Shown: positions 1 through 64,000 of the stretch, one piece after another
Layout of the letters: every line of letters begins with the position of its first letter
Numbering within the stretch: the first letter of the stretch is position 1
Virus record (IMG/VR): IMGVR_UViG_3300028864_000014
Location: 124,001-188,000 of that record
Reading direction: 5' to 3' (one strand)
Source: a virus
DNA length: 64,000 nt
Notes under the pieces: generated by a model
The model's input: only the letters and a program-made list of their open reading frames with translations
Databases searched by the model: none
What the model was told of the DNA's origin: nothing
Translations under genes and position numbers: made by a program

Positions 1-251
1 TTAGAAAAAGGAAAATAGTAACTAATATTTTAATTAGTGAGAAATTAAAAGATAATGATGATTATTCAACTGTTTGGAATATATTGGGAGAGTTAAAGAA
101 AGATGACAACTCAGAAATAACTGAATATATAAACTCACATGATATTCAATTATTTAAAATTGATAAAGAATTTCTTGATACTGAATTATTAAAACCTAAA
201 ACAGAACTTGATGAGTATATAAAAACTCATAATATTGAATTAAAAAAATAA
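1..251 (+). CDS. hypothetical protein, C-terminal part
   Basis: An open frame enters from the left edge (reading from base 3) and stops at 249-251, giving about 82 codons. The product is hydrophilic and rich in Lys, Asp and Glu. I recognise no domain. It is followed at once by a terminator hairpin, so it is probably the last gene of an operon to the left. Confidence 0.6.
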   Translation, partial: RKRKIVTNILISEKLKDNDDYSTVWNILGELKKDDNSEITEYINSHDIQLFKIDKEFLDTELLKPKTELDEYIKTHNIELKK

Positions 252-257
252 CAATTT

Positions 258-287
258 AAATCCATCTATTTAAGATGGATTTTTTTA
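258..287 (+). terminator. intrinsic terminator
   Basis: A 10-bp perfect stem (258-267 with 273-282, core ATCCATCT/AGATGGAT) with a 5-nt loop is followed by a T run. It ends the operon of the partial gene at the left edge. Confidence 0.8.
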
Positions 288-297
288 TATATAATAA
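281..297 (+). promoter_or_regulatory. late-promoter-like TTTTATATATAA motif
   Basis: TTTTTTATATATAATAA lies about 21 nt before the next start. The same motif stands before several tail-fibre-like and N-tagged genes in the window. It overlaps the T run of the preceding terminator. Its promoter role is inferred. Confidence 0.4.
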
Positions 298-317
298 TAA
301 ATAAAAAATAATTTATT

Positions 318-647
318 ATGACAGTATATAGTTTTGATGAATATTATGGCAAGAAATATCAAGTAGATAGATATTATGATAATATGATGAGAGTAGTTGA
401 TGATTATGTAAATACTAATGATGAATTTAGAAAAAACCACAAAGTTCAAAATTCACCTTATTTTGTTATAAAATCAGATAGTATACATAAAAGTTCACTT
501 AAACCAGGAGGATATAATATAAATTACACTTTGAAAAAAAATTATCAAAAGGGAACAATAAATATAACTGATGAAGAATATAATGATTTAGTTGAATATA
601 TGAAAGATACAGAATTATATAAATCTACAAAAAAATTCAATTTATAA
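318..647 (+). CDS. hypothetical KFN-tagged protein
   Basis: 109 aa of unknown function. The N-terminus (MTVYSFDEYYG) is a loose match to the N-terminal tag seen in the 14-32 kb operons, and the C-terminus TKKFNL is a clear KFN tag. The stop overlaps the ATG of the following HAD-like gene, so the two are co-translated. No membrane segment or catalytic motif is visible. A late-type promoter motif precedes it. Confidence 0.75.
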   Translation: MTVYSFDEYYGKKYQVDRYYDNMMRVVDDYVNTNDEFRKNHKVQNSPYFVIKSDSIHKSSLKPGGYNINYTLKKNYQKGTINITDEEYNDLVEYMKDTELYKSTKKFNL

Positions 648-1447
648 TGAGCAAAAAAGTCAAAGATTGGAATTCATTTATTTTAGAACAACAGAGTATA
701 GAAAACTCTATATATTCAATATTTGATATTGATGATAATTTACTTATCATGAATACTCCTTTACACTTTCAACATTTTGAAAATGGTAAATGGATAAATA
801 AAGATATATCAATTCAAGATTTTTCTAAAATAAGACTTGAATATCCAGATAATTATATTGATAATAATGAATGGAAATCAGACACTAAATATACATTTTC
901 TGAATTTGGAGACAACGGTCCAAGATTAGATAATTCACTTGTTGATGATATTAAAAAATCAATAAAGAATAAAAATTTTGGTCCATCATGGGAGTCATTT
1001 TTAACAACTCTAAAAGAAGGTAGATTATTTGCTATCATTACCACAAGAGGACATGAACCTAATACTATACATTCATCAGTAAGATATATAATAGATAATG
1101 TATTAGACATAGATGATAAAAATATAATGATAACAAATATAGAAAAATATAATAAATTATTCAAATTTGAATCAACTGATAAAATAGAAAATTATTTAGA
1201 CTGCTGTTATTTTATTGGATTAATGTCTCAAGCATTCAAAGATGAGTTTTATTTTACTCCAACAATGAAAACAAGACATTTAGCTATACAAGATGCAACT
1301 AACAAATTTTCAAATTACGTTAAAGAAATTTCTCCTGGTACAATAGATTCATTCATTAGTAATGAGAAATCATTAGACTTTCCTGAATTTTATAGCATTT
1401 CTAATTCTGTCACCAATAAAACAGAACAAGTAAAAGTTAAAATATAA
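647..1447 (+). CDS. HAD-like phosphatase
   Basis: 266 aa. Residues 25-33 carry the HAD motif I pattern (F-D-I-D-D, nucleophile Asp27 and acid Asp29), and a later I-I-T-T-R-G-H segment fits HAD motif II. Family knowledge suggests a Mg-dependent phosphotransferase or phosphatase; the substrate is unknown. The N-terminus (DWNSFILEQ) resembles the T4-type capsid-targeting peptide with an I-L-E site, but there is no KFN tag at the C-terminus. It overlaps the upstream gene by 1 nt and is followed by a strong terminator. Confidence 0.7.
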   Translation: MSKKVKDWNSFILEQQSIENSIYSIFDIDDNLLIMNTPLHFQHFENGKWINKDISIQDFSKIRLEYPDNYIDNNEWKSDTKYTFSEFGDNGPRLDNSLVDDIKKSIKNKNFGPSWESFLTTLKEGRLFAIITTRGHEPNTIHSSVRYIIDNVLDIDDKNIMITNIEKYNKLFKFESTDKIENYLDCCYFIGLMSQAFKDEFYFTPTMKTRHLAIQDATNKFSNYVKEISPGTIDSFISNEKSLDFPEFYSISNSVTNKTEQVKVKI

Positions 1448-1470
1448 TAAATATCAAATATTTAATAAAT

Positions 1471-1505
1471 ATATCTTGAATAATTTTTTTATTCAAGATA
1501 TTTTT
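1471..1505 (+). terminator. intrinsic terminator
   Basis: A 13-bp stem (ATATCTTGAATAA with TTATTCAAGATAT) has a T-rich loop and is followed by a long T run. It separates the HAD-like gene from the ligase transcription unit. Confidence 0.85.
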
Positions 1506-1507
1506 TT

Positions 1508-1515
1508 TATCTTTG
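1508..1515 (+). promoter_or_regulatory. Bacteroidota-type promoter (-7 box)
   Basis: TATCTTTG followed by TA matches the Bacteroidota -7 consensus TAnnTTTG. It lies 26 nt before the ligase start and directly after a terminator. No clear TTTGG box is seen upstream. Confidence 0.7.
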
Positions 1516-1541
1516 TACTTCATAAACAAAAAATATAAAAA

Positions 1542-3425
1542 ATGAAAATATCAGAAATTTATCAATTATTAGAATATGGTATGTTTAAATCTGCTTCAGT
1601 TGAAGTTAAGAAACTAAATCAGAAATATCGTGATGGAGAACCTGAAATAAGTGATCCAGAATATGATAAATTGATTTCAACATTTCAAAATTTGGATCCA
1701 GACAATGAAATATTTGAATCTGGTGTAATTGAAGATAGTGGAACTGTCAATCCAGACAGAAAAGAAAATTTAAAATTTCCAATGTATTCATTGAATAAAT
1801 TTCATACTATTGAGGAAATTCACAAATGGTTATCAAACAAAGGAATATCATTAGAAATAGAATTGGTTTGTACATCGAAATATGATGGAATGTCAATTCT
1901 TAAAGATGAATATAAACAACTTGCTTGGTCAAGAGGTGATGGCATAATTGGAGAAACTATGCATAAGCATTATGAAATGATAAATGATAATAGTAAAAAA
2001 ATTAATTTATTTACTATTGGGGAATTCATTATACCAAAGCCTGTTTTTAATAGTAGATTGTTTTATAGAGACAATGGAGAAGCATTTAAAAATGCTCGTA
2101 ATATGGTTGCTGGACTTAAAAATTCTGATACAGTATCAAAAGATTTAAAGAATGCTAAACATATTCGTTATGGTTATGCAAGTGAAGATTTCACCCAAGA
2201 TAAATCTGAACAACTAGAATTCATCTGCAAAAATTTCTCTAATGTACCATACAAAATATTCAAAGCAATTGATTTGAATTTTGATGAATTAAATGATATT
2301 TATATTGAATGGAACAAAGAATATGATATTGATGGACTTGTTTTTGATATAAATGATAAAGACATTAGAAAAAAACTTGGGCGTGAAACTAATAATAATC
2401 CTGCATATTCAAGAGCATATAAGAACCCAGAATGGGCAGAATCAAAGGAAACTAAAATTTTAGAAATTGTAAAAGAAGTCTCTAAAAACGGCTTACTTAA
2501 ACCAGTAGCTTTAATTGTACCTATCCTATTAGATGGAGCCACAGTATCACGTGTTACATTAAATAACTATAAATTTGTTAGAATAAATGATTTAGGAGTT
2601 GGTTCTGTAATTGGAGTGATGCGTAGTGGAGGAGTAATACCAAAGATTGTAAAAATTATTAAGGCGACTGGATTTGAAATGCCTACATTTGGTAGTTCAA
2701 AAGTTTTCTGGAATGAAAATGAAGTAGAATTGATGGTAGAAGGAACTGAAGAACAAGAAATAAAAAAACTTATTTCATTCTTTGAAATTCTTGAAGCTGA
2801 ATATGTATCAGAAGGTACTATTAATCAATTATATAATTCTGGTTACAAAACAATTAAACAGATATTAGATTTGACACCAGATGAATTAGAAAGACTTGAT
2901 AGATTTGGTGAAAGAAAATCATCAATAGTTTATGAGTCAATTCATAAATCTGTCACAAACGTTAAACTATCAAAACTGATGCACGCTACATGTATATTCA
3001 CAAACTTAGGAAGTAAGAAAATTGAGTTACTAATGCATTTTGATGGTAAGCCTACATTTGAACAAATACTTGAAGTAAAAGGATTCTCTGATAAGTCAGC
3101 AAAATCATATCTTGAAGGTTATGATAAGTTCTATGATTTTATTAAAGATTTACCTATCAAAATACAATCAAATGATGTTCCTGATGTAGAAATAGTTGGT
3201 GATGATTTGGAAAATATATCATTTTGCTTCACTGGAATAAGAAGAAAAGATTTAGAAGAAATTATAATTTCAAAATCAGGAAAAATTGCATCTGGTGTAT
3301 CAAAAAATTTGACATATTTAGTATGTAAAGACAAAAATGCTGGAACATCAAAATTAGTAAAAGCAGAAGAGATTGGTGTGAAATTGTTAAGTGTTGAAGA
3401 TTTAGAAAAAATGTTGAATAATTAA
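1542..3425 (+). CDS. ligA: NAD-dependent DNA ligase
   Basis: 627 aa, slightly shorter than the usual roughly 670. Domain order fits LigA. The Ia-type NAD-binding part is residues 1-55 (I-S-D-P-E-Y-D). The nucleotidyltransferase core has Lys113 in K-Y-D-G and a later D-G-L-V-F motif. An OB fold (G-V-G-S-V-I-G-V) and helix-hairpin-helix repeats follow, with a C-terminal BRCT domain over about the last 75 residues. The Cys4 zinc finger normally found between OB fold and HhH is absent: the segment V-F-W-N-E-N-E-V onward holds no cysteines. It would join nicks during phage replication, recombination or repair. It has its own host-type promoter. Confidence 0.93.
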   Translation: MKISEIYQLLEYGMFKSASVEVKKLNQKYRDGEPEISDPEYDKLISTFQNLDPDNEIFESGVIEDSGTVNPDRKENLKFPMYSLNKFHTIEEIHKWLSNKGISLEIELVCTSKYDGMSILKDEYKQLAWSRGDGIIGETMHKHYEMINDNSKKINLFTIGEFIIPKPVFNSRLFYRDNGEAFKNARNMVAGLKNSDTVSKDLKNAKHIRYGYASEDFTQDKSEQLEFICKNFSNVPYKIFKAIDLNFDELNDIYIEWNKEYDIDGLVFDINDKDIRKKLGRETNNNPAYSRAYKNPEWAESKETKILEIVKEVSKNGLLKPVALIVPILLDGATVSRVTLNNYKFVRINDLGVGSVIGVMRSGGVIPKIVKIIKATGFEMPTFGSSKVFWNENEVELMVEGTEEQEIKKLISFFEILEAEYVSEGTINQLYNSGYKTIKQILDLTPDELERLDRFGERKSSIVYESIHKSVTNVKLSKLMHATCIFTNLGSKKIELLMHFDGKPTFEQILEVKGFSDKSAKSYLEGYDKFYDFIKDLPIKIQSNDVPDVEIVGDDLENISFCFTGIRRKDLEEIIISKSGKIASGVSKNLTYLVCKDKNAGTSKLVKAEEIGVKLLSVEDLEKMLNN

Positions 3426-3457
3426 TTTGGCAATTAGAAATAAATACACTATCTTTA
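3426..3457 (+). promoter_or_regulatory. Bacteroidota-type promoter
   Basis: TTTGG (3426-3430), 19 nt, then TATCTTTA (3450-3457) gives the canonical spacing; only the last -7 base differs from TATCTTTG. The next start is 17 nt downstream. Confidence 0.6.
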
Positions 3458-3474
3458 TAAGATAAAAATAAATA

Positions 3475-4194
3475 ATGACAGCATTAGAAGTATATAATTT
3501 TTTAAAAAATTCAGGAAAATTTTCAGATTTAATTTTTGGAGAACCAAATTCTAACGTAAGATATTCTCCATTTGCAGAAATAAAGTATGTTATAAACAAA
3601 TCAGAATATATTATAGAAGTCACTAATGAATATCAATACTCTTTTTTTAGTTGTCATCCATTTACAGATATTAAAGGATTAGAATTTGTTATTCTTAATG
3701 ATTTTTGTGAAGAAAAAACAATTATATCTAATTTCAAAAGATTATTAAAAAAAATAATAAAATTGGATATTTACATCCAAAATAGAGAAATTGATAAAAT
3801 TGTGATAAAAGATATAATAAATAATCATATTAAAAAAACATATAATTTAAATGTTGATTTGACATACGGATATTTAAGTAAATTATTCAAAAATTACATG
3901 ACTATTAAATTTTCACCAAAAAATATCACGTCAAGAATAAAAAGAAAGCCATCATACCACCAAGTATCATATAATAAAAAATTATTTGATACTTCATTAG
4001 AACATTATTCGAAATATGATATTTGGGTATTTTTTAATAATAATAACTCTCATGTCGCATTAAATTTATATTATGACGGAGAATCAAAAAAATTATTATC
4101 AATTGCAAAAAATGAATCATATCAGCCTTTTAGCAATGATATAACTAAAATAATAAGAAAAGAAAAACTTATTAAACTTATGAATGATGACTGA
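3475..4194 (+). CDS. hypothetical RK-tagged protein
   Basis: 239 aa of unknown function, rich in aromatic and Lys residues. The C-terminus (I-I-R-K-E-K-L-I-K-L-M) is an RK tag. It is one of the longest proteins with this ending, which shows that the tag is not confined to tiny ORFs. It overlaps the next gene by 11 nt and has its own promoter. Confidence 0.75.
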   Translation: MTALEVYNFLKNSGKFSDLIFGEPNSNVRYSPFAEIKYVINKSEYIIEVTNEYQYSFFSCHPFTDIKGLEFVILNDFCEEKTIISNFKRLLKKIIKLDIYIQNREIDKIVIKDIINNHIKKTYNLNVDLTYGYLSKLFKNYMTIKFSPKNITSRIKRKPSYHQVSYNKKLFDTSLEHYSKYDIWVFFNNNNSHVALNLYYDGESKKLLSIAKNESYQPFSNDITKIIRKEKLIKLMNDD

Positions 4195-4726
4195 TATTGA
4201 GACAATAGAAATAATTAAAAAATACATATTAAAAAAGAAATTTGAAATTGAAATTGGTAGTGTTGATAAAAATTATATATCATTTTATTATAACTTAAAT
4301 GATTCAGATTATTGTATTAATATATTCATTGAAAAAAACAAAAATAATCAGTCAGTTATAAAATATTATTCAAATTGTAATATTTTTAATATAAATAGAT
4401 TGAGAACTTCTGTATCAAGCAAAAATTATTTACGTAGTATTTATGATAATTTGATTTATATTAAAACTGAGTTGAATAAAATATCAAGATATGAAAAAGA
4501 AAGATATGATAATAATAAAAAATATTGCACAGAGTTAGAAAGTCATTATAAAAAAATTCATGATAATGTTAATATTGAAGTTTTTTTTCCTAATGACGAT
4601 AATATTAATATTAAAATAACTGGTTATAATAATAACAAAATTACTATTTATAGCATAAATTATACTGACAATAAATATTACCTTAATAGTCTTGAAGAAA
4701 AATATTCACCAAATAAAACAATATGA
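4184..4726 (+). CDS. hypothetical protein
   Basis: 180 aa, very rich in Asn, Ile and Lys, of unknown function. It overlaps both neighbours (11 nt upstream, 4 nt downstream), so it is translationally coupled. It lacks the RK tag of its upstream partner. No membrane segment or known motif is visible. Confidence 0.7.
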   Translation: MMTDIETIEIIKKYILKKKFEIEIGSVDKNYISFYYNLNDSDYCINIFIEKNKNNQSVIKYYSNCNIFNINRLRTSVSSKNYLRSIYDNLIYIKTELNKISRYEKERYDNNKKYCTELESHYKKIHDNVNIEVFFPNDDNINIKITGYNNNKITIYSINYTDNKYYLNSLEEKYSPNKTI

Positions 4727-4974
4727 AAGCACTACACATCACATCAGAATCTAATGGTTACGAAGAAGTAGAATTACTTGCAAACAGAGTATCAAGAACA
4801 AATGGACTTGCTGTAATTGAGATAAACGGAGAAATATTAATGACTGGAGGTTTTTTAATTCAAGATACGCCTGAAATAAGAATTATATTGGATAACACAT
4901 CAAAAGATAAGCAATTTGATTTAATAAAATCAATAAAAATGGATCCATTTGCTGCATTCTATTATGAAGAATAA
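4723..4974 (+). CDS. hypothetical protein
   Basis: 83 aa. Its composition is more balanced than its neighbours (A-L-H-I-T-S-E-S-N-G near the start, an L-M-T-G-G-F core), suggesting a small folded alpha/beta protein. I do not recognise the family. It starts inside the stop of the previous gene. Confidence 0.7.
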   Translation: MKALHITSESNGYEEVELLANRVSRTNGLAVIEINGEILMTGGFLIQDTPEIRIILDNTSKDKQFDLIKSIKMDPFAAFYYEE

Positions 4975-4976
4975 TT

Positions 4977-5291
4977 ATGATATTTTCAGATAAAAAATAT
5001 TCACATTTAGAAGATGTTGAAGGTAATAAAATATATGATATTATTACTTACCCTTATCTATTCGGATTTGATGGGTCTTATGATGATATTGTATTAGAAT
5101 TAAAAATAAATTCTGATAATACAATGGATTTGAAGTTTGATAATAATACATTGTCAGGATTTAATAATACTTCAAATAAACAATTTTCTGTTTGTAAAAC
5201 AAAGCAAGATAGTATGCTTAAAATATTTAAAAAACAATTATTGAAGTACCCTTATCCAACTGATGAACTAACTTTAATATTTAGTAAATAA
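4977..5291 (+). CDS. hypothetical protein
   Basis: 104 aa, acidic at the N-terminal half, of unknown function. It begins 2 nt after the upstream stop, so it belongs to the same operon. No signal peptide or membrane segment is seen. Confidence 0.7.
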   Translation: MIFSDKKYSHLEDVEGNKIYDIITYPYLFGFDGSYDDIVLELKINSDNTMDLKFDNNTLSGFNNTSNKQFSVCKTKQDSMLKIFKKQLLKYPYPTDELTLIFSK

Positions 5292-5338
5292 TATAAACTT
5301 ATTGGTTTTCTTGTAGTATATAAGAAAAAATTAAATTT

Positions 5339-5536
5339 ATGAATTATAATATAACGGTGTTTCTTGACGATAGTAGTATAATAACTATACCTGCTGAGTA
5401 TGAAAATGAATATACACTAAAACAAAACGTGACTGCAATAGGAAATAATGGTGTATGGGAAAGTACGGGAAGTGATTATATATTTACTCCTTCTCATAGA
5501 ATATTCAAAATTGATGTATGGAAAGACAAAAAATAA
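5339..5536 (+). CDS. hypothetical protein
   Basis: 65 aa with a beta-rich pattern (Y-N-I-T-V-F-L-D-D-S at the start, alternating hydrophobic residues). It is probably a small beta-sheet protein of unknown function. It starts 47 nt after the previous stop in an AT-rich leader. Confidence 0.65.
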   Translation: MNYNITVFLDDSSIITIPAEYENEYTLKQNVTAIGNNGVWESTGSDYIFTPSHRIFKIDVWKDKK

Positions 5537-5568
5537 ATTTCTAAAAATAAAATAAAATAAAATAAAAT

Positions 5569-5811
5569 ATGAAAATAAAAGAATACAAAATTCAAATGAC
5601 ATTATCAATTGAATCAGAAGAAGCGGATTATGAAAGAGTAGAACAATTTGCTCAAGAACTTGCAGAGAGTCTTATTCAAGATAATCCAGTATCATACGAT
5701 GATATTGATATCGTTGAAACTGTAGTTACCGAAGTTCAAGATCTTAATGATGATGAAGATTTCACAAATTTAGATAAAAATGGTGATGAAATTGAAGAAG
5801 AAGAATATTAA
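5569..5811 (+). CDS. small acidic protein
   Basis: 80 aa, strongly acidic, with a run of Asp/Glu over the C-terminal 25 residues. The start is preceded by a short AAAAT pentanucleotide repeat (about 5545-5568); the same kind of repeat precedes the starts at 45525 and 61892. Function is unknown; the charge would suit a DNA-mimic or binding-partner role, but that is only a guess. Confidence 0.7.
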   Translation: MKIKEYKIQMTLSIESEEADYERVEQFAQELAESLIQDNPVSYDDIDIVETVVTEVQDLNDDEDFTNLDKNGDEIEEEEY

Positions 5812-5896
5812 TTAAAAAATAATTAAATAAATTATAAAAGTAAAACTTTATATATTATTAAAACTAAACAATAAACAAATTATTAAATAAAAAATT

Positions 5897-6229
5897 ATGA
5901 ACATTACCGAACAATTATCAGAAATGGTTAATCCATCTACTGAAATCCAACAAAATTTTCTTGAAGAAGTTAAAAAAGTTAAAATCTTTGATCTTAATGA
6001 AACTGATAAATTAGCTTTGATTGATTTTCTTTGTGATAAAGCTGAACAAGATTTAGCTTTCGATTATCTTTATCATGTATTGGATAATGAAATTTCATAT
6101 CCTATTGATGATGAAAAAGTAAAAACACTTTTTGCTGACGAAAGAATGCAAAAAATGAAAGATTTAATGTTAGCTCAACTTAACGATGAAGATTCTGAAG
6201 ATTCAACTGACGAACCAGTAGAAGATTAA
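5897..6229 (+). CDS. small acidic helical protein
   Basis: 110 aa, predicted mostly helical from the pattern of Leu/Ile and charged residues, ending in an acidic tail (E-D-S-E-D-S-T-D-E). Function is unknown. It closes its transcription unit: a long terminator hairpin follows 21 nt after the stop. Confidence 0.7.
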   Translation: MNITEQLSEMVNPSTEIQQNFLEEVKKVKIFDLNETDKLALIDFLCDKAEQDLAFDYLYHVLDNEISYPIDDEKVKTLFADERMQKMKDLMLAQLNDEDSEDSTDEPVED

Positions 6230-6250
6230 TTTTCAAATTAACTTTCTAAT

Positions 6251-6303
6251 AAACCTATAATTTTACAATAAATCATATTAGTTTATTGTTAAATTATAGG
6301 TTT
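6251..6303 (+). terminator. long intrinsic terminator
   Basis: A 22-bp stem with one mismatch (6251-6272 with 6282-6303; AAACCTATAATTTT and its complement) encloses an about 9-nt loop. It lies between the acidic-protein gene and the ClpP-like gene. Confidence 0.75.
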
Positions 6304-6340
6304 ATTATTAATATTATATTGTTTATTAAAAAATTTTCAG

Positions 6341-6348
6341 TATCTTTG
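6341..6348 (+). promoter_or_regulatory. Bacteroidota-type promoter (-7 box)
   Basis: TATCTTTG at 6341-6348 is followed by TA, with TTG at 6319-6321, 19 nt upstream. It drives the ClpP-like gene, whose start is 41 nt downstream. Confidence 0.75.
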
Positions 6349-6389
6349 TATCTAATCAATTAATCAAATAATAATTAAAATATTAAATT

Positions 6390-7145
6390 ATGAACAAAAA
6401 CGCATTTAGAAATTATGCTACTAAGCATTTAGGTATTAATGGAACATTGGTAGATGATGTGACAAAATATCAAGTCAAGAATTTTGGTTTATCTCCTCAT
6501 GTTTTAGAAGAAAGACAACTTAATGTAACCCAATTGTCCGTATTTGATAGACTTATGATGGATAGAATTCTATGGGTGTCTGGTGAAGTGGATGATACAA
6601 TGTCTGATATTATTCAAGCACAATTATTATATTTAGAGGATTCTGATCCTAAAAAAGATATTACAATGCAAATATCAACACCAGGAGGATCAGTTATTCA
6701 TGGGTTAGGTATAATTGATGTTATGGATTATATTAAGCCTGATGTAGCCACAGTTAATTTAGGAATGTGTGCTTCAATGGGTAGCGTTCTTCTATCATCT
6801 GGTGCAAAAGGCAAACGTTCATCTTTAATTAATTCTACTGTTATGTTACATCACGTTGCTGCAGGAAATAGTGGGAAAGTAGATGATACTCGTATTAGTC
6901 AAATGGAGACTGAAAAATATAATTTTTTACTATTCAAAATTCTGGCAAAAAATTCTGGAAAATCATTTGAAGAAATTCATGATTTCTGTCAAAGAGACAT
7001 GTGGCTAAATTCTGATGAAGCATTAAATTATGGTTTGATTGATTCTATTATCGGATTAACTGATAACAAATCAAATTCTATTACAACTATGATGGATGGT
7101 TTTGATGAATATTATATGAAATATGTATTTAAACAAGTAAAATAA
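6390..7145 (+). CDS. ClpP-like serine protease
   Basis: 251 aa, longer than cellular ClpP (about 195). The ClpP triad can be placed: Ser129 in C-A-S-M-G-S, His154 in M-L-H-H-V, and Asp203 in Q-R-D-M-W-L-N-S-D-E-A, which matches the family pattern. The oxyanion/handle region I-S-T-P-G-G-S-V is present. The N-terminal ~45 residues are an extra extension. Known phage ClpP-like proteins act either in head maturation or as partners of host Clp ATPases; the context here (DNA ligase and regulatory genes, host-type promoter) fits an early role better than head maturation, but this is inference. Confidence 0.88.
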   Translation: MNKNAFRNYATKHLGINGTLVDDVTKYQVKNFGLSPHVLEERQLNVTQLSVFDRLMMDRILWVSGEVDDTMSDIIQAQLLYLEDSDPKKDITMQISTPGGSVIHGLGIIDVMDYIKPDVATVNLGMCASMGSVLLSSGAKGKRSSLINSTVMLHHVAAGNSGKVDDTRISQMETEKYNFLLFKILAKNSGKSFEEIHDFCQRDMWLNSDEALNYGLIDSIIGLTDNKSNSITTMMDGFDEYYMKYVFKQVK

Positions 7146-7146
7146 T

Positions 7147-7665
7147 ATGACTGGAAAATTAGATAATTATTTAGTTGAAAAATATCCTAAAATTTTCATA
7201 AATCGTTATGGTGATATGAAATCTACTGCAATGTGTTGGGGATTTGAACATGGAGATGGTTGGTTTTGGATATTAGATCAACTATGTTATTCTATTCAAA
7301 GTTATATTGATATGAGTAATGAATATTTATCTGATGATAAGAAAATTCCTCAATTAGTTGCATCACAAATAAAAGAGAAATTTGGAACTCTTAATTTTTA
7401 TTATGATGGAGGAAATTCTGAAATTGATGGAATGGTTAGATTTGCTGAAAATATGTCAGCAGGAGTATGTGAGTTTTGTGGATCAACTGAAAACATTGGA
7501 GGAACAAAAGGATGGATTTCAATTATATGCAAGTCATGTTATGATAATTCATCAGATAATGTCAAAAATAGAGTATGGACAGAACGCAAAAATAATCTTT
7601 CATATAGTAACACAATGAAAGAAGTTAGAAAAATAAAACTTGATAAATTAAATAGAGATTTATAA
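7147..7665 (+). CDS. hypothetical zinc-binding, RK-tagged protein
   Basis: 172 aa. A treble-clef-like pair C-E-F-C-G (near residue 110) and I-C-K-S-C (near 128) suggests one structural zinc site. The N-terminal half has a conserved-looking W-G-F-E-H-G-D-G-W-F-W segment. The C-terminus (V-R-K-I-K-L-D-K-L-N) is an RK tag, and here it is followed by a terminator rather than a gene, so the tag is not just a translation-coupling sequence. It starts 1 nt after the ClpP-like gene. Confidence 0.75.
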   Translation: MTGKLDNYLVEKYPKIFINRYGDMKSTAMCWGFEHGDGWFWILDQLCYSIQSYIDMSNEYLSDDKKIPQLVASQIKEKFGTLNFYYDGGNSEIDGMVRFAENMSAGVCEFCGSTENIGGTKGWISIICKSCYDNSSDNVKNRVWTERKNNLSYSNTMKEVRKIKLDKLNRDL

Positions 7666-7667
7666 TA

Positions 7668-7701
7668 AAAAATAGTTAGATTTATATCTAACTATTTTTT
7701 T
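7668..7701 (+). terminator. intrinsic terminator
   Basis: An AT-rich stem (AAATAGTTAGAT with ATCTAACTATTT) is followed by seven T. It ends the ClpP-like operon. Confidence 0.8.
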
Positions 7702-7718
7702 ATATGAAATATTTTACT

Positions 7719-7726
7719 TATATTTG
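7719..7726 (+). promoter_or_regulatory. Bacteroidota-type promoter (-7 box)
   Basis: TATATTTG followed by TA, directly after a terminator and 20 nt before the ATG at 7746. It decides the start of the next gene: an in-frame ATG at 7704 lies upstream of the promoter. Confidence 0.55.
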
Positions 7727-7745
7727 TATTTCAAGAATTGAAAAT

Positions 7746-8276
7746 ATGGAATACAAAGATTTAATAAAAACGATTAAAAAATACGAAGGTTCATATATAG
7801 AGTTTATAATGGATTTAAGTCATAATAATAAATGGTTTTTGATGACGATCAAAGAAGATTTATTTAAAATGAATTATAAAATAATAATTCTGAATAATAT
7901 ATTTAGTTTTTATGAATTACAAAAAATTACAAAAAATATAGAAGAAAAAACAATAATTTTTGTAAATAATAAAATAGATAATAATAATTTTAAAGATCCG
8001 TATAGATATTTCAATGAAAATTGTACTATAATATTTTTATGTGAATATTATAAGCATAAAAATAATAACTCAGTAAATAATATACTTAGTGACTTTAATA
8101 ACATAAGATTAACATATTCATCAGGTTTAATAGTTTCTGTAATATCAGATAAAGTAAAAATCGAAAAATCAAGAATTGAAAGAATTGATTGTGATAGTTA
8201 TTTCTATACATATACTGCAGTAAGAAAATTAAAATTAAAAATAATAAATTATAAAATTGAAAATAATATAATATGA
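7746..8276 (+). CDS. hypothetical protein
   Basis: 176 aa from the start at 7746 (chosen because the promoter box lies at 7719-7726; an in-frame ATG at 7704 is upstream of it). The N-terminal part (M-E-Y-K-D-L-I-K-T-I) is Lys/Asn/Ile-rich. A weak RK-tag-like ending (V-R-K-L-K-L-K-I-I-N) lies near the C-terminus. The stop overlaps the next start by 4 nt. Function unknown. Confidence 0.65.
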   Translation: MEYKDLIKTIKKYEGSYIEFIMDLSHNNKWFLMTIKEDLFKMNYKIIILNNIFSFYELQKITKNIEEKTIIFVNNKIDNNNFKDPYRYFNENCTIIFLCEYYKHKNNNSVNNILSDFNNIRLTYSSGLIVSVISDKVKIEKSRIERIDCDSYFYTYTAVRKLKLKIINYKIENNII

Positions 8277-8671
8277 AAGATGTAAAAGAATTTGTAGAAC
8301 AATTAGTCAATATTGATTTAATTGAAAATGAAGATTGTTATGGTCATTATCCATTTCAATTATTTGTAGAAACAAGTGATGGTAAATTCGAAATGAATTC
8401 ATTGGCATTGGGTGGTGATGTTGAATCATGCTACAGTAGAGTAAAGAATTATTTTAAAGATGGCGCAAAGAGAATGTTCATGTCATTAGATTTTCCTGGC
8501 TCTCAAGATATTGAAAATGATTTTGTGTGTATTTACTCAATTGTGGATGGTGATTTTGATGTATATGCAATTCCATATGACACAGAAACTGGAGAAGTAT
8601 ATGAAGAGATTCATAAAAGTGTTTTATTAGATAAAATTCTTGATGATTTCAAAACTCTTTGCTTGAAATAA
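8273..8671 (+). CDS. hypothetical protein
   Basis: 132 aa, acidic, alpha/beta in pattern, unknown function. Coupled to the upstream gene by an ATGA overlap and followed by a bidirectional terminator shared with the convergent methylase. Confidence 0.7.
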   Translation: MKDVKEFVEQLVNIDLIENEDCYGHYPFQLFVETSDGKFEMNSLALGGDVESCYSRVKNYFKDGAKRMFMSLDFPGSQDIENDFVCIYSIVDGDFDVYAIPYDTETGEVYEEIHKSVLLDKILDDFKTLCLK

Positions 8672-8688
8672 AAATAATTATATAAACT

Positions 8689-8723
8689 GAAATTCCTGAA
8701 ATTATAAAATTTCAGGAATTTCT
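8689..8723. terminator. bidirectional terminator
   Basis: A 15-bp perfect inverted repeat (GAAATTCCTGAAATT with its complement) sits between convergent genes; T runs occur on both strands. The hairpin overlaps the last codons of the minus-strand methylase. Confidence 0.75.
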
Positions 8724-9493
8724 CTTTTTAGTACATTGTAAATGTGAAAATTTTTAATTCTCATCATTGCAATTGTTTTTAATTCTTTTTTCCAGTTTGT
8801 TGTTGATAAAACTTCAATGATTCTACTTTTCAATTTATCGTTGTGAATGAAAATCTTATATTCTCCTGCATATCTCTTATCATCTTTTGCTAATATCTTT
8901 CCTGCACATCCTGACCCCCAATAAACCATTCTCAAATCAAAATCATCAATCTCATTATATCCTTTGAATGTTTCTCTTACAATAGTCAAATCTTTCATCT
9001 TAAAATCAGGTTTAGTGTTTAATCCTTTTTCTGGCCTTTTATAAATATTAAAAGAACAATGTACATTTCTATCTGAATAAAATTGTAAGCCTAAATCTTC
9101 ACTATATATTAAATCAAATTCATATAAGCTTGATACATTATCAAATTGAGAAATAGGCAAAATAAAAGAAATATAATCACCCAGTTCTACAGATTTTTTA
9201 AAAAATTTATTAACTAAGTGCATTTTTGTTCCATATGGAGGATTTCCAATAATCAATCTACCTTTCTTATACGGTATGTTTAATTGTAAATAATCCTGTT
9301 TAATAATATTTTCATATTCTGGCTCAATATCATACGACGTACAATTTAATTGATTGGAAAAAGATCCATTACCAGCACTTGGCTCAATAATATCTGTAAT
9401 GTTCTTATTATCAACTAATTCAAAAGTTTTATCAATACAATATTTTGAAAGTTCTATCGGAGTATAGTATTTATCATTTTCTATTTTAGCCAT
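8702..9493 (-). CDS. N6-adenine DNA methyltransferase-like protein
   Basis: 263 aa on the minus strand. Motif I (E-P-S-A-G-N-G-S-F, residues 37-45) binds S-adenosylmethionine in this family and motif IV is N-P-P-Y (84-87), the amino-methyltransferase signature. The Y-Y-T-P segment near the start is typical of Type I/IIG-like N6 methylases. No restriction domain or target-recognition domain is obvious, so it is a small solitary methylase. Likely role: methylate phage DNA against host restriction, or regulate; the target sequence is unknown. It is divergent from the SPFH gene. Confidence 0.85.
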   Translation of the reverse strand: MAKIENDKYYTPIELSKYCIDKTFELVDNKNITDIIEPSAGNGSFSNQLNCTSYDIEPEYENIIKQDYLQLNIPYKKGRLIIGNPPYGTKMHLVNKFFKKSVELGDYISFILPISQFDNVSSLYEFDLIYSEDLGLQFYSDRNVHCSFNIYKRPEKGLNTKPDFKMKDLTIVRETFKGYNEIDDFDLRMVYWGSGCAGKILAKDDKRYAGEYKIFIHNDKLKSRIIEVLSTTNWKKELKTIAMMRIKNFHIYNVLKREIPEIL

Positions 9494-9537
9494 TAAATAA
9501 TTTATTTTTTATTTTATATAAAATAATTGATGATAAG

Positions 9538-9569
9538 TTTGGTAAATACAAATAAACGAATTATCTTTG
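9538..9569 (+). promoter_or_regulatory. Bacteroidota-type promoter
   Basis: TTTGG (9538-9542), 19 nt, TATCTTTG (9562-9569). This is one of the cleanest examples of the host-type promoter in the window. It drives the SPFH lipoprotein gene 54 nt downstream. Confidence 0.8.
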
Positions 9570-9623
9570 TATCTCAATTAAAAACAAATAATAATTATTA
9601 TTAAAAACAAAAACAAAAAAAGT

Positions 9624-10586
9624 ATGAAAAAACAATTGATTTTAGTATGTGTGATTGTATTGGCAGTAATGTCATCTTGTATGAAACCTTATCAGGTACA
9701 AAAGTATCAGGAGATTAAACCAAATGAAACTGCTTATGTAATTCCATTAGAAAATGGAACTCAAGTTAATCAAAGTAAATTAAAATCCCAAACTTATCTC
9801 GAACAAAACAAAGTAGTTGCAAAACGTATTTACATTCCAACACAATGGCACAAGACAGGCAGGATGTCAAATAGTGGTGAATGGATTCCATCTGTTAGAG
9901 TTATTATTGTAGATCGTACTCCTGTTACACGTGAATGGAATGGTGCAGGTGGTGGATCAAATAAAGCATCAAATGACGCAATTGAAGTAGAATCTAAAGA
10001 ATCAATTGGATTTGCAGTTTGTATAACAGTAACAGCATCTATTCCAGAAGATTGGTCCACATTATTCTTATATTCATATAGTGGAAGATCTTTAGCTGAC
10101 TTGATGGACACTGATGTTCGAGGATATGTTCAAAAAAGTTTAACTACACAATTTGGTGATAGAAACTTAACAGGAGGACAGAACGATAGAAGTATTATTT
10201 TCTCTCAAATGTCAAAAGATGTAACAGAACACTTTGCATTATATGGTATCAAAATTATGAACATTGGTTCTGCTGGACAATTTACTTATTCTAATCCTAG
10301 TATTCAAGCAGCAATTAATGAAAAGTATTCATCTGAAATGAACATTAAAACTGCTGAGAATAAAGTAATTGCAGCTAATAAGTTTGCCAAAGCAAAAGCA
10401 TCAATTGAAGCACAGAGTCATCTTGATGCAGACATTGCTATAAAATTAGCATTTGCAGATGCAGTAAAAAATGGTAAGCTTCAAATCCCAAACAATCTTA
10501 CAATCGCTGGTGGAAATTTTTCAATGCTTGAATTATATGGATTGAAGAGTATGAATGCTATCACTTCAACAAAATCAAAACGATAA
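9624..10586 (+). CDS. SPFH/band-7 domain lipoprotein
   Basis: 320 aa. The N-terminus is a lipoprotein signal (hydrophobic stretch to V-M-S-S-C, lipidated Cys19). The body resembles the SPFH/band-7 (prohibitin/stomatin) fold, with a long Ala/Lys-rich helix after residue 235 (A-N-K-F-A-K-A-K-A) typical of the family's coiled stalk. Such proteins form membrane-attached oligomeric rings or cages. In Bacteroidota a Cys-lipid anchor would place it in the cell envelope. Its stop overlaps the start of a small membrane protein, a likely partner. Phage prohibitin-like proteins may protect the infected cell's envelope; this is inference. Confidence 0.75.
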   Translation: MKKQLILVCVIVLAVMSSCMKPYQVQKYQEIKPNETAYVIPLENGTQVNQSKLKSQTYLEQNKVVAKRIYIPTQWHKTGRMSNSGEWIPSVRVIIVDRTPVTREWNGAGGGSNKASNDAIEVESKESIGFAVCITVTASIPEDWSTLFLYSYSGRSLADLMDTDVRGYVQKSLTTQFGDRNLTGGQNDRSIIFSQMSKDVTEHFALYGIKIMNIGSAGQFTYSNPSIQAAINEKYSSEMNIKTAENKVIAANKFAKAKASIEAQSHLDADIAIKLAFADAVKNGKLQIPNNLTIAGGNFSMLELYGLKSMNAITSTKSKR

Positions 10587-10906
10587 TGAGAAACAAAATA
10601 ATCAAATCATTGTTAGTTGTTCTTCTATTAATTTCTATTGGATTATCATACAAATTAGTTGTTTATAAAACAACACAAGATTATTCTGCAGTAGCAGCTA
10701 ATCAACTCACTGATGATAATTCATATTATACATTAAAAACACAAAAAACAGCATTCAATTTTATTGATGTTATATATGGTGTTTCTATCCTTGGCTCTTT
10801 AAGCTTATTCTACTTAATTTGGAAACCAAAAAAAGAAGTTGAATTAGATAATGTCATGGAAGATGATTCAAATGAATTAAAAGAAGATGTAAAAGAAGAA
10901 GTCTAA
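10586..10906 (+). CDS. small membrane protein, likely SPFH partner
   Basis: 106 aa with two membrane segments: residues about 5-25 (I-I-K-S-L-L-V-V-L-L-L) and about 58-80 (V-I-Y-G-V-S-I-L-G-S-L). The C-terminal tail is acidic. It starts within the stop of the SPFH lipoprotein gene, so the two are made together. Function unknown; a membrane anchor or regulator of the SPFH oligomer is a reasonable guess. Confidence 0.7.
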   Translation: MRNKIIKSLLVVLLLISIGLSYKLVVYKTTQDYSAVAANQLTDDNSYYTLKTQKTAFNFIDVIYGVSILGSLSLFYLIWKPKKEVELDNVMEDDSNELKEDVKEEV

Positions 10907-10931
10907 AAAATAATATTAAAATAAATTGAAA

Positions 10932-10959
10932 AATCCTTGCACACGCAAGGATTTTTTTT
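10932..10959 (+). terminator. intrinsic terminator
   Basis: AATCCTTGC-ACAC-GCAAGGATT followed by eight T. It has a compact GC-containing stem and closes the SPFH operon. Confidence 0.9.
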
Positions 10960-10967
10960 TATCTTTG
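10960..10967 (+). promoter_or_regulatory. Bacteroidota-type promoter (-7 box)
   Basis: TATCTTTG followed by TA, directly abutting the preceding terminator, 47 nt before the next start. Confidence 0.65.
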
Positions 10968-11013
10968 TATTTAATATAATCATATAAAAACAATTTTTAA
11001 AAACTTATAAATT

Positions 11014-11187
11014 ATGGATTTTCAAACTGGTATATATGTAGGATTACTTATTATTTTTGTTATAGTTGTATTAATATCACAATTATATAAAATCTCTAAT
11101 GACGGAAAGAAAGATATTCTTGATGAAATGTTTAATAACGGTGACATTTCAACAGAATCATACAAAAAATATAAAAATAAATTATGA
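11014..11187 (+). CDS. small membrane protein
   Basis: 57 aa. One strong membrane helix spans residues 6-25 (G-I-Y-V-G-L-L-I-I-F-V), followed by a charged tail (D-G-K-K-D-I-L-D-E-M). It is the first gene after a promoter and overlaps the next gene by an ATGA junction. The length and topology suit a small inner-membrane effector; the actual function is unknown. Confidence 0.65.
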   Translation: MDFQTGIYVGLLIIFVIVVLISQLYKISNDGKKDILDEMFNNGDISTESYKKYKNKL

Positions 11188-11483
11188 AAGTAAAAAAATG
11201 TGATTTTACGCTCAAAGTATCAAATACAGTAGAGTGGTTGAAAGATATGGATGAATGGACATGTCCATTAAGTATATCAGTTTGGATAAAAAAAGATGAA
11301 TGTATGTATGATCAACATTTTACTGAGGATTTTCCAATATTAGATGATTTGGAAATTGAAGAACCTGGTGAAGGCGATATGTACTACTACGGAGAAACCC
11401 CAGTCACACCAGAAGAAATGGTAATAAAATTACAGAAATTAGGATTTGAAGCAGAAATATTCACAAAACCAAATTTTGATTAA
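11184..11483 (+). CDS. hypothetical acidic protein
   Basis: 99 aa, acidic and rich in Glu, Asp and Trp, of unknown function. Coupled by a 4-nt overlap to the small membrane protein upstream. Confidence 0.7.
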   Translation: MKVKKCDFTLKVSNTVEWLKDMDEWTCPLSISVWIKKDECMYDQHFTEDFPILDDLEIEEPGEGDMYYYGETPVTPEEMVIKLQKLGFEAEIFTKPNFD

Positions 11484-11505
11484 ATTTATCATGGAAGAAG
11501 AAATC

Positions 11506-11535
11506 GTAAAATCATATAATTTTATGTGATTTTAC
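11506..11535. other. RNA hairpin in intergenic gap
   Basis: A near-perfect 13-bp inverted repeat (TAAAATCATATAA with TTATGTGATTTTA, one G-U pair) lies between two genes. No T run follows, so it is not a clear terminator. It may stabilise or process the mRNA. Confidence 0.45.
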
Positions 11536-11577
11536 CGAACTATATTATGATATCAGAATAAATTAAAAATTAAAAAT

Positions 11578-11802
11578 ATGAGTAAATATAAAATAACACA
11601 AGAATTATTAGTTAAAGTAAAATTACTTTATCCTGATTGTGATGTTTTTGAATCTAAAATAAAAAAAGACTTTATTGGAGTACGTAGGTTTCTTGGTAAA
11701 TCAAAATACTACAGAGATGATAAAACAACATTTGAAGTTGATATGACATCAGTTGATTATTTTCATGTAGCAGAAGCTATTTTAGACACTAATAACTTAT
11801 AA
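11578..11802 (+). CDS. hypothetical protein
   Basis: 74 aa, basic N-terminal half, unknown function. It opens a run of six tightly packed genes that ends at 13252. Confidence 0.65.
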   Translation: MSKYKITQELLVKVKLLYPDCDVFESKIKKDFIGVRRFLGKSKYYRDDKTTFEVDMTSVDYFHVAEAILDTNNL

Positions 11803-11803
11803 T

Positions 11804-12145
11804 ATGATAACTAAAACTTTGAACAATAAAACCTTTATATTCAAAGACTATGAAGAGCCAGACTATAAAGAAATTTCATATGAAGGCAAAACATACAAAT
11901 ATAAACAAGGTGAAAACCAATACGGAAATAAAACATATTTTTACTATGGCACTACTCATAATAAATATAATAAATATTTATTTTTTGGACCTATAATAGT
12001 AGAAACTGAGCCAAAATTATTATTTGAAATATATGGTCATATTGAATCTGAAATATTCACTAAGAATGAAGTACGAAATAACATTAAAGAAAAAGTAGAT
12101 TTGATAAATAGAAGAGCAGAAATAAAAAGAGGAGAAATAATTTGA
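11804..12145 (+). CDS. hypothetical protein
   Basis: 113 aa, Tyr- and Lys-rich with a beta-strand pattern (Y-E-G-K-T-Y-K-Y-K), ending in a basic helix (I-N-R-R-A-E-I-K-R-G). Unknown function. Starts 1 nt after the upstream stop. Confidence 0.65.
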   Translation: MITKTLNNKTFIFKDYEEPDYKEISYEGKTYKYKQGENQYGNKTYFYYGTTHNKYNKYLFFGPIIVETEPKLLFEIYGHIESEIFTKNEVRNNIKEKVDLINRRAEIKRGEII

Positions 12146-12146
12146 G

Positions 12147-12482
12147 ATGAATAAAAATTATGATGATGGAAATTGGAATTGGAAATATGAATGCATATAT
12201 GCAAATGAGACAAATGATCCAAATGATTATTATTATGTAATAGAATTTGATTCTTCAAATGATTATGATTTCAACCCAGTTGATATTACATGTTTTTATA
12301 AACCTCTTGAAAATGTATTAGAAATACACAAAGAAAATACATTAATTAATTTTTTTGTTGAAAATTTTTCTGATATTAAGAATATACTAAATCCAATGAT
12401 TAAATCATATAACGCAATCACATATCCAATATACGTAAGCAAAAAATCAATAAGAAGAGATAAATTAAATAATCTATCATGA
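12147..12482 (+). CDS. hypothetical RK-tagged protein
   Basis: 111 aa, acidic, Asn/Asp/Tyr-rich, with a degenerate RK tag at the C-terminus (I-R-R-D-K-L-N-N-L-S). The stop overlaps the next ATG by 4 nt. Function unknown. Confidence 0.65.
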   Translation: MNKNYDDGNWNWKYECIYANETNDPNDYYYVIEFDSSNDYDFNPVDITCFYKPLENVLEIHKENTLINFFVENFSDIKNILNPMIKSYNAITYPIYVSKKSIRRDKLNNLS

Positions 12483-12709
12483 CATCAAAAGATATATGCA
12501 ATAGAATATTATTCATTGATAATAGAATCTTCGGATTGAAAATACTTATGAATCGTTATTCACTTAGTAATGATGAATATTTGGAATCATATAATAGCAA
12601 AGTTGAATTTGAAGAGGAAATAAAAAAACTTGAAAAAAACTTAAAATTAAATAGAATAAGAAAAGAAAAATTAAAAGAATTAAATGACATCAAAAGATAT
12701 TTACAATAG
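12479..12709 (+). CDS. small RK-tagged protein, paralogue A of a pair
   Basis: 76 aa. It begins M-T-S-K-D-I-C-N-R-I and is a clear paralogue of the next gene. The C-terminal region is a charged helix ending in R-K-E-K-L-K-E-L-N. Its last codons also encode, in another frame, the start of the paralogue, so the pair overlaps by 26 nt. This looks like a tandem duplication. Confidence 0.7.
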   Translation: MTSKDICNRILFIDNRIFGLKILMNRYSLSNDEYLESYNSKVEFEEEIKKLEKNLKLNRIRKEKLKELNDIKRYLQ

Positions 12710-12899
12710 AATAATTAAAATAGAAACTTCATTATTCGGACTTAAAATTATTGTCAATAGCAATTATGGAATTAATTGTAATCATATAGAAGCTATTAAT
12801 GAAATTATTGAGTTAAAAAGAGAATTGTATATATTGAAAGATAAATTAATTAATATTAATATAAGAAAAGAAAAATTAAAAAATCTCAATAACATATGA
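12684..12899 (+). CDS. small RK-tagged protein, paralogue B of a pair
   Basis: 71 aa, beginning M-T-S-K-D-I-Y-N-R-I and ending R-K-E-K-L-K-N-L-N-N-I, with the shared block F-G-L-K-I in the first third. Likely a coiled helical protein. The stop overlaps the next start by 4 nt. Confidence 0.7.
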   Translation: MTSKDIYNRIIKIETSLFGLKIIVNSNYGINCNHIEAINEIIELKRELYILKDKLININIRKEKLKNLNNI

Positions 12900-13252
12900 T
12901 TGATTATAGCAAAGATATAATATTATCAAGAGAAATGAAAACTGTACATGAACAAATGTCTGACAAATTATACGAAAATGTGAGATTGCTATGTAACGTA
13001 GAAACAAGAAATAAACAAATATACGTCTCATTATTTAATTACAATTATTTTAATTATGAGTATCCTTATTTTGATGATCATGACGTAATATATAAAGTAG
13101 ATAATGAAGATTTCTATAAAAACTTTAAAAAAATAAGAAAAATCAAAGGAGATTATAATAATTCATACAAACCAATAAAATTTAAAACTGAACTTGAATG
13201 CCTAATATATTTGAAATCAATAGGTATTGATGAAGTTAGCCTAAATAATTAA
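12896..13252 (+). CDS. hypothetical protein
   Basis: 118 aa, Tyr/Asn/Lys-rich with no recognised motif. An internal I-R-K-I-K segment recalls the RK tag but is not C-terminal. It is the last gene before the leucine leader/tRNA unit. Confidence 0.65.
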   Translation: MIDYSKDIILSREMKTVHEQMSDKLYENVRLLCNVETRNKQIYVSLFNYNYFNYEYPYFDDHDVIYKVDNEDFYKNFKKIRKIKGDYNNSYKPIKFKTELECLIYLKSIGIDEVSLNN

Positions 13253-13269
13253 AAATAATTACATGAAAG

Positions 13270-13301
13270 TTTGGTAAATTGAAAACTTTTTTGTACTTTT
13301 G
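13270..13301 (+). promoter_or_regulatory. strong host-type promoter for leader/tRNA unit
   Basis: TTTGG (13270-13274), 19 nt, TACTTTTG (13294-13301) matches the Bacteroidota consensus. It is the only promoter I can see upstream of the tRNAs; the predicted start site is near 13308. A leader ORF and a terminator lie between it and the first tRNA. Confidence 0.75.
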
Positions 13302-13355
13302 TACTACATAATAAAAATAGAAAAAAATCACATTTTTAAGATAATATATACTGAT

Positions 13356-13448
13356 ATGAAAAACTACAATAACATAATGAACTTGCTACTCTCAAACCTA
13401 TTATTACAGAATAATCGGACTGAGAATATTATGTCATATCTATTGTAA
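13356..13448 (+). CDS. leucine-rich leader peptide
   Basis: A 30-codon ORF with 8 leucines: Leu10, 11, 12 (TTG CTA CTC, positions 13383-13391), Leu15, 16, 17 (CTA TTA TTA, 13398-13406) and Leu29, 30. The product therefore has two triple-Leu runs, drawn from four different Leu codons, including CTA and CTC that look uncommon in this AT-rich genome. It has its own promoter and is followed 22 nt later by a terminator. This is the layout of an amino-acid attenuator leader (compare leuL, trpL). Whether it also acts as a peptide is unknown. Confidence 0.72.
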   Translation: MKNYNNIMNLLLSNLLLQNNRTENIMSYLL

Positions 13449-13504
13449 CAAATAATATAAGCATATTTAAAAACCTCAGTCATTTATTTGACTGAGGTTT
13501 TTTC
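13390..13504 (+). promoter_or_regulatory. candidate leucine attenuator in front of tRNA-Leu array
   Basis: Three mutually exclusive pairings can be drawn. 1:2 hairpin: TCTCA, CC and ATTATT (13390-13405) with AATAAT, GG and TGAGA (13410-13425), inside the leader ORF. 2:3 antiterminator: GACTGAG (13418-13424) with CTCAGTC (13475-13481). 3:4 terminator: 12 perfect bp, 13471-13482 with 13489-13500, then T6. A ribosome stalled at Leu codons 10-12 would break 1:2, free region 2 for region 3 and so allow readthrough into the tRNAs. Pairings are seen in the sequence; the regulation is inferred. Confidence 0.65.
13471..13504 (+). terminator. conditional terminator before tRNA array
   Basis: AAACCTCAGTCA pairs perfectly with TGACTGAGGTTT around a 6-nt loop, followed by six T. 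It stands 16 nt before the first tRNA with no promoter in between, so it must be read through for the tRNAs to be made from the visible promoter. Confidence 0.85.
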
Positions 13505-13518
13505 TTTTATAATAAAAT

Positions 13519-13603
13519 GCTCTGATGGTGGAATTGGCGATACACGAAGGTCTTAAAAACCTTTACATTAGAAACGATGCGGGTCCGAATCCCGCTCAGA
13601 GTA
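13519..13603 (+). tRNA. tRNA-Leu (TAA)
   Basis: 85 nt. Acceptor GCTCTGA/TCAGAGT with a G1-U72 pair; D-loop with GG; anticodon stem AAGGT/ACCTT and loop CTTAAAA (anticodon 13554-13556 TAA); 15-nt variable region; T arm GCGGG/CCCGC with loop TCCGAAT; discriminator A73. The 3' CCA is not encoded (CAA follows). It reads UUA, the commonest Leu codon here by eye. Confidence 0.9.
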
Positions 13604-13608
13604 CAAAT

Positions 13609-13695
13609 GTTCCTGTGATGAAATTGGTAGCACATGCAAGACTTAAAATTTTGTGGATAGTAATATCCGTGTCGGTTCAAGTCCGACCAGGAATA
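13609..13695 (+). tRNA. tRNA-Leu (TAA), second gene
   Basis: 87 nt. Acceptor GTTCCTG/CAGGAAT (G1-U72), anticodon stem CAAGA/TTTTG with loop CTTAAAA (anticodon TAA), a proper long variable arm (GGATA/TATCC), T arm GTCGG/CCGAC and A73. Same anticodon as the first gene but a clearly different body, so it is not a recent duplicate. Confidence 0.9.
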
Positions 13696-13705
13696 CAAAA
13701 AAAAT

Positions 13706-13791
13706 GCTGATGTGGCGAAATGAATACGCGGCAGTCTAAGAAACTGTTTCTGAACAAAGTAAGAATGTGGGTTCAAGTCCCACCATCAGTA
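13706..13791 (+). tRNA. tRNA-Leu (AAG)
   Basis: 86 nt. Acceptor GCTGATG/CATCAGT (G1-U72), anticodon stem GCAGT/ACTGT, loop CTAAGAA (anticodon AAG), variable arm TTCT/AGAA, T arm GTGGG/CCCAC, A73. Two oddities: A34 is rare in bacterial Leu tRNAs (normally GAG), and the D-loop lacks the usual G18-G19 pair. It may be partly degenerate or need A34 modification. Confidence 0.75.
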
Positions 13792-13798
13792 CAATAAT

Positions 13799-13872
13799 GA
13801 CTGAGTGATGTAATTGGTAACCATGTCATCCTCAAAAGGTGAATTTTGTGGGTCCGAATCCCATCTCAGTTA
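13799..13872 (+). tRNA. tRNA with CAA (Leu) anticodon, short variable loop
   Basis: 74 nt. Acceptor GACTGAG/CTCAGTT (G1-U72), D-stem ATG/CAT, anticodon stem TCATC/GGTGA with loop CTCAAAA (anticodon CAA, codon UUG), 5-nt variable loop ATTTT, T arm GTGGG/CCCAT, A73. Bacterial tRNA-Leu is normally class II with a long variable arm; this one is class I in shape. What amino acid it accepts is therefore uncertain. Confidence 0.75.
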
Positions 13873-13880
13873 CAAAAAAT

Positions 13881-13970
13881 GTTCCAGTGGCGAAACTTGG
13901 TTGAGACGCGTTAGATTTAGGATCTAATACAGTTAATGACACACTGCGGGTCCAAATCCCGCCTGGAATA
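13881..13970 (+). tRNA. tRNA-Leu (TAG)
   Basis: 90 nt. Acceptor GTTCCAG/CTGGAAT (G1-U72), D-stem GCG/CGC with GG in the loop, anticodon stem TTAGA/TCTAA with loop TTTAGGA (anticodon TAG, codon CUA), 18-nt variable arm, T arm GCGGG/CCCGC, A73. It is the last member of the array; a strong terminator follows. Confidence 0.88.
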
Positions 13971-13974
13971 CAAA

Positions 13975-14014
13975 GTGTGAGTCAATTTTATTATAAAAAT
14001 TGACTCACACTTTT
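13975..14014. terminator. bidirectional terminator after tRNA array
   Basis: A 15-bp perfect stem (GTGTGAGTCAATTTT with its complement, 13975-13989 and 13996-14010) is followed by TTTT on the plus strand. It separates the tRNA unit from the convergent minus-strand operon. Confidence 0.85.
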
Positions 14015-14021
14015 AAATATA

Positions 14022-14450
14022 TCATAGATTAAATTTCTTTGTAGTATCTACTATATTTTTTCTATATAGATAATCTTTCATTTCTTCGTCTGTTAGGTGT
14101 CTAATATATCCTGTTGGAACCCATGCAAAGAAATCGTGTTCATCTATATCAGATAGTGAATTTCTTAATGCATACCCATAATACCATTCATAATTAACTA
14201 GCACATATTCTTTACTATAATCATTATCAGTAAATTTGTCAGTCGTCTTTTTTTCATTATGTCTATTATATAATACTGAGTCTAATTTTTCAATATATTC
14301 TTTATCTAATTTAACTATATCACCATCATAAACACCAGTATGAAATTCTGGCCTTTTTATATAAAAAATCTCACCATATGTTTCATCTTTTGTTGGTTCT
14401 CTTTGCCATATATCTTTTGATTCATTTATGAATTGGTCATATTTTTTCAT
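14022..14450 (-). CDS. N-tag/KFN-tagged hypothetical protein
   Basis: 142 aa. The N-terminus M-K-K-Y-D-Q-F-I-N-E-S closely resembles the T4 capsid-targeting peptide and contains I-N-E, a gp21-type cleavage site. The C-terminus is D-T-T-K-K-F-N-L. It is the last gene of a five-gene minus-strand operon and is followed by a terminator, so its KFN tag is not needed for coupling to another gene. The body is aromatic-rich and unrecognised. Confidence 0.75.
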   Translation of the reverse strand: MKKYDQFINESKDIWQREPTKDETYGEIFYIKRPEFHTGVYDGDIVKLDKEYIEKLDSVLYNRHNEKKTTDKFTDNDYSKEYVLVNYEWYYGYALRNSLSDIDEHDFFAWVPTGYIRHLTDEEMKDYLYRKNIVDTTKKFNL

Positions 14451-14878
14451 ATATTAAATTTATTTGCGTCTTTTTTTATTTTAAATAATTCTTCTGCACC
14501 TTTTAATCCAATTTTCAAAAATTCATCTAATGGAATAATAACATTATCATGACTACGAATATCAAATGATCTCATTTTAACTAAATCTATTGTATCTCTT
14601 AGATTTTCTGAATCACTCCAACTTTCATATACTTTAATATACCATATCCATTTGATATCAGAATCTTTATAATATTCAATATCGGATTTATTTATCAATA
14701 AATTTTTTATAGTATGTTGATCTAAATTTGCATATTTATTAAATTCATCAAATGCTTCATATTGTTTTTCTTCTGTTACATTTTCTAATAATATAAAAAA
14801 ATTAAAATCCATACCATTAGATTTGCCTATTTTTCCATATGCTCTATTTTCATTAATATATTGATCAAAACTTTTCAT
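14447..14878 (-). CDS. N-tag/KFN-tagged hypothetical protein
   Basis: 143 aa. N-terminus M-K-S-F-D-Q-Y-I-N-E-N (with I-N-E), C-terminus D-A-N-K-F-N-I. It overlaps both operon neighbours by 4 nt. The body has alternating helices and a W-I-W-Y-I-K-V strand; no catalytic motif recognised. Confidence 0.75.
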   Translation of the reverse strand: MKSFDQYINENRAYGKIGKSNGMDFNFFILLENVTEEKQYEAFDEFNKYANLDQHTIKNLLINKSDIEYYKDSDIKWIWYIKVYESWSDSENLRDTIDLVKMRSFDIRSHDNVIIPLDEFLKIGLKGAEELFKIKKDANKFNI

Positions 14879-15321
14879 AGATTAAATTTTTCTGAATTTT
14901 TTATTGATAGATATTTTTCATATTGTTCTGTATATTCAGACATTATCATATCCATGTAAACTTTGGTATTTTTAATATAGAATAAAAAATCCTCGTCATT
15001 ATCGTCTTTTAAGTTCCAATTTGACCCTGCTTCTATTAATATTTTAATGATATTAATATTCTTTCTCATAGCAGCATAATGTAATGCTGTTCTTTCATAG
15101 GCATCTTGATAGTTAACATCAGCACCTTTTTCAATTAAATATTTAACTATATCTATTCTATTATTATCTGCAGCTAATATTAATGATGAATATCCATATT
15201 TATTTATATTATTCACATCAACTTTTTTATTTTCTATGAATTCTATTACTACATTCAAATCTCCTTCACGACAAGCATCAGATAATTTTTCATATGATTC
15301 AAACATTTTTATATATTTCAC
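14875..15321 (-). CDS. ankyrin-repeat protein with N-tag and KFN tag
   Basis: 148 aa. Starts M-K-Y-I-K-M-F-E-S-Y-E and ends N-S-E-K-F-N-L. Between them are about three ankyrin repeats (for example G-Y-S-S-L-I-L-A-A-D-N and T-A-L-H-Y-A-A at regular ~33-residue spacing). Ankyrin proteins bind partner proteins. If the tags do direct virion packaging, this could be an injected host-binding effector; that is inference. 4-nt overlaps on both sides. Confidence 0.85.
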   Translation of the reverse strand: MKYIKMFESYEKLSDACREGDLNVVIEFIENKKVDVNNINKYGYSSLILAADNNRIDIVKYLIEKGADVNYQDAYERTALHYAAMRKNINIIKILIEAGSNWNLKDDNDEDFLFYIKNTKVYMDMIMSEYTEQYEKYLSIKNSEKFNL

Positions 15322-15935
15322 ACCGTAGTTTTATTTTTTAATTTTGAAATTGCTTTTTTCATTATATCAATTGTCAAATTACTAATTTCCATTATATTAA
15401 AATCTCCTTCAATTTCTGTGTTATGAGGATGTTCAATTTTAATTGACACTTTACTTAATGGTTTGCTTCCAATTACTTTTTGAGAATCATCTACTAATAT
15501 ATCAGCATACTTCCATTTATCCATTGATGAGTTAGCAAAAATAATATCATCATATTTGAATCCATAATGATCTAACCATTTTTTAGCTGATTCTTTTGAT
15601 TCTTCTGTAGGTTGTTTAGTTACAATATTTAAAGTAAATCCATAAGTTTTTACGAAGTCGTATATATTATTAATTGTATCAACTGCTCCTTTATATGGTT
15701 GTGCAATATCAAAAACTTCGGATTTTTTATTATCAAACCAAGTTTTAGATGATTCACCATTATAGTCCATTGTTTCATACCAATGCCAATTTTGATCCTG
15801 AGTTATTTCTTTATCTGGAAAGTATTTTTTATATAAGGTGTTGTATGCATTGACAAAATCACATATTGTACCATCAATATCAATTCCAATTGTTATTTTA
15901 TTTGTAAATGTTTCAAACATTTTTAGATGTTTCAT
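15318..15935 (-). CDS. HAD-family 5'(3')-deoxyribonucleotidase-like protein
   Basis: 205 aa. After an N-tag (M-K-H-L-K-M-F-E-T-F) comes HAD motif I, G-I-D-I-D-G-T-I (Asp19, Asp21), then a cap region with W-H-W-Y, motif II near I-V-T-K-Q-P and motif IV in I-L-V-D-D-S. This is the NT5C-like pattern: dephosphorylation of deoxynucleoside monophosphates. It lacks the KFN tag though its operon neighbours have it. A role in nucleotide pool control fits a phage. Confidence 0.8.
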   Translation of the reverse strand: MKHLKMFETFTNKITIGIDIDGTICDFVNAYNTLYKKYFPDKEITQDQNWHWYETMDYNGESSKTWFDNKKSEVFDIAQPYKGAVDTINNIYDFVKTYGFTLNIVTKQPTEESKESAKKWLDHYGFKYDDIIFANSSMDKWKYADILVDDSQKVIGSKPLSKVSIKIEHPHNTEIEGDFNIMEISNLTIDIMKKAISKLKNKTTV

Positions 15936-16201
15936 ATATTAAATTTATCTGTATTTTTTTTAATTTTAACAAATTGCTGTAATCTTTTTTTGCTACCTGA
16001 AAAATCTAACAGATAAGATTTATTTATCCTAAATCCAAGATTTGTTTCATATGAATCCCAATATACATTTATAATTTTATGAACAGTATAATTATATAGA
16101 TTGTGCATTTTTCCATCAAATGTTATAGGGCAGTCAAAAATAGCGTAATCTCCTACTTTTGGCTCATTTGGTTTATTTTCAAATGTTTTCAGATGTTTCA
16201 T
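15932..16201 (-). CDS. small SH3-like N-tag/KFN-tagged protein
   Basis: 89 aa. N-terminus M-K-H-L-K-T-F-E-N-K, then K-V-G-D-Y-A-I-F, a typical opening strand of small SH3/KOW-like barrels, and C-terminus N-T-D-K-F-N-I. It is the first gene of the five-gene minus operon, behind a TTTATATATAAATAAA motif. Confidence 0.72.
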   Translation of the reverse strand: MKHLKTFENKPNEPKVGDYAIFDCPITFDGKMHNLYNYTVHKIINVYWDSYETNLGFRINKSYLLDFSGSKKRLQQFVKIKKNTDKFNI

Positions 16202-16211
16202 ATTGTTGATT

Positions 16212-16230
16212 TTATTTATATATAAATTAT
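16212..16230 (-). promoter_or_regulatory. late-promoter-like motif (minus)
   Basis: Read on the minus strand: TTTATATATAAATAAA, about 15 nt before the start at 16201. It matches motifs before other tagged or tail-like genes and resembles the T4 late-promoter core TATAAATA. Function inferred. Confidence 0.45.
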
Positions 16231-16264
16231 TTGAATATTATTTATTAAAAATGTGTTAATTTAT

Positions 16265-16280
16265 TTTTATATATAACATA
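16265..16280 (+). promoter_or_regulatory. late-promoter-like motif (plus)
   Basis: TTTTATATATAACATA lies 20 nt before the start at 16301. With the minus-strand copy at 16212-16230 it forms a divergent pair. Confidence 0.4.
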
Positions 16281-16300
16281 ATAAAAATAAATTAATAATC

Positions 16301-16483
16301 ATGAAAACAAAATTAGAAAACTTATTAAGTTTTACTGATTTTACTGGCAATTATAATCCAAAACAAACCACTAAAACCAAACGAACAGAAACAGGAGTAG
16401 ATGTAATAAAAGAAAATATAGAAGACAAAGAAGAAGATAAAGATTTTTCTCATGTATTTGACTCTGAGCTTGATAAAGAATAA
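16301..16483 (+). CDS. small hypothetical protein
   Basis: 60 aa, highly charged and probably disordered after residue 20 (K-Q-T-T-K-T-K-R-T-E). The start M-K-T-K-L-E-N-L-L-S-F faintly recalls the N-tag. It is a single-gene unit with a late-like motif before and a terminator after; an antisense ORF over the same bases is taken as a shadow. Confidence 0.55.
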   Translation: MKTKLENLLSFTDFTGNYNPKQTTKTKRTETGVDVIKENIEDKEEDKDFSHVFDSELDKE

Positions 16484-16493
16484 CATAAAAATA

Positions 16494-16523
16494 AAAAAGA
16501 GAATCACATTGATTCTCTTTTTT
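16494..16523. terminator. bidirectional terminator
   Basis: AAAAAAGAGAATCA pairs with TGATTCTCTTTTTT around a short loop. It serves the plus gene at 16301 and the convergent minus pair. Confidence 0.8.
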
Positions 16524-16536
16524 ATATTAAAGTTTT

Positions 16537-16689
16537 TTATTTTTCATACAATTCACATATAGCTATACCAGTTGTTACATCATAAGATGTTATTTCACCT
16601 ATAATATTAGAATAATCATCTTCTGATACTAGTGTACTCACAACATCTTCAATTATTAATTCTTTTTCAAGTTGAATTTTTATTTCCAT
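16537..16689 (-). CDS. small hypothetical protein
   Basis: 50 aa, beginning M-E-I-K-I-Q-L-E-K-E. Acidic with a short beta-rich middle. It starts 4 nt after the RK-tagged gene upstream and ends just before a shared terminator. Function unknown. Confidence 0.6.
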   Translation of the reverse strand: MEIKIQLEKELIIEDVVSTLVSEDDYSNIIGEITSYDVTTGIAICELYEK

Positions 16690-16693
16690 TTAC

Positions 16694-16888
16694 TTAATAT
16701 TTATTTTCTATTTTCTTCAATTTCATTTTTCTCAATTCTAATTTATCATAATATAAAAATGTAATTGTTATATAATCACTTTCTTGAGTTTGAACAACAT
16801 TAAATATTTCAAAATTCTCATTCACAAGCCAATCATTAATTTTCTCTTCCAATGTTGATTTATTGGAATTTATAACTTTACATTTCAT
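16694..16888 (-). CDS. small RK-tagged protein
   Basis: 64 aa: M-K-C-K-V-I-N-S-N-K at the start and E-L-R-K-M-K-L-K-K-I-E-N at the end. It is a rare case of an RK tag on the minus strand inside the 14-32 kb block. Function unknown. Confidence 0.65.
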   Translation of the reverse strand: MKCKVINSNKSTLEEKINDWLVNENFEIFNVVQTQESDYITITFLYYDKLELRKMKLKKIENKY

Positions 16889-16980
16889 AGATTAAAAATA
16901 TTTTTATAACCTATATATTATATCTTATTGAGTCATTCAAAAAGTTTATTAAAATTACTCAAATTTATCGTAATAAAAAA

Positions 16981-16995
16981 ATTATATATAATAAA
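16981..16995 (+). promoter_or_regulatory. late-promoter-like motif
   Basis: ATTATATATAATAAA lies 20 nt before the start of the Hint-domain protein. Same motif as before 18503 and 19003. Confidence 0.4.
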
Positions 16996-17015
16996 AAATC
17001 ATAAACTTTTTAATA

Positions 17016-18407
17016 ATGAATAAAAATAAACTCGTTTTAAAATCTAAATATAATACAAATAGATATTATATTAATTTTTCAAAAACAAATGGAAAAATAA
17101 TATTGGGTCCAAATTCAATTTTAAATCCAACCAATTATACTCTAAATGAATCTAATAATGACTTGACTATGGAAAATAATAATTATGAACCAAAAGACAA
17201 TTCTTCATTAGTAAAAAACTTAAAAATGAGTACAAACTTATTTAATAATACTATAATAGAAAATAATAATCATATATATCCAAAAAATGCAATTTTTATA
17301 AGTGCATCAGAAACTACTACAACTACATTTACAACTCTTGTACCTACAACCACAACAACTACAACTCTTGTACCTACAACCACAACAACTACAACTCTTG
17401 TACCTACAACTACCACAACAACTCTTGTACCTACAACTACCACAACAACTCTTGTACCTACAACTACCACAACAACTCTTGTACCTACAACCACAACCAC
17501 TACAACTCTTGTACCTACAACCACAACAACTACAACTCTTGTACCTACAACCACAACAACTACAACTCTTGTACCTACAACTACCACAACAACTACTACT
17601 ATAGTTCCTGAAACAACAACCACAACATCAACAACCACAGTTATTATTTCGACTTTTTCTGAATCAATAGAAAATAGCATTTCAACTACAACATCAACAA
17701 CTAAAAAAGAATTAAAAGCAGAATTGAGTATGATTAATAATCATACACTAAAACTAATTATATCTGGTGGTTCTCCTAACTATAATTATTCATTTACATC
17801 AACAATCACAAGTGGAAGTTGTGTCGGCTGTTTTGTCACTAATCCGTCAGAAGGAATTATTTCTATTGATGGAGGCTCAACAATTAAAATATTTAACTAT
17901 GCAGAAATTTCTGGAATGAATTATGGCATATCATCTACTGTAACAGATAGTAATGGGAACACAGTAGAATCAAATATTATATCTCCATTAATATGCTTAG
18001 TACCAGAAACATTAATAACAATGTTTGATAATACCACAAAAAAATTAAAAGATATTATAATAGGAGATGAATTATTAACAATTGATAATAATAAATTAGT
18101 TATGACAAAAGTAATTGGAAAAAGCTTACATGTTGCAAATGAAACAATTAGTATAAATAATGAATTATTAGAGTCATCTTTATCACACAATCATTTAATA
18201 AGAAAAAATGGATTAATTGAAAAAGTTAATGGTTATAATTTAAAATTAGGTGATAAATTAATAGACATAAACAATAATGATGTAATTATTGAAAAAATAA
18301 AACTTAATAATTCGCCTCATGATGTAATTAATATATCTACTGAATTAGGTACATATATAGCAAATAACATTCTTACTCACAACAAATCAGAATGTCAACA
18401 AATATAA
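17016..18407 (+). CDS. Thr-rich repeat protein with C-terminal Hint (intein-like) domain
   Basis: 463 aa in three parts. Residues 1-100: Asn-rich head. About 105-225: low-complexity stalk of nine L-V-P-T-(T)n units plus one I-V-P-E. C-terminal part: a beta domain, then a Hint domain starting at Cys327 (C-L-V-P-E-T-L-I-T-M, block A), with I-I-I-G-D-E-L-L, S-L-S-H-N-H-L-I (block B-like, His391/His393) and T-Y-I-A-N-N-I-L-T-H-N (His455-Asn456) only 7 residues from the end. This matches bacterial intein-like (BIL) domains, which self-cleave at one or both ends. Likely a virion surface or fibre protein that trims itself. Neighbouring genes are also fibre-like. Confidence 0.8.
   Translation: MNKNKLVLKSKYNTNRYYINFSKTNGKIILGPNSILNPTNYTLNESNNDLTMENNNYEPKDNSSLVKNLKMSTNLFNNTIIENNNHIYPKNAIFISASETTTTTFTTLVPTTTTTTTLVPTTTTTTTLVPTTTTTTLVPTTTTTTLVPTTTTTTLVPTTTTTTTLVPTTTTTTTLVPTTTTTTTLVPTTTTTTTTIVPETTTTTSTTTVIISTFSESIENSISTTTSTTKKELKAELSMINNHTLKLIISGGSPNYNYSFTSTITSGSCVGCFVTNPSEGIISIDGGSTIKIFNYAEISGMNYGISSTVTDSNGNTVESNIISPLICLVPETLITMFDNTTKKLKDIIIGDELLTIDNNKLVMTKVIGKSLHVANETISINNELLESSLSHNHLIRKNGLIEKVNGYNLKLGDKLIDINNNDVIIEKIKLNNSPHDVINISTELGTYIANNILTHNKSECQQI
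17324..17630 (+). repeat. 27/30-bp tandem repeat encoding LVPT(T)n
   Basis: Nine units of CTTGTACCTACAAC plus ACA/ACT triplets, in 30-bp and 27-bp versions, in frame within the Hint-domain gene. Unit length varies by one Thr codon, a sign of slippage or recombination and thus variable stalk length. Confidence 0.9.
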
Positions 18408-18470
18408 TTAATAATTATTAACTATTAAATAAATTTCTGATGATATGTTAGTTACTTATTTAGTTATTTA

Positions 18471-18488
18471 TTTTTATATATAATAAAA
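18471..18488 (+). promoter_or_regulatory. late-promoter-like motif
   Basis: TTTTTATATATAATAAAA lies 14 nt before the ATG at 18503. Confidence 0.4.
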
Positions 18489-18502
18489 AATAATTTATAA
18501 AC

Positions 18503-18955
18503 ATGAATAATATCGAAAAACATGCAAAAGTTTGGATAAATAATAATTGGGTAAATTTTAAAATAAAAACAGGAGTACATACCAATATTGTAACATTTTT
18601 AGATAATAATAATTTATCTTTTATTAAAGAAAATCCTATTGATTTTAATAAAATTCCATTACCAATCCGTGGAAACGGAAAAAGTACAAATTTATTAGAT
18701 TATTTATCTAAGAATAAGAATAATATGAATTTAATACATTCTTTTTTATTTTATTTTATAAACAGTTTAGATTTTAGATATGAAAATGGAAATAAAATAA
18801 AAATAAAAGTAATAAATAATCCAGATTGGAAGAAATCTAATATTATAGTAGAACCTCAATATAGTAATACATTAACAGTAGATTCAACAATGATAACTGT
18901 AGATTCAACATTAATTGTGGCAAATTCAACAATAACAGCAGATTCTATAGTTTAA
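18503..18955 (+). CDS. hypothetical protein with valine/serine/threonine C-terminal repeats
   Basis: 150 aa. The body is basic and Asn-rich. The last ~28 residues are a short repeat of the type T-V-D-S-T-x-I (three to four copies), which is likely a beta-strand stem or adhesin-like tail. It sits between two fibre-like genes and shares their late-type motif, so a structural role is likely but unproven. Confidence 0.65.
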   Translation: MNNIEKHAKVWINNNWVNFKIKTGVHTNIVTFLDNNNLSFIKENPIDFNKIPLPIRGNGKSTNLLDYLSKNKNNMNLIHSFLFYFINSLDFRYENGNKIKIKVINNPDWKKSNIIVEPQYSNTLTVDSTMITVDSTLIVANSTITADSIV

Positions 18956-18973
18956 TATTAGAATTATATAATA

Positions 18974-18988
18974 TTTATATATACAAAA
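18974..18988 (+). promoter_or_regulatory. late-promoter-like motif
   Basis: TTTATATATACAAAA lies 14 nt before the start at 19003; matches the recurrent TATATATA motif. Confidence 0.35.
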
Positions 18989-19002
18989 AAAAATAAAATA
19001 AA

Positions 19003-19332
19003 ATGACAAATTTAATATCCCTAAGTGAAGGTGTTTGGATGCCAAAAGATAGAGTATTTCCAACAGAAGATCAGAAAAAAATATTATCAAGTACTAACAG
19101 TGGAGACACCGCAGCTAAAAATGATATCTTAGCTTTAATAAAATCTGGCAACACTGCAAATCAAGTTGATGTTGATAAAGCTAAAGAAGCTTACAATTTG
19201 AAGAAACCTGCATTAGTAAATCCAACTGATGTTTATAAATTTATCGCATCTGCAGTAACTATCGAAGGTGATACAGTAACTGGATTTATAAATTATTCAA
19301 TGAATGGTGTTATAAATAAAATAAATTTTTAA
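19003..19332 (+). CDS. hypothetical protein, possibly structural
   Basis: 109 aa with a more balanced composition than its neighbours. A central helical region (N-Q-V-D-V-D-K-A-K-E-A) is followed by a short beta segment (T-V-T-G-F-I-N-Y-S). Unknown family. It lies directly upstream of the collagen/beta-helix fibre gene and may be a virion component. Confidence 0.65.
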   Translation: MTNLISLSEGVWMPKDRVFPTEDQKKILSSTNSGDTAAKNDILALIKSGNTANQVDVDKAKEAYNLKKPALVNPTDVYKFIASAVTIEGDTVTGFINYSMNGVINKINF

Positions 19333-19363
19333 CTTATTTCACACATAAAAATAACAATTATGA

Positions 19364-21794
<2,431 letters not shown>

Positions 21795-21795
21795 T

Positions 21796-21832
21796 AAAAA
21801 AGAGTAGATTAAAATCTACTCTTTTTTTATAA
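21796..21832. terminator. bidirectional terminator
   Basis: AAAAAAGAGTAGATT/AATCTACTCTTTTTT with a short loop lies between the convergent GT25 gene and the minus-strand gene ending at 21827. Confidence 0.8.
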
Positions 21833-22405
21833 ATTAAATTTTTTAGAATCTCTATATAAAGGATAATATTTAGTATTAATTTCATCATATTCTTTCCAAG
21901 TGGTTTGAAAAATATATCCAAAGTTTTCTACATATTCATTATTTTTAGCCATATCAGCAAATAGTTTGTGATTATTTATACATCTCTTAATAAAAAATTC
22001 TCCTTTTCCTATAACAGAACTTATTAAGTCAAAATATCCGTCATCTGATGGCATAAAGGTTGAATATTTATTATCTAACCAAGTAGGTTTAAAATATAAA
22101 TAAAGTTCTTCTGTTAACTTATCATATTCCTTTCTAAAATTTATAATGGTATCGTATTCAAAATTTTTGAATACTCTTATTTTCAATTTTAATTCTTCTT
22201 CTTTATCTTTATTTTCAAATTCATCCTTAGTTTTAATTATTTTATTCCAATTAGCGACAGTTATAAATTTCCAAAATTCATCACTATAATTATTAACATT
22301 CGGTTTATTAGATCTAATAACATCACCATTATTATTCGAATATATAAGGTTACCATTATTATCATAATAATCAATTTTTTCAAAAATATTAAAATTTGTT
22401 ATCAT
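21827..22405 (-). CDS. N-tag/KFN-tagged hypothetical protein
   Basis: 192 aa. N-terminus M-I-T-N-F-N-I-F-E-K-I, C-terminus Y-R-D-S-K-K-F-N-L. The N-terminal part has a short Y-S-N-N-N-G-D-V repeat-like turn; the rest is helical and aromatic. It is the last gene of the operon and is followed by a terminator. Confidence 0.72.
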   Translation of the reverse strand: MITNFNIFEKIDYYDNNGNLIYSNNNGDVIRSNKPNVNNYSDEFWKFITVANWNKIIKTKDEFENKDKEEELKLKIRVFKNFEYDTIINFRKEYDKLTEELYLYFKPTWLDNKYSTFMPSDDGYFDLISSVIGKGEFFIKRCINNHKLFADMAKNNEYVENFGYIFQTTWKEYDEINTKYYPLYRDSKKFNL

Positions 22406-22407
22406 AT

Positions 22408-23565
22408 TTACATATTAAATTTATCAGAATCTACAATAAACATATATTTATTAAATTCTGTTTTTATTTGAGAATCTAATACAAAATTGGAGTTCAAATC
22501 TTTTAAAGCTTCAGCTATCAAATCTCCTTTTTCATCTTCTGTACTATCATCATATCCATTTTCCTTTATATATTCTTCTATATATCTTTTTTGAAATTCA
22601 TACTCATCTGATATATCATCTGAGTGATCACCTTTATCTTCAAATATTTCAAATAGCAGCAAAGTAAGATTATTTGAATCCTTAGAATTGTCCATCAGAT
22701 AATGTTGAATTTCTATACTATCTGGAATTTTAGACTCCACCCAATCATATTTACTATCAGAATCTTCATATTTTTTATAATTTTTTACAAGTTTATCAAT
22801 ATCAATAAAAGAGCTATAATATTCATAAAATTTTTTAGGAGTCATATTATCAATTAATTCTTCATAAGAATCTACACTTTTCTCTTCTTCCATTATTTCT
22901 ATGAAAGTTTTATCCTCATATCTTTTTGTAATAGTTTCTTCTAAAAACTCACCTTCTTCATTTTCATCTGTTATTATATCTTTTAATTGATCAGAATCTA
23001 AGTCATCTATCATATCAGAATCATATTCAATATCATCATTTCTTGCAATAATAGTATTATAATTAATTTCATCACCTTCTTCAACTACTATATTAAAATT
23101 ATCAGGAATTTCATATTCCTCAGTAGTATCATCTTCAGTAATCATAACCGTTTTTACTCCGTCTTCGTCTGAAATCGATACTATACCATCATATTCTGTT
23201 TTAATAATCATATTTTCATCATCATTATTATCATAATATAACTCAATTATTTTGTTTTCTTTTTCTCTTGTTAAATGATTATTAATATATTCTTTATATT
23301 CATATGCATCGAAATCTCCAATATTTTGATTATTCATACTATCTCTAATAATACTTTTTATATATTTATCATTATCAAAAACACCTGATATTATATTTGG
23401 ATTAGATTCTATTATATCTACGACATCACTTTGATCATAATCACTCAAATAATGTTCATCATAATAATCATATATATAGCTATCATCTAAAAAATCATGA
23501 ATCAAATCATATTTTGCACTATCTGAGCTTTCAAATAATTTAAATTTTTCAAACTTTGTTATCAT
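22408..23565 (-). CDS. large acidic N-tag/KFN-tagged protein
   Basis: 385 aa, very rich in Asp and Glu throughout. N-terminus M-I-T-K-F-E-K-F-K-L-F-E-S (contains L-F-E), C-terminus D-S-D-K-F-N-M. The charge could suit a DNA-mimic or a scaffold/internal head protein. It lies 2 nt upstream of the preceding KFN gene in the same operon; a 103-nt gap lies on its other side. Confidence 0.72.
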   Translation of the reverse strand: MITKFEKFKLFESSDSAKYDLIHDFLDDSYIYDYYDEHYLSDYDQSDVVDIIESNPNIISGVFDNDKYIKSIIRDSMNNQNIGDFDAYEYKEYINNHLTREKENKIIELYYDNNDDENMIIKTEYDGIVSISDEDGVKTVMITEDDTTEEYEIPDNFNIVVEEGDEINYNTIIARNDDIEYDSDMIDDLDSDQLKDIITDENEEGEFLEETITKRYEDKTFIEIMEEEKSVDSYEELIDNMTPKKFYEYYSSFIDIDKLVKNYKKYEDSDSKYDWVESKIPDSIEIQHYLMDNSKDSNNLTLLLFEIFEDKGDHSDDISDEYEFQKRYIEEYIKENGYDDSTEDEKGDLIAEALKDLNSNFVLDSQIKTEFNKYMFIVDSDKFNM

Positions 23566-23668
23566 ACTCTTTTCTTTATTTTATTTACTATTTTTAATGA
23601 TGACCATTCAATTTAATTATAATTCATAATGAGTTAGTCATTTTAATTGTTAAGTCTCTTAAATCTCT

Positions 23669-24487
23669 TTATATATTATATTTGCTAGTATCATTTATAA
23701 CTTTCCAATCATTATAATATTTATCACTTAGCATATTTGAATATTTACCTAGTGTTTCATAAACCATATCAATATCAATTCTAGTGTATTTACTTAGTTT
23801 ATTGATATTTGAATTTCTATAATTTATAAATTTTGGATTTTTAGATTTATCTATATTTGGTGTATAATACTCATCAATTATATCAGTATCAAAATGTATT
23901 GAATATTTTAATTCTTTTGTACTTAAATTGTAATACTGATGAATTTTCAATATCCAAGTATTTTTATTATAAATATTTATTTTATTTAGTTCATATAATA
24001 TAGTATCAGTGTGAAAAAATTCCCATAATTCATAGCCTAAATTACTTGGAGATTTTAACAACTTATCAAAATCATTAGAATTCTTAGTTTTTATATTAGA
24101 ATCATTAAAGTATTTTGATATATTTTTATCATTATAAATATAAGAATCAACATTATATAATTCAGATGAATAAATAATTTCTTCAATTTCTTCAATTTCA
24201 GATTTATATTCATTTAATATTCTTTCATTCTCTTTTTCTTTATATTTCTTATTATCTATTTTTTTAAGATTTTTATTTATTTCTTTCTCTATTTCATTCA
24301 TCCTTTTTTTGTATTCAGGATCAAATTCTTCATATTTTTGCTTAGCTACATCAAGTCCTTTATTACCAATTAAATTTAAAAATTTTGTATATAATTCAAA
24401 ATTTTCTTTTTTTACTTTATCTAAAAACTTAACATTTTCTTTGTCTTGTAGTATATCAAAAACTTTAAATTCAAATATTTTTCTCAT
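23669..24487 (-). CDS. KFN-like tagged hypothetical protein
   Basis: 272 aa. N-terminus M-R-K-I-F-E-F-K-V-F-D (loose N-tag), a Lys/Glu-rich coiled-coil-like region around residues 60-110, and C-terminus D-T-S-K-Y-N-I, a KFN-tag variant with Tyr. Function unknown. A plus-strand ORF at 24309-24536 over it is a shadow. Confidence 0.7.
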   Translation of the reverse strand: MRKIFEFKVFDILQDKENVKFLDKVKKENFELYTKFLNLIGNKGLDVAKQKYEEFDPEYKKRMNEIEKEINKNLKKIDNKKYKEKENERILNEYKSEIEEIEEIIYSSELYNVDSYIYNDKNISKYFNDSNIKTKNSNDFDKLLKSPSNLGYELWEFFHTDTILYELNKINIYNKNTWILKIHQYYNLSTKELKYSIHFDTDIIDEYYTPNIDKSKNPKFINYRNSNINKLSKYTRIDIDMVYETLGKYSNMLSDKYYNDWKVINDTSKYNI

Positions 24488-24490
24488 TAA

Positions 24491-24826
24491 TTATATATTA
24501 TATTTGTGTGTATCATTTGTAAATTCTGGAACATAAAAATAATCTAAAAAATCTGGTAAGTGATTATAATAACTATTCACATTAAACTCTATTTTATTTT
24601 TTTTATCATCAAACATAACGACTTTATCAATGCATTCAATTGGTAAATAATCTAAAATATTATATTTTTCTATTGCATCTTGTGGACTACCATAAAAACC
24701 GCAAACTTTATAACTTTTGTCTTTTTCAAAATTTATAACTTTACCTTTATAATTTTTTATGCACATCAAAATATCATCAACTCTTCTTAAATCTGGTGTA
24801 TTATATTTTTCAAATATAGTTATCAT
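24491..24826 (-). CDS. N-tag/KFN-like tagged hypothetical protein
   Basis: 111 aa. N-terminus M-I-T-I-F-E-K-Y-N-T, C-terminus N-D-T-H-K-Y-N-I. Possible SH3-like strand pattern (K-G-K-V-I-N-F-E). Overlaps the upstream gene by 4 nt. Confidence 0.7.
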   Translation of the reverse strand: MITIFEKYNTPDLRRVDDILMCIKNYKGKVINFEKDKSYKVCGFYGSPQDAIEKYNILDYLPIECIDKVVMFDDKKNKIEFNVNSYYNHLPDFLDYFYVPEFTNDTHKYNI

Positions 24827-25164
24827 ACATTGAATTTTTTTGTGTCTAATAATAATACATACGAATTTTTAGCATTTTCTAATCTATCATATGATGATAC
24901 CACATTAATTTCATTAATTGTTAATATATCAGTCCTTTTTGTGCTAAAAATAAAATTAGTGAAATCATATTCATAAATTTCAAGAACAACACGATCAAAC
25001 ACATCAATTAAAATAAATTTAGCAAGATAAAAATCCTTCTGATATTCAAATATAACATACTTATCATAATATTTTTTATAATCTAATATCTTTCTAGCCA
25101 TATCTTCATGAATTTTTTTTATTGAATCTTCAATGTTAATTTCAAATTTTTTAATATATTTCAT
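24823..25164 (-). CDS. N-tag/KFN-tagged hypothetical protein
   Basis: 113 aa. N-terminus M-K-Y-I-K-K-F-E-I-N-I-E-D (I-x-E site), C-terminus L-D-T-K-K-F-N-V. Beta-rich middle with alternating Tyr/Phe. First gene of the 21.8-25.2 kb minus operon, behind a TTTTTTATATATAT motif (about 25171-25190, minus). Confidence 0.7.
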   Translation of the reverse strand: MKYIKKFEINIEDSIKKIHEDMARKILDYKKYYDKYVIFEYQKDFYLAKFILIDVFDRVVLEIYEYDFTNFIFSTKRTDILTINEINVVSSYDRLENAKNSYVLLLDTKKFNV

Positions 25165-25169
25165 TTATA

Positions 25170-25192
25170 TGATGAATTTTCAATATATATAA
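25170..25192 (-). promoter_or_regulatory. late-promoter-like motif (minus)
   Basis: On the minus strand, TTTTATATATATTGAAAA precedes the start at 25164. Same class as the other TATATATA motifs. Confidence 0.4.
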
Positions 25193-25223
25193 AAAAAAAT
25201 AATTACAAAACTTTTATTTTTTA

Positions 25224-25241
25224 TTTTTATATAAAAAATAA
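25224..25241 (+). promoter_or_regulatory. late-promoter-like motif
   Basis: TTTTTATATAAAAAATA just before the ATG at 25245, divergent from the minus-strand motif at 25170-25192. Confidence 0.3.
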
Positions 25242-25244
25242 AAA

Positions 25245-25490
25245 ATGCAAACATTAATATTCAATACATCGGAAAAAACAACAACTTTATATAACGGATT
25301 ATCAATTGATAAAGAACTTATAATATCAGAATATTCTTTTATTGATATTAGTACAGTTTCTGTAAGAGAAGGTTATTATGAATTTATGCAAAAAAAGGAA
25401 ATAAACACTGCAACAAGTGGTAGATATTCAGTTGTTCCTGTTGCTAGATTACCTATTTCTCAAACTAATATGATTATTATAAACGAATAA
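25245..25490 (+). CDS. hypothetical protein, possibly structural
   Basis: 81 aa with a beta-strand pattern (M-Q-T-L-I-F-N-T-S-E-K-T) and an S-T-V-S-V-R-E-G-Y-Y-E segment. No tag at either end. It is a single-gene unit with a late-like motif and its own terminator, placed among tagged genes, so it may be a small virion protein. Confidence 0.65.
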   Translation: MQTLIFNTSEKTTTLYNGLSIDKELIISEYSFIDISTVSVREGYYEFMQKKEINTATSGRYSVVPVARLPISQTNMIIINE

Positions 25491-25516
25491 AACCTGTATT
25501 TTTTACAGGCTTTATT
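25491..25516. terminator. bidirectional terminator
   Basis: AAACCTGTA-TTTTT-TACAGGCTTT between the plus gene and the convergent ankyrin gene. Confidence 0.7.
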
Positions 25517-25522
25517 TAATAA

Positions 25523-26107
25523 TTAAACATTGAATTTATTTATATCAGTTTTTAAATCAAAATCTTTTTTATATTTTGGAAATTTATTGTTTATGTATAT
25601 TTCAATATCATTTATATAATCTTGTTTATGACTATTATATTCCTTAAATCCCATCATTAAATCATAAAAATTCTCACCTTCATTATTCTTAATATCAAGA
25701 TTTAATCCAGATTTTAAAAATTTTTCTAATATTGAAATAAATGTACCAGAATCATAAAAGCAAGACAAATATCTCATTATTGCAGTTTCACCATTTATAT
25801 CTTGCATATTTACATCTGCTTTAGCATTTAATAATTTATTTATAACTGTTGGGGTAGAAGCCATCATCAATGCAGTAATACCATTTCTATCTTTCTCATT
25901 AACATCTGCTTTACCTTCAATCAATGCATCAACAACAAATGGAAATTTTACAGCGTGCATCAATGCTGTTTTTTCATCTGAATCTTTCATATTAACATCT
26001 TCACCATCTTTTAATGCTTGTTTTACTGCATTAGTACTTCCTTTTCTTGCTGATGATATAAATGGTGGTTCTTTTACCAATCTTTCAAATAATCTTAAAT
26101 ATTTCAT
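25523..26107 (-). CDS. ankyrin-repeat protein with N-tag and KFN tag
   Basis: 194 aa from the start at 26107 (M-K-Y-L-R-L-F-E-R-L, containing L-F-E); an in-frame ATG at 26173 would put 22 residues in front of the tag and lies within the promoter-like region. About four ankyrin repeats follow (for example K-T-A-L-M-H-A-V, T-A-L-M-M-A-S, T-A-I-M-R-Y), then C-terminus D-I-N-K-F-N-V. Second ankyrin protein of the window with the same two tags. Confidence 0.82.
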   Translation of the reverse strand: MKYLRLFERLVKEPPFISSARKGSTNAVKQALKDGEDVNMKDSDEKTALMHAVKFPFVVDALIEGKADVNEKDRNGITALMMASTPTVINKLLNAKADVNMQDINGETAIMRYLSCFYDSGTFISILEKFLKSGLNLDIKNNEGENFYDLMMGFKEYNSHKQDYINDIEIYINNKFPKYKKDFDLKTDINKFNV

Positions 26108-26127
26108 TTTAAATTTTAAATTTTTAT

Positions 26128-26170
26128 TATAACTATATATAATTTTCATAAATATAAAATTATATATAAT
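26128..26170. promoter_or_regulatory. divergent late-promoter-like motifs
   Basis: Two TTATATATA/TATATATAA motifs, one pointing to 26107 (minus) and one to 26174 (plus), fill the 66-nt gap between two divergent tagged genes. Confidence 0.4.
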
Positions 26171-26173
26171 CAT

Positions 26174-26704
26174 ATGAAATATTTAAAACAATATGAAACA
26201 TACATAGAGATGTTTTTAGATGATGATGATCAATTATTTTTAATGCTAGAATATATTAACAATAATGATTCAGATAAGATAAAAAAATTATTTATTAAAG
26301 AATTCGATCCAAACACAAAGCAAGGAAGAGAACCAATAGTAATGAATCTTATAAATAAGATAGAAAACATAAATATAAATATATTAAATTTATTCATTGA
26401 ATTTGGACTAACTGTTGATATAATAACATCATTTTTATATAATAGTATAAATTGGTATAATAAAAAAACAGATAAACTAAATTTATTAGAATCATCAAGA
26501 ATATGCATAAAATCAGGAGCAAATTTATTTTATGAATATGGTAGAAATGAAAATATATTTGATGTAATAGATGATAATGATAGAATATCAGATAAATTTA
26601 GAAAGGAATTATATAAAATGATACAATATGAATTACCAAATGAATATAATAAATATATTACTGATAAAGAAATTAAAGACAATTCATCTAAATTTAACAT
26701 ATAA
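26174..26704 (+). CDS. N-tag/KFN-tagged protein, ankyrin-like
   Basis: 176 aa on the plus strand. N-terminus M-K-Y-L-K-Q-Y-E-T-Y, C-terminus N-S-S-K-F-N-I. The body (L-N-L-F-I-E-F-G-L-T-V-D and C-I-K-S-G-A-N-L-F) has helix-pair spacing like degenerate ankyrin repeats. It ends at a terminator. That the tags occur here on the opposite strand argues for protein-level selection. Confidence 0.72.
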   Translation: MKYLKQYETYIEMFLDDDDQLFLMLEYINNNDSDKIKKLFIKEFDPNTKQGREPIVMNLINKIENININILNLFIEFGLTVDIITSFLYNSINWYNKKTDKLNLLESSRICIKSGANLFYEYGRNENIFDVIDDNDRISDKFRKELYKMIQYELPNEYNKYITDKEIKDNSSKFNI

Positions 26705-26737
26705 AAAAATCCTGATTTCTCAGGATTTTTTTTTATT
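26702..26737. terminator. bidirectional terminator
   Basis: AAAAAATCCTGA-TTTC-TCAGGATTTTTTTTT between convergent genes; strong stem with T run on both strands. Confidence 0.85.
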
Positions 26738-28241
26738 TATCAATAAATAATTTATTATCAGGAGGCCATTTTATATGTGGTGCTTCTTGAGTATCAGTAA
26801 TCACCCATAATATTTTATCAAAATACTTAGGAATACTAAATTTAAATTTGTCTGGAGCAGTACCCATAGCATCAGTAAAATATATAACAAATGATGGAAC
26901 AGTTCCTTTAGATATTAAATTTTTCTCTATCCATTGAAACGGTGGGATAAAACTTGTACCACCACCACCTTTTGCTTTAAAGTGTTTACCAAGAATTTCT
27001 TTAAATTTACTTTCATTCATTGAATCACCACTCTTTGTTTTAAGATTAATCCTTTCAATTCCTGCCACTGCGTCATCACACCAAATAATTATAGCTTCTT
27101 CTATTTTCTTTGTACCGAAAATACCATAAATTTCAGTTGCAAATCTACCAAGTGTCTCATCACCAATAGAACCTGATGTATCAATACATAATACGACAGT
27201 TCTAAATCCACTATCTTTAGGATATTTTAATCCTGGTAAATACAATGGGTCATCTTGTCCAATAAATCTTTTATTAAAATAACCATATTTAGGATTACTT
27301 GAAAAACATTTATTCATAAATTTAACCAATGCTGATCTCCAATTAACTTTTGGTTTTCCAATTTTATTAAACCATCTATTTAATGATTGTGATCCAGTTC
27401 CTTGATTATTACTTTTTGCATTATTTAATATTTGTCCCCACTTTTTAGCCAAATCCCCTGGATCTTTAATATCTGAAAGTTCATCACTACCTTCAAATAA
27501 CGTTGCACCTTTTTTGTCATCTAAACTACCTGGCGCTCTTAAATCTCCTACTCCTGGAACTGAATTGTCTGGTTGTCCTTGTCCAGGCTGTCCTTGTCCA
27601 GGTTGTCCTTGTCCAGGTTGTCCTTGTCCAGGCTGTCCTTGTCCAGGCTGTCCTTGTCCAGGCTGTCCCTGTCCAGGTTGTCCCTGTCCAGGTTTTCCTG
27701 GTTTTTTTGGTTTTGCATTTTCTTCTTTTTCAAGAACTACATAAATTTGTTCAGCACTCATATCACGATATTTTTCATCCAATAAAATATTAGATGGTAC
27801 TCTCAATATATCAGGCTTACTGGTTGCATTATCTGGTGTTTCTTTACTCATATCAGATATTTGAAGATTAATAGCATAATCAGCAGCTTGATTCCACAAA
27901 TCATGATTTCTATCCCCTTGTCTTATAAAGTGAAGATTCGCATTGTGCATAACTTCGTGTATCAACACAAATGCTACTTCTTCAGTATTTTTTAATACAT
28001 TATTAACAAAATTCGTATTATATAAAATATTTTTACCATCAGTTGCCATAGTGTCTATTCCACTTCCAGGTGCAGCTTCCGCAATATTCAATTGAAAAAA
28101 CAAATCTGCAAAGAAATTATAGTAAGCCATCACAGATGTTAATGCTGCTCTGACTTTACCTTTAGCTAATTTATTTAATTTTGGATCAGTAAAATCTTCA
28201 TTTATACTCAAAAAATTAAATGCATTGAATTTTTTTATCAT
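26733..28241 (-). CDS. VWA-like/metallopeptidase-like protein (MoxR partner)
   Basis: 502 aa. N-tag M-I-K-K-F-N-A-F-N-F-L-S-I-N-E-D (I-N-E site). An N-terminal metallopeptidase-like domain has H-E-V-M-H (95-99). A linker of about nine G-Q-G-Q-P repeats (~180-225) follows, then a VWA-like domain with MIDAS motif D-T-S-G-S and F-T-D-A. This is the domain order of bacterial VWA-like/DUF2201-type proteins that pair with MoxR AAA+ ATPases; such pairs act as chaperone-like systems that insert metals or remodel targets. Two MoxR ATPases are encoded just upstream in the same operon. No KFN tag. Confidence 0.85.
   Translation of the reverse strand: MIKKFNAFNFLSINEDFTDPKLNKLAKGKVRAALTSVMAYYNFFADLFFQLNIAEAAPGSGIDTMATDGKNILYNTNFVNNVLKNTEEVAFVLIHEVMHNANLHFIRQGDRNHDLWNQAADYAINLQISDMSKETPDNATSKPDILRVPSNILLDEKYRDMSAEQIYVVLEKEENAKPKKPGKPGQGQPGQGQPGQGQPGQGQPGQGQPGQGQPGQGQPGQGQPDNSVPGVGDLRAPGSLDDKKGATLFEGSDELSDIKDPGDLAKKWGQILNNAKSNNQGTGSQSLNRWFNKIGKPKVNWRSALVKFMNKCFSSNPKYGYFNKRFIGQDDPLYLPGLKYPKDSGFRTVVLCIDTSGSIGDETLGRFATEIYGIFGTKKIEEAIIIWCDDAVAGIERINLKTKSGDSMNESKFKEILGKHFKAKGGGGTSFIPPFQWIEKNLISKGTVPSFVIYFTDAMGTAPDKFKFSIPKYFDKILWVITDTQEAPHIKWPPDNKLFIDK
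27567..27705 (-). repeat. 15-bp tandem repeat encoding GQGQP
   Basis: Nine or so 15-bp units (plus strand TGTCCTTGTCCAGG) lie in the VWA protein linker. It is much more GC-rich than its surroundings and gives long artificial antisense ORFs. Confidence 0.9.
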
Positions 28242-28262
28242 TTTAAAATTTTATTTTTTTAA

Positions 28263-29798
28263 TTATTCTCCTGCCATAGTTTTTTGTAGTACTACATGCC
28301 ATCTTTTAGCAAAATCTAACCACACGTCTTGATATTCAGTTTTAATATATGGATGAGCTTTTACAAAATAAGATGCTATTGCAACAATTGCTTCATTTTC
28401 TTTTCCTCTTGTAGCAAATTCATATACATTTTTAACTTCTTCTTTTGAAATATGTTTACCTTGTTTAAATGTGGCAATTGCAATAGAGCAAGCTCTAATT
28501 TGATCTTGTCTAGTTGGCCATTTAACATTTTTAGATCTTTCATTACCATCATATATATCTTGAATATCTTTTTCACTGAAGAATTCCTGTAATTTCATAT
28601 AATTAACAAAATCCATAGCTGCTTCTAATCCTACATATTTAGTATAAATATTTTGAATTTCTGGATATGATAATTTATTAGCCCAATCTTCACTTCTTTC
28701 ATTAAATTCATCTTGTGATGCCATTTCCCATGTTCTTGGAGATGCCCAACCTGGACTTTTAGATTCCTTATCCAATCTATGAAAGTAATTAGGATGATAT
28801 TGTAAATATGAAATAAGAAACGGATTTATATCTTTTCTTGATAATGCATATTTAACCCAATCATCAACAGATGGAGAATAATTAACATGAGCAAAACGAT
28901 TCCATAAAATTGGATCATCAGTCAAATCAGTAGTATCGATATCATCTTTTCTATTACCTGCTGCAATAATAATCCACCTTGGAGGTAAATCATAATCACC
29001 ATGACTACCACTCAATGCCAATGCCAATGATGCACTAAGAACCATTTGTGGTGCTCTATTCATTTCATCAAAAAACATTATACCACCTTTTCCATTTCCA
29101 TCACTTGTAGGAAATATAGCAGGTAATTTAGATACTGTTTTATCATTTTCTATTTTAGGAACACCTCTAAAGTCAGTAGGCTCAATTTGTGATAAATGCC
29201 ATTCTTGAACAACAATATCTAAATCTTTAGCAACTTGATGTAAAATCTCAGTTTTACCAATTCCAGGAGCACCCCAAATAAACAATGCATGAGTTTTTTT
29301 TCTAGCAAATTCTGATCCTTTATCATAATTCTCTTGCTCATGTTTTCCTGCTCTATGTAAATTCATATTATAAACTCTTTTAACCCTTTCTCTAAGCTTC
29401 TCTACATTAACATTTCTCATCACTTCTTCATCACCACTTGGATAATTCAAAGTTACCATTGCTTCATCTACACTATTTCCTTTTTCAATTTTTTCACCTT
29501 TATCATTGAATCTTGAACGTATTTCAGATTCAATTTCTTCTGCTGTTGGAGATTTATCACCTTTTAAATTATTAAGATAATTGTCAGGAATAATTATTTC
29601 AACAACATCTCTAGTTTTTCCATCCTCATCTACATAGGTTGGAATTTCACCTTTATCTTTTAAATATTTTGAATAATACAACCATGCATTTTTACCAAAT
29701 TTGGATTTGAAATAACTATTTAACTTGTTCCACGCATTTGTTAATATATTCTCATTTAATTTATATTCTTCAGAATAACTATCGTATTTCTTTATCAT
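28263..29798 (-). CDS. MoxR-type AAA+ ATPase
   Basis: 511 aa. N-tag M-I-K-K-Y-D-S-Y-S-E-E-Y-K-L-N-E-N (L-N-E site), a ~150-residue N-terminal region, then AAA+ core: Walker A G-A-P-G-I-G-K-T (176-183), Walker B with I-M-F-F-D-E-M-N-R-A-P, sensor A-A-G-N-R and L-W-N-R-F arginine region, as in MoxR. Unlike simple cellular MoxR it has a long N-terminal domain. Paralogue of the next gene and partner of the VWA protein. Confidence 0.87.
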   Translation of the reverse strand: MIKKYDSYSEEYKLNENILTNAWNKLNSYFKSKFGKNAWLYYSKYLKDKGEIPTYVDEDGKTRDVVEIIIPDNYLNNLKGDKSPTAEEIESEIRSRFNDKGEKIEKGNSVDEAMVTLNYPSGDEEVMRNVNVEKLRERVKRVYNMNLHRAGKHEQENYDKGSEFARKKTHALFIWGAPGIGKTEILHQVAKDLDIVVQEWHLSQIEPTDFRGVPKIENDKTVSKLPAIFPTSDGNGKGGIMFFDEMNRAPQMVLSASLALALSGSHGDYDLPPRWIIIAAGNRKDDIDTTDLTDDPILWNRFAHVNYSPSVDDWVKYALSRKDINPFLISYLQYHPNYFHRLDKESKSPGWASPRTWEMASQDEFNERSEDWANKLSYPEIQNIYTKYVGLEAAMDFVNYMKLQEFFSEKDIQDIYDGNERSKNVKWPTRQDQIRACSIAIATFKQGKHISKEEVKNVYEFATRGKENEAIVAIASYFVKAHPYIKTEYQDVWLDFAKRWHVVLQKTMAGE

Positions 29799-29818
29799 TT
29801 TATTATATTTTTATTTTT

Positions 29819-31255
29819 TTATAACATATCGTTTTCACGAGCATCTCCTCTTTTTGATTTACCTTCTGGATTTTTCTTTCTTTCTTCCTCACGTTCTTTT
29901 TCATCTAATTTTTTAAGAAAATTTACAAATGCAACTGCACTAGCGTATCCAACAAAATCTTCATATATATCTTTTACTTCTTCATATGATAATCTATTTT
30001 TCCAATCAAATCCTCTTTCAAAATAATCTTCTTCTGATGCCATTTCCCAAGTTCTTGGTGATGTCCAATTAGGAGCTTGATCAACAGTTTTTAATCTGTG
30101 ATAATATTCTGGATTTTCTTTAATAAATTGTATAAGTTTAGGATTAATTGATTTTATGTTTTTTGCATATCCAATCCAATCTGAAGGTTTTGGAGAAAAA
30201 TTGATATGTTGAAATCTATTCCATAAAATTTTATCTTCTGTTAAATCACCTGAACTCAAATCAGAACCTCTATTACCTGCTGCAATAACTATCCAATGTG
30301 GAGGTAATTCATAACTACCATGTTTACCACTTAATGCTAATGACAATGAAGCATCAAGAACCATTTGTGGTGCTCTATTCATTTCGTCAAAAAACATAAT
30401 ACCACCTTTTCCATTTTTTCCATCACTTGTAGGAAATATTGTTGGTAACTTCCAAACTGTTCTTTCATCTTTTGGATCATCAGTTCCCATTACATTTTCA
30501 ATTCTAGGAATACCTCTAAAGTCAGTTGGTTCAATTTGTGATAGATGCCATTCAATTACCGCAATTTCTAGTTCTCTCGCAACTTGATGCAAAATTTCAG
30601 TTTTACCAATTCCAGGAGCACCCCAAATAAATATTGCATTAGTCTTTCTTCTTACATATTCTGTTCCTTTATCACCTTCTGCTTGATGTCTTCCTGCCCT
30701 AAGTGAATTCATATTATAAAGTTTAATTACTTCATGTTTTAATTCAGCAACATCTTCATTACGTACAGTTGGATCTGGATGATCTAATCCAACAAAATCT
30801 TCATTATCATCAAGAACTCCTTCATTTAAATATAAATTTTTTAAGCTTTCTTTGACTTTTTCCAATTCTTCAATTTCATCATTAACTACTTTTTCCTCTT
30901 CATCATTATTTCCAGGAGTTTCATCAGATCCTTTAAGTCCAGGAATTTCTTCTGTTTTCTCATCTTCTACTGTTTCTAATTCTGTTTCTACTCCTGACTC
31001 TTCAATTTCTTTATCAGAAGGTAAATCTGATGTACTCGCATACGCTGTTGGACATATAAATTCTATGCCTCTTGGTAATTTTCCCTTTTTCTGTAAATAC
31101 AAAGCATAATATACCCAAGCATGTTTCCCAAAATGTTGTTTGAAGAATCCAACAACCTTGTTTAAAATATCAGAAAATACATTTTCATTTATTTTTACAC
31201 TTTCATTTTCTCTATATTCTTTAGAAAAATGATCATAATTTTTTAATGTTTTCAT
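29819..31255 (-). CDS. MoxR-type AAA+ ATPase, paralogue
   Basis: 478 aa. N-tag M-K-T-L-K-N-Y-D-H-F-S-K-E-Y, then V-K-I-N-E-N (I-N-E). Acidic insert at ~80-135, Walker A G-A-P-G-I-G-K-T (212-219), Walker B in I-M-F-F-D-E-M-N. The core is highly similar to the preceding ATPase, including H-L-S-Q-I-E-P-T-D-F-R-G. A hetero-ring of the two paralogues is possible. First ATPase of the minus operon, behind a TTTTATATATAAAAACA motif. Confidence 0.87.
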   Translation of the reverse strand: MKTLKNYDHFSKEYRENESVKINENVFSDILNKVVGFFKQHFGKHAWVYYALYLQKKGKLPRGIEFICPTAYASTSDLPSDKEIEESGVETELETVEDEKTEEIPGLKGSDETPGNNDEEEKVVNDEIEELEKVKESLKNLYLNEGVLDDNEDFVGLDHPDPTVRNEDVAELKHEVIKLYNMNSLRAGRHQAEGDKGTEYVRRKTNAIFIWGAPGIGKTEILHQVARELEIAVIEWHLSQIEPTDFRGIPRIENVMGTDDPKDERTVWKLPTIFPTSDGKNGKGGIMFFDEMNRAPQMVLDASLSLALSGKHGSYELPPHWIVIAAGNRGSDLSSGDLTEDKILWNRFQHINFSPKPSDWIGYAKNIKSINPKLIQFIKENPEYYHRLKTVDQAPNWTSPRTWEMASEEDYFERGFDWKNRLSYEEVKDIYEDFVGYASAVAFVNFLKKLDEKEREEERKKNPEGKSKRGDARENDML

Positions 31256-31267
31256 TCTACGAAATTA

Positions 31268-31300
31268 TTTTTGTTTTTATATATAAAATTTTAGATTTCC
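31268..31300 (-). promoter_or_regulatory. late-promoter-like motif (minus)
   Basis: Minus strand AAATTTTATATATAAAAACA about 20 nt before the start at 31255 of the MoxR paralogue. Confidence 0.4.
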
Positions 31301-31315
31301 TTTTTTAATAATAAA

Positions 31316-31972
31316 TTATTTATAATGTTTTCCCTCAGATGAATATTTTGCTTGTCTCCATCTAATGTCATTCATTGTACCCCAAGCTGTTTTATAAGAA
31401 CCACCATATATTTGAGGACGATTACCTGATGCTATTTTATCTGATTTTTCCTTTGCATTCATTAAATGCCACAATTTTTCTCTTTCTGGTACATTTTCTG
31501 AACCTGAATAATTATCAATAGAAATTAAATCTTCCATATCAAAATCTACATCAGAATTATAATAATCATCGTTATCTTCACTGTACTCAGTATTTACTAT
31601 TTCACCATTCATTCTAACTACTTCTATTCTCCAACCATTATTAAAAATTTTAATTTTTAATTCACTCTCTATTTTTTTAATTATAGATTTAAACAATTCC
31701 ACATTAGGATATGTCCAAAAAGAAATTATTTTACTTTTTGTCCATAATCTTCCAGGATAACTTGGATTATCTATTTCAGAACCTGCATTAAAATGAGAAT
31801 CTTTAAACTCACCAAAATACACATTTAATACATTTGTGTGTTTATCATTTACATCGCAATAAAAAGGTTTAGAATCTAAATCATCCATATCACATAGCTT
31901 ATCACCATTTTCATCACGTATATAACTTGGATTTTCTTTCAATAATTTAAAATTTGAAAATTTTTTAATCAT
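31316..31972 (-). CDS. N-tagged hypothetical protein
   Basis: 218 aa. N-terminus M-I-K-K-F-S-N-F-K-L-L-K-E-N (L-K-E site). A D-E-N-G-D-K-L-C region and aromatic-rich core (F-W-T-Y-P) follow. The C-terminal third (W-G-T-M-N-D-I-R-W-R-Q-A-K-Y) is compact; no KFN tag. Lies between the MoxR operon and a short gene with which it is co-oriented. Confidence 0.7.
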   Translation of the reverse strand: MIKKFSNFKLLKENPSYIRDENGDKLCDMDDLDSKPFYCDVNDKHTNVLNVYFGEFKDSHFNAGSEIDNPSYPGRLWTKSKIISFWTYPNVELFKSIIKKIESELKIKIFNNGWRIEVVRMNGEIVNTEYSEDNDDYYNSDVDFDMEDLISIDNYSGSENVPEREKLWHLMNAKEKSDKIASGNRPQIYGGSYKTAWGTMNDIRWRQAKYSSEGKHYK

Positions 31973-31986
31973 AATTGTTTTTTATT

Positions 31987-32202
31987 TTATACTTTAACTG
32001 GTTTGTTATATTTAACTGTTCTTGGATCAAAACTTGTATAAACACCACATGGATAATATTCTTGAACAAAAAATGTTAATGCCTGTAAAACTGCATACTT
32101 ACTTTTTACGTACGTATATATAACAGGAGCTACACCTTTTTCACCATGTTTTGAATCAACTGGATTTGAATAAATAAAAGTAACATTGGTATATTTCCAC
32201 AT
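31987..32202 (-). CDS. small hypothetical protein
   Basis: 71 aa beginning M-W-K-Y-T-N-V-T-F-I-Y. Beta-rich with no tag at either end. It starts a minus-strand unit (14-nt gap to the next gene) divergent from 32296. A TTATATATAGG motif lies upstream (about 32222-32232, minus). Confidence 0.65.
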   Translation of the reverse strand: MWKYTNVTFIYSNPVDSKHGEKGVAPVIYTYVKSKYAVLQALTFFVQEYYPCGVYTSFDPRTVKYNKPVKV

Positions 32203-32267
32203 GATAAATATTTTGTTTTTCCTATATATAATTTTATAAAATATTTTTTTATATGGAATATTATTAT

Positions 32268-32275
32268 TATCTTTG
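32268..32275 (+). promoter_or_regulatory. Bacteroidota-type promoter (-7 box)
   Basis: TATCTTTG 20 nt before the start at 32296. From here on plus-strand genes use host-type promoters. Confidence 0.6.
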
Positions 32276-32295
32276 ATAAATAAAAAACAAATTAT

Positions 32296-32907
32296 ATGAT
32301 TAAAAAAATTGGAAAATTTAATACTGAAAGTGATATATTAAGAATTACTGATCCATGCTATGATAAAACTGTTTGGTGTAGTGGAATTCTACAAAATTGT
32401 AATATAGGAAAATGGACATCATTTATAAAATATAGTGATGAAAAAAAATTTGGTAATAGAGTATCTGAAAATATTGCAATATTTGGAGATGAATCAATTG
32501 AAAATGTTTTAGATATAATAAATAACAATAGCTGGAAAGATTCAGGTATTGATGTTGGAGTTGATTCAGGTCAATGCGGAATTTTTGATGATTCTAAATA
32601 TCCAAAAACTAAGGATGAAATTGGTGAATGGGGTGATAAATCATCTTTTTATGGTAATTGTTGTGATATTACTGATACTAATGAATTAGGAGGTAATTTA
32701 GTTTTTGGAGTAGTTTCAAGAACAGGATTTGGAGATGGTTCATATGTATGCTTATACTCTACTAAAGATGATAAAATAAATGCAGTAAGAATAATATTTA
32801 TTCAAGAAGATGAAGAAGAAGATGATGATTTCATTGAAGAAGATATTATAGAAGATTATATTCCTGAAGGATTTAACCCCGATGATATTACATTTTTAAA
32901 AATTTAA
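32296..32907 (+). CDS. hypothetical protein with conserved Cys/Gly-rich core
   Basis: 203 aa. N-terminus M-I-K-K-I-G-K-F-N resembles the N-tag, but the next residues (I-L-R-I-T-D-P-C-Y) belong to a folded domain. The core G-V-D-S-G-Q-C-G-I-F-D and S-R-T-G-F-G-D-G-S-Y looks like a conserved binding site. An acidic segment (E-D-E-E-E-D-D-D) precedes the C-terminus. I do not know its function. Confidence 0.7.
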   Translation: MIKKIGKFNTESDILRITDPCYDKTVWCSGILQNCNIGKWTSFIKYSDEKKFGNRVSENIAIFGDESIENVLDIINNNSWKDSGIDVGVDSGQCGIFDDSKYPKTKDEIGEWGDKSSFYGNCCDITDTNELGGNLVFGVVSRTGFGDGSYVCLYSTKDDKINAVRIIFIQEDEEEDDDFIEEDIIEDYIPEGFNPDDITFLKI

Positions 32908-33029
32908 CATCTTTGTAACACGGATTTCCTTATAAAAAATGTTTTACAATAAGTTTTTTTAATATATAATGTCTCAATATATTTTAAACTATTTAAACAG
33001 TTTTTAATACAAAAAAATAAAAATAACTC

Positions 33030-33365
33030 ATGATAGAACATTTAACATTAGAAACATTCAAGGAAAAAATTATGGATTTTGAAACTCAAAAATTCAAAAA
33101 TGATAAACCTATTGCGTTGAAATTCAGTGCCTTATGGTGCGGTCCATGTAAGTCTTATACTCCAATATTTGAAAATGTTTCAAATGAAATTAAAGATATG
33201 ACATTTTATTCAGTAGACGTAGAAGATGAAATTGAAATTTCAGAAATATTTTCAATAAAGAGTATACCAACTACTATTATCATAAATACTAAAGGAGAAA
33301 AAGTAACTTTTACTGGAATGACTCAAAAAAATAAATTAATTGAACAAATAAATAGCAATTTGTAA
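33030..33365 (+). CDS. thioredoxin
   Basis: 111 aa, normal thioredoxin length. Active site W-C-G-P-C (36-40), with the cis-Pro loop S-I-P-T-T (about 82-86). It would reduce disulfides, most likely for ribonucleotide reductase or host proteins. The phage FTR-like gene at 48600 is another redox protein. The 122-nt gap upstream holds no clear promoter. Confidence 0.9.
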   Translation: MIEHLTLETFKEKIMDFETQKFKNDKPIALKFSALWCGPCKSYTPIFENVSNEIKDMTFYSVDVEDEIEISEIFSIKSIPTTIIINTKGEKVTFTGMTQKNKLIEQINSNL

Positions 33366-33393
33366 TATTTATTATAATAATTAAAAAAAAGTT

Positions 33394-33424
33394 AAAAGAT
33401 TGTTTTATACAATCTTTTTTTTTG
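33394..33424 (+). terminator. intrinsic terminator
   Basis: AAAAGATTGT-TTTAT-ACAATCTTTT followed by a T run; ends the thioredoxin unit. Confidence 0.8.
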
Positions 33425-33432
33425 TATCTTTA
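33425..33432 (+). promoter_or_regulatory. Bacteroidota-type promoter, weak
   Basis: TATCTTTA directly after the thioredoxin terminator and 23 nt before the start at 33456; last base off-consensus. Confidence 0.45.
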
Positions 33433-33455
33433 CACTCTAATTAATACATAAACAT

Positions 33456-34073
33456 ATGAACAATATTATTTCATGTAAAAAAGATGTTGATTATAAAATT
33501 GATATCTTTACTATTAAAGAAGCTAGTGATTTTTATAGTAAATTTATTAACAAAAATGACTATCATAATTATGAATTTGGATATGAAAGGTATAATTTAA
33601 AGAAAAAAATACAATATTTCGATTATATTGATATGCAATCTTATGGAGGATCAAAGAAATATAATGATACATGTAGATTAATAATAGCTCATAGTGATAC
33701 TGATATATTAGGAATATGTAAATTTGCACATTGGGATTCTAGTAATTCATATTCAATTAGTTACTTATCTACAAATAAAGATTTTTTTGAAATAGGAGTT
33801 TCAAAAAAATTACTTGAAAAAATGTTTGATTATTTTTCGAAAACCTATTCAAATGATGTTTTAGCATTTTCTGGCTATTCCGTAGAAGGATGGAAATATT
33901 TAAGAAAATCTATTTTAGATTTTTCTAATAAATATAAAGTCGCAATAAAAGAAAAAAGCATACAATATCCAGGAATAAGTGGTAGATTTACCGAAGAAGA
34001 ATATGAATTAATGGACAAAAGCAAAGAGGAAATTAAAAATAAATATGGATATAAAGACTCTTATGATTATTAA
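33456..34073 (+). CDS. hypothetical protein, possibly GNAT-like
   Basis: 205 aa. A central stretch (L-I-I-A-H-S-D-T-D-I-L-G-I-C-K-F-A, then a beta strand S-I-S-Y-L-S-T-N and a helix with G-V-S-K-K-L-L-E-K-M-F) follows the beta4-betaalpha order of GNAT acetyltransferases, but the acetyl-CoA loop is weak. Treat as a tentative fold guess. Single-gene unit. Confidence 0.55.
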   Translation: MNNIISCKKDVDYKIDIFTIKEASDFYSKFINKNDYHNYEFGYERYNLKKKIQYFDYIDMQSYGGSKKYNDTCRLIIAHSDTDILGICKFAHWDSSNSYSISYLSTNKDFFEIGVSKKLLEKMFDYFSKTYSNDVLAFSGYSVEGWKYLRKSILDFSNKYKVAIKEKSIQYPGISGRFTEEEYELMDKSKEEIKNKYGYKDSYDY

Positions 34074-34171
34074 GAATATATATATTTATAGTATATATCA
34101 TGATCTTGCATCTTTTTAAATCATTTATTGAAAAATAAGTGATTTTTTTTGTTTATATCAAAAATTATTAT

Positions 34172-34179
34172 TATCTTTG
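34172..34179 (+). promoter_or_regulatory. Bacteroidota-type promoter (-7 box)
   Basis: TATCTTTG with TTTG 20 nt upstream (34148-34151). It lies inside an upstream extension of the following ORF (ATG 34149) and so sets the real start at 34203. Confidence 0.65.
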
Positions 34180-34202
34180 ATAAAATTATTTATAATATAC
34201 AA

Positions 34203-35624
34203 ATGAAAATAAAAGATTTTATATCAAGAAGCATTCAAAATTATCCAACATTATACAAAAGTGATAATTATTTTAATTCAAAACTTAAAGTGTTGAGTCA
34301 TATTTTTTTCTCAATTGGTAATGGTTATGAAGTAGCAGAAACTAATACACCAGAAGAAGGTGGCTATGTAGTAGAGCCAAAATATAAGAGAAATAAAGAA
34401 ACTGATGACTGGGATAGAATTAAAGATAAACCATATGGTAAAGATAAATACAAAGAATTACCAAAAGACTATTTTGAATCAGTCATGTATTATGTTAGTG
34501 GAATTGAAACTCCTATTGAGGTAATTCATAATAATCATGATTATGTATATTATAGATTTGATAAAAAAATAAAAGAATGTGATTTTTTTTATAAGCCAAG
34601 TTTAGTTGAAGTTATTAACGATCGTTCATTTAGCCCATATCCATTTAGTAAAGGGTTTTCACTTATTTGTGATATGTATTATAATAATGAATTTATGCAA
34701 CTAGATTGGACAGAAGAATCAATTATATTATGTAAAGAAACATTGAAATACTTTTTTAATGAAGAATTATATAAAGACAATACATATTATCCAACTGATA
34801 ATAATATTAAATCAGATTTGAATCATTTTCTTGAATATGATAAAAAAGGTCCAAAAGCTATAAAAGATTTACGTAAAACTTGGGGATATAAAGATTCTGA
34901 AATATGTCCTGACATAGAGGAAATTACTAATAGAAAATGGGAATCATGGACTGAATTTCATAATAGACAAATAGATTTTTTAAATAATTTTTTAAAAAAA
35001 TTTGATAAAGGATTCTCTGAAGAAGATTTTAAAAATGATTATATTAATAAAAATAAAAAGAAAGAAACTTATACAAAATATCAAAAAGCATCAAAACAAT
35101 TATTTCAAAAAGTATTTGGTGATGAGATTTATGAAAAATTTGAAAATACTCAGTTAAAAGAAATTGATTGGAAAGGTGTTGAAATAAAGTCGAACGAAAT
35201 TCTATCAATTATACCAAGTATAAAAGATAGATTTAAAAAAGATTTTTTTAATGATAGAAATTACTCTATGCTGGATTTATATATCACTTCTATTTTAAAT
35301 TATGGTTATCAATCTAAAATTAATTCTATTAACAATGATGAATCTATAGATTATAACGATTATCAGAATGCTGCAAAAGAATTATTAGAAATTCTATTTT
35401 GTGAATATAATTATGAACAAATTCAAGATTCACCAATGAATGAAGTTATTTGGAATGGTGTTGATATAACAACAAATGATATACTTAAATGTGTACCAAA
35501 CATCAAAGATAGATTTGAACAATCTTCATTAGATTATTTTAAAGATAGAGATGAATCTATGCTTGATTTATATATTATGTCAGTTTTTCATTATGGTTAT
35601 CAAGATAAATGCGAAAAAATATAA
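34203..35624 (+). CDS. hypothetical protein with duplicated C-terminal domain
   Basis: 473 aa from 34203 (M-K-I-K-D-F-I-S-R-S), because the promoter at 34172-34179 lies after the upstream ATG. The C-terminal ~190 residues are two tandem copies of a ~95-residue domain: each has Y-Q-x-A-(S/A)-K-x-L, an I-P/V-P-x-I-K-D-R-F core, then S-M-L-D-L-Y-I and H/N-Y-G-Y-Q. The N-terminal half is acidic and aromatic. Function unknown. Confidence 0.72.
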   Translation: MKIKDFISRSIQNYPTLYKSDNYFNSKLKVLSHIFFSIGNGYEVAETNTPEEGGYVVEPKYKRNKETDDWDRIKDKPYGKDKYKELPKDYFESVMYYVSGIETPIEVIHNNHDYVYYRFDKKIKECDFFYKPSLVEVINDRSFSPYPFSKGFSLICDMYYNNEFMQLDWTEESIILCKETLKYFFNEELYKDNTYYPTDNNIKSDLNHFLEYDKKGPKAIKDLRKTWGYKDSEICPDIEEITNRKWESWTEFHNRQIDFLNNFLKKFDKGFSEEDFKNDYINKNKKKETYTKYQKASKQLFQKVFGDEIYEKFENTQLKEIDWKGVEIKSNEILSIIPSIKDRFKKDFFNDRNYSMLDLYITSILNYGYQSKINSINNDESIDYNDYQNAAKELLEILFCEYNYEQIQDSPMNEVIWNGVDITTNDILKCVPNIKDRFEQSSLDYFKDRDESMLDLYIMSVFHYGYQDKCEKI

Positions 35625-35630
35625 TAAATT

Positions 35631-35804
35631 ATGAAAGAAGATATAGAATTTACAAAATGGTGCTTTACAAATCATAAATATATTTATGATTTGAGAGAAG
35701 ATGCATGGTTTCATATTAAATCATTTAAAACTTATACATGGGAAGAGATTCATGAACATTATGTTAAATTAACTAAATTAAAAAATGAGCAAAAACATTT
35801 ATAA
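35631..35804 (+). CDS. small hypothetical protein
   Basis: 57 aa (M-K-E-D-I-E-F-T-K-W-C-F), Trp- and His-rich and helical. It begins 6 nt after the duplicated-domain gene and overlaps the next gene by 20 nt. Confidence 0.6.
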   Translation: MKEDIEFTKWCFTNHKYIYDLREDAWFHIKSFKTYTWEEIHEHYVKLTKLKNEQKHL

Positions 35805-35970
35805 TAAGAGTAAATTTGGTTTTTTATCTGAAGATAATAAATCATCAGAATTAATTGAATGCGATCGTTATTATTATCGACATGAAATTCGATTTTGTAG
35901 GAAATTTCCATTTTTAAAAAAAGAATTTATAGAATATAAATTTGTAGATGAACATTGGATTGAGCAATAA
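35785..35970 (+). CDS. small hypothetical protein
   Basis: 61 aa, basic, with R-Y-Y-Y-R-H-E-I-R-F in the middle. Unknown function. Overlaps the previous gene, so the two are coupled. Confidence 0.6.
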   Translation: MSKNIYNKSKFGFLSEDNKSSELIECDRYYYRHEIRFCRKFPFLKKEFIEYKFVDEHWIEQ

Positions 35971-35984
35971 AAAATATTCAATAA

Positions 35985-36536
35985 ATGAAAAATCATAAAA
36001 TAATAGGTATTGATGGAAAAGAATATTATGTACATAGAAATATTGGAGTAGCTGGCTTTATATTTAGATATTATAAAGGAAATTTGCAGGTGTTAGCTAA
36101 TCAGAGAGGTTCTGGTACATCAAATCATAAATACTTATGGAATTGCCCTTGTGGTCATTTAGATTATGGTGAAACACTTAAAATGGCATGTTCAAGAGAA
36201 ACAAAAGAAGAATGTAAATTTGTAATTGATTATAATAAATTAGTATGTTTTGATATTAATGATTCGCCATCAGCATATTTACAAAATGTGACTCATAGAT
36301 TTTACTCACTATTAGGTAAAAAAGATGATACTAATAATATTGGCATAGGAAATGAAGGGGAATTAAATGAAGTTAATAATGTAAAATGGATTAATATATT
36401 TGATATTGATAACTATCATTGGGCATTTGAACATGATGATGTAATAAAAAATCTTTGCAGAAAAAAATTCAAATTAGGTGAATTATATCAATCCTGTTAT
36501 AAAATTTTTTATAGTTTTTTCAGAGTAAATATATAA
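35985..36536 (+). CDS. Nudix hydrolase
   Basis: 183 aa. A full Nudix box G-x5-E-x7-R-E-x-x-E-E is present at residues 57-77 (G-H-L-D-Y-G-E, then R-E-T-K-E-E). It would hydrolyse a nucleoside diphosphate linked to another group (mutagenic NTP, NAD(H), ADP-ribose or dinucleotide). Upstream of an ATP-grasp gene; with NADAR at 41486 an ADP-ribose/NAD-related role is worth testing. Confidence 0.88.
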   Translation: MKNHKIIGIDGKEYYVHRNIGVAGFIFRYYKGNLQVLANQRGSGTSNHKYLWNCPCGHLDYGETLKMACSRETKEECKFVIDYNKLVCFDINDSPSAYLQNVTHRFYSLLGKKDDTNNIGIGNEGELNEVNNVKWINIFDIDNYHWAFEHDDVIKNLCRKKFKLGELYQSCYKIFYSFFRVNI

Positions 36537-36593
36537 AATTAATATAATTAAAAATTAATAATTTAAAAAAATATATAGTGTAAAAAACTGTAT

Positions 36594-37460
36594 ATGAGAA
36601 AGGAAAAAATGATAAACTGGATAATTGACACAAATTTGTGGGATGAATATGAAGAACGTTTAATTGATTCCATAAAAAAATCAGGAGCGAATGTATGTTT
36701 TTATGATGAGATAAAAAATTCATCATTTAAAAAATTTATTACTAGCGAATTTTCATCTAATAATAATATTAATATATTTCATGGCTCACTTGGACATGGC
36801 AGACAATTAACACATCTACCAATTTATCCAGGAGTTTTTTTGACTATTGATAATTATGAATGTTATAATTATTATGGATATTTTGGTGATTATCTTCTTA
36901 ATGAAGATTATCTGATGATGGGTCTAAATGATGTATTAAGAAATAAAGATAAAATCTTTAGTACTTTTATTAATACCCATGTGTTTATAAGGCCTTCTAA
37001 TGGATTTAAATCATTTCCAGGACAAATGTTATCATTCAATAATTTTGAATCTGAATTTAGCTTATTAACAAAATCATATTGCGGATTAGATATGAACACT
37101 TTAGTATTAATATCTGATAGACAACAATTGAAAGAAGAATATCGTTTTATTGTGGTAGATGGAATAGTAGTATCTGGCTCACAATATTTTGATGAAGAAA
37201 ATATTGGAACATTTGATCCTTATTATGATAGAATTTGTCAAGATCAAAAAGCTACAGATTTTGCAATTAAAATGTCAAAAATATATCAACCTGATTTAGC
37301 ATATACTATTGATGTATGTAAAACAATTGATGATGAGTATAAATTACTTGAACTAAATTCATTTAATTGCGCGTCAATGTATGGAAATGATTATGATAAG
37401 GTAGTAAAAGCTGTCAATGAATTATCAACAAATGAGCACAATAAATTATTTAAAATATGA
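36594..37460 (+). CDS. ATP-grasp domain protein (R2K-clade-like)
   Basis: 288 aa; an in-frame ATG at 36609 (M-I-N-W-I-I-D-T-N) is an equally good start. The layout fits the small ATP-grasp proteins of the R2K clade: a N-terminal Rossmann-like part, H-V-F-I-R-P-S-N-G-F-K-S-F-P-G lysine/Arg site, R-F-I-V-V-D-G and, near the C-terminus, E-L-N-S-F-N, the Mg-binding motif. Such proteins ligate an acid to an amine, often on peptides. Substrate unknown. Confidence 0.75.
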   Translation: MRKEKMINWIIDTNLWDEYEERLIDSIKKSGANVCFYDEIKNSSFKKFITSEFSSNNNINIFHGSLGHGRQLTHLPIYPGVFLTIDNYECYNYYGYFGDYLLNEDYLMMGLNDVLRNKDKIFSTFINTHVFIRPSNGFKSFPGQMLSFNNFESEFSLLTKSYCGLDMNTLVLISDRQQLKEEYRFIVVDGIVVSGSQYFDEENIGTFDPYYDRICQDQKATDFAIKMSKIYQPDLAYTIDVCKTIDDEYKLLELNSFNCASMYGNDYDKVVKAVNELSTNEHNKLFKI

Positions 37461-37690
37461 AATATAAACAATGTGTAGTGTATGTATATGATGATTGCTG
37501 TAAAGCAGATGGCCCTGATTGTAATTTTGATAACTGTGAACTTAGAATAAATAGGGAAAAAGGTATAATTTATAATACAATTAAACGTCGCACAGAATTT
37601 AAAAATTTATCAAAAAAAGAAAGAGATGAATGGTGTAGTCATTGTGGTTGTGAAGGTGGTTGTGATTTATGTAAGAATATAAATGATTAA
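37457..37690 (+). CDS. small Cys-rich protein
   Basis: 77 aa with ten cysteines, in C-C-K-A-D-G-P-D-C-x4-C-x-L and C-S-H-C-G-C-E-G-G-C-D-L-C. Likely binds zinc or another metal. It overlaps the ATP-grasp gene by 4 nt, so it may be its small substrate or partner; that is speculation. Confidence 0.7.
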   Translation: MKYKQCVVYVYDDCCKADGPDCNFDNCELRINREKGIIYNTIKRRTEFKNLSKKERDEWCSHCGCEGGCDLCKNIND

Positions 37691-37693
37691 AAT

Positions 37694-37969
37694 ATGAAAA
37701 TAGGAGATGAATTATTATGTAAATGTAAATCCATTTATAAAATCACATCTGCTGGAGTATTCAAAAAAAATACAAGATACAAGATACAAGATATAATATA
37801 CAATAAAGTAATTTACAATAATTCATATACTACAAGTATATCATATATAATTAATGAGCATTATTATTCAGAATATTTTGTAAATGCTCATTTTTATTCA
37901 GAACAAGATATTAGAAAATTAAAATTAGAAAAAATAAATGAATATAGAATTAGAAAAAATTCTGAATGA
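37694..37969 (+). CDS. IGD-type SH3-like RK-tagged protein
   Basis: 91 aa. Opens M-K-I-G-D-E-L-L-C-K, a small SH3/KOW-like barrel opening shared with genes at 42149, 54531, 56622, 56866 and 57083. Ends D-I-R-K-L-K-L-E-K-I-N plus a basic tail. Overlaps the MazG-like gene by 32 nt. Confidence 0.7.
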   Translation: MKIGDELLCKCKSIYKITSAGVFKKNTRYKIQDIIYNKVIYNNSYTTSISYIINEHYYSEYFVNAHFYSEQDIRKLKLEKINEYRIRKNSE

Positions 37970-38447
37970 AATTTCAGAATTAAATCACCTTGATGGTAAA
38001 AAATTTCTTGAAAGATTTCTTAAATATAACGAAGAATATGGTGAGTTTTCCGCAGAAGTTTGTAAACTTATTGGAATAACACAAAAACCATACGATGAGG
38101 ATCATTTGATTGAAGAAATGGCTGATGCCATTCAAAATCAATTCTCAGTATATTTAAATGTTTGTGAAATAGGCAAATTTTCAATTGAAGAAGTTTTCAA
38201 AAAAATAATAGTAAAAAATCAAAAGTGGAGAGAATGTTATCCTAAATATACAAATAAACAAACAAAAATTCATTCCTTAATTTTATTGAAAATTAGAGAA
38301 TCTAATGTTGTATATGTTGATGGCTATACAGTAAAAGATAATGTAAAAAATCCTCAAATATCAAATTATACAATATTATCTGATGATAAGTATAATATAG
38401 TACTTTTAGACCCTATTACAAAAACATTAAAACTTGAAACTATATGA
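37938..38447 (+). CDS. MazG-like nucleotide pyrophosphohydrolase
   Basis: 169 aa. E-E-Y-G-E (E32-E33-x-x-E36) and E-E-M-A-D (E60-x-x-D63) form the metal site of the all-alpha NTP pyrophosphatase superfamily (MazG/dUTPase-like). It would hydrolyse an NTP to NMP and pyrophosphate, perhaps removing non-canonical nucleotides or lowering (p)ppGpp indirectly, as proposed for phage MazG. The C-terminal ~65 residues are an added beta-rich part. Confidence 0.82.
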   Translation: MNIELEKILNEISELNHLDGKKFLERFLKYNEEYGEFSAEVCKLIGITQKPYDEDHLIEEMADAIQNQFSVYLNVCEIGKFSIEEVFKKIIVKNQKWRECYPKYTNKQTKIHSLILLKIRESNVVYVDGYTVKDNVKNPQISNYTILSDDKYNIVLLDPITKTLKLETI

Positions 38448-38677
38448 TAGAAAATAACTATCATTCTGCAGAAGCAATCTGTATTACTTGTGGAACTACA
38501 AAGGAAAACAAAAACAATGGACATTGTATAAATGGACATGATAATTGGCTTGAAGAAATAGATGATGTTCATATGTTTTATGACGCTACAATTAAGTTAG
38601 GCGTTTCATTACAAGTTATCATGAATTCATTTGATACTAATACTGATGTTGTAATACCAAATAATCATGTCAAATAA
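38444..38677 (+). CDS. small zinc-binding protein
   Basis: 77 aa with C-I-T-C-G-T near residue 12 and C-I-N-G-H-D-N-W downstream, a CxxC-x(n)-CxxH-like site. Unknown function. It overlaps neighbours by 4 and 11 nt. Confidence 0.65.
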   Translation: MIENNYHSAEAICITCGTTKENKNNGHCINGHDNWLEEIDDVHMFYDATIKLGVSLQVIMNSFDTNTDVVIPNNHVK

Positions 38678-38930
38678 AATAACGAAAGAAAAAAATAAAG
38701 AAATTCGTAGTAAAATAGCATTAGAAAAGGAAATTAAAGAAAATCCCGAATGGTGTTATTGCGAAGAATTATCTGAATTAGAACCTGACGTAGATTTTGA
38801 AAATGATGAAATAATAGGTTATACTGATCCTGTTGATGGATTTCCATATCATAACTCAACTGGATATACTTTACCTATTTATATTTGTAAAAGATGTGGT
38901 AAAAAAATTTCACAAAGTATAGTATATTAG
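38667..38930 (+). CDS. small zinc-binding protein
   Basis: 87 aa. N-terminal charged helix, then C-Y-C in W-C-Y-C-E-E and a final I-C-K-R-C-G-K-K, giving a four-Cys site spread over the chain. Function unknown. Confidence 0.65.
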   Translation: MSNKITKEKNKEIRSKIALEKEIKENPEWCYCEELSELEPDVDFENDEIIGYTDPVDGFPYHNSTGYTLPIYICKRCGKKISQSIVY

Positions 38931-38932
38931 TT

Positions 38933-39292
38933 ATGAAAAGAATGAATCGCAAAAAAATAATTATTGAACTTGAATGGTTAAGAAGTGCAATGTCTCATGT
39001 AATGTTAGACGCTAAAGTTGCTGGTATTGGATGGAAAGTTAAATCATATGGTGCATATCATGATAATGCAGATAAACTAATTGTAGAATTAGGTGGTGAA
39101 AGTACCAAAGATATTCAAGATGAAATTTTAGAAGGTTGGAAAGAAATAGATAACTCTAAATTAGAAGACATAAAAAAATATGTTTCTGATGAAGTAGGAT
39201 ATACAATAATTGATTCTGAAAATAAACAATATGGCGCTAGTGATGATGAGATTATAGAGATGATATTTAAAAAATTTATATTAAAAGAATGA
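38933..39292 (+). CDS. hypothetical protein
   Basis: 119 aa, helical and charged with a compact start (L-E-W-L-R-S-A-M-S-H). Unknown. Overlaps the nucleotidyltransferase gene by 4 nt. Confidence 0.68.
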   Translation: MKRMNRKKIIIELEWLRSAMSHVMLDAKVAGIGWKVKSYGAYHDNADKLIVELGGESTKDIQDEILEGWKEIDNSKLEDIKKYVSDEVGYTIIDSENKQYGASDDEIIEMIFKKFILKE

Positions 39293-39906
39293 ACTATACA
39301 GCAGAAGAAATTTGTAATGAATTACATTTAGACATAAATGAGATATTGAACATATTTCCATACGGATCACAAATATATGGGACTGCAGATGAGTATTCTG
39401 ATTTTGATTATATCATAGTTTATAAGAGATCAATATTACCAAGTGGATCATTTAAAGATAATGCAATATCATCATCTGATAGAGAAATTCAAGGAACTTG
39501 TTATTCAAGAGGAGGATTTATAGATGCAATAAATAATTATCAAATGTCAGTATTAGAATGTTTATTTTTACCTGAAGATATGATAGTTAAAAAAACTTTT
39601 GATTTTAAAATTTCCAAATTTGATAAAAAAGAATTTTCTAAAAAAGTTATAACATTAGCATCATCAAGTTGGCATAATGCTATACTGTCATATAAAGATG
39701 ATAATTTTGAATATGCATCTAAAAATATTTATCATGCATTGAGAATATTAAATTTTGGTATTCAAATTAAAGAAACTGGAAAAATATATGATTTTGGCTC
39801 AATGAATATAATTAAATCAAAAATATATGATGATGAAAACATTTGCAAGCCAAAGGATTGGTATGATATGTTTATTGAATTGAGTAACAAATTAAAAAAT
39901 AATTAA
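39289..39906 (+). CDS. nucleotidyltransferase-fold protein
   Basis: 205 aa. Pol-beta-type motif Y-G-S-Q-I-Y-G-T-x4-S-D-F-D (25-40), with metal-binding Asp38 and Asp40, followed by helices (S-S-W-H-N-A-I-L). Resembles RlaP-type or minimal nucleotidyltransferases that modify RNA or proteins. Partner HEPN not seen next to it. Target unknown. Confidence 0.8.
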   Translation: MNYTAEEICNELHLDINEILNIFPYGSQIYGTADEYSDFDYIIVYKRSILPSGSFKDNAISSSDREIQGTCYSRGGFIDAINNYQMSVLECLFLPEDMIVKKTFDFKISKFDKKEFSKKVITLASSSWHNAILSYKDDNFEYASKNIYHALRILNFGIQIKETGKIYDFGSMNIIKSKIYDDENICKPKDWYDMFIELSNKLKNN

Positions 39907-39908
39907 AT

Positions 39909-40262
39909 ATGAAATTATTAAATAAAATTTTTGGCAAAAAAAAGGAGCCAATTATTCTAAAAGGATATTATACTGGCACTATTCAATTAAATGAAAATGA
40001 ATCAAATTCTAGTAATGATTATGATTATGTAGTTCATGTATCAGAATTAGAAAGGTATAAAGATAATTTATCAAAAATAAAACTAGAAAATGTAGAAATT
40101 AAATCTGGAATGAATATAAACCAATTTAATTGGATAAAAACTTGTGTAAGAGAACAATTTGTATCAATTTATGAAACAAATAAAATACAATGGTTAGAAA
40201 ATATTTCTACCTTAAATGATGAAAGAGCTGAAAAGCTTAAACAAATTAAAAAATCAAAATAA
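39909..40262 (+). CDS. tandem paralogue 1 of YYTGT family, RK-like tail
   Basis: 117 aa. Opens with a basic stretch, then G-Y-Y-T-G-T-I, H-V-S-E-L-E-R-Y, I-K-L-E-N-V-E-I and F-V-S-I-Y-E-T-N, blocks shared with the next two genes. Ends E-R-A-E-K-L-K-Q-I, a weak RK tag. Unknown function. Confidence 0.7.
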   Translation: MKLLNKIFGKKKEPIILKGYYTGTIQLNENESNSSNDYDYVVHVSELERYKDNLSKIKLENVEIKSGMNINQFNWIKTCVREQFVSIYETNKIQWLENISTLNDERAEKLKQIKKSK

Positions 40263-40263
40263 A

Positions 40264-40578
40264 ATGTTTAATAAAAAACAACCAATAAAAGGACCAAGAG
40301 GTTTTTATCTTGAAACTATTTCGACAAAACAAGGATATGATAAATATACAGTTTTTTTACATGTTATAGAAGTAGAAAGGTATGAAAATAATTATTCCAG
40401 AGTAATATTAGAAAAGGTAGAAATTGAGAAAGGGGATGATCCTGATAAATATGATTGGATGAAGACATGTGCAAAAAATAAATTTGTATCAATAGTCAAA
40501 ACTGATAAAGTAGAATGGTTGATGCCTACATTAAAAAATGATAGAAGAGATAAAATTTTAGAGATAAATAAAAAATAA
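40264..40578 (+). CDS. tandem paralogue 2 of YYTGT family
   Basis: 104 aa from the ATG at 40264 (M-F-N-K-K-Q-P); the ATG at 40216 lies far inside the upstream gene. Shares H-V-I-E-V-E-R-Y and F-V-S-I-V-K-T with neighbours; ends D-R-R-D-K-I-L-E-I-N. Confidence 0.7.
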   Translation: MFNKKQPIKGPRGFYLETISTKQGYDKYTVFLHVIEVERYENNYSRVILEKVEIEKGDDPDKYDWMKTCAKNKFVSIVKTDKVEWLMPTLKNDRRDKILEINKK

Positions 40579-40580
40579 TC

Positions 40581-40934
40581 ATGAGTAAAAAACCAAAATT
40601 ACCTCAAGGATATTACATTCATAAAACAAATCTTAGTAAAAGTATAGGTAGTTCAGAGTCATATGAATATAAAGTGATGGTTTATGTTGAAGAAGTAGAT
40701 AAATATAATGGAGGAATATCTAAAATAAATTTAGTGAGTTTAGAAATCATTTCAGGTTTTGATCCATCACAATTTGATTATGTTAAAAGAGCGACCAAAT
40801 CAAAATTTATATCAATTAAAAATACCTCTGATATTGAATGGCTGGTAAGTGAAAATGATATAAAACAAGAAAGAAAAGAAAAACTTGATAAAATAAATAA
40901 AAAGAATTTTATACAAAGATTATTTTCAAAATGA
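40581..40934 (+). CDS. tandem paralogue 3 of YYTGT family, RK-tagged
   Basis: 117 aa. Same block order (Q-G-Y-Y-I-H-K, V-E-E-V-D-K-Y, F-I-S-I-K-N-T). C-terminal R-K-E-K-L-D-K-I-N-K is a full RK tag. Three paralogues in a row point to local duplication. Confidence 0.72.
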   Translation: MSKKPKLPQGYYIHKTNLSKSIGSSESYEYKVMVYVEEVDKYNGGISKINLVSLEIISGFDPSQFDYVKRATKSKFISIKNTSDIEWLVSENDIKQERKEKLDKINKKNFIQRLFSK

Positions 40935-41122
40935 AAAATAACTATTTTATTGTTATTTTGTTTTCTATCGTATCAGTTATGATTATTATATCATCTTGTG
41001 TATATTCATTAAATATAACATTAAGCTCAACTGTATTTGTTTCGTCAATTATAAACGTTGTTTTATTCTATATTTTATATTATACATCACATTTAATTTA
41101 TAATATTTATGAAAAAATTTGA
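40931..41122 (+). CDS. small membrane protein
   Basis: 63 aa with two membrane helices (I-V-I-L-F-S-I-V-S-V and F-V-S-S-I-I-N-V-V-L-F-Y). Overlaps the genes on both sides. Function unknown. Confidence 0.6.
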   Translation: MKNNYFIVILFSIVSVMIIISSCVYSLNITLSSTVFVSSIINVVLFYILYYTSHLIYNIYEKI

Positions 41123-41309
41123 TATTAAAGAATTAGCAAAAGATTTAGTTAATGATTCAGTATTTAAAAATACTAATGTTGATAATATAATTTGTGTTGT
41201 AGAAGGATTGAGTTTTTGCCAAGATTTAGATATGATAGAATTGAGAAAGTATATAAACATTGCTCAAAGAAGTAAAAAATTAATTAAAATTAATGGAAAA
41301 ACTCATTGA
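41109..41309 (+). CDS. small paralogue (DIKELAK family)
   Basis: 66 aa, helical: M-K-K-F-D-I-K-E-L-A-K-D-L, paralogue of the next gene. Overlaps both neighbours by 14-17 nt. Unknown function. Confidence 0.62.
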   Translation: MKKFDIKELAKDLVNDSVFKNTNVDNIICVVEGLSFCQDLDMIELRKYINIAQRSKKLIKINGKTH

Positions 41310-41502
41310 TATAAAAGGATTAGCAAAAAAAATTGCTAGAGAAACATTTATTTTTAAAAAATTAAATGTTTGTCAAGAATATTATGATATAGGAATATTT
41401 AATAATTTTAGTTATGATGATGTTATTGAATTAGGAAAACAATTAAATAAAGAAACAAGAAAATATAAATTAAAAAAAATAAATAATGAAAAAGAATTAT
41501 AA
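41293..41502 (+). CDS. small RK-tagged paralogue (DIKGLAK family)
   Basis: 69 aa. Shares I-D-I-K-G-L-A-K-K-I-A with its upstream neighbour and ends T-R-K-Y-K-L-K-K-I-N, an RK tag. It overlaps the NADAR start by 17 nt. Confidence 0.65.
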   Translation: MEKLIDIKGLAKKIARETFIFKKLNVCQEYYDIGIFNNFSYDDVIELGKQLNKETRKYKLKKINNEKEL

Positions 41503-41962
41503 ATTTTTCCTTAAAGGTGAATTCAGCAATTGGTTTCCTTCTATTTTTACAGTAGATGATGTGACATATAATTGCGGAGAACAGTATATGATGCATCAGA
41601 AAGCTATTTGGTTTAATGATATTGAAACAGCTAGAAAAATAATGAACTCTAGTTCTCCTTCTGACCAAAAAAAGCTTGGTCGTAAAGTTAAAAACTACAT
41701 TGATGATGTTTGGAATAATGTTAGATATGATGTAGTAAAAAAAGGATTACGAGAAAAATTTTCACAAAATCCTAATTTTAAAAATCTAATGTATAAATAT
41801 AAAGATTATATTTTAGTTGAAGCAAATCCAAAAGATAGAATATGGGGTATTGGGTTTTCTGATTATGATGCATTAAGTAACATTGATGATTGGGGACAAA
41901 ATCTATTAGGTAAAATGCTGAATGAAATAAGCAAAGAATTTTTTGATGATGAGAAAAGATAA
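41486..41962 (+). CDS. NADAR-family (YbiA-like) protein
   Basis: 158 aa, standard length. Family pattern: F-S-N-W-F-P after the first strand, C-G-E-Q-Y-M-M-H-Q-K-A near 32-41, A-R-K-I-M, W-N-N-V-R-Y-D-V and D-R-I-W-G-I-G. NADAR enzymes cut N-glycosidic bonds in ADP-ribose-type substrates; some remove ADP-ribose from guanine in DNA, countering DarT-type ADP-ribosylation. In a phage this is a candidate anti-defence gene. Confidence 0.87.
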   Translation: MKKNYKFFLKGEFSNWFPSIFTVDDVTYNCGEQYMMHQKAIWFNDIETARKIMNSSSPSDQKKLGRKVKNYIDDVWNNVRYDVVKKGLREKFSQNPNFKNLMYKYKDYILVEANPKDRIWGIGFSDYDALSNIDDWGQNLLGKMLNEISKEFFDDEKR

Positions 41963-42158
41963 AATATTGTATTTGTTGAATGAATATAACGTTAAATATT
42001 CTACTGATTCTTATAGAGTTGATATTAAATATGAATATGGAGATTTCGTGTTTTATCTTAATAACTCTATGACAGGAGAAACGTGTTATGAAAAATTAAC
42101 TCCTGTATATGATATTAAAACTACAAGGAAATTGAAATTAGAAGAAATATGCAAATAG
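41943..42158 (+). CDS. small RK-tagged protein
   Basis: 71 aa; ends T-R-K-L-K-L-E-E-I-C-K, with the last Asn replaced. Beta-rich middle. Overlaps the NADAR gene by 20 nt. Confidence 0.65.
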   Translation: MMMRKDKILYLLNEYNVKYSTDSYRVDIKYEYGDFVFYLNNSMTGETCYEKLTPVYDIKTTRKLKLEEICK

Positions 42159-42493
42159 GTGATTATTTAATATGTAAAGATGATTATTATCTGGATAATG
42201 TATCAAAAAAATCTGGTGTTAAGATTGTTAATAATTTTTTTAGAAAACCATTTTTTATAAAAAACGAAAAATACAAAATAGATAATATCATTTTTGTGGA
42301 TGTGAATATAAGTTCATATACTTCTGGTACCACAAATAATTGTAGTCCAGATATTCATATTACATATAATATTAAAAATGATTATTTTGATTCCGAATTT
42401 ATTCCAAAATGGTTTTATGATATAAAAACAATTAGAAAAGAAAAAATCAATAAAATAGATAAATTATGCAAATCAAAATATGTGGTGGGTTGA
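42149..42493 (+). CDS. IGD-type RK-tagged protein
   Basis: 114 aa. Opens M-Q-I-G-D-Y-L-I-C-K (SH3-like), and has T-I-R-K-E-K-I-N-K-I-D followed by a 9-residue tail. It overlaps the next gene by 28 nt. Confidence 0.68.
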   Translation: MQIGDYLICKDDYYLDNVSKKSGVKIVNNFFRKPFFIKNEKYKIDNIIFVDVNISSYTSGTTNNCSPDIHITYNIKNDYFDSEFIPKWFYDIKTIRKEKINKIDKLCKSKYVVG

Positions 42494-42654
42494 ATGATGT
42501 TGAATCACCATTAGATGAAATTTTGTATCAAACTATTATTCCAAGAATAGACGACATCATTTACTTTAAAAATAAAAGATATAAGGTGTATGAAATAATA
42601 ATTGATTATGATTATAATGAAATAAGTGTTTATGTCAAAGATAGTATAAAATAA
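42466..42654 (+). CDS. small hypothetical protein
   Basis: 62 aa, beta-rich, no tag. It ends the transcription unit; a promoter follows 36 nt later. Confidence 0.55.
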   Translation: MQIKICGGLNDVESPLDEILYQTIIPRIDDIIYFKNKRYKVYEIIIDYDYNEISVYVKDSIK

Positions 42655-42689
42655 TATCTACTAAATTTTTAGTATTTGATTTTTTTATG

Positions 42690-42697
42690 TATCTTTG
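42690..42697 (+). promoter_or_regulatory. Bacteroidota-type promoter (-7 box)
   Basis: TATCTTTG 17 nt before the start at 42714. It heads the long array of small paralogues. Confidence 0.65.
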
Positions 42698-42713
42698 TTT
42701 TTAAAATAATATA

Positions 42714-43049
42714 ATGATTAATAAAACTAAACCATATATTTTATATTCTATAGATAATGTATCAGAATTAGAAAAAATTCAAATTGAGTTATTTTCTAAA
42801 GGATATAAATGGCTAGATGGTCCTAATGTAGATATTACATTTGTAAATATGTATTCACCACCTAAATTTCCAATATATATTTCAAATTTACCAAATAATT
42901 TGATTGGTGATATTAAAAGTGATTTAGATAAAAGAAAAAATTTCAATGAATATAATAATAACATTTTATTTTTTTCTGTTATTAAAGAAGATTTTGATTT
43001 AAATTTATTAAGAAAATATAAGTTATTAAAAATAAAATCATATGATTAA
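42714..43049 (+). CDS. hypothetical RK-tagged protein
   Basis: 111 aa. Body with Y-S-I-D-N-V-S-E-L and a long beta-rich middle; ends L-L-R-K-Y-K-L-L-K-I-K. First gene of the unit; overlaps the next by 8 nt. Confidence 0.68.
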   Translation: MINKTKPYILYSIDNVSELEKIQIELFSKGYKWLDGPNVDITFVNMYSPPKFPIYISNLPNNLIGDIKSDLDKRKNFNEYNNNILFFSVIKEDFDLNLLRKYKLLKIKSYD

Positions 43050-43365
43050 TGTATCATATGAATTTATAATAGAATTAGATACTATTATAAAAATAAAAAG
43101 TGTTGATGATGTACTAGATTATATCTTTTGCTACATATCTAGATTTCTGTGTTTAAAAGATGCTACAAATATTGTTAATGATATATTAAAGAATATTGAT
43201 ATTGAAAAATATGATGATACTATTTTAATAGGAATTTTAACTTCTATGATTCATCATAAAAATATATTATATTACGAAACATTTTATGAAAAAATTATGA
43301 TACTTTTAACTTCAAAATATGGAGAAGAAGAAACAACACAAATATTATGGGGATTAAAAAATTAA
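43042..43365 (+). CDS. hypothetical helical protein
   Basis: 107 aa, mostly helical (I-V-N-D-I-L-K-N-I-D, L-I-G-I-L-T-S-M-I), no tag. Overlaps the next gene by 19 nt. Confidence 0.65.
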   Translation: MINVSYEFIIELDTIIKIKSVDDVLDYIFCYISRFLCLKDATNIVNDILKNIDIEKYDDTILIGILTSMIHHKNILYYETFYEKIMILLTSKYGEEETTQILWGLKN

Positions 43366-43778
43366 TAAAAGGAATATTTAAATTAAAAAAAACTTCAAAT
43401 AATACTGAAGTTGATGTTGAATTAGAAAATGAAGTCAAAGTTGATGTTGAAAATTCTGATGAATCAGAAGAAGAGAGTATTCTAGATGATTTTTCAATTT
43501 TACTTACAGGTGAAATATTAAAGAGTGAGGAACCTTATAAATCTCCTGAAAGTAATATTACTGAATCTGATAATTTAGCATATCAATATTATCTATTAGA
43601 TTATAAAGATATGTACAGGTGGCATGATAAGTGTCCTGCATCTCAACTTTATATTATGGATCATTATTATGGACAGAAATTTAATTCATATCATGAACAC
43701 GATGTAATAGATGATTATTATGAGAGAGCAATTAAAAATTTAAGAAAACAAAAATTAGATAAATTAGATGACAATTGA
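43347..43778 (+). CDS. AYxLY-family RK-tagged protein with acidic insert
   Basis: 143 aa, the longest of its array. N-terminal basic segment, Glu-rich linker (E-D-S-E-E-E type), then the family core D-N-L-A-Y-Q-Y-Y and C-terminal L-R-K-Q-K-L-D-K-L-D. Overlaps the next gene by 11 nt. Confidence 0.7.
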   Translation: MGIKKLIKGIFKLKKTSNNTEVDVELENEVKVDVENSDESEEESILDDFSILLTGEILKSEEPYKSPESNITESDNLAYQYYLLDYKDMYRWHDKCPASQLYIMDHYYGQKFNSYHEHDVIDDYYERAIKNLRKQKLDKLDDN

Positions 43779-43953
43779 TGAAATTGCTTATGGTATATTC
43801 ATAGAAGAATTTAATACATTAAAATTGTATGAATATCTTACTCCTCCTTCTAAGTCTGAATTTATAGCTGGAAAAAATCATGAGACTTCTTTTTATAAAA
43901 CAGCAAAAAATATTTTAAGAAAACAAAAATTAGAAAAACTTAATATTTTATGA
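43768..43953 (+). CDS. AYxLY-family RK-tagged protein
   Basis: 61 aa: D-E-I-A-Y-G-I-F near the start, then Y-K-T-A-K-N-I-L-R-K-Q-K-L-E-K-L-N at the end. Compact version of the family without linker. Confidence 0.7.
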   Translation: MTIDEIAYGIFIEEFNTLKLYEYLTPPSKSEFIAGKNHETSFYKTAKNILRKQKLEKLNIL

Positions 43954-44183
43954 AAATTGATTATACTATTGATATTGATGATATTAGTGATATTGACAAT
44001 TCTGCTTATGAATTGTATATAGAAGAATGCTGTGACAAAGAACAAATTAAAAAATTTTACATAAGTTCATCTTTTATATCTATTGAATTTTTTATATATT
44101 ATAAAGGTAGTTTTAGTGAATATTATGATAAAGCAAAAAATCATTTAAGAAAAAATAAATTAGAAAAACTTAACATTTTATGA
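43950..44183 (+). CDS. AYxLY-family RK-tagged protein
   Basis: 77 aa: D-N-S-A-Y-E-L-Y-I-E-E core and A-K-N-H-L-R-K-N-K-L-E-K-L-N end. Middle contains two Phe-rich strands. ATGA overlap with both neighbours. Confidence 0.72.
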   Translation: MKIDYTIDIDDISDIDNSAYELYIEECCDKEQIKKFYISSSFISIEFFIYYKGSFSEYYDKAKNHLRKNKLEKLNIL

Positions 44184-44377
44184 CAATAAATAATAGTGAG
44201 ATTGATAATTTAGCATATGAAATATATGAAAAAGAATATTATGAAAAGTATGAAAAAGGCGCATCAGTTTTCACTAAAAATTTTTTTATATTTCACAAAG
44301 ATTGTTTTCCTGAATATTACAATAATGTAGAAAAACATCTAAGAAAAAAGAAATTAGAAAACCTTAATATATTATGA
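44180..44377 (+). CDS. AYxLY-family RK-tagged protein
   Basis: 65 aa: D-N-L-A-Y-E-I-Y-E-K-E core and H-L-R-K-K-K-L-E-N-L-N end. Very similar layout to its neighbours; divergence is mostly in the middle. Confidence 0.72.
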   Translation: MTINNSEIDNLAYEIYEKEYYEKYEKGASVFTKNFFIFHKDCFPEYYNNVEKHLRKKKLENLNIL

Positions 44378-44580
44378 TAATTAATAATATTAGTGATATT
44401 GATAATTTAGCATATACAGAATATGAAAATTATCAATATGATACATATGGAGAGTATGTTTATATTTTAAATAAATCATATTTTATAAATAATAAAGAAA
44501 CTTTTTATGAGTATTATTATAAGTTAGAAAAATATATAAGAAAACTAAAATTAGAAAAATTAATAAATGTTCAAAATTAA
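44374..44580 (+). CDS. AYxLY-family RK-tagged protein
   Basis: 68 aa: D-N-L-A-Y-T-E-Y core and Y-I-R-K-L-K-L-E-K-L-I end. Tyr-rich. Overlaps the next gene by 14 nt. Confidence 0.72.
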   Translation: MIINNISDIDNLAYTEYENYQYDTYGEYVYILNKSYFINNKETFYEYYYKLEKYIRKLKLEKLINVQN

Positions 44581-44797
44581 GAAAAAAATTGAAAATATAG
44601 ATGACATTGCATATAAGTATTATATTTCTGATATTAAGCTTTCTTTTGGCAATGATACTGTGTATCTATGCTTTAATTCTTTCCTTATTGATAGTGTACT
44701 TGAAGAAAACTACGAAAAATATTACGAAAAATATTATATAAAAGCTATCTCAATTATTAGAAAAAGAAAAATTATAAAATTAAATGAAATTTACTAA
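44567..44797 (+). CDS. AYxLY-family RK-tagged protein
   Basis: 76 aa: D-D-I-A-Y-K-Y-Y core, N-terminal basic start (F-K-I-K-K-K), end I-I-R-K-R-K-I-I-K-L-N. Confidence 0.7.
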   Translation: MFKIKKKIENIDDIAYKYYISDIKLSFGNDTVYLCFNSFLIDSVLEENYEKYYEKYYIKAISIIRKRKIIKLNEIY

Positions 44798-45032
44798 AGA
44801 TATAGGAAAATGGTCTGATTATTCTACTATATTAGATGATATAGTTTATCAATTATATTTAAATGAAATGGAAGATGATGAATCAAGAAAAAATCCTACA
44901 GATCAAAAAATTCTTATTAATATTCATTCTAAATATAAAATTGATAAAATAACTAGAGCATATAAGATAGCTTTAAATATACTAAGAAAAGAAAAAATTG
45001 AAGAAATAAACAATGCAAGAAGTTGGAAATAA
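44784..45032 (+). CDS. AYxLY-family RK-tagged protein
   Basis: 82 aa: D-D-I-V-Y-Q-L-Y-L-N core with an extra G-K-W-S segment ahead (the same G-x-W-S/C lead occurs in 55845, 56080 and 56327). End I-L-R-K-E-K-I-E-E-I-N. Confidence 0.7.
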   Translation: MKFTKDIGKWSDYSTILDDIVYQLYLNEMEDDESRKNPTDQKILINIHSKYKIDKITRAYKIALNILRKEKIEEINNARSWK

Positions 45033-45213
45033 ATACACCGAAATAGAAAATACTGCATATGAATTATTTTTAAATAATGAAAAATATTTAAGTATAAAAT
45101 TATTTGTTGTTTGTCATGATGTATTTGATATTTATAATGAATATTATAAAAAAGCTAACGATAGATTACGAAATAAAAAATTAAAAAAATTAAAAGATTA
45201 TGAAAATAAATAG
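45013..45213 (+). CDS. AYxLY-family RK-tagged protein
   Basis: 66 aa: E-N-T-A-Y-E-L-F core and D-R-L-R-N-K-K-L-K-K-L end. The tag uses CGA for its first Arg where neighbours use AGA, so it is conserved as protein. Confidence 0.7.
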   Translation: MQEVGNKYTEIENTAYELFLNNEKYLSIKLFVVCHDVFDIYNEYYKKANDRLRNKKLKKLKDYENK

Positions 45214-45505
45214 AGAACAATATGATGAAATATGTGAAGATGATGGTAATTTTTACATTGATGATTTTCCAATTAGTTCAAACCAAGATATTATGTTTGA
45301 ATTATTTACAAATCTACCTTCTCATGAAAAATCATTAGCAATTGAATGGGGATTCAATGATACTGTCTTCAGAGATAATGTTTTTGTTATATTATGCAAA
45401 TCTCAATTAGGAATGACATGTAAAGAATATTATAGCAGTAAAGAATTTAAAAATTATATGGATAATGGAGAATTAATAGAATTAGACTTTAATAAAATAA
45501 AATAA
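45200..45505 (+). CDS. hypothetical acidic protein
   Basis: 101 aa, no family core or tag. Acidic N-terminal half, W-G-F-N-D-T in the middle. It closes the array. Function unknown. Confidence 0.65.
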   Translation: MKINREQYDEICEDDGNFYIDDFPISSNQDIMFELFTNLPSHEKSLAIEWGFNDTVFRDNVFVILCKSQLGMTCKEYYSSKEFKNYMDNGELIELDFNKIK

Positions 45506-45524
45506 AATAAAATAAAATAAAATA
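45494..45524 (+). repeat. AAAAT pentanucleotide repeat at a start site
   Basis: (AAAAT)n overlaps the end of the preceding gene and leads straight to the ATG at 45525. Similar repeats lead to the starts at 5569 and 61892; they may act as A-rich translation enhancers, which Bacteroidota use instead of Shine-Dalgarno sites. Confidence 0.6.
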
Positions 45525-45980
45525 ATGGTAGGCTTAGATAATCAAGATGAAATAATTGAAAATGAAAAAAGGATATCTGATTTCATGAAAGTTGAAAATG
45601 TGTTTTCATATATTAATAGAGATGGTTTTTTAGGAATGTATATTGCAGAAGATAATGAAGGTTCAATAGATTATACTCATTCTGGTATAAATTGGTTAAA
45701 TTATAAATCTTGGAAAAATATAATGCCTGTTGTTGAAAATATTGAAAGTGTATTTGAAACTGAAAAAAATAAAGAATCAGTTGATATAACATCAAGACAC
45801 GTTATATATTCACATTATAATGACCACTATGAATGTGAATTTAGAATAATTGTAGGCTGCTTTTTAGAATCACCAGAAAAAATAAAAGTAGAATCAAAAT
45901 TAGAAGCTGTTTATATGGTTGTGACTGAATTTATTAAGTGGTATTCAAAAGCATATAATACTATCGATTTGAATAATTAA
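45525..45980 (+). CDS. hypothetical protein
   Basis: 151 aa, acidic. Central N-W-L-N-Y-K-S-W and C-terminal E-A-V-Y-M-V-V-T-E. Unknown. Overlaps the convergent outer-membrane gene by 4 nt. Confidence 0.65.
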   Translation: MVGLDNQDEIIENEKRISDFMKVENVFSYINRDGFLGMYIAEDNEGSIDYTHSGINWLNYKSWKNIMPVVENIESVFETEKNKESVDITSRHVIYSHYNDHYECEFRIIVGCFLESPEKIKVESKLEAVYMVVTEFIKWYSKAYNTIDLNN

Positions 45981-46693
45981 TATATTGTTACTCCAATTAC
46001 AAAATATAATTTTTGCGATATAGTATTTAAATATAAAACTTCATAAACAGGTATCTTATAATTGTTTGTGATTTTTATTGATTTATTTACTTTCATTCCA
46101 ATATTCATAAATCCAGTCTTATACCCAAACATACCCTGTTTCGGTGTCATTCCAGCAAATGTATTTATTGTATAATCATTTATATTAGTTGAGTATGCAA
46201 CTTCTAAATAAGTAGAATAATAATTTGAATTATTAGAATTTTTATCATTACCATAAAAATAACTTTCTACTGTAAATGACAATGGAACTTTATCACTTAT
46301 AGTGTAATTCAATATGACTTCTATTTGGTGAGTAGTTGAATTTGTATTATAATTTAAAATATTAATATTAGATGATGTTTCCTTACCATCACTACTTATT
46401 GGATTGTAATTATCACTCAATGATATCGATAATTTTTTTATTGTATATTTAACTGATAAATCTATTTCTTCATAATTATTACTAATACCATATGTAGAAA
46501 ACGCGCTAATTTGAAATGATTTATTTATATTATAATTTATTGTTGGTTCTATGTGAGCACTATTTCCGCCAGAATTATTTCCTCTGTAAATATATCTACT
46601 TACAACATCAGTTGTTATGTTAATTTGTGAATATGAAATATTAACAATAAATATTGAAAATATTAAAATTGTAATTAGTTTTTGGAATCTCAT
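45977..46693 (-). CDS. outer-membrane beta-barrel protein
   Basis: 238 aa on the minus strand. Signal peptide at 1-22 (hydrophobic core, then Y-S-Q). The mature part is made of amphipathic alternating strands ending in a C-terminal aromatic/hydrophobic residue (V-I-G-V-T-I-Y), typical of an outer-membrane barrel, and the start (T-T-D-V-V-S-R-Y-I-Y-R-G) matches the TorF/Gcw_chp-type porin family. It is flanked by plus-strand phage genes and has no other cell-envelope gene nearby. Possible roles: receptor masking, superinfection exclusion, or release. Confidence 0.72.
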   Translation of the reverse strand: MRFQKLITILIFSIFIVNISYSQINITTDVVSRYIYRGNNSGGNSAHIEPTINYNINKSFQISAFSTYGISNNYEEIDLSVKYTIKKLSISLSDNYNPISSDGKETSSNINILNYNTNSTTHQIEVILNYTISDKVPLSFTVESYFYGNDKNSNNSNYYSTYLEVAYSTNINDYTINTFAGMTPKQGMFGYKTGFMNIGMKVNKSIKITNNYKIPVYEVLYLNTISQKLYFVIGVTIY

Positions 46694-46745
46694 TTTATTT
46701 TTATATATTTATTCTGAAATATTTTTTTATTTCAAATATTATTAT

Positions 46746-46753
46746 TATCTTTG
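46746..46753 (+). promoter_or_regulatory. Bacteroidota-type promoter (-7 box)
   Basis: TATCTTTG followed by TA, 30 nt before 46784, in the gap divergent from the barrel gene. Confidence 0.65.
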
Positions 46754-46783
46754 TATATAAATACTTATTAAAACAAATACTAT

Positions 46784-47053
46784 ATGAGAAAAGTTGATTG
46801 GAATAAATTTATATTCATTTCTAAAGGTGAATGGTTTACAAAAGGAACTGAAGTTAAGTGTGTTGAAACTTATTGCGAAATTAAAATTAACGACACGGTT
46901 ATGAACACAGTAGGATTATTTAAGGGTGATTCTATTGTTGATGGAGAATCAGATGCTTGTCCTTTTTATGAGTTTGATATCTATTATAATGGAGTTATTG
47001 TAAATGAACTTAGTTATCTTGAACTTTTTGATATTATGAAAAGTGTAGATTAA
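46784..47053 (+). CDS. hypothetical protein
   Basis: 89 aa: compact beta-rich (F-I-F-I-S-K-G-E-W-F), two Cys. Unknown function. First gene after the promoter. Confidence 0.68.
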   Translation: MRKVDWNKFIFISKGEWFTKGTEVKCVETYCEIKINDTVMNTVGLFKGDSIVDGESDACPFYEFDIYYNGVIVNELSYLELFDIMKSVD

Positions 47054-47076
47054 TATAAATCTTTAAAAAAATAAAA

Positions 47077-47460
47077 ATGCTAATATTTTATATTCTATTG
47101 TTCATTTCAATCTTGTTGTTTTGTATTCCATTCTTCATTGAAGATACTTGGTATTTGACTTTATTTAGTATAATATTATTGATATTTAATTTGACAATTG
47201 GATTAGGTGCTATTAGATCTAGTAGCAATCCTGAAGTTAAAAAATATAACGAATTACTTGAGTTGTATAATTACACAACATCTCATGATTCTATTCCATT
47301 TAAAATGAAAACAGATTTATATGATGACTGTTCAGAATTTAATAGAATATTATCTGATTATGATGAATATCATAATAGTAATTGGGTAGGAGTGTATTAT
47401 CCTGAAATTGGAAATAAAAGAAACAAAATGAAAACTTTTGATATAAGTAAAATAAAATAA
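47077..47460 (+). CDS. membrane protein
   Basis: 127 aa. Two membrane helices in the first 50 residues (L-L-F-I-S-I-L-L-F-C and L-T-L-F-S-I-I-L-L-I-F), then a soluble acidic tail. Unknown. Confidence 0.66.
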   Translation: MLIFYILLFISILLFCIPFFIEDTWYLTLFSIILLIFNLTIGLGAIRSSSNPEVKKYNELLELYNYTTSHDSIPFKMKTDLYDDCSEFNRILSDYDEYHNSNWVGVYYPEIGNKRNKMKTFDISKIK

Positions 47461-47461
47461 G

Positions 47462-47848
47462 ATGATAGAATTAGAAAAATATGAAAGTTCTCTAAGAGAG
47501 TGCTTATTAAATGAAACAGGATTACCTTTTAATCAATGGATTCATGAAACCCGTTCTGAATTAGCTCAAGACTCAATTGATAAAGTTAATAGATTTAATA
47601 ATGAAATTGAATTACACAAAAACGAATTAGTTATTGACTTATCTAAAGTTGTTAGACTTGTTGATGTTGTTGATGGAGTAGAAGATTATTATTGGGTATA
47701 TGATGAGTGGGTAGGCATGATGAATAGTAAAATATATGAAGCATCATGTGTAGGTCATCACACGTATTTAAAAGGATTTTTACCTGATGATAAATATAAT
47801 GAATTAGTTAGAGTTTGGAATTTAAACCAGTCAGAAAAAGCAGTTTAA
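47462..47848 (+). CDS. hypothetical protein
   Basis: 128 aa, acidic, Trp/Tyr-rich in the middle (D-Y-Y-W-V-Y-D-E-W-V). Unknown. Starts 1 nt after the membrane protein, so they are likely co-translated. Confidence 0.66.
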   Translation: MIELEKYESSLRECLLNETGLPFNQWIHETRSELAQDSIDKVNRFNNEIELHKNELVIDLSKVVRLVDVVDGVEDYYWVYDEWVGMMNSKIYEASCVGHHTYLKGFLPDDKYNELVRVWNLNQSEKAV

Positions 47849-47881
47849 TATTTTTTATAATCAATTTAAATAACTATTTGT

Positions 47882-48130
47882 ATGGATAAATATATTGCAT
47901 TAGAAATTCCAGAAAAAGATAATAGTGGACACCGTATTGCTTGGTGGGTACCTGATATGTGCTTAAAAGTAATTGAAATATTAGAAACAGAAAATCCAGA
48001 TTATGAATTTTTTCAAATTGTAACTACAGGTAATATTTCATGCAGTAGCAAATTTGCATTGATGAAAATTAAAGATGAAAAAAAAATTAAAAATAAAGAA
48101 GTTCAGTTAATTGAAACTGTAAAAAAATAA
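47882..48130 (+). CDS. hypothetical protein
   Basis: 82 aa with W-W-V-P-D-M-C near residue 21 and a charged C-terminal tail. Unknown. Confidence 0.65.
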   Translation: MDKYIALEIPEKDNSGHRIAWWVPDMCLKVIEILETENPDYEFFQIVTTGNISCSSKFALMKIKDEKKIKNKEVQLIETVKK

Positions 48131-48136
48131 ATAAAT

Positions 48137-48568
48137 ATGATAGACTTATTATGCCTAATAAAAAAGGCAATGCTCGCAAGAAATACATTTGAATTAGGTG
48201 TATTAAGATTGATGAAAACTGAAATAGTTAATTTTGAAAATTCAGTAAATGCTACTAAACTAACAGATTCAGATGAAACAAAAATTATCATAAAAATGAT
48301 AAAACAACGTAAAGATTCAGTTGAAAAATATAATGAAGCAAATCGTAATGATTTAGCTATTAAAGAGCAAGAAGAAATTAATTTTTTGAGTAAATTTTTA
48401 CCAAAAGAATCATCAAAAGAAGATATTTTAGCATATGTAATTGAAGTTATTTCTAAGGGAGGTGGCAATATGGGCTCTTATATAAAAGAAGTCAAATTGA
48501 AATATCCTACATCTGACGGTAAATTTGTATCAGAAGAAGTTAAGAAAAATATGATAAAAAATTTATAA
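48137..48568 (+). CDS. YqeY/GatB-like domain protein
   Basis: 143 aa, full family length. Helical pattern with V-L-R-L-M-K-T-E, I-K-Q-R-K-D-S-V-E-K-Y, N-E-A-N-R-N-D-L-A and L-S-K-F-L-P-K matches YqeY throughout; the shared GatB tail domain binds tRNA. In a phage with a tRNA array, a tRNA-related role is attractive but unproven. Confidence 0.8.
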   Translation: MIDLLCLIKKAMLARNTFELGVLRLMKTEIVNFENSVNATKLTDSDETKIIIKMIKQRKDSVEKYNEANRNDLAIKEQEEINFLSKFLPKESSKEDILAYVIEVISKGGGNMGSYIKEVKLKYPTSDGKFVSEEVKKNMIKNL

Positions 48569-48599
48569 TATATAAGTCGAAAATAATGACTTATATAAA

Positions 48600-48794
48600 A
48601 TGGATTTAGAAAAAAAAGGAATGATTTTAAATCAAAATGAAAAATTAGTAATCTTAATAAGAACCAATTTAGAAAGAAATTTTGGATATTGTACATTTTC
48701 TCAACCTGATGTTTCATTACATGATACAATATGTCCTTGTAAAAATTTTAGATTATATGATAAGTGCTATTGTAATCTTTATGTAAAAAAATAG
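48600..48794 (+). CDS. ferredoxin-thioredoxin reductase-like small protein
   Basis: 64 aa. Cys31, then C-P-C (45-47) and C-Y-C (56-58), the Fe-S/disulfide pattern of the FTR catalytic chain, in a protein about half its usual length. Might reduce the phage thioredoxin at 33030 or host disulfides. One FTR motif Cys may be missing, so activity is uncertain. Confidence 0.62.
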   Translation: MDLEKKGMILNQNEKLVILIRTNLERNFGYCTFSQPDVSLHDTICPCKNFRLYDKCYCNLYVKK

Positions 48795-48818
48795 AAAGTA
48801 ATTTAATTACTTTCTTTT
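48793..48818 (+). terminator. intrinsic terminator
   Basis: AGAAAGTAATT-T-AATTACTTTCT then seven T; ends the YqeY unit. Confidence 0.75.
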
Positions 48819-48844
48819 TTTGTGTATAATTAAATAAATAGCGT

Positions 48845-48852
48845 TATCTTTG
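48845..48852 (+). promoter_or_regulatory. Bacteroidota-type promoter (-7 box)
   Basis: TATCTTTG followed by TA, 29 nt before 48882. Confidence 0.7.
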
Positions 48853-48881
48853 TATTTATAATAATTATAAATTTATATGAT

Positions 48882-49133
48882 ATGGAAGCAATTTATAATA
48901 CAAGCGATTATATTGAAATGATATTTATGTTTGTGATGATGGTATTATTACTTATTGTTATTAAATATATACATGGAGACTATTCAGCAGAATCAATTGA
49001 AGAAATTAGTAAAGATGAATTATCAATCACAAATGATAAAGGTGATGTAATAGGAAAAAAGTATATCAATACATATAAATACACATATAAAAATGGTAGT
49101 ATTAAATATAAAACAAAAACTATTAATTTATGA
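48882..49133 (+). CDS. small membrane protein
   Basis: 83 aa. One membrane helix (M-I-F-M-F-V-M-M-V-L-L-L), then a soluble beta-rich tail. ATGA overlap with the next AYxLY gene. Confidence 0.65.
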   Translation: MEAIYNTSDYIEMIFMFVMMVLLLIVIKYIHGDYSAESIEEISKDELSITNDKGDVIGKKYINTYKYTYKNGSIKYKTKTINL

Positions 49134-49366
49134 TAACATCTCTAACCAATCTAACTAAATTGGATAATATTGCATATGAATTATATACTGATAATTATAT
49201 TTCTAAAACATATGATCCTTTATCATTATTTTCGTTTCATTATATTTATTATAAGAAATGTAGTTGGGGAGGAACATCTTATGACGATGTTAAAAAAATT
49301 TATGATAACGCAAAAATTACAATAAGAAAATTAAAATTAATTGAAATAGAAAATATTAAATTATGA
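49130..49366 (+). CDS. AYxLY-family RK-tagged protein
   Basis: 78 aa: D-N-I-A-Y-E-L-Y-T-D-N core near residue 12 and T-I-R-K-L-K-L-I-E-I-E at the end; 13 kb away from the main arrays, with a different promoter. Confidence 0.72.
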   Translation: MITSLTNLTKLDNIAYELYTDNYISKTYDPLSLFSFHYIYYKKCSWGGTSYDDVKKIYDNAKITIRKLKLIEIENIKL

Positions 49367-49599
49367 TAACATCAAATAAATTAGACGATATTGCATATAA
49401 ATTATATATGAATAGAATTGATTTTGATTGCGTATATAATTCAATGAGTAAAAATGAATTTAAAAATATTCTTTATGATAAAAAATTTGACATTGATTAT
49501 TATAACAGAGAAAGAACTGTTATAAAAAGTTTTTATTATAAAGCTAATATTATTTTAAGAAAAGAAAAACTTATAGAAATATCAAAAAATATAAAATGA
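49363..49599 (+). CDS. AYxLY-family RK-tagged protein
   Basis: 78 aa: D-D-I-A-Y-K-L-Y-M-N core and I-L-R-K-E-K-L-I-E-I-S end. Direct neighbour and paralogue of the previous gene. Confidence 0.72.
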   Translation: MITSNKLDDIAYKLYMNRIDFDCVYNSMSKNEFKNILYDKKFDIDYYNRERTVIKSFYYKANIILRKEKLIEISKNIK

Positions 49600-49844
49600 T
49601 ATATCTTGATGATGTTATACATTATGTCAAACATAATAAAGTTCGTTTAGATATTGTATCTGATTATAAACATATTTATGATTATGATTTTCACATAGAA
49701 GAAAATACTGAAGTTTCAGTGTATTTACATTTAAATAAAAAACAATACGGCGGTGAAGTTTGTTATATTAAAATTATTAAAATTAAATTATCAGATATAA
49801 TATCTCAAATAAGAAAAGAAAAACTCAAAAAAATAAAATCATGA
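49596..49844 (+). CDS. hypothetical RK-tagged protein
   Basis: 82 aa. No AYxLY core; beta-rich with H-I-E-E-N-T-E-V-S-V-Y, and ends Q-I-R-K-E-K-L-K-K-I-K. Another N-terminal domain joined to the same tail. Confidence 0.68.
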   Translation: MIYLDDVIHYVKHNKVRLDIVSDYKHIYDYDFHIEENTEVSVYLHLNKKQYGGEVCYIKIIKIKLSDIISQIRKEKLKKIKS

Positions 49845-50035
49845 CAATCTTTAAAGGAATAAAAATAAAAATATCAGAAACCACAAGTTATCCAACTCCT
49901 TATGGATATGAGTATAACGCAAAGGGTTGTTATGTAAATAAAAAATTCTTAATTGTTGTTGGACATTTAGAACAAGACAACACAATAAGAATTAAATATC
50001 CAATGAAAGATATTATAAATATAGAAATTATATAG
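49841..50035 (+). CDS. small hypothetical protein
   Basis: 64 aa, basic at the start (F-K-G-I-K-I-K), no tag. Unknown. Confidence 0.6.
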   Translation: MTIFKGIKIKISETTSYPTPYGYEYNAKGCYVNKKFLIVVGHLEQDNTIRIKYPMKDIINIEII

Positions 50036-50040
50036 TAATC

Positions 50041-50190
50041 ATGAAAACAAATAAGCAAAACACAGAAACCGTAAATGGTTTATCATTTAGACATGCTGCA
50101 CAAATTGTCAGACGTAAAATGATGACTAAGACTTATACCGAAAAAAATGAATACAACAGGAAAGATAAATCTTGGAAAAATTTACTTTAA
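50041..50190 (+). CDS. small basic protein
   Basis: 49 aa, strongly basic (R-H-A-A-Q-I-V-R-R-K-M-M-T-K), possibly nucleic-acid binding. It lies between a gene and a terminator and is too short for most ORF filters. Confidence 0.6.
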   Translation: MKTNKQNTETVNGLSFRHAAQIVRRKMMTKTYTEKNEYNRKDKSWKNLL

Positions 50191-50208
50191 TAAATTGTAA
50201 AAAAAGTT

Positions 50209-50246
50209 AAATAGCTGATTTATTTATATATAAATCAGCTATTTTT
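50209..50246 (+). terminator. intrinsic terminator
   Basis: AAATAGCTGATTTAT with ATAAATCAGCTATTT, a 15-bp perfect stem. Confidence 0.75.
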
Positions 50247-50248
50247 AT

Positions 50249-50256
50249 TACCTTTG
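50249..50256 (+). promoter_or_regulatory. Bacteroidota-type promoter (-7 box)
   Basis: TACCTTTG directly after the terminator; places the next start at 50284 rather than at the in-frame ATG 50254. Confidence 0.55.
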
Positions 50257-50283
50257 CACTTGATAATTAAACATTCAAATATT

Positions 50284-51015
50284 ATGGAAGATAACAAAAT
50301 TTACTGTCCTGTTTGTGGTTCTGAGTTAAAAGTTACTCATCGTGATAATTATGAAGATATTCAAGATCATGTATCATGTGATGGCGGAACTCCATCTCTA
50401 AAAGATGGTTATCAATGTGTAAATAAAAAATGTTTAGCATCTGAATATGGTTTGACTTGGATTCAAGATGGTGATTTATATACTAACAGAGATTTTTTTC
50501 CACCTGATGTTACTTATTCAATGGTTAATTCAAGAATAAAAGAATTGTGCGAAAATGGTAATACATTTGCAAAAAATTCATGGAATTACTATTACAAAAA
50601 AGGCTGTGATGCTGTAAAAAAGAGAACTATTATAATTAATATTTTTAAATATAAAATTGATATTATTCCAAAAAGATATGGATATAAATATCCAAATAAT
50701 AAACGTGAAATGCCAAGATTAATTGGTTGGAAATTTGAATTTTGGAAGAAAACTGGAGATTATAGCTATAGTTGTATTGTTCCAATACACACAATGGTAA
50801 AGCACGATATCAGTACTTTTAAAAATGCAATAAAAAGATTAAAGAAAAGTGAAAACCCACTTAATATGAAATCTGATATTGATGAAGTTATAAATAAAAT
50901 TAAAGGTAATAATCATTGGGGACAACCAGATGAAAGAAATTATGCTAAGATATCATCGTTTATTATAAACATTTTTTATAAGAAAGAAATTAATTTTATT
51001 TTAAATTTAAAATAA
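50284..51015 (+). CDS. zinc-ribbon protein
   Basis: 243 aa from 50284. N-terminal zinc ribbon: C-P-V-C-G near residue 9 and, after D-H-V-S-C-D-G-G, C-V-N-K-K-C-L. The rest is basic with a W-K-F-E-F-W-K-K core. It may bind nucleic acid. Unknown. Confidence 0.7.
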   Translation: MEDNKIYCPVCGSELKVTHRDNYEDIQDHVSCDGGTPSLKDGYQCVNKKCLASEYGLTWIQDGDLYTNRDFFPPDVTYSMVNSRIKELCENGNTFAKNSWNYYYKKGCDAVKKRTIIINIFKYKIDIIPKRYGYKYPNNKREMPRLIGWKFEFWKKTGDYSYSCIVPIHTMVKHDISTFKNAIKRLKKSENPLNMKSDIDEVINKIKGNNHWGQPDERNYAKISSFIINIFYKKEINFILNLK

Positions 51016-51029
51016 ACTTCATTGTTATA

Positions 51030-51044
51030 TTTTATATATAAATC
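51030..51044 (+). promoter_or_regulatory. late-promoter-like motif
   Basis: TTTTATATATAAATC, 18 nt before 51063. It is a rare late-type motif in the right half of the window. Confidence 0.35.
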
Positions 51045-51062
51045 TAAACAAATAAAATATAC

Positions 51063-51551
51063 ATGACAAAATTTGAAAAAAGATTAGACACGTCTTTAAC
51101 TATATTGAACTCATATGTGTCATCAGGTAAAATATCAATAAATTCAACGAATGAGGTTATTGATGATTATGTAGTATTTTCAGTTAAACTTGCTGATAGA
51201 CTTATTAATGAATTGACAATATTGAATCCATATAAAGAACCTGTGATAATTAATGATAAATTTGATTATTATGATTTAGGAAATATAGAAGTTGATAGAA
51301 TAATGGAGCTACCTTATGTTAATTCAGTGGTTATAAATTTAAAAGAAGAAATATTAAAACCAAATCTTAACATCAAAGAAAAATTTAAAGAAGACTATTA
51401 TAGTCATTTAAATGCTCTATTTTTGAATGTTCTTCTTAATAGATTGAATAGTTATCCAAATTATGAAAGTGCTGAAAATAGAGCATTAGACGCAAGAAAA
51501 GCTACTTCTGATATTATACAAGATATTAGAGCGAAAATACAAAATAACTAA
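51063..51551 (+). CDS. hypothetical protein
   Basis: 162 aa, predominantly helical (L-T-I-L-N-S-Y-V-S-S, L-F-L-N-V-L-L-N-R-L). The late-type motif upstream suggests a structural role. Unknown. Confidence 0.65.
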   Translation: MTKFEKRLDTSLTILNSYVSSGKISINSTNEVIDDYVVFSVKLADRLINELTILNPYKEPVIINDKFDYYDLGNIEVDRIMELPYVNSVVINLKEEILKPNLNIKEKFKEDYYSHLNALFLNVLLNRLNSYPNYESAENRALDARKATSDIIQDIRAKIQNN

Positions 51552-51568
51552 TTTAAATATTATTCTTA

Positions 51569-52351
51569 ATGATAAAAAAATTTGATAAATTTAATGATAA
51601 TTCATATTTAGATTATTTTACATATCTATATGAACTTGCTCCAAAAGAATTGAAAGATTTAATTGATGCAACAAAAGGAGTTAATCAAAGTGAATTGTGG
51701 CACAGTGAAGGTGACGCATACACTCATATCAGATTAGTTGTTAATCGCTTACATGATAAGTATCATGATATAAATTTAGATTTAGCAGGATTATATCATG
51801 ATTTAGGAAAAGCTAGTACTACTGAGTGGAGTGAGGAAAAAAATTCGTGGATTTCACCTGGACATGAATATGTTTCTTGTGAAATGTTAGATGATCAATC
51901 AAATTTTGTTAAAGAAATGGGAGGAGATTATAAATTAATTTATTATATAGTTGAGAATCATATGAAAATTAAATATTTAGATAACTTTAGAATACAAAAT
52001 AAAATTGATATTCTAAATCATAAATATTTTAATGACTTGATGAAATTTGACACAGCAGATTTTGGCGGAACAGACTTGAATTGTAAGTCTGTTCGAGATT
52101 TGTCTAATATCAGAATAGAAATAAAAGAATATGATGAAATTGAACTTGAGAATAAAGAAATTTCTAAAAAGTTCAATGGAAATATAATAATGAATAACTA
52201 TCCAGAATTAAAAGGTAAAGAGTTAGGAAACAAAATGACAAAATTTAAAGAATATATTTCAAATAAATTTAATACTAATCTTAGAATTTTTATTTTAAAA
52301 AATCATTCTAGCGATATTATGAATGAATTTGATATATTTATGAAAAATTAA
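51569..52351 (+). CDS. HD-domain phosphohydrolase, N-tag-like start
   Basis: 260 aa. N-terminus M-I-K-K-F-D-K-F-N-D resembles the N-tag. HD signature: His53 (Y-T-H-I), His77-Asp78 (Y-H-D-L-G-K), His99 in P-G-H-E, and later V-E-N-H-M. HD proteins of this shape act on phosphate esters or cyclic nucleotides; the arrangement is closest to tRNA-nucleotidyltransferase-type HD domains, so RNA end repair is possible. No KFN tag. Confidence 0.78.
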   Translation: MIKKFDKFNDNSYLDYFTYLYELAPKELKDLIDATKGVNQSELWHSEGDAYTHIRLVVNRLHDKYHDINLDLAGLYHDLGKASTTEWSEEKNSWISPGHEYVSCEMLDDQSNFVKEMGGDYKLIYYIVENHMKIKYLDNFRIQNKIDILNHKYFNDLMKFDTADFGGTDLNCKSVRDLSNIRIEIKEYDEIELENKEISKKFNGNIIMNNYPELKGKELGNKMTKFKEYISNKFNTNLRIFILKNHSSDIMNEFDIFMKN

Positions 52352-52374
52352 AATTGAATATTTAACTATAAAAC

Positions 52375-52410
52375 AAACCAAATGATTGTATAATCATTTG
52401 GTTTTTTCAT
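52375..52410 (+). terminator. intrinsic terminator
   Basis: AAACCAAATGATT-GTAT-AATCATTTGGTTT then T run; the TTTGG of its right arm is reused as the -33 box of the next promoter. Confidence 0.85.
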
Positions 52411-52428
52411 TTATTTTTCATATATTTG
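52397..52428 (+). promoter_or_regulatory. Bacteroidota-type promoter
   Basis: TTTGG (52397-52401), 19 nt, TATATTTG (52421-52428), 18 nt before 52447. Confidence 0.65.
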
Positions 52429-52446
52429 TATAAATATAAAATATAA

Positions 52447-52614
52447 ATGGAGTCACATATAATTATACCAATAAGAGAAATTAAAGATAGAATGGCTCAA
52501 ATAGAAAGTCAGATAGAGGTATTTAAACCCGATAGTGTATATTCATATGCATTATCTAAAATGCACTCATTATTGACAGAATTATTAGATACATCAAAAA
52601 AAATTGATTTATGA
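52447..52614 (+). CDS. small hypothetical protein
   Basis: 55 aa (M-E-S-H-I-I-I-P-I-R-E-I-K), a helical hairpin-like protein; ATGA overlap with the next gene. Unknown. Confidence 0.6.
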   Translation: MESHIIIPIREIKDRMAQIESQIEVFKPDSVYSYALSKMHSLLTELLDTSKKIDL

Positions 52615-53072
52615 AACTTACAAAATATACAATTGAATATATGCCATTGTATTGTAATGGTAATGACTTTAATGCTCCTTTATCTTATAGATTAAAGCTT
52701 GTGATATCAGGTGATGAATTATTTTTAATAAAAGAATATTTTAAGTCTGGATTTAATGATAGTGAATGTTGGGATGATTGGTGGATTTGTAAAGGTTATC
52801 ATTATATAAATTGGGTTTCTATTATAACTAGAAATTTTGATGAAAAGTATTTAAAAGAATTAGAAATTAAGATATTTGAAATGTTTTATGATGCATCAGA
52901 AAAAATGATAGCTGAAATAAATGAAGAACTGTTAAAATCTATTACTACAATGAATAAACAATTATCTAAGCAAAAAGAAATATCAAAGTTTGCTGATACA
53001 TTCAATAGAAGAAGAAAATTAAAAAATATAAATAAAATAGATAAATATGAAAGTGATGCAAGTATCGTTTGA
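52611..53072 (+). CDS. hypothetical protein, degenerate RK tag
   Basis: 153 aa. Aromatic-rich core (W-D-D-W-W-I-C-K-G-Y-H) and a helix near the end with R-R-R-K-L-K-N-I-N-K-I-D before a short tail. Unknown. Overlaps the next gene by 26 nt. Confidence 0.66.
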   Translation: MKLTKYTIEYMPLYCNGNDFNAPLSYRLKLVISGDELFLIKEYFKSGFNDSECWDDWWICKGYHYINWVSIITRNFDEKYLKELEIKIFEMFYDASEKMIAEINEELLKSITTMNKQLSKQKEISKFADTFNRRRKLKNINKIDKYESDASIV

Positions 53073-53259
53073 TACATCAATAATAACAGTAATTATTGAT
53101 GACAACGAAAGTTTAATAAATATATTAAAAGAAGAAGATGACTCATTCAAAGAAATTGGAAATAAAATTTGTTATGAGTATGAAACAGATTACAATGAAG
53201 AATGTGTAGTTAATGATGTAACAAATAAAAGAGGAATTATTCAATTTGAGAGTCATTAA
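53047..53259 (+). CDS. small acidic protein
   Basis: 70 aa, beta-alpha with acidic middle (N-I-L-K-E-E-D-D-S). Unknown. Confidence 0.6.
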   Translation: MKVMQVSFDTSIITVIIDDNESLINILKEEDDSFKEIGNKICYEYETDYNEECVVNDVTNKRGIIQFESH

Positions 53260-53757
<498 letters not shown>

Positions 53758-53769
53758 TTATATTAAAAG

Positions 53770-53964
53770 ATGAAAACTGTACTACAGATAATATTATTAG
53801 TATTAATCATATTATATATGATTTTTAGTTCTATAAACTTTTGTGACGGATATTCAAAAGAATCCATATCACAATTCAAATCAGAAAGAAATTCAAAATT
53901 AATATCAGCAACAATACTCATTATTATACTTTACTTTTGTGGTACATTTAGTAATATATTTTAA
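53770..53964 (+). CDS. small membrane protein
   Basis: 64 aa with two membrane helices (I-I-L-L-V-L-I-I-L-Y-M and I-S-A-T-I-L-I-I-I-L-Y) and a basic loop between. Unknown. Confidence 0.63.
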   Translation: MKTVLQIILLVLIILYMIFSSINFCDGYSKESISQFKSERNSKLISATILIIILYFCGTFSNIF

Positions 53965-53990
53965 TAAACTTTATAATAATATATCTATAA

Positions 53991-54260
53991 ATGAAGGATG
54001 AAAAATTAATTTATAAAGAAACTGAAATATTAAATTATATTAGAAGTTATTGTAAAATAAAATATTATAGTACTACAAATTCAACGGATGAAAGAATACA
54101 GGTAGATTATAATCTCTATTATTCAATGTATTATGATATAGAAACTGAAGGATTAATAAGATTCTATTATGGATATAAAGTTGATTTTATTGATTTATCA
54201 ATAGAATTTAAGAAATATCAAAGAAAAACAAAATTAGAAAATTTAAATAAAATATTATGA
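53991..54260 (+). CDS. hypothetical RK-tagged protein
   Basis: 89 aa, Tyr-rich beta core, end Y-Q-R-K-T-K-L-E-N-L-N. Yet another distinct N-terminal domain with the tag. Confidence 0.68.
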   Translation: MKDEKLIYKETEILNYIRSYCKIKYYSTTNSTDERIQVDYNLYYSMYYDIETEGLIRFYYGYKVDFIDLSIEFKKYQRKTKLENLNKIL

Positions 54261-54526
54261 ACAAAGAATTATTGACCAAATTTATAGAAAAAAAGACAGG
54301 ACTTAATATTAAAGAAATATCAAGTGTAGTATTAAAAGATACAGATGATGAATATGGCTGTATAGGAGAGCATTATGTTGTTGATTGTACAACTCAAAGT
54401 GATAACTATTTCATAGGTAATGATAATGAAATTGAAACTGAAATATATAAAAAAAAATGCTTAATTAGAGTAGATGAATATGATAGATATTTAAGCTCAA
54501 TTAATTCTATAATTTGGCTAATCTAA
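54257..54526 (+). CDS. hypothetical protein
   Basis: 89 aa with E-H-Y-V-V-D-C-T-T and a hydrophobic end. Unknown. No tag. Coupled by overlap. Confidence 0.63.
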   Translation: MNKELLTKFIEKKTGLNIKEISSVVLKDTDDEYGCIGEHYVVDCTTQSDNYFIGNDNEIETEIYKKKCLIRVDEYDRYLSSINSIIWLI

Positions 54527-54530
54527 AATA

Positions 54531-54776
54531 ATGGAACATTTAAAAGTTAGTGATAATTTAAAAATAGGTGATAAAATAATCATTTTAAATATAGAAGGAA
54601 CAAGTTTAATTTATGGTCAATCTTGTACAATAATTGAGCCTTATCACAGAAGAATTGGATTAATAAGAATAAAAGAATTTCCTGATTTAACTTTATTTAT
54701 AAGTAGGTTTTCTGATATCAAAGTAGTCAGAAAATATAAATTAGAAAAAATAAATAAATATGCCATCAAAAAGTAA
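54531..54776 (+). CDS. IGD-type RK-tagged protein
   Basis: 81 aa: L-K-I-G-D-K-I-I-I-L opening and V-V-R-K-Y-K-L-E-K-I-N near the end. SH3-like barrel guess. Overlaps the next gene by 17 nt. Confidence 0.7.
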   Translation: MEHLKVSDNLKIGDKIIILNIEGTSLIYGQSCTIIEPYHRRIGLIRIKEFPDLTLFISRFSDIKVVRKYKLEKINKYAIKK

Positions 54777-54939
54777 ATATTTGCCTGATTATTGGAGTAA
54801 TGGTAATAATAAAGCGACTGAAGTATATGAAATAATAAAAAATTCTTCAAATGAAGAAATAGTAGAAGTTTTGAATATGTTTGATATTAAAGATATAGAG
54901 AAATTTTTAAGAAATAAAAAATTAAAAAAATTAAAATGA
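54760..54939 (+). CDS. FDIKDIEKF-family RK-tagged protein 1
   Basis: 59 aa. Shares F-D-I-K-D-I-E-K-F-L-R-N-K-K-L with the two following genes; the N-terminal part is different (M-P-S-K-S-K-Y-L-P). Confidence 0.68.
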   Translation: MPSKSKYLPDYWSNGNNKATEVYEIIKNSSNEEIVEVLNMFDIKDIEKFLRNKKLKKLK

Positions 54940-55154
54940 GAGAAATATCAAGAGTTTCTATGTCAGAATCAGAATTATATTCAACTATATCAAGAGCCAT
55001 TAATTATGACATTGTTGGAGAAATACCAATTAGAATTGATAATCTTATTAAATATGCATCAAAAGAAGATATAAATGATTCTTTAGAAAAATTTGAAATT
55101 AAAGATATTGAGAAATTTTTAAGAACTAAGAAATTGAAAAATTTAAATAAATAA
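54936..55154 (+). CDS. FDIKDIEKF-family RK-tagged protein 2
   Basis: 72 aa; F-E-I-K-D-I-E-K-F-L-R-T-K-K-L-K-N-L-N end. N-terminal helix with Y-S-T-I-S-R-A-I. ATGA overlap upstream. Confidence 0.7.
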   Translation: MREISRVSMSESELYSTISRAINYDIVGEIPIRIDNLIKYASKEDINDSLEKFEIKDIEKFLRTKKLKNLNK

Positions 55155-55156
55155 TT

Positions 55157-55363
55157 ATGTCATTTATGTCATTTGGAATTACAAATTCAATTAGAGATTC
55201 AATTAGAGATTATCTGAATGTTCATGAAGTCTCAGATAAAATTGGAGTACTTATTGAAAATTTATCAAAAGAAGAAATTAATAATTCTTTAGATAAATTT
55301 GATATTAAGGACATTGAAAAATATTTAAGAAACAAGAAGTTAAATAAATTATTAAATGACTAA
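55157..55363 (+). CDS. FDIKDIEKF-family RK-tagged protein 3
   Basis: 68 aa; F-D-I-K-D-I-E-K-Y-L-R-N-K-K-L-N-K-L end. Middle S-K-E-E-I-N-N-S-L-D matches the paralogue before it (S-K-E-D-I-N-D-S-L-E). Confidence 0.7.
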   Translation: MSFMSFGITNSIRDSIRDYLNVHEVSDKIGVLIENLSKEEINNSLDKFDIKDIEKYLRNKKLNKLLND

Positions 55364-55622
55364 TTATAAAGGATATAAAGGTTATGGAAATTATGACTAT
55401 ACTATAGGAGTATGGAATTTAGAAGATAATGATTTATATAATATATCATATCAGCTATATTTATTTTCTGACGGAAATGAGAATTATGTGAATATATCTT
55501 ATGATCAAAATATATTTATTAACATGATTGAAATTGGTGATCCTTATTGTAATAAATTTTTAAAAATCGCAAAATCATTAATAAGAAAAGAAAAATTAAA
55601 TATTATAAATAACTTAATATGA
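55356..55622 (+). CDS. AYxLY-like RK-tagged protein
   Basis: 88 aa: Y-N-I-S-Y-Q-L-Y-L-F core (variant), G-V-W-N lead and end S-L-I-R-K-E-K-L-N-I-I-N. Confidence 0.7.
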   Translation: MTNYKGYKGYGNYDYTIGVWNLEDNDLYNISYQLYLFSDGNENYVNISYDQNIFINMIEIGDPYCNKFLKIAKSLIRKEKLNIINNLI

Positions 55623-55858
55623 CAATTCAATTAGAATATGATATTGATAAAATTGCATATGGATTATATTTGATATATTGTAAAAAAAACCAAAATTGGG
55701 GTCCAACATTTATATTTGAGGATTATGTATATATCAAATCACAGATGAAAAATTATACTTCTGAATATGATAAAAAAATAATAGTCGATAACTATAATAA
55801 AGCTAATATAATTTTAAGAAAAATGAAATTAGAAAAATTAGAAAATGATAATAGATAA
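55619..55858 (+). CDS. AYxLY-family RK-tagged protein
   Basis: 79 aa: D-K-I-A-Y-G-L-Y-L-I core, end I-L-R-K-M-K-L-E-K-L-E-N. Confidence 0.72.
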   Translation: MTIQLEYDIDKIAYGLYLIYCKKNQNWGPTFIFEDYVYIKSQMKNYTSEYDKKIIVDNYNKANIILRKMKLEKLENDNR

Positions 55859-56093
55859 GACAAAAGGTAATTGGTGCAAAGAAGGTGAATCTGATTATAT
55901 AGATGACATAGCTTTTCAATTATATCTAAATTATTATTATAAAGAATATGGAGATTTTAATGATGATTCTCCTCAGAATAATTTTAAAACAGTAAGATAT
56001 ACTCATAATAGCCCGTGGTATTCATTTTATATTAAATCATTTAAAAATTTAAGAATTGAAAAATTAAAAAAATTAGAAAATGTTAATAGATAA
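55845..56093 (+). CDS. AYxLY-family RK-tagged protein
   Basis: 82 aa: opens D-K-T-K-G-N-W-C, core D-D-I-A-F-Q-L-Y-L-N, end N-L-R-I-E-K-L-K-K-L-E-N (Arg-Ile instead of Arg-Lys). Close paralogue of the next gene. Confidence 0.72.
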   Translation: MIIDKTKGNWCKEGESDYIDDIAFQLYLNYYYKEYGDFNDDSPQNNFKTVRYTHNSPWYSFYIKSFKNLRIEKLKKLENVNR

Positions 56094-56343
56094 AACAATA
56101 GGATATTGGTGTCAAAACAATGAGTCTGATTGTGTAGATGATATTGCTTTTCAATTATATCTAAATTGTCATTTTGATATATATGGTTCAGTCTCTACTT
56201 CTGACCAAAATGACTTTATGTGTTTAAGATATTATCATTCTATTTACTATTTATCTGGTTTTTATGAAAAAGCATTTAAAATTTCAAAAAATTTAATAAG
56301 AAAAGAAAAATTGAAAAAGTTGAAATATGAAATCAGTGCATGA
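56080..56343 (+). CDS. AYxLY-family RK-tagged protein
   Basis: 87 aa: opens D-K-T-I-G-Y-W-C, core D-D-I-A-F-Q-L-Y-L-N-C, end L-I-R-K-E-K-L-K-K-L-K. The first 25 residues are nearly the same as its neighbour's: recent duplication. Confidence 0.73.
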   Translation: MLIDKTIGYWCQNNESDCVDDIAFQLYLNCHFDIYGSVSTSDQNDFMCLRYYHSIYYLSGFYEKAFKISKNLIRKEKLKKLKYEISA

Positions 56344-56629
56344 AATTGAATATTCAAATATTCACATAGATAAATCAATAGGAAGATGGTCTAAAGATAT
56401 TCTTTATTCTGAACTTGAAGATGTGTTTTATCAGATATACGTTCATTGGTATTATAATGAATATATTATTGAAAATGATTCTGAAAATCCTTTATTGTCT
56501 CAAACATATTTCATGTCTTATATGAATACTATTAAAGAAACTAAGAATCACCATTCTTATGATGATTATTATAATAAAGCAACTCACATATTACGAAAAA
56601 TAAAATTAGAAAAATTGAAAAATGAATAG
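56327..56629 (+). CDS. AYxLY-like RK-tagged protein
   Basis: 100 aa: I-D-K-S-I-G-R-W-S lead, core E-D-V-F-Y-Q-I-Y-V-H (diverged), end I-L-R-K-I-K-L-E-K-L-K. Overlaps neighbours by 17 and 8 nt. Confidence 0.7.
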   Translation: MKSVHEIEYSNIHIDKSIGRWSKDILYSELEDVFYQIYVHWYYNEYIIENDSENPLLSQTYFMSYMNTIKETKNHHSYDDYYNKATHILRKIKLEKLKNE

Positions 56630-56873
56630 TGATTTTAAAATAGGAGATAAGGTATTTTTATGTGATGCAAGAAATTGTTTTACTGCAGAGTTGAATAAAC
56701 AATATACTATCATTAGCATAAAATATGATGATTATAACAAATATACAAAAATAGCATTTAATGAAAATATATCTGAATCAGAAGAATTGTGTTATTTGGA
56801 TTCCAGAAGATTTAAAAAAGATATAAAATATGAAAGAAAAATAAAATTAAAAGAAATATTAAATAATGATTAA
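56622..56873 (+). CDS. IGD-type RK-tagged protein
   Basis: 83 aa: F-K-I-G-D-K-V-F-L-C-D opening, Y-T-I-I-S-I, end E-R-K-I-K-L-K-E-I-L-N. The opening matches small SH3/KOW-like barrels. Confidence 0.7.
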   Translation: MNSDFKIGDKVFLCDARNCFTAELNKQYTIISIKYDDYNKYTKIAFNENISESEELCYLDSRRFKKDIKYERKIKLKEILNND

Positions 56874-57093
56874 TAAATTTAAATCAGGAGATAAAGTTAT
56901 ATGTATAGATAATACAAATGCTTTTGAATTAATACCTTATATAAAATCATACACAATATCTCATATAAAAACTATTTTTATTTTTTTAGTTGATGAAGAA
57001 TCCAAATTTCCTTATGTTTATACTAGATTTGAATTCGATATTAAAACAATGAGAAAGGATAAATTGAAAAAAATACCTAATCATGAAAATTGA
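56866..57093 (+). CDS. IGD-type RK-tagged protein
   Basis: 75 aa: F-K-S-G-D-K-V-I-C-I-D opening, Y-T-I-S-H-I, end T-M-R-K-D-K-L-K-K-I-P-N. Paralogue of the previous gene. Confidence 0.7.
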   Translation: MINKFKSGDKVICIDNTNAFELIPYIKSYTISHIKTIFIFLVDEESKFPYVYTRFEFDIKTMRKDKLKKIPNHEN

Positions 57094-57322
57094 AAAAATT
57101 AAATGTAATTTAAAAATAGGAGAACAAATTGTTATAATTAAAGATACTATTGGTAATTCGGAATTAAAAATGAATAAAATTTACATAGTTGAATATATTC
57201 ATGAATATGTTAATCATATTAAGTTAGTAGGATTTGAAGAACGTATATATCAAAGTAAATTATTTAGCAATGATATTAGATTAATAAGAAAAATTAAAAT
57301 AGAAGAATTAAATGAACAATGA
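57083..57322 (+). CDS. IGD-type RK-tagged protein
   Basis: 79 aa: L-K-I-G-E-Q-I-V-I-I-K opening, Y-I-V-E-Y-I, end L-I-R-K-I-K-I-E-E-L-N. Third IGD paralogue in a row. Confidence 0.7.
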   Translation: MKIEKIKCNLKIGEQIVIIKDTIGNSELKMNKIYIVEYIHEYVNHIKLVGFEERIYQSKLFSNDIRLIRKIKIEELNEQ

Positions 57323-57503
57323 TATTGAGAATTACGATATGTTAGTTGAATATTTTAATCAAAAATTAAGTTTAGCGTCTGGTATTCCAAAAAAATATTT
57401 ATATCCAGATCCACTTGATTCAATTGATTTTGATGTCATATTAAAATATTTAAGAAAAAAGAAATTAGAATACATAAAAAATAACAATTTAAATAATGAT
57501 TAA
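57312..57503 (+). CDS. small RK-tagged protein
   Basis: 63 aa, end Y-L-R-K-K-K-L-E-Y-I-K-N. N-terminal helix with Y-F-N-Q-K-L-S-L-A-S-G. Overlaps the next gene by 8 nt. Confidence 0.68.
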   Translation: MNNDIENYDMLVEYFNQKLSLASGIPKKYLYPDPLDSIDFDVILKYLRKKKLEYIKNNNLNND

Positions 57504-57657
57504 TGAAAATGAAGAATTAGAAATTATTAAATCAGAACTATCTGAACTGAAAATAAAATATGAACAATTGAAAAATGATTATGATTTTATAAAATCTCAA
57601 AATAATAATCTTAGAAATGATATTACAGTAAATTATTGTATGGATAATCAACGTTAA
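57496..57657 (+). CDS. small coiled-coil protein
   Basis: 53 aa with heptad-like spacing (L-E-I-I-K-S-E-L-S-E-L-K). No tag. It closes the array before a promoter. Confidence 0.6.
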   Translation: MINENEELEIIKSELSELKIKYEQLKNDYDFIKSQNNNLRNDITVNYCMDNQR

Positions 57658-57672
57658 ATAACTATAATTTGT

Positions 57673-57703
57673 TTTGATAGTTATTTATAATTTATTACTT
57701 TTG
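57673..57703 (+). promoter_or_regulatory. Bacteroidota-type promoter
   Basis: TTTG (57673-57676), 19 nt, TACTTTTG (57696-57703), 34 nt before 57738. Confidence 0.65.
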
Positions 57704-57737
57704 TGAGTTAAATATAAACAATTTAAAAAATAAATTT

Positions 57738-58202
57738 ATGAAAAAATTTTTGTTCTCTATTCTTATTATTCTACCATTTATGCTATCTGCAAGAGGTGGC
57801 GTGTCATGCTCTTCCCATTCATCAATTTCTACCTCACATGTAAGTTCATCACATGTAAGTCCATCACATTCATTTACATCTGAATCACATTCATATCATC
57901 CAAGTTCAACAAGTAGGAATAATAGTGAAGGTAACAGAGCAGTAAGAACATTCACTCATATAAATTCAGTTAGTCCATTTCATTCATCTGAACCTATTAA
58001 TAAGATGACACCAAATACTATTAAATTCTACAGTAATAACCCAAGTTATATTAGGTACAAAAATAATTATATTCCTTTCTATCAGCACAATTCATTTTTT
58101 TGGCATTACGTAATTCTTAATAATCGTAGACATCGAAATGATACAATCAGAGCAAAAAATAAAACTGACTTAATTCAAAAAGTTAATAATCATAAACAGT
58201 AA
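57738..58202 (+). CDS. secreted Ser/His-rich protein
   Basis: 154 aa. Signal peptide (K-K-F-L-F-S-I-L-I-I-L-P-F-M-L-S-A). Mature part starts with short S-H-V-S-P/S-H-S-x repeats, which could bind metal ions, then a basic C-terminal domain. Likely periplasmic or surface-exposed. Unknown role. Confidence 0.65.
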   Translation: MKKFLFSILIILPFMLSARGGVSCSSHSSISTSHVSSSHVSPSHSFTSESHSYHPSSTSRNNSEGNRAVRTFTHINSVSPFHSSEPINKMTPNTIKFYSNNPSYIRYKNNYIPFYQHNSFFWHYVILNNRRHRNDTIRAKNKTDLIQKVNNHKQ

Positions 58203-58208
58203 TTTAAT

Positions 58209-58451
58209 ATGAATGATAAAAAACTATCATTAATATATGATAAAAGACAAAAAGATTTTGTAGTTAAATATCCACTACGTTGTGATGGTGCATTAATATT
58301 AAATCATATTTGTGGTGATGTTCTTAAATATAATATCAGCAAAGATTATCCTTATAATTTTGATAATTTTAATTTAAAAGAAGAATTAGAAAAAAGAGGA
58401 TATGATTTATCAACTTTAAAATTTAGCATTGAACTAAAAAAAGATGCTTAA
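58209..58451 (+). CDS. hypothetical protein
   Basis: 80 aa with C-D-G-A-L-I-L-N-H-I-C in the middle. Unknown. In the same unit as the secreted protein. Confidence 0.63.
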   Translation: MNDKKLSLIYDKRQKDFVVKYPLRCDGALILNHICGDVLKYNISKDYPYNFDNFNLKEELEKRGYDLSTLKFSIELKKDA

Positions 58452-58464
58452 AATTCATAATAAA

Positions 58465-58496
58465 TTTGGTTTGTATTTAAAATTATATTATCTTTG
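58465..58496 (+). promoter_or_regulatory. Bacteroidota-type promoter
   Basis: TTTGG (58465-58469), 19 nt, TATCTTTG (58489-58496), 27 nt before 58524. Confidence 0.75.
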
Positions 58497-58523
58497 TGAA
58501 TAATAATAAAACAACAAATATTT

Positions 58524-58730
58524 ATGGATTGGTTAATAATGATATTAAGTTTATCTTCGTATTACTTGATTTGTGTTAAAAAGAAAATTGGGTTTATAGT
58601 TGGCTTAATAGGAAGTATAATAGGAATAATATATTTTTTAAATTCTAGTGTTTCTCTTGTTATTATGTATTTCTCTTTTGCTGTATTAAATATAATAGGA
58701 CACTTAAAATGGAATAAATCTAAAATCTAA
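58524..58730 (+). CDS. small PnuC-like membrane protein
   Basis: 68 aa with three short membrane helices. The K-K-I-G-F-I-V-G-L-I-G-S middle and the end F-A-V-L-N-I-I-G-H-L-K-W match mini-PnuC nicotinamide riboside transporter halves. It could take up an NAD precursor; this fits the other NAD/ADP-ribose genes. Low certainty because of the small size. Confidence 0.5.
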   Translation: MDWLIMILSLSSYYLICVKKKIGFIVGLIGSIIGIIYFLNSSVSLVIMYFSFAVLNIIGHLKWNKSKI

Positions 58731-58735
58731 ATATA

Positions 58736-58948
58736 ATGAAAATAGGAGATAAAATAACAATGTTTTTTCATGCTGCAGGTGTTACTTCAGAAGAAGTTTG
58801 TGAAGTTGTAGAATTCACAGAAAATAGGGTATCTATTGATGATTATAATAGTGACAATGAATGTAGAGTTTTTAGTAGATTATCAGGAGTGTGCATAAAT
58901 GATAATAATTCATTTGGTGCATCAAGGACGATTGACAGATGTGTATAA
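58736..58948 (+). CDS. small hypothetical protein
   Basis: 70 aa, opening M-K-I-G-D-K-I-T-M like the IGD family but without the RK tag (ends R-T-I-D-R-C-V). Followed by a long structured intergenic stretch. Confidence 0.6.
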   Translation: MKIGDKITMFFHAAGVTSEEVCEVVEFTENRVSIDDYNSDNECRVFSRLSGVCINDNNSFGASRTIDRCV

Positions 58949-58954
58949 ATTTAA

Positions 58955-59145
58955 AGAGGCTAGTCTTAGTTATTCAAATGAAAAATTCAATCTAATCAAT
59001 TAGATGAAGTAATTTGAATAGATACTAATAAATTAATTGTTAGGTCCTGGTTTACATAATAGCTAAGAATAATAGATGAAGAACACACCGACAAAGTATC
59101 AGGTGATTCTGAGATGATAAAGGTGTGTTTGAATCTATGAATAAT
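58955..59145 (+). ncRNA. candidate structured RNA A
   Basis: No ORF fits here. Pairings: TATTCAAAT (58971-58979) with ATTTGAATA (59012-59020), capped inside by ATCTAA-TCAA-TTAGAT (58990-59005); closing stem TCTTAG (58964-58969) with CTAAGA (59063-59068); then AACACACC (59082-59089) with GGTGTGTT (59122-59129) holding TATCA/TGATA inside, and outer ATAGAT/ATCTAT. It could be a cis riboswitch-like leader for 59158 or a free RNA. No family recognised. Confidence 0.6.
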
Positions 59146-59157
59146 TAAAAAATTAAT

Positions 59158-59346
59158 ATGATAAAAGTTAAAGCAACTCAAGACGAAAACGGACATTGGT
59201 ATGTGTTACCAAATGAAGTAGTAGAAGATTTTGATAAAGATGGACAGAATGAAGATTTTGTAGATTCTGGTAAATTTGACAATAAATACAACAAATATAG
59301 AACTGGCGGAGATTTAAATAACATACAATTATATGCTAACATCTAA
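59158..59346 (+). CDS. small acidic protein
   Basis: 62 aa with D-F-D-K-D-G-Q-N-E-D, an EF-hand-like acidic loop. Unknown. Directly after candidate RNA A. Confidence 0.6.
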   Translation: MIKVKATQDENGHWYVLPNEVVEDFDKDGQNEDFVDSGKFDNKYNKYRTGGDLNNIQLYANI

Positions 59347-59404
59347 TTATGTTATTCTATACATAAAAATTATGATATATTTTAAAAATTAAAAATTAAA
59401 ATAA

Positions 59405-60010
59405 ATGGGAAAAATAAAGTTAGTTAATAGTTATGAACCATCTAATTCAGATATGGTAATTGATGTTGAATATATCTTAGATAAAGGAAATTCTTTGATG
59501 GCAATTTTAAGTATTGTTTTTTCCGATGTTAGTAGAATTTGTGGTATGAAAGATAATAGTTATCAAATCAAATTTGAGTTTGAATCATATAAAGAATCAA
59601 TATCAAAAGGAATATCAATGGATTCAGATTATTTTGATAAGAAAAAATTAAGAACAATTGATTGTAATGACTTTCAGGATCCAGAATATTTGATGAGTAT
59701 TAATTTAAAAAATGTATCTTGCTCTATTAATGCAGTAAAAACATTAAGCTCGATTTTAAATAGATATAAGCAAATTTCAAATAAGGATGAATTTAAAATT
59801 GTTCTAATTGCATCAGATTTTGAAATAAATACATATATTGATATTTATGAATTGTGTAATAAATATCTACGTCTTATAGATGGAATAGATATTGTTATTG
59901 TTGGCAATGAAAAAATATTTTCAATCGCTCTTGATTCATATTTAACATATAAAAATGGTTTCAAAAATGACGGATTAGGTTCTAGTTTAGTATCTAAATT
60001 GATTAGATAA
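59405..60010 (+). CDS. hypothetical protein
   Basis: 201 aa, alpha/beta with strands F-K-I-V-L-I-A-S-D-F and I-D-I-V-I-V-G-N and helices between, suggesting a Rossmann-type fold. No catalytic motif recognised. Confidence 0.67.
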   Translation: MGKIKLVNSYEPSNSDMVIDVEYILDKGNSLMAILSIVFSDVSRICGMKDNSYQIKFEFESYKESISKGISMDSDYFDKKKLRTIDCNDFQDPEYLMSINLKNVSCSINAVKTLSSILNRYKQISNKDEFKIVLIASDFEINTYIDIYELCNKYLRLIDGIDIVIVGNEKIFSIALDSYLTYKNGFKNDGLGSSLVSKLIR

Positions 60011-60039
60011 ATTTTTTCAATATAAAAATAAATGGTTAG

Positions 60040-60340
60040 TGAAACTACAGTAAAGATTGTAATTATTAGATTAATTTTTGATGTTATGATTTGTAGATAT
60101 AATCAGTGAATGGAGAGTCCATTGTGGCAAGTAAAGTTGGGGGGATGATATTAATACATAAGAAAGGATGTATTTTTAAACAAGCCCGCTACTGACAGCG
60201 GTGGAGGCATGGGTGAAAATCCAGAACCAACCTAAAACGAGGCGTTGAATATCTAGTTTATTGAGCAGTTGCAAATGTTTAAGAAAACAAAATTTAGCTA
60301 CGCCTATCCTTCATACCATTTGTTTTTTATTTTTTTTAAC
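60040..60340 (+). ncRNA. candidate structured RNA B
   Basis: This 346-nt gap has no ORF and is unusually GC-rich locally. Hairpins: ATGGA-GAG-TCCAT (60110-60122), AATACAT/ATGTATT (60153-60174), CCGCT/AGCGG (60086+100 to 60201: 60186-60201). Long-range: GTTGG (60136-60140) with CCAAC (60227-60231), AGGCGT (60240-60245) with ACGCCT (60300-60305), and loop AAGGAT (60164-60169) with ATCCTT (60306-60311), a possible pseudoknot. It may be a leader for the membrane protein at 60358 or a free RNA. Family unknown. Confidence 0.6.
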
Positions 60341-60357
60341 TTATAATTTAAAAAGTC

Positions 60358-60702
60358 ATGGACAAAAAAACTTTATTATTATTCTCATTTTGTATTCTTC
60401 CAGGATTAGGAATGTTGTGGACACTAATTGATCCTCAATTTAGTAATGTTCAATCTACTGAATGGTTCACAACAGTTACAGCACGTATTATATTTACTAT
60501 TTTTTGTATTGCAGTTTCAATAATATCAATAGTATTAATATTACTCAAAAAATATAGCACAGTTGATTCACTTCAAGATAGTAGAGATAAAGTTGAGATT
60601 GATAAAATAACAAGTTTTATTGACAACTACTTATCAGAATCACATACGTTATCAGATAAAGAATCTATTAATGAATGGGTAACAAAGAACTTCAAAAAAT
60701 AA
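60358..60702 (+). CDS. membrane protein
   Basis: 114 aa. Two membrane helices (L-L-L-F-S-F-C-I-L-P and I-F-C-I-A-V-S-I-I-S-I), then a soluble charged tail. Unknown. It follows candidate RNA B directly. Confidence 0.66.
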   Translation: MDKKTLLLFSFCILPGLGMLWTLIDPQFSNVQSTEWFTTVTARIIFTIFCIAVSIISIVLILLKKYSTVDSLQDSRDKVEIDKITSFIDNYLSESHTLSDKESINEWVTKNFKK

Positions 60703-60708
60703 TAATTT

Positions 60709-61161
60709 ATGGCTGTTAATAAATATATAATAAGTGGTAAAGGTTTTTTAGAAGATGTAAAAGGGGATAAAAATTCTGAATGCGTTTGGACTAAAAGCAT
60801 AAGAACTGCAAAATCATTCACTTTTAATCAAGCTAACTCTTTTATTGAATTCATAAAAAATAATACTACTTTTCATGATGATTGTTTTATATGGTCACCG
60901 TTTGAAGAAAACTATGTAAAGGGTTTGTATGAAGTTGTTAGAAGAAGTACATATTATAGTATTTTGGATGATAATGAATGTGATGTATTAGAATGGTATG
61001 CTAAAAAAGTATCATCAGCAGATAGTGATTTTATATTCCTTAATAGTTCAAAAGAAATCAAAAAAGAGTCAAAATATTATTCTTATGAAGAAGCTACTGA
61101 AATTGCTAAATCAAAAAACATTAGAATATTAAAGGCTATATCAAAAATTGTAAATAATTAA
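60709..61161 (+). CDS. hypothetical protein
   Basis: 150 aa with mixed alpha/beta pattern and S-G-K-G-F-L near the start (not a Walker A). Unknown. Coupled to the membrane protein (6-nt gap). Confidence 0.66.
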   Translation: MAVNKYIISGKGFLEDVKGDKNSECVWTKSIRTAKSFTFNQANSFIEFIKNNTTFHDDCFIWSPFEENYVKGLYEVVRRSTYYSILDDNECDVLEWYAKKVSSADSDFIFLNSSKEIKKESKYYSYEEATEIAKSKNIRILKAISKIVNN

Positions 61162-61171
61162 AAATTACAAA

Positions 61172-61420
61172 ATGAAAAATAATAATCCTAATAATATAAA
61201 CATCAATGATTATATCAGTCAGATTAGCAATGATGATTTGTTGTTATGCGTTGAAGATTATTTATATTGGCAAAAAACAGGAGAAAGAAAATTTGATCAC
61301 ACAGAATTAGATGTTATTTATGATATGTATTTTGCTTGGCTTGAAGAAAATAGAATGTTTGGTACATATGATGTTATTACAAGAGAAATTTCTAAAAGAT
61401 TATTTAATAAACAAATTTAA
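61172..61420 (+). CDS. hypothetical protein
   Basis: 82 aa, acidic and helical with D-Y-L-Y-W-Q-K-T-G-E. Unknown. Followed by a terminator. Confidence 0.66.
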   Translation: MKNNNPNNININDYISQISNDDLLLCVEDYLYWQKTGERKFDHTELDVIYDMYFAWLEENRMFGTYDVITREISKRLFNKQI

Positions 61421-61432
61421 ATATATTTAACC

Positions 61433-61463
61433 ACAAAAAATTCTACTTATGTAGAATTTTTTT
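61433..61463 (+). terminator. intrinsic terminator
   Basis: AAAAATTCTAC-TTAT-GTAGAATTTTT with a T run. Confidence 0.85.
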
Positions 61464-61465
61464 TG

Positions 61466-61473
61466 TATCTTTG
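61466..61473 (+). promoter_or_regulatory. Bacteroidota-type promoter (-7 box)
   Basis: TATCTTTG followed by TA directly after the terminator, 18 nt before 61492. Confidence 0.7.
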
Positions 61474-61491
61474 TATAAATAAAATATTGAA

Positions 61492-61689
61492 ATGTGGGAG
61501 GTAGGAAATAAAATAATTAGTGATGATAAATATTCAAAAGAACAAATAGGTATTATTTGGAAAATTACTGATGAAGCTGTTCATGTTAAATTTGGTACTA
61601 ATATAGAAAATATCACATTTCAAAAATTCTTTTTTTATCCAAAACATCATATGCAATCAAACATATTAGATATAAAACCATATAATTAA
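61492..61689 (+). CDS. small SH3-like protein
   Basis: 65 aa: W-E-V-G-N-K-I-I-S-D opening and V-H-V-K-F-G strand, a small SH3/KOW-like barrel. No tag. Unknown. Confidence 0.63.
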   Translation: MWEVGNKIISDDKYSKEQIGIIWKITDEAVHVKFGTNIENITFQKFFFYPKHHMQSNILDIKPYN

Positions 61690-61690
61690 T

Positions 61691-61882
61691 ATGAAAAAAG
61701 AAAATCAATATGGTCCAGCAAATTGTATGATATGCGGAAATCCATGTGATATAACAGAAATACTAAATATAAATACAGATGAAGAAGAAGGCTGGTGTTA
61801 TTGTAAAAAATGTAAAATAGATACTTTTATTAGGCCACTTACAGAAGAAGAAATTGAAGAATTAGAAAATAAAATAAAATAA
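61691..61882 (+). CDS. small zinc-ribbon protein
   Basis: 63 aa: C-M-I-C-G-N-P-C and C-Y-C-K-K-C give a four- to six-Cys zinc site, with an acidic end. Unknown. Confidence 0.68.
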   Translation: MKKENQYGPANCMICGNPCDITEILNINTDEEEGWCYCKKCKIDTFIRPLTEEEIEELENKIK

Positions 61883-61891
61883 AATAATAAT

Positions 61892-62059
61892 ATGACATCA
61901 TCCGTACATTTAAAATCACAATCACAACCTATCAAATTTATAGATGTTATAAATACATATACAAAAGATGGTTTATATTGTGTATATACAATTGATGAAT
62001 TAGTGTATAAATTTCCTATTTTAGATATTTTTCAAATAGTAGAATCTTATAAAAAATAA
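61892..62059 (+). CDS. small hypothetical protein
   Basis: 55 aa (M-T-S-S-V-H-L-K-S-Q), start behind an AAAAT-type leader. Alpha/beta pattern. Unknown. Confidence 0.6.
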   Translation: MTSSVHLKSQSQPIKFIDVINTYTKDGLYCVYTIDELVYKFPILDIFQIVESYKK

Positions 62060-62066
62060 TAATGTT

Positions 62067-62978
62067 ATGAATATTCAAAGTTTAAGTATTGTAGTACCAA
62101 CGAATAACAAGTGTGTAAATCATTGTCAATTTTGTGTGAGTAGAACTCACACCAATCCGTATGTTGATAAGATAAATTATGTTGTCAATGAGTACATTGA
62201 AGGAAGTGACATCATTGAAAATTCAATTGAATATAAAGATTATTTCAATCGTTTACAGTTTGCCAGAGACAATGGATGTAATGTTGTAGTTCTTACTGGA
62301 ACAGGTGAGCCAGTTCAAAATAGAGATTTCTTAGACTTTTTTTCAGAGATGAATTCTAAACTTCATACTCCTTTTAAAAGTATAGAAGTTCAAACAACTG
62401 GTGTTCTATTGACAGATGAATATCTTGGACATTTGAGAGAAATTGGAATTACAACTATTTCCTTTTCAATCTCTAATATTTTTGATAATGATAAAAATTT
62501 GAAAATTATAGGTTGTAATGAAAAATTAAAATTTGATGTTTTTGATACTATTAAATTAGTTAAAAATCATGACTTCAATTTGAGATTATCATTAAATATG
62601 GTTAATGATTATGATGAACACACAGTAGATGAGGTTCTATTGAGATGTAAAGAACTTGGTGCAGATCAAATAACTTTCAGAAAATTGTACAAATCTGAAT
62701 TAAATAATGGTATTGATAAATGGATAGAAAATAATGCAAGTAAGATTTTTTATGATAGATTGATTTCATATATGAATGTATATGAAAATCGTAACGCTAA
62801 TAAATTTTTAGGCACTCTTCCTTTTGGTCCTAAAATTTATGATGTTAATGATATGTCTGTTTCTATTGATTCTGATTGTATGAATTTAATGAAAAAAGAT
62901 ACATACAAATATCTCATTTTAAGAGAGAATGCAAAACTGTATTTTCTTTGGAATACACCATCCAGTTTGATATTTTGA
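62067..62978 (+). CDS. radical SAM protein
   Basis: 303 aa. Cluster motif C-V-N-H-C-Q-F-C (Cys16, 20, 23) binds the 4Fe-4S cluster that cleaves S-adenosylmethionine; T-G-T-G-E-P-V near residue 78 matches the SAM-contact G-E-P motif. The barrel pattern continues to ~220. No C-terminal auxiliary-cluster Cys set is seen. It may modify a nucleotide, tRNA or peptide; substrate unknown. Confidence 0.85.
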   Translation: MNIQSLSIVVPTNNKCVNHCQFCVSRTHTNPYVDKINYVVNEYIEGSDIIENSIEYKDYFNRLQFARDNGCNVVVLTGTGEPVQNRDFLDFFSEMNSKLHTPFKSIEVQTTGVLLTDEYLGHLREIGITTISFSISNIFDNDKNLKIIGCNEKLKFDVFDTIKLVKNHDFNLRLSLNMVNDYDEHTVDEVLLRCKELGADQITFRKLYKSELNNGIDKWIENNASKIFYDRLISYMNVYENRNANKFLGTLPFGPKIYDVNDMSVSIDSDCMNLMKKDTYKYLILRENAKLYFLWNTPSSLIF

Positions 62979-63003
62979 AAAAATTAAAAATAAATTTAAA
63001 AAT

Positions 63004-63840
63004 ATGAATGAACAAGAAATTACATTACAGCATGAAATTGCAGAACAAAATAAAATTGTATTACAAATTCATGAAGCCATAGACACCGCTCAAGATAGAT
63101 TATTAGAAAGAGCAAGAACTATATTAAGTGAGAATAGTATAAAAACTTCACTTTTAGATAAAGTACTGAGGCTTAAAAGATTAGGCTTCGTCAATACTAC
63201 TGAAGTTGTTGAAACTGATAAAAAAATTGCATTTATTGATATGACTGAAAAAGAAGCAAAAATTATTCAGCATTATAAACAAACTTATATAGATCTAAAA
63301 TTCTTACCAATTGAAGAATTTGATAAAATTTGTGATAAATATAATTTGATTTATGCACCAGTTTCAAATTATAAAAATGATGTTCCAGAACAGAATTTAA
63401 TTGAAATTGAATCAGCAAAATCATTAAAGAAATCTGATTCATATGAAAATTATTATAAGTATGTCATATCATCATATTGGCGTGGAGTACCTGAAGAAGC
63501 AAAAAATTGGATAAATAATAATATGTTTGATAGTCCAGATTATAGTGAATTTGATATCGCAAAAATGTGTCCGATAAAAATAAAATCATATGTATATGAT
63601 ACAGGAGGGTTAAAAATAGTTAAAATTGGTAGTAATGAACTATTTATTGCTGCTCCTAAATCTCATTTCATTCTTGAAAATTTGGTTTTTGATAATACTA
63701 AAGGATATTATGACTCAAGAAATGCAGTAGAACCAAAGGATCCTATTGTTTTTAGATACGTTGTTGGAGGAATACAAATTTTATCTAAATGGGGAATTGA
63801 ATCTTTGGATCAAAGATTGAATATATCTAATATTAATTAA
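63004..63840 (+). CDS. hypothetical protein with N-terminal coiled coil
   Basis: 278 aa. Helical N-terminus (I-A-E-Q-N-K-I-V-L-Q-I-H-E-A), then a compact alpha/beta domain. Follows the radical SAM gene by 25 nt and may be its partner or substrate-binding subunit. Unknown. Confidence 0.66.
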   Translation: MNEQEITLQHEIAEQNKIVLQIHEAIDTAQDRLLERARTILSENSIKTSLLDKVLRLKRLGFVNTTEVVETDKKIAFIDMTEKEAKIIQHYKQTYIDLKFLPIEEFDKICDKYNLIYAPVSNYKNDVPEQNLIEIESAKSLKKSDSYENYYKYVISSYWRGVPEEAKNWINNNMFDSPDYSEFDIAKMCPIKIKSYVYDTGGLKIVKIGSNELFIAAPKSHFILENLVFDNTKGYYDSRNAVEPKDPIVFRYVVGGIQILSKWGIESLDQRLNISNIN

Positions 63841-63841
63841 T

Positions 63842-64000
63842 ATGAATATAGTTAGACATAGCATAGGAGATAAAGTTGTTGCATTAACAAATCCATTAAA
63901 TAATTTGTGTCAAAATAGAGTGAAAGGAACAGTGTATACTGTTCTTGATTATACATATTGTTCTAAGTGTGGAATTCAATCAATTAATATTGGAGTATTT
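63842..64000 (+). CDS. hypothetical protein, N-terminal part
   Basis: 53 codons to the right edge. Opening V-R-H-S-I-G-D-K-V-V-A-L matches SH3-like barrels; C-S-K-C-G near residue 44 suggests zinc binding. Truncated by the window end. Confidence 0.65.
   Translation, partial: MNIVRHSIGDKVVALTNPLNNLCQNRVKGTVYTVLDYTYCSKCGIQSINIGVF

Follow-up and report, generated by a model that had tools for sequence, protein, structure and literature searches.

A segment of a 235,318-bp virus record most likely acts as a ribosome-mediated transcription attenuator that governs the supply of leucine tRNAs, and the same device, with codons matched to the tRNAs behind it, stands before many other tRNA arrays of related phages; we put the probability of this reading at roughly 0.9. 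The window, that is, the whole stretch of DNA that was analysed, consists of bases 124001-188000 (64 kb) of this record, and the genome has a GC content of 24%. Attenuation had been suggested in an initial annotation of the window, and our results support it: relatives keep the layout, segments 2 and 3 of the leader RNA co-vary, and no host-type promoter fits at 13503-13518.

Organization of the leucine leader and its tRNA array

The host-type promoter (13270-13301, + strand) is of the Bacteroidota type, with TTTG at 13270-13273, a 20-nt spacer, and TACTTTTG at 13294-13301. Its extended pattern, TTTGGTARATTRAAAACTTNNTNNTANNTTTG, has a single match in the 64-kb window, as compared to 0.00 matches expected by chance, and a like promoter is found ahead of the leaders at many other tRNA arrays. 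Transcription would start near 13307-13309 (about 13308). A candidate TTGACT/TATAAT pair near 13488/13508 was rejected because of its 14-nt spacer and the lack of a Bacteroidota -7 box.

Behind the promoter lies a conserved 5' element, GAAAAAAATCACATTTTT..AATATATA (13320-13350, +), a close variant of which, GAAAAAAATGACTTTTTT..ATATATA, precedes the leaders of many arrays. The succession of GAAAAAAATGACTTTTTT and AATATATA is seen at 13320-13350 of the window and also on the minus strand at position 3827-3865 of the record (L010). Across sites, the element is mostly downstream and sometimes upstream of the host-type promoter, and given this variable position, it may serve as a promoter specific to the phage or as a separate signal. 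Among the matches listed, a tRNA lies within 800 nt downstream of the element in 18 of 70 viral contigs versus 3 of 118 bacterial contigs, and no leader-type arrangement was found by eye behind the element among the bacterial-genome matches listed (118 contigs).

The leader ORF, MKNYNNIMNLLLSNLLLQNNRTENIMSYLL, occupies 13356-13448 (+) and has the 30 codons and eight leucine codons noted in the initial annotation (three CTA, two TTG, two TTA, and one CTC). Leucine accounts for 8 of the 29 residues after Met, against 2.0 expected from the protein composition of the phage (p=5e-4), and the rare codons CTA and CTC make up 4 of the 8, versus 9% of leucine codons in the phage. A strong terminator within 60 nt after a short ORF occurs eight times in 235 kb, and the window leader is the only one of these cases with more than four leucines. 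By itself, this leucine-richness is weak, moderately unusual evidence and suggestive only; because, in a genome of 24% GC, 90 of the 1103 short ORFs starting with ATG are equally rich in leucine, the excess alone is not decisive and relatives are needed as proof.

The leader ORF is followed by an intrinsic terminator, hairpin 3:4 with a U run (13469-13502, +; 14 pairs, about -20 kcal/mol), which ends 16 nt ahead of the first tRNA, as had been described. By reading of the sequence, no host-type promoter fits 13503-13518, between terminator and tRNAs, where the initial annotation had regarded a separate promoter as a point against attenuation. The array itself holds five tRNAs with leucine anticodons (UAA, UAA, AAG, CAA, and UAG), all on the + strand, in agreement with the earlier count. 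ARAGORN and the Rfam model RF00005 both recovered tRNA-Leu(UAA) at 13519-13604 (51.6 bits) and again at 13609-13696 (49.1 bits), tRNA-Leu(AAG) at 13706-13792 (52.6 bits), a tRNA with the Leu anticodon CAA, 75 nt long and with a short variable region, at 13799-13873 (51.4 bits), and tRNA-Leu(UAG) at 13881-13971 (47.4 bits). There are no tRNAs beyond these five in the 64-kb window. T-box, Leu_leader, and other Rfam leaders gave no match, as RF00005 (tRNA) was the only family to reach its gathering score in the window. An inverted repeat read directly in the sequence, AAGTGTGAGTCAATTTT..AAAATTGACTCACACTT (13974-14013, +), lies 3' of the array and is the probable end of the transcript.

Two features of the tRNAs are recorded here as observations. 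The tRNA at 13799-13873 seemingly lacks the long variable arm typical of tRNA-Leu. Several array tRNAs have anticodons that begin with A, namely Leu AAG (13706-13792) and, in relatives and the L010 array, Val AAC, Thr AGT, and Arg ACG, so inosine at position 34 is possibly needed.

Neighbouring genes

Four consecutive proteins encoded at 14022-15935 (-) have similar N-termini (MKKYDQFINES, MKSFDQYINEN, MKYIKMFES, and MKHLKMFETF) and differ in their bodies; the shared start is possibly a common targeting or packaging signal. One of the four, at 14875-15321 (-), looks like an ankyrin-repeat protein. The tandem small proteins at 12479-12709 and 12684-12899 have the common start MTSKDI(C/Y)NRI and appear to have arisen by recent duplication. 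Farther along, at 26733-31255 (-), a VWA/metallopeptidase-like protein (DUF2201) adjoins two related AAA ATPases, an arrangement that resembles MoxR/VWA modules.

Alternative pairings in the leader RNA

Folding reproduced the three pairings of the initial annotation. The protector hairpin 1:2 was recovered at exactly 13390-13425 (+), as part of the predicted fold, with -9.8 kcal/mol. The exclusive 2:3 pairing joins GACTGAG (segment 2, 13418-13424, +), toward the 3' end of the leader ORF, with its exact complement CTCAGTC (segment 3, 13475-13481, +), in the 5' arm of the terminator, and the 3:4 terminator was recovered as well. For the whole leader, the predicted fold has -39.1 kcal/mol, with a z of -5.55 against its own shuffles, and for the 2:3 pairing of the window, comparison with shuffled ORFs gave p-values from 0.002 to 0.045 according to the script used.

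We modelled the probability of the 2:3 pairing in the window at the stage before segment 4 is made. It was 0.98 with a ribosome on the leucine codons, 0.10 with a ribosome at the stop codon, and 0.00 without a ribosome; in the folding model, these values complete the truth table expected of a leader-peptide attenuator. As long as segment 4 is absent, 2:3 is the predicted minimum-energy fold of the window wherever the ribosome stands on codons 10 to 17. Once segment 4 is there, the terminator, at -20 kcal/mol, beats 2:3 at -12.6 kcal/mol, and because of this greater stability antitermination must be kinetic. The choice between pairings in the trp leader is likewise kinetic.

Leaders and arrays in related phages

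A near-identity search among annotated phages gave no match to the region. The region is the same in three IMG/VR contigs (L001-L003), which are identical to one another over 821 bases; because these copies are identical, they add no evidence of co-variation. IMG/VR contigs with the same terminator were discarded as a source of co-variation, all being identical copies, and variation in the window-type leader is found in L111 only (nine leucines, three tRNA-Leu).

With distant blastn, the promoter region of the leader was matched in the huge phages LR756502 and LR756501, and it was matched again in the phage's own record, at position 3827-3865, ahead of a second tRNA array. Each of these sites is followed by a short ORF, a terminator, and then a tRNA array. 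The second array of the same phage comprises Arg, Pro, Ala, Gly, Gly, Val, Val, Thr, Thr, Thr, and Arg tRNAs, and its leader is MNNISRHITTGTATTTATTPVTGGRPVAYLGDNNLS.

By scanning IMG/VR with the shared 5' element and promoter, searching whole records for tRNAs, and reading the arrays, we collected 36 leader/array pairs; the related jumbo and huge phages that carry them are IMG/VR contigs, Mahaphages of 634-735 kb, and Lak-C1. This census is incomplete, since arrays were partly collected via the 5' element or promoter; the leader-array match is not biased by this way of collecting. Phages larger than 634 kb belong to the Mahaphage clade, whose predicted hosts are Bacteroidetes (PMC7162821).

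The layout of leader ORF, terminator, and array, which the initial annotation had proposed to look for in related phages, is retained in them. A Leu-only array recurs in the 735-kb phage LR756501, with five Leu tRNAs in a context unrelated to the window and the leader MNNILHINLLNSLCLLGIKLIG. Gln-only arrays follow the leaders MKNLSNNIMIQQQQQITV and MNNNISNMIQQQQQTYV, which carry QQQQQ. Larger sets are served by composite leaders: MRNVSKHSKSFKSFWSHRSGSDFVCLLNKSK precedes a Lys/Phe/Ser/Trp/His array, MNNINNIYSIYRNCNINYNMEEICIDMINDYINDDENNVGRTG a Glu/Asn/Met/Cys/Ile/Tyr array, MNFRIINMIQEQMQQIQNLIGGTISY a Met/Gln/Ile/Glu array, MKTVNTNIAIVEIAVIGGAEEGVMGVYCLNSKTS a Glu/Ala/Ile/Val/Gly array, and MKTLNMTYGMHPVCGMVHMFPCGGGRPMSILECLKFSCMLQS the His/Pro/Arg/Cys/Met array of Prevotella phage Lak-C1. 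Smaller combinations are Leu/Ser/Cys with MKAMILSLCLSLSLSLQKLGVVGVCKVIS, Pro/Asp/Gln with MKTINVNIAPVNPQPQDQDPMRKANYVFMIS, and His/Phe with MKNLTNIFWHFHFKATRRLGMENLYVS. A terminator comes after every leader listed, and in one case (L131) the leader sits behind a lone tRNA-Met. In LR756501 (735 kb), five leader-bearing arrays, {A,G,P,R,T,V}, {L}, {F,H,K,S,W}, {C,D,I,N,Y}, and {M,Q,E,I}, together account for all 20 amino acids.

Leader control is not universal, even within these huge phages: a recognisable matched leader is absent at three arrays of LR756504 and Lak-C1 (L147, L151, and L157). Matched leaders are also absent from five control phages with tRNA arrays (crAss001, cr126_1, Wc4, ESCO40, and PA1C); in crAss001 and cr126_1, a Bacteroidota promoter lies about 30 nt before the first tRNA with nothing between.

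A stretch inside the Lys/Phe/Trp/Ser/His array of L028 (5121-5864) is 67% identical to one at the Met/Gln/Ile/Glu array of LR756501 (L122, about 172844-173572). This stretch is gene-sized, so some protein genes may travel with tRNA arrays.

Each leader fits its own array

The amino acids of each leader fit its own array, and this is a property of the whole family rather than a peculiarity of leucine. Over the 36 pairs, the leader contained 160 of the 161 amino acids that its own array serves, as compared to 297 of 559 non-served ones (a background of 53%). The summed fit of 32 pairs was 122.4, while permutation gave a mean of 0.0, an sd of 11.7, and a maximum of 58.3 (0 of 200,000 permutations). 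Several leaders are homologous and the leader/array pairs are not all independent, so we also give tests at the level of families. The summed fit of 17 family representatives was 70.7 against a permutation maximum of 43.5 (0/200,000), the true order was the best of 720 for six leader/array classes, and it was the best of 120 for the five arrays within LR756501 (exact test, 1/120). Tryptophan is present in the leaders of all seven arrays with tRNA-Trp versus 1 of 25 without it, and histidine in all eight with tRNA-His versus 2 of 24 without.

At the codon level, leader codons are decoded by the tRNAs of their array just slightly better than random synonymous codons (482 versus 465, sd 5.6), and exact anticodon matches between leader and array are at chance (263 versus 265), which places the match at the amino-acid level.

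Segments 2 and 3 change together

In most families, 7 to 13 nt toward the 3' end or in the stop region of the leader ORF are complementary to the 5' arm of the terminator. Compensating change had been put forward in the initial annotation as a test, and the two segments indeed change together between leader families: besides GACTGAG/CTCAGTC, the family-specific pairs include AGTTTGGA/TCCAAACT, GGTTCGGATTT/AAATCCGAACC, TTCGGGGTT/AACCCCGAA, TGATTGGG/CCCAATCA, and TGAGGGTTTTGAT/ATCAAAACCCTCA. The complementarity had p<0.05 against shuffles in 22 of 28 non-redundant leaders (Fisher 1.5e-21), and the sum for own pairings was 530, versus 378 for swapped ones (sd 15, maximum 436; 20,000 permutations). 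In 28 of 30 leaders, the part upstream of segment 2 has a higher density of cognate codons than the part behind it (p=2e-5).

Modelling across the family established that a stalled ribosome is predicted to permit the 2:3 pairing. The protector hairpin 1:2 is clear in the window; in the model it is absent for about half of the families, and it is often weak. Some families are predicted to form 2:3 also with a ribosome at the stop codon or without a ribosome, and since 2:3 appears there irrespective of stalling, the protector hairpin is not general.

Proposed mechanism and its trigger

We propose that RNA polymerase starts near 13308 at the host-type promoter and that a ribosome enters the leader ORF. 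When charged tRNA-Leu is ample, the ribosome would pass the leucine codons 10-12 and 15-17 and reach the stop codon; segment 2 would then be covered or held in the 1:2 hairpin, 3:4 would form, and transcription would terminate at 13502, before the tRNAs. When tRNA-Leu is missing or uncharged, the ribosome would stall on a leucine codon and cover segment 1, so that 2:3 could pair before segment 4 is made and the polymerase would read into the five-tRNA array. Readthrough would thus depend on the cognate tRNA, and the new tRNAs would let the leader be translated again and so shut the switch, a feedback loop. In the related phages, the tRNA complement would be split into separately sensed groups, and the phage probably senses which tRNAs run short in infection and makes just those. 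Because the ribosome is the sensor, uncharged, cleaved, and missing tRNAs should elicit the same response.

For the jumbo and huge Bacteroidota phages of several clades, a wider reading is about evenly balanced: a codon-resolved tRNA homeostat, with one attenuator per array and all 20 amino acids covered in the 735-kb phage, whose main purpose is to detect and replace tRNAs lost to host defence or takeover. In the best explanation, the host of the window phage is itself a member of the Bacteroidota.

The chances are likewise even that the same mechanism answers to another trigger: amino-acid starvation, destruction of tRNAs by anticodon nucleases or their decay after host shut-off, and heavy late translation demand would all stall the leader ribosome. 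Starvation is what the attenuators of biosynthesis operons sense, but extra tRNA genes are no cure for a missing amino acid, which argues against it as the main purpose. Heavy late demand is consistent with the finding that, in one phage, the arrays add up to a set for all 20 amino acids. In favour of tRNA destruction, several leaders take in rare codons as well as the full set of isoacceptors for an amino acid, and phage tRNAs rescue phages from tRNA-cutting defences (PMC10264068, PMC11555353). As tRNA genes are useless against a lack of amino acid, we infer that the attenuator more plausibly answers to tRNA loss, through defence nucleases or decay following host shut-off.

Three further explanations would do without matched sensing. 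The terminator could merely insulate the array or trim leader RNA in a fixed ratio, with the tRNAs made by readthrough or from another promoter and the leader codons incidental. Its strength and thermodynamic preference fit this idea, which we nevertheless consider improbable: the leader-array match is far above chance, segment 2 lies in the 3' part of the leaders, and just 16 nt without a host-type promoter separate terminator and tRNA. It is similarly improbable that the leader reports on translation capacity as a whole, with readthrough altered whenever a ribosome is stalled or absent; leaders with many amino acids would react to many shortages, but the leader-array match would then be needless, and leaders for a single amino acid (Leu, Gln) exist. 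Least plausible of all is a role of the leader peptides as small functional proteins, with a composition that is coincidental or structural, for although the sequence is conserved within a family (e.g., SKHSSSSKSFKFWF), composition shifts fully with the array, from QQQQQ to LLLSNLLL to TTGTATTTATTPVTGG, a common motif is absent, and length ranges from 17 to 43 residues.

Comparison with known systems

Phage tRNA arrays, such as those of T5, SP15, and others, are thought to replace host tRNAs lost to defence (PMC10264068, PMC11555353), and the tRNA-Tyr of SP15 was described as driven by a strong promoter (PMC10264068/PMC11555353). The leaders described here likewise precede phage tRNA arrays; attenuation by a leader goes unmentioned in these two papers, in which the string 'attenuat' is absent, as it is from the Mahaphage paper (PMC7162821). 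In Flavobacterium, also of the Bacteroidota, leader-peptide attenuation has been inferred from transcriptome evidence ahead of amino-acid biosynthesis operons (PMC9723704); those leaders belong to the same host phylum, but control chromosomal biosynthesis genes rather than tRNAs. We found no description of attenuation of phage tRNAs, tRNA operons, or tRNA arrays in the open-access literature searched, which agrees with the earlier remark that no phage attenuator had been described for tRNAs of the amino acid it senses. The phage leaders are a variant of ribosome-mediated attenuation, for whose target, wiring, and scale we found no description in that literature.

Why phages carry tRNAs has been debated for fifty years, and a matched leader would state in the phage's own genome what the phage measures and when its tRNAs are wanted, namely once their charged forms run short. 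The codon-compensation and anti-defence hypotheses become directly testable, because each leader is a ready-made reporter for one tRNA set, and matched leaders thereby offer a route to the trigger that each phage fears. The leaders could also serve as simple natural sensors of tRNA depletion in Bacteroidota. Attenuation would be extended from amino-acid enzymes to the tRNA pool, with the genetic code partitioned into regulons in a virus.

In T-box leaders, the charging of a specific tRNA is sensed and controls a terminator; these leaders bind the uncharged tRNA directly and have no leader ORF. A cleaved or absent tRNA gives no signal through a T-box, whereas it could do so through a phage leader. 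The pheST attenuator of E. coli also uses cognate codons to feed back on tRNA charging; it controls phenylalanyl-tRNA synthetase in one bacterial operon, whereas the phage leaders would control tRNA genes. The trp, his, leu, thr, and ilvGMEDA attenuators of enterobacteria comprise a short leader ORF with many regulatory codons, 1:2, 2:3, and 3:4 pairings, and an intrinsic terminator before the genes, and the ilvGMEDA leader combines several amino acids. The phage leaders follow the same logic of leader ORF, alternative pairings, and terminator. In contrast to the biosynthesis attenuators, their regulated product would be the sensed tRNA rather than amino-acid enzymes, and they are found in phages, where several leaders per genome divide the genetic code and a single leader covers up to seven amino acids.
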